A program made the translations under genes and the position numbers. Shown here in pieces: positions 1-37,523 of a stretch of 37,523 bases of DNA (positions are counted from its first letter, which is position 1; each line of letters begins with the position of its first letter). The notes beneath the pieces are model-generated. The model worked only from the letters and a program-made list of their open reading frames with translations. It was not told where the DNA came from and made no database searches. Source of the stretch: Stenomitos rutilans HA7619-LM2 (GTDB lineage Bacteria > Cyanobacteriota > Cyanobacteriia > Leptolyngbyales > Leptolyngbyaceae); the NCBI GenBank assembly GCA_019358945.1, contig JAHHIE010000066.1:1-37523 (forward strand). The letters run 5' to 3'.

Positions 1-1151
1 TTGTGGGTGTGGGTGCCTCACGGGTGCGCGATTTGTTCAAGAAAGCGAAAGAGAACGCGCCCTGCATCATCTTTATTGATGAGATTGATGCGGTGGGGCG
101 GCAGCGGGGTGCGGGCATTGGTGGCGGCAACGACGAGCGGGAGCAAACCCTCAACCAGTTGTTAACCGAGATGGATGGGTTTGAGGGCAATACGGGGATT
201 ATCATCATCGCGGCTACGAACCGTCCTGATGTGTTGGATTCTGCCCTGCTGCGTCCTGGTCGCTTTGACCGTCAGGTGACAGTGGACGCGCCTGACATGA
301 AAGGTCGCCTGGAAGTGCTTCAGGTTCACGCACGCAACAAAAAGCTGAGTCCAGAGGTGTCGCTGGAAGCGATCGCCCGTCGCACCCCTGGCTTCACGGG
401 CGCTGACCTGGCAAACCTGCTCAACGAAGCGGCCATTCTCACGGCACGTCGTCGCAAAGACGCGATGACCATGCTGGAAGTCGATGATGCGGTTGACCGC
501 GTGGTTGCTGGGATGGAAGGCACTCCGCTAGTCGATAGTAAGAGCAAGCGACTGATTGCGTATCACGAGATCGGTCACGCCATCATCGGTACGCTGGTGA
601 AGGATCATGATCCGGTACAAAAGGTCACGCTGATCCCTCGTGGACAGGCACAGGGTTTGACCTGGTTTACACCGAGCGAAGATCAGGCGTTGATTTCGCG
701 ATCGCAGATTTTGGCCCGCATTACAGGAGCGCTGGGTGGTCGTGCGGCTGAAATCGTGATTTTTGGCGACGCTGAAGTCACTACGGGTGCAGGCAACGAC
801 ATTCAGCAAGTTGCCAACATGGCGCGTCAAATGGTGACTCGCTTCGGCATGTCTGATCTGGGGCCGCTCTCCTTGGAAAGCCAGCAGGGTGAAGTGTTCC
901 TCGGACGCGATTGGATGACGCGCTCAGAATATTCTGAAGAAATTGCGTCTCGCATTGATGCTCAAGTCCGTGCGATCGTCGAGCATTGTTACGATGATGC
1001 CCGTCGCATTATCCGTGAGAACCGCACCGTGATCGATCGGTTGGTAGACCTGCTAATTGAACGGGAAACCATTGATGGCGACGAGTTCCGGCAGATCGTT
1101 TCTGAGTATACAAACATTCCTGAGAAGGAAGCGTATGCTGCTCGTATCTAA
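1..1151 (+). CDS. ftsH: ATP-dependent zinc metalloprotease FtsH (C-terminal part, 5' end outside window)
   Basis: Membrane-anchored AAA+ protease; in cyanobacteria FtsH hexamers degrade damaged photosystem proteins such as D1 in the thylakoid. The reading frame is already open at base 1 and matches the FtsH core just after Walker A ([13 protein letters not shown]). Visible are Walker B (CIIFIDEID, residues about 21-29 of the visible part), the second region of homology ([22 protein letters not shown]), the zinc-binding HEIGH at about 188-192 (HExxH) and the third zinc ligand region in TGAGNDIQQ. The N-terminal membrane segments and Walker A lie upstream of the window, so the GTG at base 3 is not the real start. 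The C-terminus ([11 protein letters not shown]) resembles the thylakoid FtsH2/FtsH3 group; which paralogue it is cannot be settled here. Confidence 0.96.
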
Positions 1152-1177
1152 ATCTCGAAACTCTCAGTAAGTAGTTG

Positions 1178-1213
1178 AACGAGGGCGATCGCATCATCGC
1201 TCTCGTTTTTATT
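1178..1213 (+). terminator. Intrinsic terminator of ftsH
   Basis: A 12-bp stem (AACGAGGGCGAT at 1178-1189 with ATCGCTCTCGTT at 1196-1207, one G-U pair) has a 6-nt loop and runs into a T tract at 1206-1210. It starts 27 bp after the ftsH stop and contains the HIP1 core GCGATCGC. Confidence 0.8.
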
Positions 1214-1224
1214 AGGGCTTACAC

Positions 1225-1291
1225 AAACCTCAGAGGTTTCACCCAGCATCGGCATCAGCACTAAATGTCGTTGCTTAAACCTCCGAGGTTT
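1225..1291. repeat. Paired palindrome element, AAACCTCNGAGGTTT family (copy 1)
   Basis: Two 15-bp palindromes, AAACCTCAGAGGTTT (1225-1239) and AAACCTCCGAGGTTT (1277-1291), are separated by 37 bp. The same arrangement occurs at 22107-22175 and a related compact form at 10376-10408. It lies between the convergent 3' ends of ftsH and the 1316-1984 gene. Confidence 0.75.
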
Positions 1292-1315
1292 TGGTCACAA
1301 AGTGGTGGGCGATCG

Positions 1316-1984
1316 CTAGAGTTGATGGGACATCGGCAAGCATTGAACTGATCGACCCGTTTGAGCAAACTGCTTCGGCACAATCAGATCCTCCTGTTGC
1401 AGAATCTGATTGTCAGCCCCCAAAACGCGTAGCTCACAGACCCCTGTGGCACCCGCAGCAAGCAAGGCAAAGACACCATTGCTGCTTCTGCCGCGCAGGA
1501 TCTTACCGTTATCAAACATCGCCTCCACTGCAAGCACTTTGGGTTGTAACACGCGACCATACAAGATGGCATAGCGTTCAACCGCTTGAGAAGAGCGATC
1601 GCCATTGGAGGAGCGGCTGATGCCATATTCTACCAATTGTCTTGAGGGTGACGGCTCCAGTACAGTACCATAGCTGTCGCTACCGCTCACCTGCCAGGTC
1701 GCGCCGTGCCGTTTCACCACCTGATGCCCAAAAACAGGCTGCATCGTTGCCTTCTCATTACCTCGCACAACTGGGCAAAGCGCACTGTAAAGAATAATCA
1801 CGCCTTGAGGCCATGCTTGTGCGCTCAACACCTTTAAGCCTTCTGCTTTTGCTCGATCGCCTGTCGGGCAACTCACTGTTTGCCCAATGAAGTCTCTGGG
1901 AGTCACGGTCAACAGGGACGCAAGGGCACAGCTTGATGTGGTGAAAGCCAGGAACCCAATCAAGCAGGTTAGCAGCCGTTTCAT
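1316..1984 (-). CDS. Hypothetical exported protein, possible lipoprotein
   Basis: A 222-residue protein I do not recognise. The first ~23 residues form a signal peptide (MKRLLTCLIGFLAFTTSSCALAS): Lys/Arg, a hydrophobic core, then TSSC at 16-19, a weak lipobox-like site that could make it a lipoprotein; signal peptidase I cleavage after ALAS is the alternative. The mature part has cysteines at CPTG, ALCPVV, GVCEL and VQCLP that could form disulfides. It starts at an ATG, converges on ftsH and diverges from bciB. No domain or catalytic motif is evident. Confidence 0.7.
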   Translation of the reverse strand: MKRLLTCLIGFLAFTTSSCALASLLTVTPRDFIGQTVSCPTGDRAKAEGLKVLSAQAWPQGVIILYSALCPVVRGNEKATMQPVFGHQVVKRHGATWQVSGSDSYGTVLEPSPSRQLVEYGISRSSNGDRSSQAVERYAILYGRVLQPKVLAVEAMFDNGKILRGRSSNGVFALLAAGATGVCELRVLGADNQILQQEDLIVPKQFAQTGRSVQCLPMSHQL

Positions 1985-2267
1985 GGTCGATCAAGAGTTT
2001 GTATAGACAAGGGTGCGATCGTCTAGCTCTGTAGCGCTTGTTTTACAGTTTGCCCCTGATGCACAAAAAGCTACCTCTCTCCAGGGACAGTTTGTCAGGC
2101 AGCAGTTTGAAAGCGCCATCAAAGCATCGTCTGAAAAGACGGATAGCGATCAGCACGGCTAAAAACCGAACTGAGCAAACAGACAACGAAATCCAACCGC
2201 AAGCTCGATCTCACGGGACACCATTAGGGTTATTGTGATCAACAGTGGCCTTTTCACACTTCACATC

Positions 2268-3464
2268 ATGACCGCAGCGCCCTCTCACAAAAAGGCGAAA
2301 GCTCTCCAGCCCACTAGTCGTCGCCCTGCCAAAGCACTGTGCAGCGAATGTGGGCTTTGTGATACTTACTACATTCACTACGTTAAAGATGCCTGTGCTT
2401 TTCTCAATCAGCAGATTGCCGAGTTAGAAGCACAGATTCATCACCGCAGCCGCAACCTCGATCAACCCGATGAGTGGTACTTTGGCGTGAGCCAGAGCAT
2501 GATGGCAGCCCGCAAGACTGAGCCAGTCGAAGGTGCACAGTGGACGGGCATTGTCAGCACGATCGCCATTGAAATGCTGACTCGCGGGCTGGTGGAAGGC
2601 GTGGTGTGTGTCCAGAATACGGAAGACGATCGCTTTCAACCAAAGCCAGTTCTGGCGCGTACCCCCGCAGAAATTCTTGCGGCAAAAGTCAACAAGCCCA
2701 CACTCTCCCCCAACCTATCTGTGCTGGAAGAAATCGAGCAATCTGGCCTGAAGCGGTTATTGGTCATTGGAGTGGGTTGTCAAATTCAGGCGCTCCGAAC
2801 GGTGGAGAAACAGTTGGGCTTAGAGAAGCTTTACGTGCTGGGCACGCCCTGTGTAGATAACGTGACTCGCGCTGGACTCCAGAAATTTCTAGACACGACC
2901 AGCCGATCGCCCTCAACAGTCGTTCATTACGAATTTATGCAGGATTTTCGCGTCCACTTTAAGCATGAAGATGGCTCAGTGGAAACGGTGCCGTTTTTTG
3001 GCTTGAAAACCAATCAGCTTAAAGATGTGTTCGCACCGTCCTGCATGAGCTGTTTTGATTACGTCAATTCCTTAGCAGATCTCGTTGTGGGATACATGGG
3101 TGCGCCCTTTGGCTGGCAATGGATTGTGGTGCGGAACGATCGCGGTCAAGAAATGCTCGATCTTGTGCAGGATCAGATTGAAACCCAATCGGTGATGTCC
3201 CAGGGCGATCGCCATGATGCCGTCCAAAACAGTATTCCTGCCTATGACAAAGGCGTGACGTTGCCAATGTGGGCCGCCAAACTGATGGGTGTCGTCATTG
3301 AGAAAATGGGTCCGAAAGGGCTGGAGTACGCCCGCTTCTCGATCGACTCCCACTTCACCCGCAATTATCTCTACGTCAAGCGTCACTATCCTGAAAAGCT
3401 AGACGCTCACGTGCCAGAGTACGCCAAGCGTATTGTGGGGCAGTATAAGTTGCCAAAAACGTAG
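2268..3464 (+). CDS. bciB: Divinyl (proto)chlorophyllide a 8-vinyl reductase, ferredoxin-dependent (BciB)
   Basis: Reduces the 8-vinyl group of divinyl chlorophyllide in chlorophyll synthesis, using reduced ferredoxin through FAD and 4Fe-4S clusters. The protein belongs to the coenzyme F420 hydrogenase/dehydrogenase beta-subunit family, which also gave rise to plant 7-hydroxymethyl-chlorophyll a reductase. Visible are an N-terminal Cys cluster (CSECGLC; C25, C28, C31), GVGCQIQALRTVEKQLGL in the middle, LGTPCVDN, and CMSCFDYVNSLADLVVGYMGAP, where the second cluster and flavin site are expected. Start: the frame is open from a GTG at 2235, but the ATG at 2268 gives 398 residues beginning MTAAPSHKKAKAL, as I recall for cyanobacterial homologues. 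No clear Shine-Dalgarno is seen at either. Cyanobacterial homologue: Slr1923. Confidence 0.9.
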   Translation: MTAAPSHKKAKALQPTSRRPAKALCSECGLCDTYYIHYVKDACAFLNQQIAELEAQIHHRSRNLDQPDEWYFGVSQSMMAARKTEPVEGAQWTGIVSTIAIEMLTRGLVEGVVCVQNTEDDRFQPKPVLARTPAEILAAKVNKPTLSPNLSVLEEIEQSGLKRLLVIGVGCQIQALRTVEKQLGLEKLYVLGTPCVDNVTRAGLQKFLDTTSRSPSTVVHYEFMQDFRVHFKHEDGSVETVPFFGLKTNQLKDVFAPSCMSCFDYVNSLADLVVGYMGAPFGWQWIVVRNDRGQEMLDLVQDQIETQSVMSQGDRHDAVQNSIPAYDKGVTLPMWAAKLMGVVIEKMGPKGLEYARFSIDSHFTRNYLYVKRHYPEKLDAHVPEYAKRIVGQYKLPKT

Positions 3465-3525
3465 ATGAAGGCAGGAGGCAGAAGCGGAGGCAGCTTTGCT
3501 CCTGAATGCTCAGGAGTCACGCACA

Positions 3526-3587
3526 GATCCCCGACTTCTACACTGAGACAAGCTTTTGCCTAGAGTTTTAATCAGAAGTCGGGGATC
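3526..3587. repeat. Inverted repeat between convergent genes, possible bidirectional terminator
   Basis: Perfect 14-bp arms GATCCCCGACTTCT (3526-3539) and AGAAGTCGGGGATC (3574-3587) with a 34-bp loop. It lies 62 bp after bciB and 94 bp after the 3' end of the minus-strand GHL10-like gene. A sequence of this kind is a frequent dispersed cyanobacterial inverted repeat. There is no long T tract, so the terminator role is inferred from position. A short heptamer run (TGCCCTC, TGCCTTC) follows at about 3648-3661. Confidence 0.6.
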
Positions 3588-3680
3588 GAAACACCTTTTG
3601 CGCAACTCCTATTGCTTTCAAGATCGGTAACACGCCTTTTTCCCTTCTGCCCTCTGCCTTCTCACAGCCAAGCTGTACCG

Positions 3681-5165
3681 CTATAGCCGACAAAACTGTC
3701 GATCGCGCTCTAACTGCCGTTCTTGCCAACCAAAGGAGAAATGGCTGACTGATCGGATCGGGGGAGAGCGCGATCGCAGTGACCCCATCTGCGCTTCGAG
3801 AGAGGGACGATCGGTCGCTTGCTGCCATTGTCCTGTGAGAACGGGCGCAACGATCGTCCCTGCTGGAGCCAGACTAAGTACCTTTTGCACCTGTGCGTTG
3901 ATGCAGCTTGTATCACCACACAGCCCGTAGGCCATTGGATGCCACTCGATCGCCGCTGGAAAACGATCCCAAGCCTGCAAGCGGGAATCAAAGCCTTTGC
4001 CGATCGCCTGGTTTGCTTCAGGGAAAAAGGCGGCTCCGGCGGGAATGCCTCGTTGTCGGGCAAGATTGGCGGCAGTGGTGAGAAAGTCGATCGGTCCTTG
4101 CATGGCATGGGCAACCACCAGCGTCCACAGGTCGGCTTGAATGGCGGACAGACTTTTGGAAGCAGCTCCGGTCGATCGTCCCTGCCAGAGGGGTTCTTTC
4201 TCAGTGGGGTACAGTTTTTTGACCGCAGCCACATCGCTAGCGGAGACCGAGCCTTGCTGAAGATAGCGACGCATAAGGTCTAGCCCCTGCTGGTTTTGGG
4301 CACGTTGGTAGAGTGCCTGCTGGGAGGCATCGCCGTAGATCCACAGATCTTTGACCTTACTAGCAATGGAGGCTCCACCAACGCCTTTGGGATAGCGGAT
4401 GTAGTCGAACAGAACGCCATCCGGTCGTCGTTGCAATACAGTCTGCAAAAGCTGAAGGTAATCGCTTTGCGCCTGGGCATTGTAGGGATCGGCAAAGATT
4501 TCGTCCTGCACGGTCAGATCCAAGCTGGTATCCTGACTGACCTTCGTGCCCACGGTGAGGCTGGTTTCGCCCTGCCCGTTGCGTGCCAGCACCTGCTGTC
4601 GATCGGGTCGGGTTGCATAGGTGTAGCCAAAATTGAGGGCAAACATCCAGGCGTAGATTTTCAGCCCGCGATCGTGCCCTTTTTGAATGACCTGTGCCAA
4701 CAGATCCGTTTGCTCGTAGCCTGGATTTTGGACAACAGAAGACCACGGGGTTGGGTTGCCGCTCGATGGCAGTAGCACCTGACCGTTAGAAAAGGTGTCC
4801 ACATAAATCTGGTTGTAGCCACGATCGACGATGCGATCGAGCACCGCATCTAACACTCCCGGCTTGCTGTCGCAAGGATACAGACGCAGCCAAACCCCTT
4901 GAGTTTGAAACTGGCTCTGGTTCCGGCACTGCTGTAGCTGTTGCCCCTGCTGCCTGATGGTCGCTTGATAGGTACGTTGAGCTTCTGCATCACCCGCGAT
5001 CGTACCCTGAAGCAACGCTGCTTTTTGGCTGCTAGCGGCGGCTGACAATTGGCATTCGTCCGGCGTTTGAGCTTGGGAGGGGTGATCTAAAAGCCAATGG
5101 CTGAAGAGGCTGATAGACAGCGCGATCGCTACCAGACTGGCTACAACACTTCTGCGATGCATCAT
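3681..5165 (-). CDS. Exported family 10 glycosylhydrolase-like protein (GHL10 type)
   Basis: A 494-residue protein with an N-terminal signal peptide or anchor (MMHRRSVVASLVAIALSISL, cleavage plausible after PSQAQ), then a Gln-rich helical linker (about 40-88), then a TIM-barrel-like GHL10 domain (about 90-485). Supporting motifs are GVWLRLYPCD at the barrel start, YNQIYVDTFSNGQ, HDRGLKIYAWMFALNFG, DGVLFDYIRYPKG and IEWHPMAYGLC. Relatives are exported and probably act on cell-wall or extracellular glycans, but the substrate is unknown. The C-terminus (SVSHFSFGWQERQLERDRQF) fits the family, so the gene looks complete. Two ATGs in tandem (5165, 5162) could start it. It is the last gene of a minus-strand series with the repeat protein and YebC. 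Confidence 0.8.
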   Translation of the reverse strand: MMHRRSVVASLVAIALSISLFSHWLLDHPSQAQTPDECQLSAAASSQKAALLQGTIAGDAEAQRTYQATIRQQGQQLQQCRNQSQFQTQGVWLRLYPCDSKPGVLDAVLDRIVDRGYNQIYVDTFSNGQVLLPSSGNPTPWSSVVQNPGYEQTDLLAQVIQKGHDRGLKIYAWMFALNFGYTYATRPDRQQVLARNGQGETSLTVGTKVSQDTSLDLTVQDEIFADPYNAQAQSDYLQLLQTVLQRRPDGVLFDYIRYPKGVGGASIASKVKDLWIYGDASQQALYQRAQNQQGLDLMRRYLQQGSVSASDVAAVKKLYPTEKEPLWQGRSTGAASKSLSAIQADLWTLVVAHAMQGPIDFLTTAANLARQRGIPAGAAFFPEANQAIGKGFDSRLQAWDRFPAAIEWHPMAYGLCGDTSCINAQVQKVLSLAPAGTIVAPVLTGQWQQATDRPSLEAQMGSLRSRSPPIRSVSHFSFGWQERQLERDRQFCRL

Positions 5166-5301
5166 AGGTAATGTAAGTTGAGTCCGTTTTGACGGTCAGC
5201 ACCCAATTTACATCCTGACGTGTGACCCATCCGGACGTTGCTGTGCTCGAACCGGGTAGACGATCGCGCTGCCAAGCATCATTGATCTGCGATCGCCTGC
5301 T

Positions 5302-6141
5302 CTACGCATTCTCACTCGCAGCCGCAACTTTTGGAGTTTCCGTTACAGGCTCTGGATCAGGTTCTTCAGCGACGGCTTCGGGAGTCTCTGCGGCGGCAGG
5401 TTCCGCATCAGGTTCTTCAACCGCAACTTCGGGAGCTTCCGTTGCCACAGGCTCCGCTGCTACAGGTGCTTCAGCCGTGACCTCTTGAGTTGTCTCTGCC
5501 ACAGGTGCTTCTGTCGCGACTTCTGGCGTTTCCACTGCCGCAGGTGCCACCGCAGGCTCTTCAGCGGTGACTTCTGGGATCTCCGCTACCACAGCTTCTG
5601 CCGCCAGGGTTTCTTCAGCGACGACTTCCTCAGTCACGTCTTCTGGTACTGCTTCAACTTCAGCCGTGACCTCTTGAGTTGTCTCTGCCACAGGTGCTTC
5701 TGTCGCGACTTCTGGCGTTTCCACTGCCGCAGGTGCCACCGCAGGCTCTTCAGCGGTAACTTCTGGGATCTCCGCTACCACAGCTTCTGCCGCCAGGGTT
5801 TCTTCAGCGACGACTTCCTCAGTCACGTCTTCTGGTACTGCTTCAACTTCTGGCTCTGGTGGTTTTGGCTTCGTTGGCTTAGGCCCCCTTGCAAGCGCTG
5901 GGTTGACCATTTGCCTCGGCTCTTCATCACGTCCTTTACCTTTGCCTCTGCCCTTACCGCGATCGCGGTCATTGCCACGCTCTCTATCGTTGCTTTGGAC
6001 TGCTTCTGTGCTTTTAGCTTTATCTTTATTCAGCACAGGACGCTCAACATTCCGTGTTGGCAATGCTTTTGCAACGGTTTCGCTGCTTTCGCCTTCGGGC
6101 TTAGCCTGACGTTCAGACTTTTTAATTGGACGCTCTACCAT
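5302..6141 (-). CDS. Low-complexity acidic repeat protein with basic RG/KG-rich N-terminal part
   Basis: A 279-residue hypothetical protein. Residues 1-100 are basic and rich in Arg/Gly/Lys (RERGNDRDRGKGRGKGKGR), followed by PRQMVNPALARGPKPTKPKP. The rest is almost only Glu, Ala, Val, Pro and Thr, containing two copies of a 63-residue unit (beginning VEAVPEDVTEEVVAEE) and a degenerate third stretch. No enzyme fold is expected; the charge pattern would suit nucleic-acid binding plus a disordered acidic tail, which is inference. The ATG at 6141 is preceded by a purine-rich AAAGGG about 11 nt upstream and is preferred over GTG 6144. The gene follows yebC by 92 bp on the same strand. Confidence 0.65.
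   Translation of the reverse strand: MVERPIKKSERQAKPEGESSETVAKALPTRNVERPVLNKDKAKSTEAVQSNDRERGNDRDRGKGRGKGKGRDEEPRQMVNPALARGPKPTKPKPPEPEVEAVPEDVTEEVVAEETLAAEAVVAEIPEVTAEEPAVAPAAVETPEVATEAPVAETTQEVTAEVEAVPEDVTEEVVAEETLAAEAVVAEIPEVTAEEPAVAPAAVETPEVATEAPVAETTQEVTAEAPVAAEPVATEAPEVAVEEPDAEPAAAETPEAVAEEPDPEPVTETPKVAAASENA
5471..5848. repeat. Near-perfect 189-bp tandem duplication inside the acidic repeat gene
   Basis: Unit 1 is 5471-5659 and unit 2 is 5660-5848. Read base by base they differ at one position (g in unit 1, a in unit 2, near 5570/5759), a silent change in a valine codon on the minus strand. The unit is 63 codons long, so copy-number change keeps the frame. Confidence 0.92.
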
Positions 6142-6233
6142 CACCAGAATCCCTTTCTACTTACCGCTATCCTAGCTTGCATAGGACACGGCAGACGCTT
6201 TTTTCGACGAGCAATGTGCAGATCGATGTGCCA

Positions 6234-7043
6234 TTACGCCACACTAAGCGACAGCAATTCATCAGTCATCTCAAAGTTAGCGGTTACACTCTGCACATCA
6301 TCCAGGTCTTCCAGTGCGTCCATCAGCTTGAGGAGCGATCGCGCCTGGTCAGGATCGCTCACCTCTAGCGTGTTGCCAGGAATCCAGCGCAATTCAACGC
6401 GACTGACATTATAGTGTTTGTCTTTTAGCGTTTGGCTGAGGGTCTCTAAATTTGCCACCTCGGTCATGGCTTCCGCAGACGTTCCATCTTCGGTTTCAAC
6501 CAATTCATACGTGTCTGCTCCACCTTCTAGAAAGGCTTCTAGCAGTTCGTCTTCCTGAATTGCAACCGTTTCCGATCGACGTTTGCGCCCAGTTTCTACA
6601 GGTGTAAGGGACACTTCCACCACGCCCTTTTGTTCAAACATCCAGCCCACGCAGCCCGTTTCACCCAGATTGCCACCATTCTTGCTGAAGGCAACCCGCA
6701 AGTCTGCGGCTGTGCGGTTGCGGTTATCGGTTAGCGCTTCAATTAAGATGGCAACTCCACCAGGCCCATACCCTTCGTAGCGAATAGCCTCCAGCGCCGC
6801 ATGATCAGCACCCAGTTTGCCTGCCCCTTTCGCGATCGCCCGCTCAATGTTGTCGTTGGGAATACCAGCAGCTTTCGCTTTGTCGATCGCCGTCCGCAGT
6901 TGAAAATTTCCTTCTGGATCAGGCACCCCGCTCCGCGCGGCAACAATAATCTCCCGCGAAATCTTGGTAAACACCTTGCCCTTAACTGCATCAACTCTGG
7001 CTTTCTGCCGTTTGATGTTTGCCCACTTACTGTGTCCTGCCAT
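6234..7043 (-). CDS. yebC: YebC/PmpR-family protein (transcriptional regulator / translation factor)
   Basis: A conserved three-domain protein. Members act as DNA-binding regulators or, in recent work on the family, help ribosomes through difficult peptide motifs. The N-terminus MAGHSKWANIKRQKARVD is diagnostic and fixes the ATG start at 7043. Further signatures are GIPNDNIERAIAKG, YEGYGPGGVAILIEALTDN, FSKNGGNLGETGCVGWMFE and, near the end, LMDALEDLDDVQSVTANFEM. At 269 residues it is slightly longer than usual (about 240-255); the extra residues sit in a VETGRKRRSETVAIQ loop and at the C-terminus. It is upstream of the acidic repeat gene on the same strand. Confidence 0.95.
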   Translation of the reverse strand: MAGHSKWANIKRQKARVDAVKGKVFTKISREIIVAARSGVPDPEGNFQLRTAIDKAKAAGIPNDNIERAIAKGAGKLGADHAALEAIRYEGYGPGGVAILIEALTDNRNRTAADLRVAFSKNGGNLGETGCVGWMFEQKGVVEVSLTPVETGRKRRSETVAIQEDELLEAFLEGGADTYELVETEDGTSAEAMTEVANLETLSQTLKDKHYNVSRVELRWIPGNTLEVSDPDQARSLLKLMDALEDLDDVQSVTANFEMTDELLSLSVA

Positions 7044-7084
7044 GTCACGTCGATCGTACTAACGCCATTAACAGGATAGACAAC

Positions 7085-7149
7085 GGAGTAGGGGAGTAGG
7101 GGAGTAGGGAGTGGGGAGTAGGGAGTGGGGAGTAGGGAGTGGGGAGTAG
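7085..7149. repeat. Heptamer short tandem repeat (GGAGTAG/GGAGTGG)
   Basis: Two 8-bp units (GGAGTAGG) are followed by seven alternating 7-bp units GGAGTAG and GGAGTGG. It lies in the gap between divergent yebC and the FG-GAP gene. Heptamer repeats of this kind are characteristic of filamentous cyanobacteria. Confidence 0.9.
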
Positions 7150-7293
7150 AGCAGGCAAAACTCAGCGTGTGACAGAGGCGCAAGTCATACAAACGAGCAA
7201 GGCATGAAAGCAGCAGCGCTCTAATATTTCCAAATGTCGCGCGCGATCGACAGCCGTTTTTTACTCCAATGAGTTGAGAAAGAGAACAGAGTC

Positions 7294-8532
7294 ATGTCTA
7301 CCGTTCACCTGCGCCTGTTGCTAGGTCTCGCTGTCAGTTTGATGCTTGTTTTTGCGATCGTCGCTGTCCGATCTAAACCCGTCTGGCAACCTAACACAAC
7401 GCTATACGGCAGCGACGCAAAGCACTTAAATGCGTTTGGCTATGCTGTGGCTATTGATCAGAATACGCTTGCGGTTGCCTCTGGGGTCGGTATTTCTGTC
7501 TTTGAATACTCCAGCTCTACCTGGGTCGAACAAGCAAAATTACTGCCCGATGACATGCAACGAGTAAGTGGGAATTTTGGTCGCAGTGTTGCTATTAGCG
7601 GCGATACTATTGCAGTCTCAGCTCCCACCGCAATGCCCGACGTTGCTCACGTAGATGGCGTGAGTGGAACAGGAGCCATCTACATCTTCACGCGCCAAGG
7701 GACAACCTGGAAACAGCAAGCCAAGCTTTTTCCACCCGAACCAAAAGGAGGCTTCCACTTTGGCTATGACGTGGCACTTGATCAGAATACAGTTGTCGTG
7801 GGGGATGACAGAGACGTGTATGTGTTTGAGCGTGACCCCATCACAGCAACCTGGTCATATACAACAAATCTTGTTATCCCCCCAAACCCGGAGCGTAAGG
7901 TTACCGCTCCAGCCACCTATTTGGTTCGAGTCGCGACAGTCAGTGGTGACACCATTCTAGTGGGTGGTAACAAAAGCCAAGCAGCAGGTGTTGTTGGCGT
8001 ACTTTTTGAGCGTCAACCCCAAACGGGCACCTGGGCTTACGATCAGGAGGTAGTATTTCCGGTGCCGCAGAAGCTCCTTAGTCACGGTATCATTGCTGGC
8101 ACTGGATCGGTTGCTCTGGATGGGAACACCCTACTCTTGGGTGTGGTGTTCAGTTCGCCCGGTTTTATCGGCTCTGCCTACGTTGCCAAACGCCCGACTG
8201 CCAATGGCGACTGGCGGCAGACTGCCAAAATAGCACCCCGCTATGTGCATCGTCTAGGCGGAATGCTCAGTTGGTTGTTCGATTACGGGTTTGGTCGTAG
8301 AGTCGCCATCAAGGGCGATTACGCAGTCGTTGCTGCTATCGGTCAACAGAGTAACTTTTTTGTCCGGAGTAGCGAAGGGGAAGCGTTTCTCTTTCGCCGT
8401 CAGCCAAACTCCGAGTACTGGTCGCAACTTGCCAAGTTAGTACCACGATCGGACAGAAAGGAATTCCTACCCACCATCAGCCTGTCGAATCGTCATTTGA
8501 TCATTGGCGACCCTAAAGCACGGAACGCGTAG
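7294..8532 (+). CDS. FG-GAP repeat beta-propeller protein, ending at an in-frame amber codon
   Basis: A 412-residue protein with an N-terminal hydrophobic segment (about 5-25, signal peptide or anchor) and then repeated propeller blades. Each blade has the pattern FGYAVAIDQNTLAVAS / FGRSVAISGDTIAVSAP / FGYDVALDQNTVVVGD / GSVALDGNTLLLGV / FGRRVAIKGDYAVVAA, separated by strands such as GAIYIFTRQGTTWKQQAKL. This is the FG-GAP (integrin-alpha-like) family, usually exported and involved in adhesion or surface structures; its ligand is unknown. The frame stops at TAG 8530-8532 in the middle of the last blade, while the next 16 codons (8533-8580) continue a perfect blade strand (GELTGAVYVFE) and end at TAA 8581-8583. 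The gene probably once ended at 8583. A possible Shine-Dalgarno (GAGAAAGAGAAC) precedes the ATG. Confidence 0.82.
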   Translation: MSTVHLRLLLGLAVSLMLVFAIVAVRSKPVWQPNTTLYGSDAKHLNAFGYAVAIDQNTLAVASGVGISVFEYSSSTWVEQAKLLPDDMQRVSGNFGRSVAISGDTIAVSAPTAMPDVAHVDGVSGTGAIYIFTRQGTTWKQQAKLFPPEPKGGFHFGYDVALDQNTVVVGDDRDVYVFERDPITATWSYTTNLVIPPNPERKVTAPATYLVRVATVSGDTILVGGNKSQAAGVVGVLFERQPQTGTWAYDQEVVFPVPQKLLSHGIIAGTGSVALDGNTLLLGVVFSSPGFIGSAYVAKRPTANGDWRQTAKIAPRYVHRLGGMLSWLFDYGFGRRVAIKGDYAVVAAIGQQSNFFVRSSEGEAFLFRRQPNSEYWSQLAKLVPRSDRKEFLPTISLSNRHLIIGDPKARNA

Positions 8533-8609
8533 GGAGAACTGACGGGTGCTGTTTACGTTTTTGAGCTATCAACAACACCTTAAGATTTAGATACAGTCGC
8601 ACTGAGCTA

Positions 8610-9437
8610 TCATCCTTTTCCACCTGTGAACGCCACGCCTTGAATGAAGTAGCGGTTAAAAAAGGCGTAGACAGCCAAGGCTGGTAGCGTAAAAATCATG
8701 GAGGCTGCCATGATGTAATTCCAGTAGCTAATGTATTGTCCTTTGAAGGCATTTAGACCCAACGTTAGAGTGAACATTTCGGGATCAGATAGAATAACTA
8801 AGGGCATCAGAAATTCATTCCAGGAACCCATAAAGACAAAAATGGTTTGAGCCGCTAATGCAGGTTTTGCGAGGGGTAGAACAATTTGAAAAAAGGTGCC
8901 AAAACGTCCCAAACCATCCAACGCGGCGGCTTCTTCTAGCTCTTTAGGGAAGTTAATAAAAAACTGCCGCATCATAAAAATAAACGTCGCATTGACGGCG
9001 GATGGCACGATCAAGCCTTGATAGGTATTAAGCCATCCCAATGATTTGAGAATCAAGAATTTAGGCAAGAGCGTAATTTGCCCCGGCACCATCAGCACTG
9101 CCAGAATCAGAAAGAACCAAAACTGATTGCCAGGAAAACGAATTCTCGCCAGGGCATAGCCTGCCATTGAATTAAATAAGAGATTCAATAGGGTGACAGA
9201 AATAGCCGCGATCGCGCTATTCATCAACCAGCGACCAAAGAGCGGCTCTTGTGTAAAAATTGTCTGATAATTTGCGAATGTAAACTGTTTGGGCACCAAA
9301 CTTAAGCCTCCTGCTGAAATTTCTGCCAGCGATTTAAAGGAAGCTGATAATGCCCAGGCAAACGGTAACAAGGTAATCAGCGTGTAGGCGATTAGAACTA
9401 TATAGAGAATCGCGGTTGACCAACGTATTGCTTTCAT
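8610..9437 (-). CDS. Carbohydrate ABC transporter permease (MalG/UgpE type)
   Basis: An inner-membrane subunit of a CUT1-family sugar importer. It has 275 residues with about six membrane helices. The conserved cytoplasmic EAA loop (KELEEAAALDG followed by PLAKPALAA), which docks the ATPase, is intact, and the N-terminus (ILYIVLIAYTLITLLPFAWALSASF) is typical of the MalG-like partner. It is the third gene of a minus-strand operon, 9 bp after the MalF-like permease. No ATPase gene is next to it, so a shared ATPase encoded elsewhere is expected. The cyanobacterial GgtBCD glucosylglycerol importer has the same gene order, but the substrate cannot be read from the sequence. Confidence 0.92.
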   Translation of the reverse strand: MKAIRWSTAILYIVLIAYTLITLLPFAWALSASFKSLAEISAGGLSLVPKQFTFANYQTIFTQEPLFGRWLMNSAIAAISVTLLNLLFNSMAGYALARIRFPGNQFWFFLILAVLMVPGQITLLPKFLILKSLGWLNTYQGLIVPSAVNATFIFMMRQFFINFPKELEEAAALDGLGRFGTFFQIVLPLAKPALAAQTIFVFMGSWNEFLMPLVILSDPEMFTLTLGLNAFKGQYISYWNYIMAASMIFTLPALAVYAFFNRYFIQGVAFTGGKG

Positions 9438-9446
9438 ACAAAATTC

Positions 9447-10355
9447 CTAATCTAAACGTTCTTCTTTAAACAACGTGCGCTGAATAATTGTTGAGGTCAT
9501 CAAGATAGCTGCCAGGATTAATGTAAGCGCTAAGGCATAGCCCATATCCAAGTTTTTGAAGGCGTATTGATAGATGAGCAGCACGATCGTCAGCGTAGAA
9601 TCGTTAGGGCCGCCAGAGCCAGCAGAGAAAATATACGACTGATCAAATAGCTGAAACGTCCCAATAATACCCATCACGACGACAAAAAATGTCACGGGCT
9701 GTAAGAAGGGTATGGTGACGTGCAATAACTTCTCCCAACGACTGGCTCCATCTAATGTAGCGGCTTCATAGAGCGTTTCTGGAATATCCTGTAGTGCTGC
9801 TAGATAAATCACCATAAATAAGGGTGCTGTTGACCAAATATTCATGATCATAATGCCCTTTAAGGCAACATTAGGATCGCCTAACCAGTTGTAGGTTGGT
9901 AGGTGTAAAAGACTCAGCAAACTGTTGAGCAAGCCGTTGGAATTATAAATCCACATGAAGATCAGCGTCAGCACTGCCGATGATGTCACAGTGGGCAGAA
10001 AAAAGGCAACCCGAAACCACGATCGCCCCTTAGTTTGACTATTCAAAATCAGGGCAAGGGCAAGGGCAAGGATTGTTTGAATGGGCACCACGATCGCTAC
10101 ATACGAAGCGGTGTTTTTGAGCGCAATCCAAACTCGATCGTCCTGAGCAATTCGCAAGAAGTTCTTTAAACCTGTAAACTGATAGCTCACATTGCCTAGA
10201 AGCTGTACTTTCTGGAAAGCAAGCGCAACGGCATAGGCAATTGGAAGAATCAAAAACACGCCAGCAATCAGAATGGTTGGAGCCATAAACAGATAGCCTG
10301 CAACGTTATCTTTTATGCTTCGCTTTTCCCACCTACGCTTACTCAATCTATTCAT
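9447..10355 (-). CDS. Carbohydrate ABC transporter permease (MalF/UgpA type)
   Basis: The second permease subunit of the same CUT1-type importer. It has 302 residues, an N-terminal basic stretch (MNRLSKRRWEKRS), then about six membrane helices starting at YLFMAPTILIAGVFLILPIAY. The EAA loop is present (LYEAATLDGASRW followed by IPFLQPVTF). It forms the heterodimeric pore with the MalG-like protein encoded 9 bp downstream. It is separated from the upstream binding-protein gene by 62 bp containing a strong hairpin, which probably lowers permease expression relative to the binding protein. Confidence 0.92.
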   Translation of the reverse strand: MNRLSKRRWEKRSIKDNVAGYLFMAPTILIAGVFLILPIAYAVALAFQKVQLLGNVSYQFTGLKNFLRIAQDDRVWIALKNTASYVAIVVPIQTILALALALILNSQTKGRSWFRVAFFLPTVTSSAVLTLIFMWIYNSNGLLNSLLSLLHLPTYNWLGDPNVALKGIMIMNIWSTAPLFMVIYLAALQDIPETLYEAATLDGASRWEKLLHVTIPFLQPVTFFVVVMGIIGTFQLFDQSYIFSAGSGGPNDSTLTIVLLIYQYAFKNLDMGYALALTLILAAILMTSTIIQRTLFKEERLD

Positions 10356-10375
10356 AAGTTTCTACCCTGGTATTT

Positions 10376-10408
10376 AGACCTCTGAGGTCTTAAAGACCTC
10401 AGAGGTCT
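10376..10408. repeat. Hairpin between binding-protein and permease genes, AGACCTCNGAGGTCT
   Basis: Perfect 15-bp arms (10376-10390 and 10394-10408) flank a 3-nt spacer. Each arm, AGACCTCTGAGGTCT or AGACCTCAGAGGTCT, is itself a palindrome, so either one long hairpin or two short ones can form. Its position after the binding-protein gene is where ABC operons often carry mRNA-stabilising or partly terminating hairpins. The motif resembles the AAACCTCNGAGGTTT family at 1225-1291 and 22107-22175. Confidence 0.85.
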
Positions 10409-10417
10409 GTTTCTTTT

Positions 10418-11710
10418 CTAATTAGATAAATAGATTTCTCGATTAGCGGTATCTTGTGCTTTTTGCATTGCCTGGGGTAATGACTGTTCTCCCAACAAAG
10501 CACTAATAAACTGATTGTTGAAGTTCATACGAATGATGGGTAAGTTCTGATTCGCTTGCCAGATCGTTGCATACCTAGCACCTCTGGCAAAGGGAGCATA
10601 TAAGGGGTTTTGTTCGTATCCCGATGCCGCTAAAACCGATCGACGAGTTGGTAAAGCCAAACCTTGTTTTGCCCATGCTTTCATGCCTTCGCTGCCAGTT
10701 AAGTAAGCAATCAATTTCCATGCAGCCTCTTTATGCTTTGCTTTGCGATTCATCACGTAGGCAACAGTGAACGCCATTGTTCCAGCTTTGCCATTGATTG
10801 TAGGAACTTCTGCTGTCGCAAAAGCAAGCGTTGGAAAGGTTTCTTTAAAGTAAGGAATGGCCCACGGGCCTTCAAGCGTCATGGAAACTTTTCCTTGACC
10901 CAACATTTCGCTACCTGAGGTTGCACCGACATCTGTTGGTTGAGCAGCGGTGCGATCGCGACGATATTGATCAATGACTAACTGCAAGCCTTTCAAGCTT
11001 TGAGGTTCAGCAAAAGCCGCATAACCATTCGGCTCGATCAGCTTCCCGCCAAAGGCTTTTAACACAAAAACTTGTCGTGCTAATTCGGGTGCAAGCCCAA
11101 AACCAACTTGATCCATTTTTCCATCATGATTCTGGTCGATCGTCAGCTTTTTAGACACTGCAATAAGCTCATCCCATGTTTTGGGTGGTTGCGCGATACC
11201 AGCCGCCGCAAATGCTTTTTTGTTATACATTAAGGCAAGCGTTGAGAAATCTTTGGGCAGGCCGTACAGCTTGCCGTTGCGCTTAAACGCATTGAGCATT
11301 GAAGGTTCAAAATCAGCCAGATTGAATGCAGGTGTAATGTAAGCATCCAGTGGTTCCAGTACGTTATATTGCATTAATAACGGGGCTTCAAGCGCATCCA
11401 AATAAAATACATCCGGAGCAACATCACCAATGAGGCGCGTTTTAATCACATCCATGTATTCGCTATTGATGACTTCATACTTAACGCGAATACCAGGATT
11501 TTTTGCCTCAAATTCTTGAATCACTTGATGCAAAAGCTTCGTTTCATTAGGATTACTTTGCCAACCGCTTAACGTGATAGTAACGGTTGAATCTTTTGGC
11601 TTGAGTGTATTTTGGCTATGCAAAAAAAGCGCTTGTTTACGACAGCTCGTTAACACGATCGCTCCAAGCAGCAAACAACTCCAGCCAAACTTTCGCAAAC
11701 TAACTTTCAT
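10418..11710 (-). CDS. Sugar ABC transporter substrate-binding lipoprotein (solute-binding family 1)
   Basis: Captures a sugar or oligosaccharide outside the inner membrane and delivers it to the two permeases downstream. The protein has 430 residues, a lipoprotein signal peptide with lipobox LTSC (Cys at residue 23 from this start), and the family-1 pattern: TVTITLSGWQSNPNETKLL, FEAKNPGIRVKYEV, DVFYLDALEAPLLMQ, LYGLPKDFSTLALMYNKKAF, PKTWDELIAVSKKL and a C-terminal YLTGSEGMKAWAKQGLALPT. ATG 11710 is directly preceded by a GTG in frame (11713); the ATG is preferred. It is the first gene of the importer operon and is divergent from the CNB-AAA-polyferredoxin gene, sharing a 232-bp gap. Confidence 0.92.
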   Translation of the reverse strand: MKVSLRKFGWSCLLLGAIVLTSCRKQALFLHSQNTLKPKDSTVTITLSGWQSNPNETKLLHQVIQEFEAKNPGIRVKYEVINSEYMDVIKTRLIGDVAPDVFYLDALEAPLLMQYNVLEPLDAYITPAFNLADFEPSMLNAFKRNGKLYGLPKDFSTLALMYNKKAFAAAGIAQPPKTWDELIAVSKKLTIDQNHDGKMDQVGFGLAPELARQVFVLKAFGGKLIEPNGYAAFAEPQSLKGLQLVIDQYRRDRTAAQPTDVGATSGSEMLGQGKVSMTLEGPWAIPYFKETFPTLAFATAEVPTINGKAGTMAFTVAYVMNRKAKHKEAAWKLIAYLTGSEGMKAWAKQGLALPTRRSVLAASGYEQNPLYAPFARGARYATIWQANQNLPIIRMNFNNQFISALLGEQSLPQAMQKAQDTANREIYLSN

Positions 11711-11942
11711 CACGCTTATCGCCGCATATTCAAGTCACTTTCTTTTTAATCTACAGCGCTATCTTCTTGTTACGCGAGCCAAAAAGATCTCTCCTACGAT
11801 AGAGACAAGCTGAATGTCGAGAATGCCACCGATTCATGCGTCGAAATATTGAGGACTGTAGGCTGCGGCGGCAACTCAGGTACGATTGCAATGAGAAAAC
11901 GTCGGTAAAAAGCAGGTGCCAAGCTTGGATGAGGTAAGCGGG

Positions 11943-14477
11943 ATGGAACAGGCAGAAAAAGTGGCATGGCTACGCGAAAATACAAGCTTAGCTTCCTTAT
12001 CAGAGGGCGCATTAGAGGCAATTGCCTTCGCAATTCAGGAAGACTCGGTGCAGGAAAATCGACGACTCGTTTTGGAAGATACGCCGCCCGACGCGCTGTA
12101 CATTCTCAAGTCGGGGCGGTTAGAAAGCTACCGTACTAGCAAAACGGGACTGGCGAATGCAGTCAGTTTGCTGCCGGGAACGGTGCTGCACCTGAAGGAG
12201 CTAGCGTTAGACCAACCCGTAGAACAGACGGTGATTACGCTCAACGATTGCGTGGTGTGGAGCATTCCCAAAGCCGACTTTTTGGCGATCGTGCAGCAGC
12301 ATCCCGAAATTACCCAAACGCTCTCGCGTCAACTCGCCACCGAACTCGATCAGGTGTCTGCCCAACTGGCCTACGAGCGAGAACGCCAAACAGCTCTGCG
12401 TCCTTATCTGTTGCCTAAAGTCCGGCGAGGCATCGTGGGTTCCAGTCGTTATGCTACCCGATTACGGCAGGAGATTAAGAAGGCAGCGGGTGATCGGCGA
12501 TCGGTGCTGGTGTTTGGTGAACCGGGATTAGGGAAAGACAATGCGACAGCGCTGATTCACTTTGGGTCGCGCGATCGGCACGAGCCGATGATCAAAGTCA
12601 ACTGCGACACCTTGCAAGCCAGTGGGTCTGAACTTTTTGGGCGGGTGGGTGGCAAACCGGGACTCATCGAGTGGTTGGGCGAAGGCACCCTGCTGCTGAA
12701 CAACGTGCAGGAACTGCCAGCAGAGCTACAAAGCAAGGTCGTGCGGCTGCTAGAAACAGGCGAATATGACCCGGTAGGACGCGATGGTGAGTTGCCCCCA
12801 ACACCGCGACAGTGCAACGCCCGCATTATGATGACCTCCGAAAAAGTGCTTCCACATCTGGAGCGTAAAGGGCTGGTTGGGCAGATTATTCGCGTCCCCC
12901 CTTTACGAGTCCGAAAAGCCGACATTCAAGCGCAGGTGGAATACTACCTCAGCTTATTGTGTCGGGCGCGGGGACTGCCGAAGCCCGGTGTGGCTCCAGA
13001 AGCGCTGCGGCGGCTGCAAGGCTACGACTTTCCTGGGAATCTCACGGAGTTGGAAAGCCTGGTCGAGCGGGCACTGCTGCAATCCGATGGGGCGACCGAA
13101 CTGACCGAAGAGGTCTTTTGGGCAGTCAGCGGAAAAACCAGACGCTTTCGCGTGAATCTTCTCAACGCATCACCGAAGTTTCGCCAGTTCTTGCGGAGTC
13201 CCTGGTATCCCGATCGCATTAACTATGGCTTCACGCTGGGCTTTTTTGCTGTCGTGGTTGCCGTGCTGATGCTAGGGCCGCAAAGCCGCGATCGCAACAT
13301 CGCGCTCAATTTTTTCTGGGCGTGGTGGTGGATGATCATTCTGGCAGCCTTCCCCTTTGTGGGACGGCTCTGGTGTTCGGTCTGCCCCTTTATGATCTAC
13401 GGCGAACTCGCGCAGAAGTTCTCCCTCTGGCTCTATCCGCGTCAACTGCTGCCCTGGCCACGTCAGCAAGCCGAGAAATGGGGCGGTTGGTTCCTGTTTG
13501 GGATGTTCACCCTCATTCTGCTGTGGGAAGAGCTTTGGGACTTAGAAAACACCGCGTACCTATCCGGTTGCCTGCTGCTGCTGATTACGGCGGGAGCCGT
13601 CATTTTCTCGCTGCTGTTTGAGCGACGGTTTTGGTGTCGGTATCTGTGTCCGATCGGCGGCATGAATGGACTTTTTGCCAAGCTGTCGATGGTGGAACTC
13701 CGCGCCCAGCAGGGTATTTGTTCTGCCACCTGCACCACTTACCAGTGCTACAAAGGTGGCCCTGAAAAAGGTGAAGGTCAAGAAACAGGCGGCTGTCCCC
13801 TCTACTCCCATCCCGCGCAGCTTGAAGACAATCGAGATTGCGTGCTGTGCATGACCTGCCTCAAAGCCTGTCCTCACCGTTCTGTCGAGCTAAACCTGCG
13901 ACCACCGGGTATCGAACTGTGGACAACGCACCAGCCGACCTATGCTGAGGTCTGCCTGCTGTTTCTGTTGTTTGGAGCGGTCTTTCTGCATCGCTTACCC
14001 GAAATCGAAGCGCAGTTTGGCTGGCATCTCCATCTGGATCACTTTGGCATTCACGCAGGCGTTTCGCTGTTGGCGCTACTGCTACCCAGCAGTAGCGCCC
14101 TCCTCGCCTACGCCGTGATCCAACTCTTGCAACACAACTGCAAGCCACGCCCCTTTCTGGAACTGGCGTATGGCTATTTGCCCCTCGTTCTGGGCACAAG
14201 TCTGGCACACTACTTCCGTCTGGGCTTGACAGAAGCCGGACAAATTGTGCCCGTCACCTTCGCCACCTTTGGCTTTGGGACGGCAAACCTACCGATCGCC
14301 ATTGCAGACCCCGCTGTAATTGCCTTTTTGCAAAGCGTTACGCTGATTTTCTCGTTCTGGCTCAGCGTCGTACTCACCCAAAAAATTGCCCGTCAGTCGT
14401 TGCTCAGTCTTTTGCCGCAACATCTGGCAATGCTGGCGATTGGTTCCCTCATGTGGAAGGTGATTGTCGGTTGGTAA
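11943..14477 (+). CDS. Fusion of cyclic-nucleotide-binding domain, degenerate sigma54-type AAA+ domain and membrane polyferredoxin
   Basis: The 844-residue protein has three modules. Residues ~10-145 resemble a Crp/cNMP-binding domain (LYILKSGRLESYR, VVWSIPKADFLAIVQQHPEI). Residues ~165-400 are an NtrC-like AAA+ domain: Walker A GEPGLGKD (192-199) and IRVPPLRVRKADI are kept, but the sigma54-contacting GAFTGA loop is absent and the Walker B acidic pair is NN (TLLLNNV, N253/N254). Residues ~424-844 contain several membrane helices and NapH/NosR-like Fe-S motifs: WCSVCP, WCRYLCP, CSATCTTYQC and CVLCMTCLKACP. A redox- or nucleotide-controlled electron-transfer or sensory role is inference; cyanobacteria lack sigma54, so classical activator function is unlikely. 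ATG 11943 has GAGG 8 nt upstream and is preferred over GTG 11916. Confidence 0.88.
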   Translation: MEQAEKVAWLRENTSLASLSEGALEAIAFAIQEDSVQENRRLVLEDTPPDALYILKSGRLESYRTSKTGLANAVSLLPGTVLHLKELALDQPVEQTVITLNDCVVWSIPKADFLAIVQQHPEITQTLSRQLATELDQVSAQLAYERERQTALRPYLLPKVRRGIVGSSRYATRLRQEIKKAAGDRRSVLVFGEPGLGKDNATALIHFGSRDRHEPMIKVNCDTLQASGSELFGRVGGKPGLIEWLGEGTLLLNNVQELPAELQSKVVRLLETGEYDPVGRDGELPPTPRQCNARIMMTSEKVLPHLERKGLVGQIIRVPPLRVRKADIQAQVEYYLSLLCRARGLPKPGVAPEALRRLQGYDFPGNLTELESLVERALLQSDGATELTEEVFWAVSGKTRRFRVNLLNASPKFRQFLRSPWYPDRINYGFTLGFFAVVVAVLMLGPQSRDRNIALNFFWAWWWMIILAAFPFVGRLWCSVCPFMIYGELAQKFSLWLYPRQLLPWPRQQAEKWGGWFLFGMFTLILLWEELWDLENTAYLSGCLLLLITAGAVIFSLLFERRFWCRYLCPIGGMNGLFAKLSMVELRAQQGICSATCTTYQCYKGGPEKGEGQETGGCPLYSHPAQLEDNRDCVLCMTCLKACPHRSVELNLRPPGIELWTTHQPTYAEVCLLFLLFGAVFLHRLPEIEAQFGWHLHLDHFGIHAGVSLLALLLPSSSALLAYAVIQLLQHNCKPRPFLELAYGYLPLVLGTSLAHYFRLGLTEAGQIVPVTFATFGFGTANLPIAIADPAVIAFLQSVTLIFSFWLSVVLTQKIARQSLLSLLPQHLAMLAIGSLMWKVIVGW

Positions 14478-14486
14478 GACTTTGTC

Positions 14487-14801
14487 GAGTCTTGAACACT
14501 TATCAGAGAGTCTTGGATACTCGTCGGTGAGTCCTGGATACTCACTGGAGACTCTTTCATACTCGTTAGCGAGTCTTGGATACTCGTCGGTGAGTCCTGG
14601 ATACTCATTGGAGACTCTTTCATACTTGTCAGCGAGTCTTAAATACTCGTCGGTGAGTCCTGGATACTCATTGGAGACTCTTTCATACTTGTCAGCGAGT
14701 CTTAAATACTCGTCGGTGAGTCCTGGATACTCATTGGAGACTCTTTCATACTCATTGGAGAGTCTTGCATACTCATCGGAGAGTCTCGGATACTCAGTGG
14801 G
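14487..14801. repeat. Fifteen 21-bp tandem repeats with 63-bp higher-order period
   Basis: Units such as GAGTCTTGGATACTCGTCGG(T), GAGTCCTGGATACTCATTGG(A) and GACTCTTTCATACTTGTCAG(C) alternate in triplets, beginning 10 bp after the stop of the preceding gene. Because the unit is a multiple of three, several frames on both strands stay open. Minus-strand frames read as heptads like EYPGLTDEYLRLADKYERVS or SIQDSPTSIQDSLTSMKES; a plus-strand frame reads SVSPGYSLETLSY. None has a convincing ribosome-binding site or recognisable flanking domain. The longest minus frame (14906 to 14289) also runs antisense through the end of the upstream gene. I treat it as a repeat, with a small repeat protein as the alternative. 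Confidence 0.85.
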
Positions 14802-15044
14802 GCAATTCAACAGCAATCCGTTGATCGCGGCGGAGAGATTGAGTACAGCAAAACAGTGCGTTGACGTTTCGGTTTTTACGGCAGGCACAGAGCGGTGTAG
14901 GAGCACAGCCTTGCTTTAAACTAGCAGTAGCCGTTTTCAGGCATCGATCGTCCAGACTGGAGTATGGCAGGTAGTTCACACTAGCCAGAACCACTTCAAC
15001 GTCTTGCTTGAGTCGATACTTACAGCCGCTTACAACCCTTAAAC

Positions 15045-16265
15045 ATGACAGCCATCGCCGCTACGATCGCGCCCCTCAGTTGGTCAGAGCTTGAAGCCCT
15101 GTCAGACTTTTCCGTCGATCCCGTCAATGGAGCCACCAACGCTCAAGCCCGCCTGCGCCTCTTTGGACAGTCGGAAGCTGATGTACGCGTCACCCTCTAC
15201 CGCGATCATCATGCCTGGTGTCCCTATTGCCAGAAAGTGTGGCTGTGGTTAGAGGAGAAGCAGATCCCCTACCGCATCGAAAAAGTAACAATGTTTTGCT
15301 ACGGGGAAAAAGAGCGCTGGTATAAGCGCAAAGTGCCGTCGGGAATGCTGCCTGCGATCGAGCTAGATGGTCGCCTCATCACCGAAAGTGACGACATTTT
15401 GCTGGCGCTGGAACAGGCATTTGAACCGCTGGCGTTTGGCATGAAACATCCCACCGTGCAGCCCTTGCGCTATCTGGAACGCTTGCTCTTTCGCTCCTGG
15501 TGCGCGTGGCTGTGCTATCCCGCTCGATCGACCCAGCAAGAAAACGGTAACCGCGAGCAATTTATCAGCGTCGTTGCCAAGGTGGAAGCAGCTTTAAGTG
15601 CGACACCTGGTTCCTACTTCCTGGAAACCTTCAGCACAGCGGATGTGATTTTCACGCCCTACGTGGAACGCATGAACGCCAGCCTTTACTACTACAAGGG
15701 CTACTCTTTGCGCGAAGACAATCCGCGCCTCTCTGACTGGTTTAATGCGATGGAAAGTCGGCCCACTTACCGGGGCACCCAAAGCGACTTCCATACCCAT
15801 GTACATGACCTGCCACCGCAAATGGGAGGCTGCTGGGAGAACAATGAACCACAAACGAAAATCAACCAGTCTCGCGTTGATCACGGCCCCTGGGAAGGTC
15901 TCCCCGATGTCACCGCTCCCGAACCAGAGACCGCTAGGACTGAAGCGCTCTACCGGGTGCTCAAGCATCGTGCCAACATCATTCGCGTGAATCCTGCTAA
16001 CGATGAGGTGATGGATATTGCCTTGCGTTGTGCTTTGACGAACCTAATGACGGGACAATTGTGTGCGCCTCCCCTGGATGCCGACGTGGCGCTCCGCTAC
16101 TTGCGCGATCGCATCAGCGTGCCCCGCGATATGTCGATCTACGCTGCCAAGCGGTTGAGAGCAGCGCTAGAAACCACGGCTGCCCTTGCAGGCGATCGGC
16201 AAAGTACCCCCATTCCCATACAGCATCGCCGCGACCAAAACCCGGCTGAGTTTGCTAGAGTCTAA
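15045..16265 (+). CDS. Glutathione S-transferase family protein
   Basis: A 406-residue protein with an N-terminal thioredoxin-like GST domain (about 45-130) carrying a CPYC motif (WCPYCQK, C59 and C62) as in omega-class GSTs and glutaredoxins, then [20 protein letters not shown], the glutathione-binding cis-Pro and Ser-Asp region. A helical GST C-terminal domain follows (about 145-250). Residues ~260-406 form an extra helical tail ([38 protein letters not shown]) not found in short GSTs. A role in redox or detoxification chemistry is inferred from the family. The ATG follows TTAAAC without a clear Shine-Dalgarno. The nat gene follows on the same strand after 70 bp. Confidence 0.88.
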
Positions 16266-16335
16266 ACCGCACGAAACAGGGAATCTCCAGTACATTCGAC
16301 ACTGTCACCCAAAACCGATCGCATTCTCGACTGCT

Positions 16336-17172
16336 ATGAAAAATCAATTCTCAGACTCAATCAACCTCGATGCGTATTTCGAGCGCATTGGCTATAGTGG
16401 CGATCGCACTCCGACCCTTCAAACGCTTCAGGCTATCTGCAAGCATCACACAGAGACGATCGCGTTTGAGAATCTCAATCCCTTACTCAAACAACCCGTT
16501 CTTTTAGACATTCAGTCGATACAGCAAAAGTTGATCCACAAAGGGCGAGGAGGCTACTGCTTTGAGCAGAACTCACTGCTGCGAGCCGTGCTCATCGCAC
16601 TCGGTTTTCAAATCACCAATCTCGCTGCCCGTGTCTTGTGGAACCTTCCCGAAGGCACGATCACACCGCTTAGCCACATGGTGCTTCGGGTTGACCTTAA
16701 TAACGAGCTGTACATTGTTGATGTTGGCTTCGGTGGCGCTACGCCTACAACGCCCCTGTTACTCAAACCAGACCTTGAACAACCAACACCGCACGAACCG
16801 TTTCGCTTGCTTAAAACCGATGATGCTTACACGCTGCAAATCTTGATTGGTCAGGCATGGAAGTCAGTCTACTGCTTTGATTTGCACGTGCGACAACTAC
16901 CCGATTATGAAGTGAGCAATTGGTACGTCTCAACTCATCCTGCTTCACACTTTGTCACTTCGCTCATGGTCACTAGACCAGACCCAGATAAGCGTAATGT
17001 CTTGCTCAATAATCAACTGACCGCCCATTATTTAGATGGCCGAACAGAGCGCCATCGTCTTGATACGGTAGAAGCACTGCGGGCCGCTTTGACTGATGTT
17101 TTTCATCTACAGCTACCCGCGATCGCGGGTATGGATGAAACCTTTCAACGGTTAATTGAGCCAGATGCTTGA
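16336..17172 (+). CDS. nat: Arylamine N-acetyltransferase
   Basis: Transfers an acetyl group from acetyl-CoA to arylamines or related substrates by a Cys-His-Asp triad. From the chosen ATG the 278-residue product matches the family length. The triad is visible: Cys75 in RGGYCFEQN, His114 in PLSHMVLRV, Asp129 in YIVDVGFGG. The N-terminal INLDAYFERIGYSG and AFENLNPLL are typical. The frame is open further upstream, overlapping the end of the GST gene, but the family start and spacing favour 16336. It may be co-transcribed with the GST-like gene, which would fit a detoxification pair (inference). Confidence 0.94.
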   Translation: MKNQFSDSINLDAYFERIGYSGDRTPTLQTLQAICKHHTETIAFENLNPLLKQPVLLDIQSIQQKLIHKGRGGYCFEQNSLLRAVLIALGFQITNLAARVLWNLPEGTITPLSHMVLRVDLNNELYIVDVGFGGATPTTPLLLKPDLEQPTPHEPFRLLKTDDAYTLQILIGQAWKSVYCFDLHVRQLPDYEVSNWYVSTHPASHFVTSLMVTRPDPDKRNVLLNNQLTAHYLDGRTERHRLDTVEALRAALTDVFHLQLPAIAGMDETFQRLIEPDA

Positions 17173-17255
17173 TGTCTTCGCCCTTGCCGCGACTGGCATT
17201 GAGCGCGATCGCCACTTCACGCGGTTGCCAATCACAGCAGTACGCAGGTAAGTTA

Positions 17256-17361
17256 ATACTAAATTAAATTGAAGATGCGACACATTCTGTAGGGGCAAGG
17301 CAATGCCTTGCTTGCCCTTATGCAACGATTCATCTGTAGCGATTGTTGTTTAAATCGGTAT
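17256..17361. repeat. MITE-like element, diverged copy A
   Basis: About 106 bp beginning ATACTAAATT and ending AAATCGGTAT (imperfect terminal inverted repeats), with an internal palindrome around GGGGCAAGGCAATGCCTTGC. It is related to the two closer copies at 32316-32417 and 35478-35579. It lies in the gap after nat. The rest of 17173-17494 holds four TGCCYTC heptamers (17404-17431) and the terminator of the minus-strand gene. Confidence 0.8.
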
Positions 17362-17403
17362 TAAGACACACCGTTACAGTCAAAGCCTCGATCAATAGGA
17401 TTT

Positions 17404-17431
17404 TGCCCTCTGCCTCCTGCCCTCTGCCTTC
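17404..17431. repeat. Heptamer short tandem repeat (TGCCYTC)
   Basis: Four 7-bp units: TGCCCTC, TGCCTCC, TGCCCTC, TGCCTTC. Same family as the short run near 3648. Confidence 0.8.
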
Positions 17432-17445
17432 TAAACAGACAAAGC

Positions 17446-17473
17446 AAAAGCCCCAGACAATTTGCCTGAGGCT
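17446..17473 (-). terminator. Intrinsic terminator of the 17495-17887 gene
   Basis: On the minus strand a 10-bp stem (AGCCTCAGGC with GTCTGGGGCT, two G-U pairs) and a 5-nt loop are followed by TTTT. It lies 22 bp beyond the stop codon, supporting the small gene upstream as real. Confidence 0.75.
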
Positions 17474-17494
17474 CTTACGTGACATCGTGAATCG

Positions 17495-17887
17495 TTATGC
17501 CGCCCGTTTCGGCGAGGTGGCTGGTGCTGTTGGCACCGTCTTGGCTCGTTTCTTCTCTTCTAACCGTCGAGATTGTTCCAACTGTTGAAGAGCAGACAGC
17601 ATTTCCGCTTTTTTGAGATGCTTGTTCTTCCCGTGAGCATTACGCCATTTAATACCAGCTTCCTGGCACTGCTGCCGCAATTGTTCAACTGGGGAGAGCT
17701 TGCGCTTGGTGGACGAACCTGGTTCAGGTACCGTTACTTGATGTTGACTCGCTTGAGCCGCTTGATAGGTTCGCCAACCGGGAACTTGACTCATGCGACG
17801 ATGCGTGTGGACTGCAAAGGCGCTAGCAAGGTAACCAATACTGAAAACTTCGACGGCAAGGGATGCCTGCGAGAAAAAGTATGACAT
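17495..17887 (-). CDS. Small hypothetical protein with N-terminal hydrophobic segment and SAP/Rho-N-like helical motif
   Basis: A 130-residue protein I do not recognise by name. Residues ~4-25 (FFSQASLAVEVFSIGYLASAFAV) form one hydrophobic helix. Residues ~65-105 (LSPVEQLRQQCQEAGIKWRNAHGKNKHLKKAEMLSALQQLE) look like a SAP- or Rho N-terminal-like helix-turn-helix that could bind nucleic acid; that is inference from pattern only. The C-terminus is Lys/Arg/Pro/Ala-rich. A good Shine-Dalgarno (AGGAG, 17897-17901) sits 9 nt before the ATG, and an intrinsic terminator follows, so expression as a single-gene unit is well supported. Confidence 0.72.
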   Translation of the reverse strand: MSYFFSQASLAVEVFSIGYLASAFAVHTHRRMSQVPGWRTYQAAQASQHQVTVPEPGSSTKRKLSPVEQLRQQCQEAGIKWRNAHGKNKHLKKAEMLSALQQLEQSRRLEEKKRAKTVPTAPATSPKRAA

Positions 17888-18233
17888 TGGTAAAAACTCC
17901 TGAAGACATTAGGATGTGTCCCACCGTTCCCAGCGTGGTGAGGGGATGTAGCGCGTGCTGGGAGATAACACCGATCGTGCGTATCGCATTGGCCTTGAAA
18001 AGAATCGGGTTACGCGCATTGTAATGGAAGATCGTGGAATGATCGCGATCGCCTTTAAAGAAATCTTTAGATGCGGTCAAAGACTCGTGACATTACAGCG
18101 ATCGAGTGACGGGTGTCGGGTGAAGATGGCTGTCGGCCTTTTATGAGCAGTAGCCCATCTTAAATCTAAAGAGTAGGGACGTTACATGTAACGTCCCTAC
18201 AGAAAGAATTGCACCTTATTAAATCTGCATTCC
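17888..18233. other. Intergenic region with a 28-bp perfect palindrome
   Basis: The only structure I see here is the palindrome at 18173-18200 (GTAGGGACGTTACA and its complement), 34 bp after which the minus-strand exported-protein gene ends. Minus-strand frames in 17888-18080 lack codon or domain support. Confidence 0.6.
18173..18200. repeat. Perfect 28-bp palindrome
   Basis: Arms GTAGGGACGTTACA (18173-18186) and TGTAACGTCCCTAC (18187-18200) are exact complements with no spacer. It is a common dispersed cyanobacterial palindrome and could act as a 3'-end hairpin for the minus-strand gene ending at 18234. Confidence 0.85.
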
Positions 18234-19298
18234 TTAGTGGCTAGCCTGGGCAACTGCTTCGGCTTTGGGTGAAGAGAGGTCTTGAAAAATAATTCGGTCA
18301 GCCACTTGCTCTTGAGGTGGTTTGTTGGCAATTTTGGCTTGCCGATCGTTCTGCGGTTGATCGTGTTCCTGCTGCTGTGCGATTTGCTGCTGTTGATAGT
18401 GGTCTAATGCACGGGCGATCGCGGTTAGTCGTCGATTTTGGTCATGGCTAATCCCATCTTCTGTATTACCCAGTCCAGGGGCTTCCCAACGATTCCGGCG
18501 CGGGTTCCAGTAGGACTGTGTACGCGCCCAAAGTACCGCTTCTGAACCTGAAAGGCCGCGATCGCGCGCTTGCTTGAGCCACTCAATATATCCAGGTGTA
18601 TCCAACGCGGCCAGTGGTGCCTGATTTGCCAGGTCAATGGCATTCAGTTCCTCCTCCAGAGAAAGCGTCAGGCGATGGGATGCCGCTCGTTGCCGAAGGG
18701 TGTCTGCCTGTGTCTGCAAACGCCGTAACTGCTTCTCGTCAGCCTCTTCAGGAGATTGAGCCGCGTGTTGATATGAAAAACTGCCCAGATTCCAAACGCC
18801 ATTGCCCGGATCGGAGTGTCCGTAATAAGCACGGGTTTTACTGCCATCGGCGGTGCGAGTGCCTTCTGCATGACCGACTGTACGCGCCACTAAGGAATTT
18901 GAGCCACCGACAAACAGGTCTGATGCAGCCACTGTAGGAGCGGTTGCTTTGACGACTGGTGCTGGGTTTGAGGCTATGGTTGTTGCTTGCTTCTCCGGCA
19001 CCGCAAAAGATAGCGCGATCGTGTCCTGCTTGCGATCGTCATCCTTGTTCGCCCCATCCTTGTTCGCCTCAGAAGGACTGGCGATCGTTGGCGTTGCGGC
19101 GGCTGGTTCAGAGTGACTCTGCTCGGTCTGAGCCACCGTGAAATCGAGGTTAATCGAGCCCTGAGCGTGTGCTGGCAGCATCCACGCCATCAGGATCAGC
19201 AACACCACAAAGGAACTCCTGAACCCAGGTTGCAATGGGATGGAAAGCCTATTTAAGACGTGTACGCAAAGCTTTAATGAGCGGCGATCGTGGGGCAT
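18234..19298 (-). CDS. Exported hypothetical protein with conserved AEGTRT / YYGHSDPGN motif
   Basis: The 354-residue protein has a long N-region, a hydrophobic stretch and AHAQG (MAWMLPAHAQG, about 36-46), consistent with export. A low-complexity Ala/Thr/Ser/Asp linker follows (about 50-125), then a conserved-looking core (about 126-280): LVARTVGHAEGTRTADGSK, AYYGHSDPGNGVWNLGSFSYQH, a helical segment rich in Arg/Gln, and YIEWLKQARDRGLSGSEAVLWARTQSYWNP. The C-terminus is Gln/His-rich. The AEGT...GH...DPGN arrangement resembles the catalytic region of lysozyme-like muramidases, but I cannot confirm the fold, so the function is left open. The true start may be downstream of the chosen ATG. Confidence 0.7.
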   Translation of the reverse strand: MPHDRRSLKLCVHVLNRLSIPLQPGFRSSFVVLLILMAWMLPAHAQGSINLDFTVAQTEQSHSEPAAATPTIASPSEANKDGANKDDDRKQDTIALSFAVPEKQATTIASNPAPVVKATAPTVAASDLFVGGSNSLVARTVGHAEGTRTADGSKTRAYYGHSDPGNGVWNLGSFSYQHAAQSPEEADEKQLRRLQTQADTLRQRAASHRLTLSLEEELNAIDLANQAPLAALDTPGYIEWLKQARDRGLSGSEAVLWARTQSYWNPRRNRWEAPGLGNTEDGISHDQNRRLTAIARALDHYQQQQIAQQQEHDQPQNDRQAKIANKPPQEQVADRIIFQDLSSPKAEAVAQASH

Positions 19299-19529
19299 AT
19301 TCAGAGTGTTCCAGAAACACCAGGACTCGCGAAGGATGAACCGAGGAAGGCGGCACTGTTGAAAATTTAGTACAAATGTATTGCTTTGGCAAGATGCTGC
19401 GATCGATCAGAGCAATTAGCGTTAGCCACTTGAAGGCATCTTTAGCGCAATGAGCTTCTAGAAAGATCAACAGCCAGGTTGCACTCGCGTTACGCTTTCT
19501 ACCAGATGTTTTTCGATCGCGCTGTTAGA

Positions 19530-20414
19530 ATGCCAAGCCTATTGCCCTGGATACCGCAGCCAACGGATGATGGCTCCTTTACCTTTTTTTCCGAAGAGTT
19601 TGGCGAGGCGTTTCACAGTCGTCAGGGGGCGAAGGCAGAAGCATTTCAGAAATTTGCTCAGGCAACAGAGTTAGCGCAAAAAGCGCAGAAAAACCATGTG
19701 CGGCTACTGGATGTTTGTTACGGCCTGGGCTACAACACTGCCGCTGCTCTGGAAACGATTTGGGCTGTGAATCCCACCTGTCATGTAGCGCTCTACGGTT
19801 TGGAGTTGGATGCAACCGTGCCACAGGCTGCAATCGCCCCTCCCCTTCTCGCTAGCTGGTCACCCACGGTACAAACGGTTTTGCAGCAAATAGCACAAAC
19901 CCATACCTGCATCACACCGCGCCTGACAGCGACTCTTCTCGTTGGAGATGCACGCCAAACCATTCAAACTCTTTGCCAGCAAGTATTTCAGGCCGATGCT
20001 ATTTTCTTTGACCCGTTTTCACCGCGCCGCTGTCCGCAGTTGTGGACGATCGAGTTTTTTGCACTCGTCGCACGCTGTTTGGCCCCCGATGGCAGGCTAG
20101 CTACGTATTCCCGCGCCGCCGCAGTACGATCGGCCATGCAAGCCGCAGGACTAGCGATCGGCACCATTCCACTCAGCGCAACCCATCTCCCTCATGAGTG
20201 GTCGCAGGGCACGATCGGCAGCTTTGATCAGCAAACGCTGCCAACCCTTGCACCGATGGAACAGGAACATCTGCAAACGCGTGCAGCCATTCCCTACCGC
20301 GACCCCACTTTGAGCGACCCAGCGGACGTGATTCTGGAGCGTCATCAGCAAGAGCAGGCGCTATCCCAACTGGAATCGACCTCAAACTGGCGACGACGGT
20401 GGCAGATTCAATAG
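19530..20414 (+). CDS. mnmD: tRNA 5-methylaminomethyl-2-thiouridine methyltransferase, MnmD (MnmC N-domain type)
   Basis: Uses S-adenosylmethionine to complete the wobble-uridine modification mnm5s2U34 in tRNAs for Lys, Glu and Gln. The protein has the stand-alone MnmC1/MnmD layout without the FAD oxidase half. Signatures are TDDGSFTFFSEEFGEAFHS near the N-terminus, the SAM-binding LLDVCYGLGYNTAA, GDARQTIQTL, and the catalytic-loop pattern DAIFFDPFSPRRCPQLW followed by LATYSRAAAVRSAM. The frame is open from TTG 19479; ATG 19506 and ATG 19530 are candidates and I prefer 19530 by comparison with typical starts. No Shine-Dalgarno is clear. It converges on pdhC. Confidence 0.9.
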   Translation: MPSLLPWIPQPTDDGSFTFFSEEFGEAFHSRQGAKAEAFQKFAQATELAQKAQKNHVRLLDVCYGLGYNTAAALETIWAVNPTCHVALYGLELDATVPQAAIAPPLLASWSPTVQTVLQQIAQTHTCITPRLTATLLVGDARQTIQTLCQQVFQADAIFFDPFSPRRCPQLWTIEFFALVARCLAPDGRLATYSRAAAVRSAMQAAGLAIGTIPLSATHLPHEWSQGTIGSFDQQTLPTLAPMEQEHLQTRAAIPYRDPTLSDPADVILERHQQEQALSQLESTSNWRRRWQIQ

Positions 20415-20444
20415 AAGTGGTCAACGATTGGCGATCGGACTAAG

Positions 20445-20472
20445 AGTTTTGAGTTTTGAGTTTTGAGTTTTG
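20445..20472. repeat. Heptamer short tandem repeat (AGTTTTG)4
   Basis: Four exact 7-bp units followed by a partial unit, between the convergent mnmD and pdhC genes. A C-rich stretch with CCCCCTGC repeats follows at about 20522-20567 and runs into the pdhC stop codon. The same AGTTTTG unit occurs inside the acyl-synthetase gene at 23053-23080. Confidence 0.9.
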
Positions 20473-20562
20473 AGTTTGAAGAGAAGTCTACGGCTGAATG
20501 TGAGTTGAATCTCCGTATCTCCCCTGCCCCCCTGCCCCCCTGCTCCCCCTACTCCCTGCCCC

Positions 20563-21858
20563 CTATAACGTCAACGACTGTGCATTCGTATCAATCAACT
20601 TCGCCAGATCCTTCAAGAAGGCAGCGGCATGAGCACCATAGGCGACGCGATGATCACAGGTCAGGTTCACCTGCATCTGCCGTTTCACGCCCAGCATTCC
20701 ATCATCAGTGGCTACAACGGTCGGAATGGACGCGCCGACTGCCAGAATCGCACCCGTGCCAGGAGGCAGAATCGCATCGAAGCGATCGACCCCAAACATC
20801 CCCAAATTGGAAATGGTAAAGGTGCCAGAGTTATATTCCACAGGTTGAAGCTGCTTTGCTCTAGCGCGATCGACCAGATCCTTCCAGATGCGTGATAGGG
20901 TGTAGAGATCCGCCTGATCCGCGTTTTGCAGTACAGGGGTAATTAAGCCGCCATCTTCCATTGCCACGGCCACCGCGACATTAATTGCCGATGGGTAGGA
21001 AATGCTCTGATTGACGTAGCTAGCATTCAGCAGCGGGTGCTTTTGCAGCGTGACCGCAACAGCTTTTGCCAACAGCGCCGTCATGGTCACGCCTTTAGAC
21101 TTGACTTGCTTGTAAAGCTTATCCAGATTGTCGGTCGTGATGGTGTAGCCAACGTGATAGGTTGGCACCTCCAGACTGGCAACCATGTTCCGCACAACAG
21201 CGTTTTGCAAGGTTGTGAGCGGCACTTGCTGTCCTGCAACGGCTGGAGCTACCGGAGCCGCTGCGGCTACTTTTGGCACAGGTGGGGTAACAGAGGGTGG
21301 GGGCGGTGGGGGCGATGTGGGGGCTTTCACCGCAGGCTTACCCACCGCTGCTTCCACATCCTCTGCCACAATCCGTCCGTGAGGGCCACTGCCTCTTAGA
21401 GTCGCCAGGTTAACTTTCAGTTCTTTTGCCAGTTTACGGGCACGAGGAGAAACAACGGTACGACCGTTTGAGGGGGTTGAGCCCCCATTTTGAGTGGCAG
21501 TGGGTGCAGCGACGGCAGCGACAGCTTCTTGCTTGGTATCTGCGATCGCGCCTGGAGTTTCGACAGGGGCAGCTTGCGCTTTACCAGAGGCTTGCTGCTG
21601 AGCCGTGGCGATTTCGGCCTCGGTTTCGGCAATCAGAGCGATCGCGTCGCCGACAGGTGCCGTTTCGCCTGCTGGAACGACGATCGCGCCAAGATAGCCC
21701 TCGTAGAAGGACTCCACATCCATATCCGCTTTATCAGACTCAACCACAACAACAGTTTCGCCCTTTTCAACCTTATCGCCAGGTTCTTTAACCCAGGACA
21801 CAATTTTGCCCTCGGTCATGGTGGAGCTAAGCGCAGGCATGAAGACTTCGTAAATCAT
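20563..21858 (-). CDS. pdhC: Pyruvate dehydrogenase E2, dihydrolipoamide acetyltransferase
   Basis: Core acetyltransferase of the pyruvate dehydrogenase complex, making acetyl-CoA. Domains: lipoyl domain (1-80) with the lipoylated Lys43 in ESDKADM; Ala/Pro/Gln-rich linker; E3/E1-binding domain (about 130-170, VSPRARKLAKELKVNLATLRGSGPHGRIVAEDV); a second Pro/Ala-rich linker with a Pro run; and a catalytic domain (about 200-431) with FTISNLGMFGVDRFDAILPPG and the active-site LTCDHRVAYGAHAAAFLKDL. The usual DHRxxDG has Tyr in place of the Asp (DHRVAYG), as I recall for plastid and cyanobacterial E2. Length (431) is normal for that group. The ATG follows a 332-bp upstream region with repeats. Confidence 0.95.
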   Translation of the reverse strand: MIYEVFMPALSSTMTEGKIVSWVKEPGDKVEKGETVVVVESDKADMDVESFYEGYLGAIVVPAGETAPVGDAIALIAETEAEIATAQQQASGKAQAAPVETPGAIADTKQEAVAAVAAPTATQNGGSTPSNGRTVVSPRARKLAKELKVNLATLRGSGPHGRIVAEDVEAAVGKPAVKAPTSPPPPPPSVTPPVPKVAAAAPVAPAVAGQQVPLTTLQNAVVRNMVASLEVPTYHVGYTITTDNLDKLYKQVKSKGVTMTALLAKAVAVTLQKHPLLNASYVNQSISYPSAINVAVAVAMEDGGLITPVLQNADQADLYTLSRIWKDLVDRARAKQLQPVEYNSGTFTISNLGMFGVDRFDAILPPGTGAILAVGASIPTVVATDDGMLGVKRQMQVNLTCDHRVAYGAHAAAFLKDLAKLIDTNAQSLTL

Positions 21859-22190
21859 GGAGTGAGTTCCGATCTGAAATGTAAGTGAAAGCGTTTAAGA
21901 GCGGTCAGCGGCCAGCGGTCAGCTTCATTGCCGCACCTCTACTGACTAGTGATCACTACTTTGGCATAGTGTCAAAGGCACTGATCACTACTCTGACACA
22001 GCGGCAAAGACGCATGATGTGTCTGACTATGCATTCGTAATCATGTGCAAGCAGTTTACAGTTAACAAATTCAGGACTGACCCATGTTGACTATAACCGT
22101 TGCCTATAACCTCGGAGGTTTGAGCTGCTGCATCTGATCACTATGCTCGGTTTCTGGATAAAACCTCCGAGGTTTGCGGTTAGCGAATGA
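21859..22190. other. Intergenic region upstream of pdhC, repeat-rich
   Basis: It contains an AGCGGTC-type heptamer run (about 21900-21922), two direct copies of TGATCACTACT (21950-21960 and 21982-21992) and the paired palindrome element at 22107-22175. It separates ylqD-family gene and pdhC, both on the minus strand; the promoter of pdhC should lie here but no box stands out. Confidence 0.6.
22107..22175. repeat. Paired palindrome element, AAACCTCNGAGGTTT family (copy 2)
   Basis: TAACCTCGGAGGTTT (22107-22121) and AAACCTCCGAGGTTT (22161-22175) are separated by 39 bp. The spacer shares GCATC...ATCA-CACTA and TCG pieces with the spacer at 1240-1276, so the two are copies of one ~68-bp element. 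It lies 15 bp beyond the 3' end of the YlqD-family gene. Confidence 0.78.
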
Positions 22191-22640
22191 TCAGACGGCA
22201 CCTCGAATGGCTTCAACAATGCCGTCGCGGAGCAAAATTTCAACCTGCATTTTTTCAATCAGGTTTTCGCCCGTTTCTACGCGGAAAATGCTGTCTATTT
22301 GACCCTGCTGGACTTCTTGATCTAGCTCTAGCATCTGGACTTGCTGAAGCTGCTGCAAAATTTGATTTTTTTGCTCCAGAAATTCGCTTTTCTTCTCATT
22401 GACCTGAATCTGAATGCTGTCGATTTGTTGCAGTGTTTCAGGGCCAGGAGGTTTGAGGCTTTGCTTCTGAATTTCAGCAATCATACGCTGCCCCTGCATT
22501 TCAAGCTGTTGAAGCTGGTTGTCAAGCTGGTTGAGCTGGGCTTGTAGCTGTTGCTGTGCGTCTTCTTTCCAGCGAGCGGTCACGATCGCCTTCACATTAA
22601 CCGTGCGCTTTAGCAGCAGATGAGATTGGGAAACATCCAT
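22191..22640 (-). CDS. YlqD-family protein
   Basis: A 149-residue protein: a short N-terminal strand region (HLLLKRTVNVKAIVTARWKEDA), a long Gln-rich coiled coil (about 27-100, QLQAQLNQLDNQLQQLEMQGQRM and onward), and a C-terminal strand region (IDSIFRVETGENLIEKMQVEILLRDGIVEAIRG). This layout matches the YlqD family of Firmicutes and cyanobacteria, whose function is not established. It starts at the ATG and sits 179 bp after the 3' end... of the minus-strand acyl synthetase gene, from which it could be read through. Confidence 0.88.
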   Translation of the reverse strand: MDVSQSHLLLKRTVNVKAIVTARWKEDAQQQLQAQLNQLDNQLQQLEMQGQRMIAEIQKQSLKPPGPETLQQIDSIQIQVNEKKSEFLEQKNQILQQLQQVQMLELDQEVQQGQIDSIFRVETGENLIEKMQVEILLRDGIVEAIRGAV

Positions 22641-22819
22641 AAACTTGGGTCAGGAAAAAGGTTGAGGAGTTAGAGTGCGTTCGTTGGCAAGAGCAGTGTA
22701 AGACAACCGTGCTGCACCCATACAGTACATTCCACACAGTGCATTGCACCAAACAAGTGCGCTGATGCCACCCATTCAGCCATCACTATTCATTCAAGAC
22801 TAGGCTTATACCTGCCAAA

Positions 22820-24856
<2,037 letters not shown>

Positions 24857-25171
24857 CGCGTAACTCCTAAAGCTTTGACATCATCTTATGACCTGATCGG
24901 CCGATCGACGACTGAGGTTATACCGTTTCTTGGAATGTCATCTTCTTAAAATGTCATGGCTGGTGATTGCTCACTCCAGCATCCTAAGGCCACACATTTG
25001 CCAGCATCTACTCATAGCCTGGTGCAAACACACAAACTGGTCGATCGCGCCATCAAGCTGCCACGAGTAGAAGGTAAGATTAAACCAGCTTACAGCAAGG
25101 CTTTCAGGAGGCAGGAGGTAGAAGGTAAAAGGTAGAAACAACTCAAAACTCAAAACTTCTCTTCCCCGCTC
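24857..25171. other. Intergenic region between divergent aas and CDF genes
   Basis: It carries degenerate heptamers (AGGAGGC, AGGAGGT, AGAAGGT, AAAAGGT and AAAACTC units at about 25107-25160) just before the CDF start. Otherwise I see no gene or clear promoter box. Confidence 0.55.
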
Positions 25172-25891
25172 ATGCATCAACATTCCGCCAACTGCCATCA
25201 TGCCGCGATCGACCCACAGACCAAGCAAACGCAGCTAACGATCGCCGTTCTGTTAATTGGTAGTTTTGCCGCTGCCGAACTGATGGTCGGTGTGACCAGC
25301 GGCAGTTTAGCGCTTGTGGCAGAAGCAGGGCACATGGCATCAGATAGTCTGGCGTTGGTGCTGGCACTCGTTGCGACCCGTCTCGCACAGTCGACACAAC
25401 CTAGTTTGCTCAGCGATTCACTCGGCAGCATCACAGCAGACTCACCATCAGAGGCACAACCACAAACCGCCTGGGAAACTTGGGCTGCATTAGTCAACGG
25501 GCTAGGACTCATTGCGATCGCCCTGTGGATTGGTTGGGAAGCGCTACAACGTCTGCAAAGCCCTCCGGACGAGATCGCTAGCCTGCCCATGCTCATTACA
25601 GCAAGCGTTGGTCTAATTGTGAACAGTATCAACATCGCTCTTCTGCATCGCGGCAGTCAGTATGATCTCAACCTGCGAGGAGCCTTTCTGCACGTGCTGG
25701 CCGATGCCATGAGCTGCATTGGGGTTATTGTTGCTGCGATCGCCGTCGCCCTGCTGCACTGGTTCTGGGCAGATGGAGCAATCAGCTTAGCGATCGCTGC
25801 CATGATTCTGTTCGGCGCGGTGCCGCTGGTCGTGAGAAGTGCATACAGCTTAAGCAAGGAGGTAGAAGCCAGGGAGCAAGAAGCTGAATAA
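25172..25891 (+). CDS. Cation diffusion facilitator (CzcD/ZnT-like) transporter lacking the C-terminal domain
   Basis: Probable Zn2+ (or related metal)/H+ antiporter. The N-terminus is His-rich (MHQHSANCHH). Six membrane helices are expected; the transport-site motifs are both intact: H54xxxD58 in AEAGHMASD and H174xxxD178 in LHVLADAMS. An extended loop (about 75-102) lies between helices. Usual bacterial CDF proteins have ~300 residues with a ferredoxin-like cytosolic domain of about 80; here the protein stops at 239 shortly after helix 6, and its last residues (KEVEAREQEAE) are encoded by AGGAGGTAGAAGC-like sequence resembling the heptamer repeats. CTD-less CDF proteins exist naturally, so it may be functional. 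Confidence 0.87.
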   Translation: MHQHSANCHHAAIDPQTKQTQLTIAVLLIGSFAAAELMVGVTSGSLALVAEAGHMASDSLALVLALVATRLAQSTQPSLLSDSLGSITADSPSEAQPQTAWETWAALVNGLGLIAIALWIGWEALQRLQSPPDEIASLPMLITASVGLIVNSINIALLHRGSQYDLNLRGAFLHVLADAMSCIGVIVAAIAVALLHWFWADGAISLAIAAMILFGAVPLVVRSAYSLSKEVEAREQEAE

Positions 25892-26266
25892 AGCGTCGAG
25901 AGTCAAGCTTAAATCAGCACTTCCAACAGAAAGACGCCGAAGCGTTCTCAGCACTCGACGCTCAACACTTAAAACGGTTCCTCTCATCCCAATCTCCTCA
26001 AGACCGTATAAAACTTTAGACATTAGGGCACTCTATGAGAAGGAGTGTTTACAATTGAACTGTCTGTATAGCGTGTACTGGATGACCACTTTGTATTGAT
26101 CTTTTGACCTTTGAGGTTTTTTTGCTTTAAAGGAGGCAAAAGCGGTCTTTTGCGATCGAACACGCTCAACGCTTCATTTACAGACTGTTTAATCCCTTCA
26201 TAAACGCCATGCACCTACGATGACTGCTCTCACATAGCCTGTACGCTGCTTGCCAGTCGAAACTTC
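25892..26266. other. Intergenic region before the cyclase gene
   Basis: 375 bp without a convincing gene. A minus-strand frame at 26023-26214 has no homologous motif. A run of seven T (near 26116) and the short inverted TTTTGC/GCAAAA pair around 26120-26141 are the only structure noted. Confidence 0.5.
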
Positions 26267-28534
26267 ATGGAAAACGACTTACTGACATCAGAACTGAGAG
26301 GACAGCGCACACTCGCCACAGTAGTGTTTACCGATTGTGTTGGGTTTAGTGCCAGGATGTCTGTCGATGAAGACCATACCCTTGACTTAATTCGCCGCGA
26401 TCTCAAGTACATGAAGCAGTTGTGCAGCCAGTACGAAGGACGCGTCTTAAAATCCACTGGTGATGGCTTGCTCATGTGCTTTATCAGCGCGGTCAAAGCC
26501 GTCGAGTGTGCAATGGAGATTCAAAAAAATCTGACCGAAAAAGTCGCTCAACTTGCGCCTGAAGATGCACTTGAACATCGCATTGGCATTCATTTGGCAG
26601 ACATGTTCATTACAGAAACCGACGTAATGGGCAATGGCGTAAACATCGCGGCACGTCTACAAACGGAAGCAGAACCAGGCGGCATCTGCATTTCTCAAAC
26701 CGTCTTTGATGTGATCAAAGCCAGCCTACACGTCGAAAGCGACTACCTTGGCCCACGCGAACTCAAAAACATTCGTGAAGTCGTGCCGGTCTATCGGATT
26801 CTGATGTCGCCAGAATCCAAGGTGCTAAATCCACACCTCGTTGCGATTCGCAATCTGGAGCAAAGCCGCAACCTGCTTCGCGTTAAAAAGCTTTTATTCT
26901 ACGCTTGTAAAAACAGTTGGGAGAGCGATCACAACAAGCTGAATTTGCTGAATCTTGCGGATCAGATTCAAGAAGTGATGCTGCTGGCACCGACACCAGA
27001 GCGCCTTAGATTTTTTTTGGATGCCGCTGTTAGAACCCTCAGCAAGCCCGCCGAATACTCTCTAATTGCAAACATCATTGTCAAAGAAGTCAGCCGCCTG
27101 TACCCAACTGCAGTCGATCGCGATGAGGATCCCACCTGCTACAACCTGACACCAGAGAATCTGTCATCGCCTCAGTCGATCAATGCCCTTTACGAAAAGC
27201 TTGCCGCCGAACTCGAAGCCACTGGCAACGGTACCCGCATTAAGAAACTTGCTTTTTATGTCTGTAAACGGCGCTGGGAGAATGATCAGAGTCAGTTAGA
27301 TGGGGTTCGTCTGCAAGACTTGATTGCAGAGCTGCATCAATCCATGCCAACGCTGGAACGGCTCACGATCGCGATCGATAGCTTCGTTCAAACGCTCAGC
27401 AAGCAAGCCGAATACTCACTCATCGCCAATGCTATTACCAGTAAACTCAAGCGGCTTTATGACGCATCGACACCAGAGTCTGCAACAGCTCAGCCTCAAC
27501 CACCACAAGCGTTAGCACCGTTAGATGCCTCACCCCCTTCCACAGAGCCGACCACGCTGTATGCGGCGATCGCCCATAGCCTGGAGCCAGAGCCAAATCT
27601 CCTGCGGATTAAAAAATTGTTGCTTTACGTCTGCTGCCGCCAATGGGAAACCGACACCAGCAAGTTGGAACAGTTGCCTCTAGAAAGCCTGCTGCAAAAC
27701 GTGCATCAAATGACGCGCACCGTCGAGCAACTCGAAACGGCTATGCAAGCTGTGGTCAAAACGCTGAACAAGCAGGATGAATACCGCGCGATCGCCCAGA
27801 TAATCGTTGCCAAGCTGGAGCCGCTCTACCCTAGCTATCAGACTGCACCAGAGCCACCACCCAACGACGTAGCAGAGACCGCTTTTGAGGTTGCAGCAGT
27901 AGAACAGCCGATGGTAGTAGAAGCCAGCGATCGAGTGATTGCCATTTCATCTCCCTCTCCATCCCAAAACGCTTCCCTGAACTTGTTCGATTTTCGGCTC
28001 GGCATTATGAAGTATGCCAACCCTCTACAAGCAAAAATTTTGCTCTTCTCCGCACTACACGAACCGTTTGATTTCACCCATCAAGCCTGGAGCACCCTGA
28101 AACAGCATGACTTGGATAGCTTGTTGAGCCATGTCCTGAGCCTTTGCAAAACCTACACGGATCTAGAAGCTTGCCTTTTTGGCGCTGCACGCCGATTGCC
28201 AGAACCAGAAGCAATGGTGCAAACGGCCGAAGCGGTGATCAAATGCCTCCGTACCTACTACCTGTACAGCAGCACGCGGCAATTGGAGGCTCTTACCGAC
28301 CCGACCCAACTCAAACTTGATGACTTTGAGGAGACGACCTTAGAATTTGCCAGCATTGCGGATGAAGAGGACTATACCTGCCAACTTTTGCCGCCAGCCT
28401 CTGAGCCAACTGGCATTTTTGATGGGTCTACACCAGAGGACCATGTACCCCTTCCAGCTACTTCGATCGTCGAAACTAACCGCACGATCGCACCCGCAAC
28501 CAGTTTGCCCTCTGTCTCAACAGCCGTGGACTAA
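26267..28534 (+). CDS. Class III adenylate cyclase with four C-terminal helical repeats
   Basis: The N-terminal catalytic domain (about 14-185) makes cAMP from ATP. Residues expected for catalysis are present: metal-binding Asp23 (FTDCVGFS) and Asp66 (STGDG), adenine-selecting Lys62 and Asp119 (TDVMGNG), and Asn126/Arg130 (VNIAAR), so it should be an active adenylate cyclase. No membrane segment is seen. The remaining two thirds hold three clear copies of an ~85-residue helical unit (about 195-280, 315-400, 439-525), each with RIKKLLFYVCKxxWExDxxKL ... ER/QL ... TLSKxxEYSLIAxxIxxKLxxLY, and a diverged fourth (580-668). They are joined by Pro-rich, Glu-rich linkers. I do not recognise the repeat as a named domain; a partner-binding or sensor role is inference. 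No clear Shine-Dalgarno precedes the ATG. Confidence 0.88.
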   Translation: MENDLLTSELRGQRTLATVVFTDCVGFSARMSVDEDHTLDLIRRDLKYMKQLCSQYEGRVLKSTGDGLLMCFISAVKAVECAMEIQKNLTEKVAQLAPEDALEHRIGIHLADMFITETDVMGNGVNIAARLQTEAEPGGICISQTVFDVIKASLHVESDYLGPRELKNIREVVPVYRILMSPESKVLNPHLVAIRNLEQSRNLLRVKKLLFYACKNSWESDHNKLNLLNLADQIQEVMLLAPTPERLRFFLDAAVRTLSKPAEYSLIANIIVKEVSRLYPTAVDRDEDPTCYNLTPENLSSPQSINALYEKLAAELEATGNGTRIKKLAFYVCKRRWENDQSQLDGVRLQDLIAELHQSMPTLERLTIAIDSFVQTLSKQAEYSLIANAITSKLKRLYDASTPESATAQPQPPQALAPLDASPPSTEPTTLYAAIAHSLEPEPNLLRIKKLLLYVCCRQWETDTSKLEQLPLESLLQNVHQMTRTVEQLETAMQAVVKTLNKQDEYRAIAQIIVAKLEPLYPSYQTAPEPPPNDVAETAFEVAAVEQPMVVEASDRVIAISSPSPSQNASLNLFDFRLGIMKYANPLQAKILLFSALHEPFDFTHQAWSTLKQHDLDSLLSHVLSLCKTYTDLEACLFGAARRLPEPEAMVQTAEAVIKCLRTYYLYSSTRQLEALTDPTQLKLDDFEETTLEFASIADEEDYTCQLLPPASEPTGIFDGSTPEDHVPLPATSIVETNRTIAPATSLPSVSTAVD

Positions 28535-28704
28535 AAGTGGCTCAAGCTGCAAACCGTAAGTCGTAAAAACCAATGGGCACACTAGGCAGATAACCAGACC
28601 TTTCCTTCCGAACACTGCGCGCAGTCACGCCGTTCAAGCTGTTGGAGAACTAGACTGCTGGCACCATCAGCAAACACCTTAGAATCGCTGGAACGACACA
28701 TACG

Positions 28705-29700
28705 ATGGATGCGATCGAGCTACTGCAACGCTACAGAGCAGGCGAAACCGACTTTCGAGGTGCCAATCTCTGTGGCGTTGATCTAGGCGGAGCTGACCTG
28801 ATTGGCGCAGACCTCACAGGTACTGATCTGCGTGGAGCAAATTTGGTTTTGGCTTACCTCAATCGCGTGAACCTGAGCAAGGCAAACTTGATCGGCACTC
28901 GTCTTAGCGGTGCCAATTTGAGTCAAGCTGACCTGATTAACGCCAAACTACGCGATGCCGACCTCCACGGTGCGATCCTCTACGGTGCGGATTTGCGGGG
29001 GGCCGATATTACCCTGGCAACCCTTCTTGATGCCAACCTGATTAGTGCAGATCTGCGCAGCGTGAACTTAGGCAGCGCAAATCTCCGGGGAGCCTGTTTG
29101 CGGGGTGCCAACCTGCGGTACGAGAAACGCTGCTACGACGGTGCTAACTTGCGTGGGGTTGATTTACGCCATGCCGACCTGCGAGGTGCCAATCTCAATG
29201 GTGCAGACCTGACCAAAGCCGATTTGCGCCGTGCCAACTTGACTGAAACCAGTCTGCGAGAAGCCAACCTTACGGAAGCCAATCTGATCGGAGCCACGCT
29301 ACAAAGTAGCTTCCTGACCGATGCTGTTCTCGTTGACGCAGATCTCAGTCAAGCCAATCTGACGAACGCCAAGTTGGAACGCGCCAACCTTACCGACGCA
29401 ACCTTAAAAAACGTCAATCTGACGGAAGCCAACCTGACCCAAGCTACGTTAAGTAAAGTCAATTTTGCTTACGCAATCATGCGACGAGCTCGGTTTAATC
29501 GAGCAGACTTGAGTCGAACAACCTTGCATCATGCTGACTTGACCGAGGCAACCCTCATTGAAGCCTATCTTGGACGTGCTGACTTGCGCGATGCAAACCT
29601 GACTGATGCAAATCTGGCAAAAGCGGAACTAAGTAGCGCTAATTTAATTGGAACTAACCTTCAAGGCGCAACATTACCCGATGGGTCAACGCACGAATGA
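28705..29700 (+). CDS. Pentapeptide-repeat protein
   Basis: A 331-residue protein made almost wholly of A(D/N)LxX pentapeptides from residue ~18 to 325 (ADLIGADLTGTDLRGANL and so on), predicted to form a right-handed square beta-helix. The helix is interrupted once by YEKRCYDG (about 139-146). The N-terminal MDAIELLQRYRAGETDFRGANL is the usual cap in cyanobacterial members. No signal peptide is seen, so it should be cytosolic. Function is unknown for most of the many cyanobacterial paralogues. It lies 170 bp after the cyclase gene and 209 bp before the GAF/kinase-like gene on the same strand. Confidence 0.93.
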   Translation: MDAIELLQRYRAGETDFRGANLCGVDLGGADLIGADLTGTDLRGANLVLAYLNRVNLSKANLIGTRLSGANLSQADLINAKLRDADLHGAILYGADLRGADITLATLLDANLISADLRSVNLGSANLRGACLRGANLRYEKRCYDGANLRGVDLRHADLRGANLNGADLTKADLRRANLTETSLREANLTEANLIGATLQSSFLTDAVLVDADLSQANLTNAKLERANLTDATLKNVNLTEANLTQATLSKVNFAYAIMRRARFNRADLSRTTLHHADLTEATLIEAYLGRADLRDANLTDANLAKAELSSANLIGTNLQGATLPDGSTHE

Positions 29701-29909
29701 TTGCCCGTTATCCTCTGCTCTCCGTATTCTTTCCTGCCCGTAAAACCGATGAGGCAGAAAGTTCAGTAATCTCTCCTGCTCCTAGACGTTCATCCCTTCA
29801 AATGTTAGGGAACGATGGGTATAGTTGAAAGCCACTCCTCAAAGGCCCTGAGGTTCGACTGAGGTTTGGCAAGAGTTCTACGGTGACACACGGGGGACAA
29901 AGGCTCGGA

Positions 29910-31448
29910 ATGATACACCCTGATAATCGGTTGTTTTGTCGCCTTGACGGTGAAACTGTTGCAGCACGAGAGCAGCGGCGCATGTTGGCGATCGCAGAAC
30001 TGGGACTACTCGATCTGGGGCAAGTTGCTGTCTTTGATGAAGCAACTCAGGTAGCTGCACACTTCTTAAACACGCCTGTTTCTGTCCTGAGCTTAATGGA
30101 TCAGCACAGCCAACACTTCAAGTCCTCTACAGGACTGTCCCGGCTAGGGCTAATGAACGAGCTGGCAACATCGCGTCAATTACCGCGCAGTGAATCGTTT
30201 TGTACGCATGTGGTGGATAGCCATCAAGTGTTGGCGATCGAAGACACGTTTACCCATCCGGCCTTTGCAAACAGCCTGTTAACCCAGCAGTACGGCGTCC
30301 GGGCGTATCTCAGCGTGCCTCTAACAACGTCCGTGGGGTTCTGTATTGGTACATTGGCGGTGATGGACTTGAGACCCCACCTCTTTACTCACAAAGACAT
30401 TGAGTTTCTAGAGCTGACTGCTCGCTGGAGCATGAGCGAATTTGAACGCCAGCAAACCCTAAAACAGCAGGCAATCTTGCCAACGCTGGACAAGAGTAGC
30501 GTGCGCAAAAGCGTTGCCAAAGTGGCTGATATAAAAGTCTCTGACCATACCGCGACAACGGACCTTGCCAGCACCACGATCGCCAGCCAACTAAAAGTGG
30601 AGTTACTAAGCCAATTGACACAAGAGTTGTGCACACCCCTCACTTCAGTCATGGGGATGGCTAGCGTACTCACCCGCGAAATCTACGGCCCGCTCACCAG
30701 CAAGCAAAAGGAATATCTAGGGATTATCCACCATAGTGGACAATACTTGCTATCGCTGGTCAATGAGATCTTAGAACTCTCAAACCTCAAAGACAGCAGC
30801 CAGTTGCAGCTTGTCTCCGTCGATATTGAAATGTTGTGTCAGCAAGCAATTAACACCCTGACTCAAGCAGCCCATCGCCGCGAACAACAAATTTCCCTAT
30901 CTGTAGAACCGGGGCGACGAATCTGGCTCTTAGACAAGGACAAAGTCCGGCAAATGCTCTACCATCTGGTGTTTAGCGTAATTCACGCCTCCAATGCTGG
31001 TAGCATTATTCGCATTCATGTGTCTCATCGCAACAACAATCTCATTCTGTCCGTATGGGTGTCGCATCCCTGGCTTGGAGAAGGTCTCCCCTATCCAGAG
31101 GTCAATGCTCAGGCTGCGGCACTTCCCTTGCCATTACCGATCGCATACAGCACCGACTTAGACAGGCCGACAGGTTACCACTCGTCTCATTCAGCACTCA
31201 ATGATGAGGTATCTCTGAGAAGCACCGCAGCGAAAACGGCAACTGCCACCGAGCGCCTTAATGTGGTGTTAGAAGAGGCAAAGACCCCGTCCAACCGAAA
31301 TCTTGGCTTACTGCTCAGCCGCCATCTAGCTGAAATGCACAATGGTCAAATTACAATTCAGAACACCTCTGAAACTGGCTATCGCTATGTCATCAGCTTG
31401 CCTCAAAAGACTGATCAGCCTGACACAATAAACGGGTTTACCCCCTGA
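29910..31448 (+). CDS. GAF-domain histidine-kinase-like protein with degenerate kinase core
   Basis: The 512-residue soluble protein has an N-terminal GAF domain (about 25-175; FCTHVVDSHQVLAIEDTFTHPAFANS and VRAYLSVPLTTSVGFCIGTLAVMD) and a HisKA-like helical hairpin (about 225-300). In the H box the phospho-accepting His is Gln238 (LTQELCTPLTSV instead of SHELRTPL). The HATPase part (about 300-500) lacks the N-box Asn (YHLVFSVIHAS) and the DxGxG motif (VSHPWLGEGL), and is interrupted by a Ser/Thr/Ala-rich insert (about 410-450); only the late NLGLLLSRHLAEMHNGQI pattern remains. It is thus a predicted pseudokinase that could still sense through GAF and bind partners. ATG 29910 with AAGG upstream is preferred over GTG 29883. 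Confidence 0.85.
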   Translation: MIHPDNRLFCRLDGETVAAREQRRMLAIAELGLLDLGQVAVFDEATQVAAHFLNTPVSVLSLMDQHSQHFKSSTGLSRLGLMNELATSRQLPRSESFCTHVVDSHQVLAIEDTFTHPAFANSLLTQQYGVRAYLSVPLTTSVGFCIGTLAVMDLRPHLFTHKDIEFLELTARWSMSEFERQQTLKQQAILPTLDKSSVRKSVAKVADIKVSDHTATTDLASTTIASQLKVELLSQLTQELCTPLTSVMGMASVLTREIYGPLTSKQKEYLGIIHHSGQYLLSLVNEILELSNLKDSSQLQLVSVDIEMLCQQAINTLTQAAHRREQQISLSVEPGRRIWLLDKDKVRQMLYHLVFSVIHASNAGSIIRIHVSHRNNNLILSVWVSHPWLGEGLPYPEVNAQAAALPLPLPIAYSTDLDRPTGYHSSHSALNDEVSLRSTAAKTATATERLNVVLEEAKTPSNRNLGLLLSRHLAEMHNGQITIQNTSETGYRYVISLPQKTDQPDTINGFTP

Positions 31449-31727
31449 TCTCAATACCCCTAGATGATCCGGCACAGTGCAACTGCTATTTGGCCTCACG
31501 GCTACTTCACTGCGGTTGCCTTTTATACAAGTCAGAAGTGATTCAATCAGGCGAACCACCAAGCTACGTAAGCATCGCAATCAAGCCATGCAAAGACGCT
31601 AGCTTTAGCATCCAGCCCAACGTCGCTGGAGCGTGCAGTGGGATAACCTCTTCAGAACCCAAAAGCGTTGTGGTTAAGGGGGCTTTCACCCCTTCTGTCG
31701 TGCTAAACAGGTTGGAGCCGCAGCTCT

Positions 31728-31979
31728 TCATTTTTTTGAACTGATGCGCCACATGGCTTCTAGCATGGCAATCTGTCGTTTCAGCAGACGCGATCGCTGG
31801 CACGCACGATACCGCTTGTAGCCCAGCGCTAATAGAGACACACTAAGCGCTACAGCAACAATCACGCTCCCAAGCATCGCATCGTTGGGGATGCTATTTG
31901 CTGAAGGGGCGGCCTGATTTGGCAAGCTGGCGGGTACAGATGATGTGGCGCTTGGAGCTGAAGAAGAGGAGTTTGGCAT
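31728..31979 (-). CDS. Small single-pass membrane protein, hypothetical
   Basis: An 83-residue product: Ser/Pro/Ala-rich N-terminus (MPNSSSSAPSATSSVPASLP), one membrane helix (about 33-54, AMLGSVIVAVALSVSLLALGY) and a basic C-terminal helix (KRYRACQRSRLLKRQIAMLE). The charge distribution predicts the N-terminus outside. A longer form from TTG 32027 (99 residues, with CCDAC near the start) is possible but less likely. It converges on the GAF/kinase-like gene across 279 bp in which I see no other gene. Confidence 0.5.
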   Translation of the reverse strand: MPNSSSSAPSATSSVPASLPNQAAPSANSIPNDAMLGSVIVAVALSVSLLALGYKRYRACQRSRLLKRQIAMLEAMWRISSKK

Positions 31980-32150
31980 GAAAGATCCATTGGATGAGGG
32001 GCAAGCATCACAGCATTCATCAACCAATGCAACGTGTGGCTGGGCTGATGAAACACTTGTCTACTTTTCCACACCAGCGCACTGCAATTCCGCAACGAAT
32101 ATTAGGTTTGCCGAGAAATTCACAACATTCGCCCAAAAATTTACCCAAGG

Positions 32151-32179
32151 TTGACAGAGCTGTTCTGATTTAGTACAAT
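32151..32179 (+). promoter_or_regulatory. Consensus sigma70-type promoter
   Basis: TTGACA (32151-32156), a 17-bp spacer and TACAAT (32174-32179) form a near-ideal vegetative promoter. No protein-coding frame begins downstream within the next 60 nt, where an intrinsic terminator ends transcription. Confidence 0.8.
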
Positions 32180-32185
32180 TGAACT

Positions 32186-32246
32186 ATAACCTCATTACTC
32201 CTTTACAGGTTTAAGCTCCCACCGACCTCCGGGGGCTTATTTTTTT
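32186..32246 (+). ncRNA. Candidate ~60-nt small RNA with anti-Shine-Dalgarno-like loop
   Basis: Transcription from the promoter at 32151-32179 would start near 32186. The RNA would form a small 5' hairpin (AACCU 32188-32192 with AGGUU 32207-32211) whose 14-nt loop exposes ACUCCUUU, complementary to Shine-Dalgarno sequences, followed directly by a terminator hairpin and U tract. Size and layout recall the cyanobacterial sRNA Yfr1 (54-70 nt, exposed ACUCCUCAC), but the Yfr1 core is not matched exactly. Whether it is transcribed is inference. Confidence 0.6.
32212..32246 (+). terminator. Intrinsic terminator of the candidate small RNA
   Basis: A 9-bp stem TAAGCTCCC (32212-32220) with GGGGGCTTA (32231-32239), one G-U pair, a 10-nt loop and then seven T (32240-32246). 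Confidence 0.88.
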
Positions 32247-32315
32247 ATCTCATCGTAGGTTGCTCTCAAGACGTGATTAGCTGAGGGTCATGGTGATAAT
32301 TACACCCATCAGGTA

Positions 32316-32417
32316 ATGCCAATTTGAATTGAAAATGCGACACATCCTGTAGGGGCAAGGCAATGCCTTGCCCCTACCCACCGATTGATCTGTAGCCGTC
32401 ATTCTTTAAATCGATAT
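32316..32417. repeat. MITE-like element, copy B
   Basis: 102 bp, differing from copy C (35478-35579) at three positions by eye. Terminal inverted repeats are ATGCCAATTT and AAATCGATAT; the centre is a palindrome built on GGGGCAAGGCAATGCCTTGCCCC. It carries no coding capacity. The remaining stretch to 32793 shows no gene. Confidence 0.88.
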
Positions 32418-32793
32418 AAGCCTTTTTCTAGTGGTGACGTCAGTGGTTGAGTTGGGGATTGAAGTTGGTAGTTAGAGTTGGGCTAAGCAAAGCTACAGTC
32501 TCCAAAAGCTGCTTGTCTCATGAACTGTCCTATGTGCTCAGTTAGTAGCCTGCTGTTGGGTGAACCCTAATGAAAGACTGTGTAAACCTTGCGCCCATAC
32601 TCACAGAAGGCGCTCACAGCAAAAGGGCATCACAGCAAGAGGGCCAATTAGGAGGGCGGCTACGTTGCTGCAAGTCGCTAAAGTTTAAGCTTGAGGTTAA
32701 AGCATTGGCAACTTCGGTTAAACTGGCAACGCTTGTAGCTGATGATACGGCTTTCTCTACTACCCATTCACCGCTTATTTCCCCACTAGCGCT
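32418..32793. other. Gene-free stretch upstream of cax
   Basis: 376 bp between the MITE-like copy B and cax. Frames here lack domain motifs, and I see no strong promoter or hairpin. Confidence 0.5.
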
Positions 32794-33897
32794 ATGTCAA
32801 TCAAAAACCTTGTTTCTCTCGGTTTGCTAGTCTTCTTGCCGATTTCCATTGTGGCAGAGTCTCTAGAGTGGGATGCTTTAGTGGTTTTTATTACGTCTGC
32901 TATCGCGATTGTGCCACTAGCCATTTGGCTGAGCACCGCAACTGAGGAAGTTGCCGTAGCAACGGGGCCATCAATTGGCGGGCTGCTGAATGCCGTTTTT
33001 GGCAATGCCACCGAGTTAATTATTGCGCTATCCGCTTTAAAGGCAGGCTTGGTTGACATCGTTAAAGCCAGCATTACAGGGACGATTATCAGCAATTTGT
33101 TGTTGGTTATGGGGCTATCCATGTTTCTGGGTGGTTTGCGCTATAAGGAGCAAGAATTTCAGCCGATCGTGGCGCGGGTGAATGGTTCGACGATGACGCT
33201 TGCAGTGACGGCAATTGTGCTCCCGGCGATGGTCATTTCAACCTCAAATGTCGTGGAGCAGGTGACTGTGAATCGCCTTTCAATCACAGTGGCGATCGTG
33301 CTGATTGTGGTCTATGCACTCACGCTGTTATTTTCCTTAAAGACTCACAGCTATCTCTACGATGTAGGAGTCGTCGAGCTAGAAGCCGAACAAGGAGATG
33401 ATGCCAGTGCCCCTGCAACCTTGCATCACCACAAACCCAACTTACCGCTTTGGATCGGAGTGCTGCTGGTAGCGACGATCGCCGTCGCGTTTGAATCTGA
33501 GATTTTTGTTGGCGCAGTGGAAGAAGCGACAAAAGGGTTAGGGCTAACACCACTGTTCACAGGCGTGATCCTGCTGCCGTTAGTCGGTGGAGCCGCAGAG
33601 TATGTTACAGCGGTGCGCGTTGCGATCAAAAATAATATGGATCTCTCCGTATCTGTGGCAATGGGATCAAGTTTGCTGGTGGCACTACTCGTTGCGCCCA
33701 TTCTGGTGTTAGTGGGTCAGGCGATCGAGCAACCAATGGATTTAAGCTTCAACCTATTTGAAGTTGTTGCCATCATTATCGCAGTCGCACTGGCAAACCT
33801 TATCAGTCTCGACGGGCGCTCCAACTGGCTTGAGGGCGTGCTGCTGCTGGCAACCTACGCCGTTTTAGGAGCTGCTTTCTACTTCCATCCAGCGTAG
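32794..33897 (+). CDS. cax: Calcium/proton antiporter (CAX family)
   Basis: Membrane antiporter of the CaCA superfamily exporting Ca2+ in exchange for H+. It has 367 residues, with about 11 membrane helices and the two alpha-repeat ion-binding motifs: GNATELIIALSALKAG (70-85) and GGAAEYVTAVRVAI (265-278), with Glu74 and Glu269 as the expected ion ligands. An acidic cytosolic loop (VELEAEQGDDAS, about 194-205) followed by HHH separates the halves. The length is normal for bacterial CAX. It starts at the ATG 32794 and converges on the PEP-CTERM gene, with an imperfect GAAACCCAAC/GTTGGTTTC inverted repeat (about 33920-33953) between them. Confidence 0.95.
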   Translation: MSIKNLVSLGLLVFLPISIVAESLEWDALVVFITSAIAIVPLAIWLSTATEEVAVATGPSIGGLLNAVFGNATELIIALSALKAGLVDIVKASITGTIISNLLLVMGLSMFLGGLRYKEQEFQPIVARVNGSTMTLAVTAIVLPAMVISTSNVVEQVTVNRLSITVAIVLIVVYALTLLFSLKTHSYLYDVGVVELEAEQGDDASAPATLHHHKPNLPLWIGVLLVATIAVAFESEIFVGAVEEATKGLGLTPLFTGVILLPLVGGAAEYVTAVRVAIKNNMDLSVSVAMGSSLLVALLVAPILVLVGQAIEQPMDLSFNLFEVVAIIIAVALANLISLDGRSNWLEGVLLLATYAVLGAAFYFHPA

Positions 33898-34005
33898 GAA
33901 GAAGCAGGGCAGCGTTAGTGAAACCCAACCAAAGCAAGTTCGGCGTTGGTTTCCACCCCGTTCGACTAAACCGACCGCAAACGATCTGTCAGCCCAGCAG
34001 GCTCT

Positions 34006-34704
34006 CTACCTTTTACCTTTTGCTTTTTTGATCCAAAAGCCTAAAACGCTTGCAGCAACGATCGCGCCGCCGATCTCAGATGGTTCAGGGACAGCCGCGA
34101 CACCTGTACTGGGGGGAGGTGGTGCAGGTATATCAGCTGCGTTGATGTACGAAACAGTCCCAACTTGTAACCCATTCTCGCTAGCGGAACTACCGATTGC
34201 ACCAGCGTAAAATGCATCTTTGTAGATACGAAAACCGAGCGCATTTTGGGGTGGTTGGAATAGGGACGGTACGACAAGAAAATCTAGCCCAGTCAATTTA
34301 CCATTTGTAAAAAGAGCAGCTGGATAGTCAGGCTCATATACCTTGTCACCATAATTCAAATCGTTTTTTTCGGTATAGATATTGTTTAGAAAGTTGAATG
34401 TAAGAGTCAAATCTCCTCTTGAAGCAGAGGCATATTGTTCGCTGCTAGTTTCTATTACTCCAATGGAGCTGTAAGGTGTTAAGACATCGGTGTCATAGGT
34501 GAAACTACCTTGCTCAGTCATACCGCTGAGCAAACCCTGTACTTCGTAGGCATTGCTAGTAATTTGAACAGTAAAGTTATAAGTGACTCCAAAGGCGTAA
34601 GCGGGTTTGTCTCCTGTTAAAAGTCCAACAGTGATCAGGCCTGCGATCGCTGCCCAGCGTAATGTGGCTGTCTTGTTAGGTGTAGGCTTTCGTAGAATAG
34701 GCAT
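34006..34704 (-). CDS. PEP-CTERM exported protein
   Basis: The 232-residue protein has an N-terminal signal peptide (about 12-37, ATLRWAAIAGLITVGLLTGDKPAYAFG), a beta-rich body beginning VTYNFTVQITSNAYEVQGLLSGMTEQGSFTYDTD, and a C-terminal PEP-CTERM signal: AVPEPSEIGGAIVAASVLGFWIKKAKGKR (VPEP, hydrophobic helix, basic tail). Such proteins are processed by an exosortase and displayed outside the cell, often in polysaccharide-rich matrices. The body resembles many cyanobacterial PEP-CTERM proteins of unknown role. It is the last gene before a gene-free kilobase. Confidence 0.88.
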   Translation of the reverse strand: MPILRKPTPNKTATLRWAAIAGLITVGLLTGDKPAYAFGVTYNFTVQITSNAYEVQGLLSGMTEQGSFTYDTDVLTPYSSIGVIETSSEQYASASRGDLTLTFNFLNNIYTEKNDLNYGDKVYEPDYPAALFTNGKLTGLDFLVVPSLFQPPQNALGFRIYKDAFYAGAIGSSASENGLQVGTVSYINAADIPAPPPPSTGVAAVPEPSEIGGAIVAASVLGFWIKKAKGKR

Positions 34705-35477
34705 GGCTAATCAGATGCTTTGATGCGAAAGGCTTGACACAATCACAATGCTTGTTGAAAGGAGAGCAATTACCCAGCAGTACTTGTTCTCTTAAAACTT
34801 GCGACGATATACACCTACACGCGTAAGAAGAGTTGCTTTTTGGTGACTTAATCAGTACTGCATTCAAATTGAAAAATGAGAACCATTCTTAAAGACACTT
34901 ACAGTGCTCAGGGATTTAAAGATAATCTGTAGAATTACTGGCTGAAGGTCTACTGCAACAGCAAGTACACGCCACATTTGTAAACTAACTAATTCTTAAT
35001 CGCGTTGCCTAGTGCGATTACGGAGACTTTATTAAGCGCGTCTCTGCCAAAAGCAAACACTTGCCTGACAAACGCTTGAACGACATGGATTTACGAGAGC
35101 TTGTTAGTTCCCTGCCTTGAATTTGCGTGCGAATGCCTTATAAAGACTGCATAAAGTAAGCAGGATTGGGAAACTTATAGCAATCACAAGCTTGCAGCAC
35201 TAGATGACTAACCCTCATCTCCTCGAACTTTCTTCCGTAGAGACACGGGGAACCAAACAAACGTTTTCTCTCACTTGAGGGAAGCAGCTTAAAGCGTATG
35301 GCAGGCAATAGACGGGGAAGGAAGCTGATTGGCTAACAAAACGCCTGAAACTCTTTGAATCTCGTAAGTTGGGCAAAGCCGTTCCGACATGCCAGAAAAG
35401 CGTTAGCCTAATCCAGCCAATCTTGATTGGCGTTGGGGTTCATGCCGTTCAACCCAACCGACAACAAAAGACCTCTC

Positions 35478-35579
35478 ATACCAATTTGAATTGAAAATGC
35501 GACACATCCTGTAGGGGCAAGGCATTGCCTTGCCCCTACCCACCGATTGATCTGTAGCCGTCATTCTTTAAATCGGTAT
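35478..35579. repeat. MITE-like element, copy C
   Basis: 102 bp with terminal inverted repeats ATACCAATTT and AAATCGGTAT (9 of 10 complementary) and a central palindrome. Nearly identical to copy B, diverged from copy A. No target-site duplication is evident at its ends. Confidence 0.9.
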
Positions 35580-35598
35580 CAGACACACAAGTTTAAGC

Positions 35599-35641
35599 GC
35601 TCAGTCGCATTACAGCACGACGGCCTGTAATGCGACTGAGC
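35599..35641. repeat. Perfect 17-bp stem hairpin
   Basis: Arms GCTCAGTCGCATTACAG (35599-35615) and CTGTAATGCGACTGAGC (35625-35641) with a 9-nt loop, 20 bp after MITE copy C. No T tract follows on either strand, so it is not a standard terminator. Confidence 0.9.
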
Positions 35642-35706
35642 AGTGCTTTAAAGCTTCTTTGCTCGTGGCTTATCCGCGCTGAACGGCAACGCGATCGCAC
35701 CAAGTT

Positions 35707-35745
35707 CACTTAAGGGACTCAAGACAGCTTGCAGTCCCTTAAGTG
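35707..35745. repeat. Perfect 13-bp stem hairpin downstream of response regulator
   Basis: Arms CACTTAAGGGACT (35707-35719) and AGTCCCTTAAGTG (35733-35745) with a 13-nt loop. It lies 38 bp past the 3' end of the minus-strand response-regulator gene and may mark its transcript end, though no T tract is present. Confidence 0.85.
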
Positions 35746-35782
35746 GATGAACGACTCGTTGACGCTTCCATGTAGCCACTCC

Positions 35783-36229
35783 CTACCTATCCTTTTGATC
35801 TGGGCCAACCAATAGCTCAATGACGATCGCCATAAATTGATCAATATCTGTCGGTTTTATCAGTGTGCGCTGAAACCCTGCTGACAAAGTTTTTAGACGC
35901 GACTGCTCATCGGCAAAACCTGTAATCGCTATAGCCGGGATCTGGGCAGTCGCTTCTGCTGCCAACGCCCTCACCTGACGAAGCAGTGTGTAGCCATCAA
36001 TACCTGGAAGCCCAATGTCACTGATAAGCAGGTCAAACGGTTCGCTTACTATCACTATCAACGCTGCCTGGGCCGAAGCCACTTCACATACCATTGCACC
36101 CATTTCAGTAAGGATGAAGTTCAACAGCGCTCCTGTGTCGGGATCATCCTCTACAACCAGCACCCGTAGACCATCTAGGATCGGTAAAACAATTGGTGCC
36201 CCGTATTCTCCACAATTGGTTGAGTTCAC
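35783..36229 (-). CDS. Single-domain response regulator (CheY-like receiver)
   Basis: A receiver domain without an output domain. The acidic pocket is present (VVEDD), the phospho-acceptor Asp lies in LLISDIGLPGIDGY, the switch Thr is in AIAITGFADEQ and the conserved Lys in TLIKPTD. Such stand-alone receivers act by protein interaction, often downstream of hybrid kinases. Start: a TTG at 36241 extends the frame (152 residues); GTG 36229, with GAGGG 12 nt upstream, gives 148 and is chosen here with low certainty. It is divergent from the second receiver gene at 36528. Confidence 0.9.
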   Translation of the reverse strand: MNSTNCGEYGAPIVLPILDGLRVLVVEDDPDTGALLNFILTEMGAMVCEVASAQAALIVIVSEPFDLLISDIGLPGIDGYTLLRQVRALAAEATAQIPAIAITGFADEQSRLKTLSAGFQRTLIKPTDIDQFMAIVIELLVGPDQKDR

Positions 36230-36527
36230 TCTAGATAGCAACCCTCTTGTGTTGTGAAACTTTCTGTCTCGTCAGATTTGATGAGCTGAGCGTAGAGGTG
36301 AGGCCAGACTGAATAAAGCAATTAACTTTAGCCACAAGAAAAAGTCCAGCGAAAGCTCAAGATTGTGAACGAAATAAAGCCGTAACTTCTAAGGGTAGGC
36401 TTAGCAGCATAGTCTGCCTTTACCCTGCTCTATCTAAGGGATCATGTAGTTGCTGATAAAAGGCATGATCATTGCTACACATAGCAACTTTGATTAAATC
36501 CCTTCTTTAATAGAAGCTCCAGCTTCA

Positions 36528-36902
36528 ATGAATCCTACTCAGAATTACAACATTTTGATTGTCGACGACATTGCCGACAATCTCGTTTTAATGAAACTTC
36601 TTTTAGAAATCGAAGGCTACCAGGTTGATGTAGCTAGTAGTGGCAGTACGGCGATCTCCAAAATTGAAGCCTCGCCACCAGATCTTGTGCTGTTGGATGT
36701 CATGATGCCTGACATGAGCGGTCTTGAAGTGACGCAGCGCTTGCGTGGCAGTAAAAGTTTTTCGTTGCTGCCGATCGTACTAATTACGGCTGATCGAGCG
36801 ATCGACTTCGAGCAGGCGCGAGCAGCGGGAGCGAATGATTTAATTTGTAAGCCAGTTGATATGGATGAACTCCTTATCAGGATTGGCAACTTGTGTCAGT
36901 GA
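36528..36902 (+). CDS. Single-domain response regulator (CheY-like receiver)
   Basis: A 124-residue receiver domain: acidic pair in ILIVDDIADN, phospho-acceptor Asp in LVLLDVMMPDMSG, Thr in IVLITADRA and Lys in DLICKPVDMDEL. Every expected catalytic residue is visible, so it should be phosphorylatable. It has no output domain. It resembles the receivers attached to cyanobacterial hybrid kinases more than the divergent neighbour at 35783-36229, to which it is only distantly similar. No kinase gene is adjacent; the nearest kinase-like gene in the window is the degenerate one at 29910-31448. Confidence 0.93.
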   Translation: MNPTQNYNILIVDDIADNLVLMKLLLEIEGYQVDVASSGSTAISKIEASPPDLVLLDVMMPDMSGLEVTQRLRGSKSFSLLPIVLITADRAIDFEQARAAGANDLICKPVDMDELLIRIGNLCQ

Positions 36903-37003
36903 CTTGACTTTCTGCTAACAAACATAACTATTTATGAGTTAGATTTCTGTACGGTTTTAGACGGTGGCCCCTGTGATTCTATTCTTTCGATGCGGTTTCT
37001 TCA

Positions 37004-37404
37004 CTAGATGAGATGACCAATCAATTCTTGTGTGAGTGAAAAGGTATCTGACTGCATACAATCAGACACTAACAGCAGCCAGCAGGCTAGCCACTCTTCG
37101 GTTGTATGAAACCGATTGCAAACGCTTGTCTGTAGCACCTGAGTCAATAGTGCCTGGAAGTAGCGGAGCCGCACCTTTTGAAGGGCACCGCCGCGATCGA
37201 GCTCGCTTTGGATGGCTGACACTTTCACACGCCATCCCTCACCAGCAACTTGCACAAAAGCACGATGGGCTTTGGTCATACCGCTGATCAGAGCTGGCAT
37301 GCCCGCCACCCCTTCCTGCCTGACTAAACCAGCTTCCATTGTTGAGCCATCTTCTAGAGTAGAAACTAACGAGATGATGGCATTGCGCGGAAAGTAATAC
37401 CAAA
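37004..37404 (-). pseudogene. Crp/Fnr-type regulator remnant, truncated at both ends
   Basis: The minus-strand frame (no start; open from about 37404) reads WYYFPRNAIISLVSTLEDG, then MEAGLVRQEGVAGMPALISG, AFVQVAGEGWRVKVSAI, RYFQALLTQVLQTSVCNRFH and WLLLVSDCMQSDTFSLTQEL. This is the cNMP-binding-domain-to-linker part of a large Crp/Fnr family in which the sequence is usually followed by a helix-turn-helix. Here the frame stops (TAG, TGA) right after LTQELIGHLI, so the DNA-binding domain is missing; the first ~50 residues of the sensor domain are also missing. A shorter ATG-started product (37339-37004, 111 residues) is possible but would lack both ends. Confidence 0.75.
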
Positions 37405-37523
37405 TTAAACAAGGCCTGCGACAGATAGGGCCTCGACGATAAAGCGAAAGCCAGTCACAGAAGCAACGATTTCAGCGGTTAAATCGGCAATCAGAGTGTC
37501 CACTTGCGTTTGCAGTTGAGTCA
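37405..37523 (-). CDS. C-terminal end of an unidentified protein (runs off the window)
   Basis: The last 38 codons of a minus-strand frame read TQLQTQVDTLIADLTAEIV, then ASVTGFRFIVEALSVAGLV, ending at TAA (37405-37407). It is directly next to the point where the Crp/Fnr remnant loses similarity. Too short to assign. Confidence 0.4.
   Translation of the reverse strand, partial: TQLQTQVDTLIADLTAEIVASVTGFRFIVEALSVAGLV

Follow-up and report, generated by a model that had tools for sequence, protein, structure and literature searches.

A single gene of the window (the whole stretch of 37,523 nucleotides from Stenomitos rutilans HA7619-LM2 that was analysed) encodes a protein in which a domain with the cyclic nucleotide-binding (CNB) fold, an AAA+ domain of the sigma54-activator type and a membrane polyferredoxin are joined in one chain of 844 residues. 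The AAA+ domain is without what a sigma54 activator needs, yet it is kept under purifying selection, representing a clear case of an activator domain retained after the apparent loss of its chemistry, in a genome where the DNA-binding domain of the sigma factor that it would serve was not found. The same architecture, with a conserved set of 12 cysteines, defines a family of Fe-S membrane proteins carried by about two thirds of the sampled cyanobacterial genomes, whose two annotated relatives bear only generic names. Further, through one clade the family is linked with sulfide handling and alternative parts of the photosystem, a link of relevance to the switching between oxygenic and sulfide-driven photosynthesis. 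We propose, with belief and doubt about evenly balanced, that the protein is a membrane-anchored Fe-S relay facing the cytoplasm, in which the retired activator domain would serve as a regulatory platform.

Gene and domain organization

The frame lies on the plus strand at 11943-14477, from an ATG at 11943 (from which residues are counted; an alternative GTG start is found at 11916) to a stop at 14477, and the genome has a single match to its product. Pfam assigned cNMP_binding to residues 35-120 (12045..12302; PF00027, 7.7e-14), Sigma54_activat to residues 164-303 (PF00158, 6.3e-20), AAA_lid_14 to residues 322-385, and Fer4_5 to two stretches of the protein; together with the NCBIfam matches described below, these results bear out the three-part fusion that an earlier note had read from the letters of the sequence. 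No RNA family reached gathering scores in the window, and a promoter and terminator scan of 11600-12000 found none. Just past the stop of the gene, a tandem array (14487-14800) comprises 14.8 copies of a 21-bp unit, with a higher-order unit of 63 bp at 91% matches.

The unusual architecture could speak for a chimera joined from two or three genes by misassembly or misannotation, and an assembly chimera had been named beforehand as grounds for refutation. We give this reading next to no credence and rejected it, since the identical full-length architecture recurs across many other assemblies, 261 of the 388 sampled genomes of the class carrying the family, and in two plasmid records.

The AAA+ domain lost the activator motifs and kept the fold

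The AAA+ domain with its lid (residues 160-396; 12420..13130) was delimited by Pfam, alignment to PspF, and an AlphaFold2 model with its match to FleQ (6jdi). In alignments to PspF and NifA, the GAFTGA segment falls in a deletion of the window protein, at the place of ELFGRVGGKPG (12630..12662). The PspF segment TFRADLLDR, which we take to be the arginine-finger region, likewise falls in a deletion in the alignment to PspF (about residues 309-312; 12867..12878), and the LDE of PspF reads LNN, with NN replacing the Walker B DE pair at residues 253-254 (12699..12704). The motifs were counted in 151 members, obtained from 163 loci by removing 7 duplicates and 6 short frames and adding the window (75 of clade A, to which the window protein belongs, 67 of clade B and 9 of clade C); the set includes the open part (603 aa) of L164, a locus broken by stops in its match, and the partial L175 (571 aa). 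Neither GAFTGA nor, by pattern, the arginine-finger motif was present in any of the 151, the segments being absent by truncation in two clade B rows. None of the 75 clade A members has the Walker B DE; the pair is NN in 71, with SN, TN, ND and NK making up the remainder, and the Walker B Asp is present in 0 of the 75. Of the 9 clade C members, 8 retain the Asp and none the Glu, and clade B often displays DN, with no DE among the forms listed (61 of 67 members). Of the observations made in the earlier note, the missing GAFTGA extends to all three clades and the NN pair to most of clade A.

Its further statement that Walker A is kept stands for the window, which reads GEPGLGKD (12516..12539), and for the Lys (K198), invariant in a 50-row alignment (A4) made of the window and 49 of 51 stop-free matches; five of the 56 matches had been dropped for stops (L154, L164, L165, L173 and L191), and L115 and L138 by choice. 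Conversely, it does not extend to the preceding Gly (G197), which is lost in 54 of the 75 clade A members, their P-loop being GEPGLEKD in 45, GEPGLGKD in 20 (window included), GEPGLDKD in 4, GEQGLEKD in 2, and four other forms once each, GEPSSGKD among them. The clade B P-loop is mostly intact, all 12 forms listed (45 of 67 members) ending in GKT.

The fold remains, as the model of residues 160-396 matches FleQ (6jdi) with a Z score of 24.9 over 229 residues at an rmsd of 2.4, and FleQ, FlrC, NtrX, PspF and other activators at Z 18 to 25 (18.1 to 23.6 for PspF entries). Between the window and L182 (Stenomitos frigidus), dN/dS is 0.057 for the CNB part, 0.039 for the AAA+ part, 0.031 for the Fe-S part and 0.051 for the C-terminal part, at dS values of 1.3-2.2 that are near saturation; over five relatives, identity is 84-94% in the Fe-S part versus 71-85% in the AAA+ part. 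Given these low ratios, indicative of purifying selection, together with its conservation, the AAA+ part is maintained, although its motifs suggest that it is catalytically dead.

Regarding the partner of such activators, the RpoN DNA-binding domain PF04552, the one RpoN domain searched, had 0 matches in the genome of the window (99.9% complete; control matched 4 of 14), in agreement with the earlier expectation that rpoN would be missing. In the class sample, matches at 1e-3 occurred in 5 of 388 genomes, 2 of them above the cut-off, where the open frames measure 207 and 94 aa, and in the phylum sample in 11 of 386 genomes, 2 above the cut-off. The sole strong match (2.3e-16) is a frame of 202 residues, far below the length of a full RpoN. 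This lone frame with a sigma54 DNA-binding-type domain (L194:1459-2067; match G125:C1:411956-412339) is found alongside a family member in the same cyanobacterial genome.

The reading that a membrane module has been fused to a still active sigma54-dependent activator, as the AAA+ sequence and fold might suggest, is contradicted by these results and was rejected: GAFTGA and the finger are missing throughout the 151 members and the Walker B DE throughout clade A, and the genome is without the RpoN DNA-binding domain, leaving this reading a vanishingly small probability. The window protein has the AAA+ fold and lid in common with sigma54-dependent activators (bEBPs such as PspF, NifA, FlrC and NtrX), and differs from them in these same features and in the absence of any DNA-binding or HTH family, including the Fis-type C-terminal one, from its 14 Pfam matches at E up to 1. 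A similar reuse of the activator fold for another purpose is offered by FleQ and VpsR (structure matches) and TyrR (model match), activator-type AAA+ proteins that presumably act without sigma54. Proteins of this type are soluble and bind DNA; in contrast, the window protein is membrane-bound and carries an Fe-S module. The repurposing of the AAA+ part as a regulatory or scaffold module that couples a ligand or redox signal to membrane electron transfer, as the earlier note proposed, is partly supported by the lost motifs, the kept domain and the missing RpoN DNA-binding domain, and the tie to membrane electron transfer fits the invariant cysteines described below. A cyclic nucleotide (cNMP) as the ligand found no support.

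The CNB-type domain

The label of a cNMP-binding-like domain is right as a description of the fold: besides the PF00027 match, entries for CNB proteins were matched, and model residues 1-139 match the GORK channel and a GEF regulatory domain at Z of about 17, structures that we assume to hold CNB domains. The phosphate-binding cassette of cNMP-binding regulators of the CRP/PKA type has a conserved Arg. In the window protein, which shares their fold, and across its family this residue is not conserved: at none of positions 77-104 does it rank among the two most frequent residues of 70 clade A members, and among 62 clade B members it comes second, as a minority residue, at positions 92 (9 members) and 94 (7 members). 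Binding of cAMP or another cNMP is therefore doubtful. Moreover, the CNB part is less than half present in 19 of the 151 members (5 of clade A, 5 of clade B and 9 of clade C), two of the clade B rows being truncated further. The term 'cyclic nucleotide' has 0 occurrences in the main texts of four papers (PMC12466478, PMC5061849, PMC11304991 and PMC8002359).

The membrane Fe-S module

Residues 400-844 (13140..14474) form the membrane module, delimited by the model, Pfam and NCBIfam, with four long helices, an Fe-S domain and five further long helices; taking their membrane status from the model, about nine transmembrane helices are predicted. The earlier description of an Fe-S membrane module with at least four Cys motifs is confirmed by alignment, which places a CxxC motif after the second helix (C478 and C481, CP following; 13374..13385), a CxxxC motif after the fourth (C565 and C569, CP following; 13635..13649), and two ferredoxin-type sets at 13719..13871 (C593, C597, C602 and C618; C633, C636, C639 and C643). 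These 12 cysteines are conserved in all 75 clade A members, all 9 of clade C, and 65 to 67 of the 67 of clade B. From the helix order, the Cys motifs would face the side of the soluble front end. Heme ligation by C-terminal histidines was considered and rejected, H683 being His in 68/75, 63/67 and 6/9 members of clades A, B and C, and H756 in 66/75 and 49/67 members of clades A and B and replaced by R, S or D in 8/9 of clade C.

Paired CxxCP/CxxxCP motifs with two ferredoxin-type Cys sets define the NapH/MauN polyferredoxins, whose transmembrane helices with these motifs are also those of the window protein. It differs from them in scores below the cut-offs, in about five further C-terminal helices, and in the fused CNB and AAA+ domains: the NapH/MauN-like model of NCBIfam (TIGR02163) matches residues 472-650 at 52.1 bits versus a cut-off of 213.05, and a second NapH-type model (PRK09477) scores 45.5 bits versus 234. 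NosR, which we take to be a similar membrane polyferredoxin, has an N-terminal FMN-binding domain, and CcoG a C-terminal FixG-type domain; neither family is in the Pfam list of the window protein at E up to 1. The full-length AlphaFold2 model has a mean pLDDT of 82.1, and the membrane module modelled alone a pLDDT of 79.2 and a pTM of 0.80, with an Fe-S loop below pLDDT 50. Foldseek found no match for the module in the PDB at E 0.001 (best E 0.57), and the VIA fold search gave Z of at most 6.8, which does not prove a new fold.

Distribution and phylogeny of the family

A profile search at 1e-60 placed the family in 261 of 388 class genomes; for good assemblies alone, the figure was 225 of 334. 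At 1e-10, a protein search matched 121 of 386 phylum genomes; 104 remain once 17 genomes outside the class are set aside, where AAA+ or polyferredoxin proteins gave partial matches. A scan of named genomes gave 574 candidate stretches, of which 506 encode relatives; the best 80 of the 506 bear cyanobacterial titles, and the other 426 may include non-cyanobacterial relatives. Only two of 72,556 plasmid records, both from cyanobacteria, contain 80% or more of the protein at a single place. A stand-alone 4Fe-4S protein of the Deinococcus ficus plasmid pDFI1 (WP_027463891.1) has 34.5% identity to residues 405-688, and differs in its length of 452 aa and in having only Fer4_5 at 1e-5, with no CNB or AAA+ family.

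Three groups were resolved in a phylogeny built from 73 of the 151 members, with SH-aLRT values of 93 for clade A, 100 for clade B and 100 for clade C, the grouping of C with B carrying a long-branch warning. Clade C comes from family code f19, with genomes of 2.3-3.7 Mb, and probably corresponds to picocyanobacteria. Clade B paralogues (Pseudanabaena galeata WP_281009908.1 and Aulosira laxa BAZ78296.1) share the three-part architecture at 37-43% overall identity; they depart from the window protein in the GKT and DN forms given above and in a cysK gene directly downstream. Two annotated relatives bear generic names only, and in the literature searched we found no description of a CNB-AAA+-polyferredoxin fusion. 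In one locus, L050 (G342:C8:7155-9154), the AAA+ and membrane parts lie in two overlapping frames, either a split gene or a frameshift.

Gene context of the window and clade A

Upstream of the gene, a divergent ABC importer of the sugar type (a substrate-binding protein, SBP, and two permeases) occupies 8610..11713 on the minus strand, as determined by Pfam and locus comparison. All three importer genes, those of the SBP and the two permeases, lie beside the gene in 4 of 5 genomes of the same genus, but in none of 5 further genomes sampled from the same family. L182 is the only one of the 163 loci with the full set; its genome is apparently that of L205, which is among the four same-genus cases. 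At L135, a related SBP (61%) is found close to the clade B gene. Hence, the importer that had been suggested as a possible target is indeed a divergent neighbour, at the genus level only; it was rejected as an established target, and the case for it as a partner is weak.

Clade A has no widely shared neighbour, no Pfam family occurring in more than 6 of 114 adjacent proteins: glycosyltransferase families account for 6, and a photosystem II (PSII) protein, GAPDH, Uma2 and a starch-synthase-type domain for 4 each, with the GAPDH and PSII neighbours each confined to one family code. At L071-L075, which span three family codes, a group 4 type glycosyltransferase lies one or two genes upstream of the clade A gene on the same strand. 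At L048, L063, L102 and L104 (family code f12), the next downstream gene is psbB-like.

Gene context of clade B and proposed function

Conversely, clade B displays a recurrent context. Within 600 bp downstream and on the same strand, cysK is found at 36 of the 63 unique clade B loci with 700 bp of downstream sequence, and at 0 of 84 loci of clades A and C. The wider context was counted within 9 kb at loci with 5 kb on both sides (35 of clade B; 73 of A and C), using query genes taken from clade B loci, so that the counts are descriptive, with loci uncorrected for kinship and absences limited by the flank. In clade B versus A and C, cysK was found at 20 and 1 loci, psbA at 9 and 1, rhodanese-like genes at 9 and 0, petC at 8 and 0, DUF3365 at 8 and 0, ArsR at 7 and 2, NifX at 7 and 0, SQR-like at 6 and 0, MBL-fold (persulfide-dioxygenase-like) at 5 and 0, cydA at 4 and 0, and Hdr-like at 3 and 0. 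The SQR-like and MBL-fold proteins fall below the NCBIfam cut-offs, and their names are therefore tentative. One of the ten sulfur-type genes is shown by 1 of the 73 A and C loci.

The relay that we propose would be of the NapH/NosR style, with about nine transmembrane helices, two ferredoxin-type cluster sites and the CxxCP/CxxxCP pair at the membrane face. The CNB fold and the apparently dead AAA+ domain, which make up the soluble front end, may act as a platform for binding a ligand or partner, gating the relay or sensing its redox state. Electrons would most likely pass from the quinone pool (or ferredoxin) to a cytosolic partner, in clade B probably one tied to sulfide or polysulfide handling. 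In favour of the relay are the domain content, the lost activator and ATPase motifs in an intact AAA+ fold, the kept cysteines, the purifying selection, the missing RpoN DNA-binding domain, the wide distribution and the gene context of clade B. Against this proposal, the clusters, the quinone site and the electron partner are all putative, and the low NapH score, the low-confidence Fe-S loop, the missing PDB match and the missing shared neighbour of clade A have to be weighed; against the sulfide link, 11 of the 35 clade B loci show none of the ten sulfur-type genes, and the clade B context does not prove the same role for clade A.

An assembly or reductant factor of the CcoG kind, which would supply electrons for metalloprotein maturation (e.g., Rieske, cytochrome or copper sites) and in which the AAA+ remnant would recruit the client, was weighed as well. 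A membrane polyferredoxin with a cytosolic platform fits such a role, as do petC and cydA near clade B; however, the C-terminal domain of CcoG is missing, and the clade A neighbours hold no recurring metalloprotein family, the PSII protein apart, making this reading distinctly improbable.

A less remote alternative, which we still consider unlikely, is a redox or sulfur-species sensor, whose clusters would sense quinone redox state, O2 or sulfide and whose front end would signal by binding a transcription factor, kinase or enzyme, with no net electron delivery. The regulatory descent of the front end and the presence of FleQ and VpsR, whose roles we take to be sigma54-independent, among the fold matches are in its favour. 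Additionally, according to excerpts of one study, pdo, rhod, tauE, cysK2, psbA and petC go up and sqr goes down in response to polysulfide in Synechococcus PCC 7002 (PMC12466478), and psbA, petC2 and arsR near sqr appear in excerpts of two others (PMC5061849, PMC11304991). The induced genes of the PCC 7002 excerpt are of the same kinds as the clade B neighbours, the direction of sqr excepted (PMC12466478); the induction agrees with the relay as well as with a sensor, and the lowered sqr weighs against the relay. Nevertheless, the protein has no DNA-binding family in its Pfam list, about nine transmembrane helices and 12 conserved cysteines seem to us beyond the needs of a sensor, the CNB part is largely missing from the 19 members mentioned above, and each of the two annotated clade B loci already has its own regulator, ArsR in L111 and a MerR-type one in L112. 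Returning to the relay, we tentatively suggest, with somewhat less than even confidence, a pan-cyanobacterial redox relay whose retired activator domain would be a cytosolic switch platform, and whose clade B sister would tune photosynthetic electron flow to sulfide or polysulfide and would travel, in part on plasmids, within islands that also contain cysK and genes for alternative D1 and Rieske proteins.

Two clade B loci, L111 and L112, are on plasmids and display a sulfide-type island in which the clade B gene is accompanied by cysK, psbA, petC and rhodanese-like genes; one of these plasmids, that of Aulosira laxa, was typed as conjugative (MOBF, MPF_T). At two other loci, L042:11862-19000 and L109:47-6399, Hdr-like (HdrA/B/C) and SQR-like genes adjoin the clade B gene.
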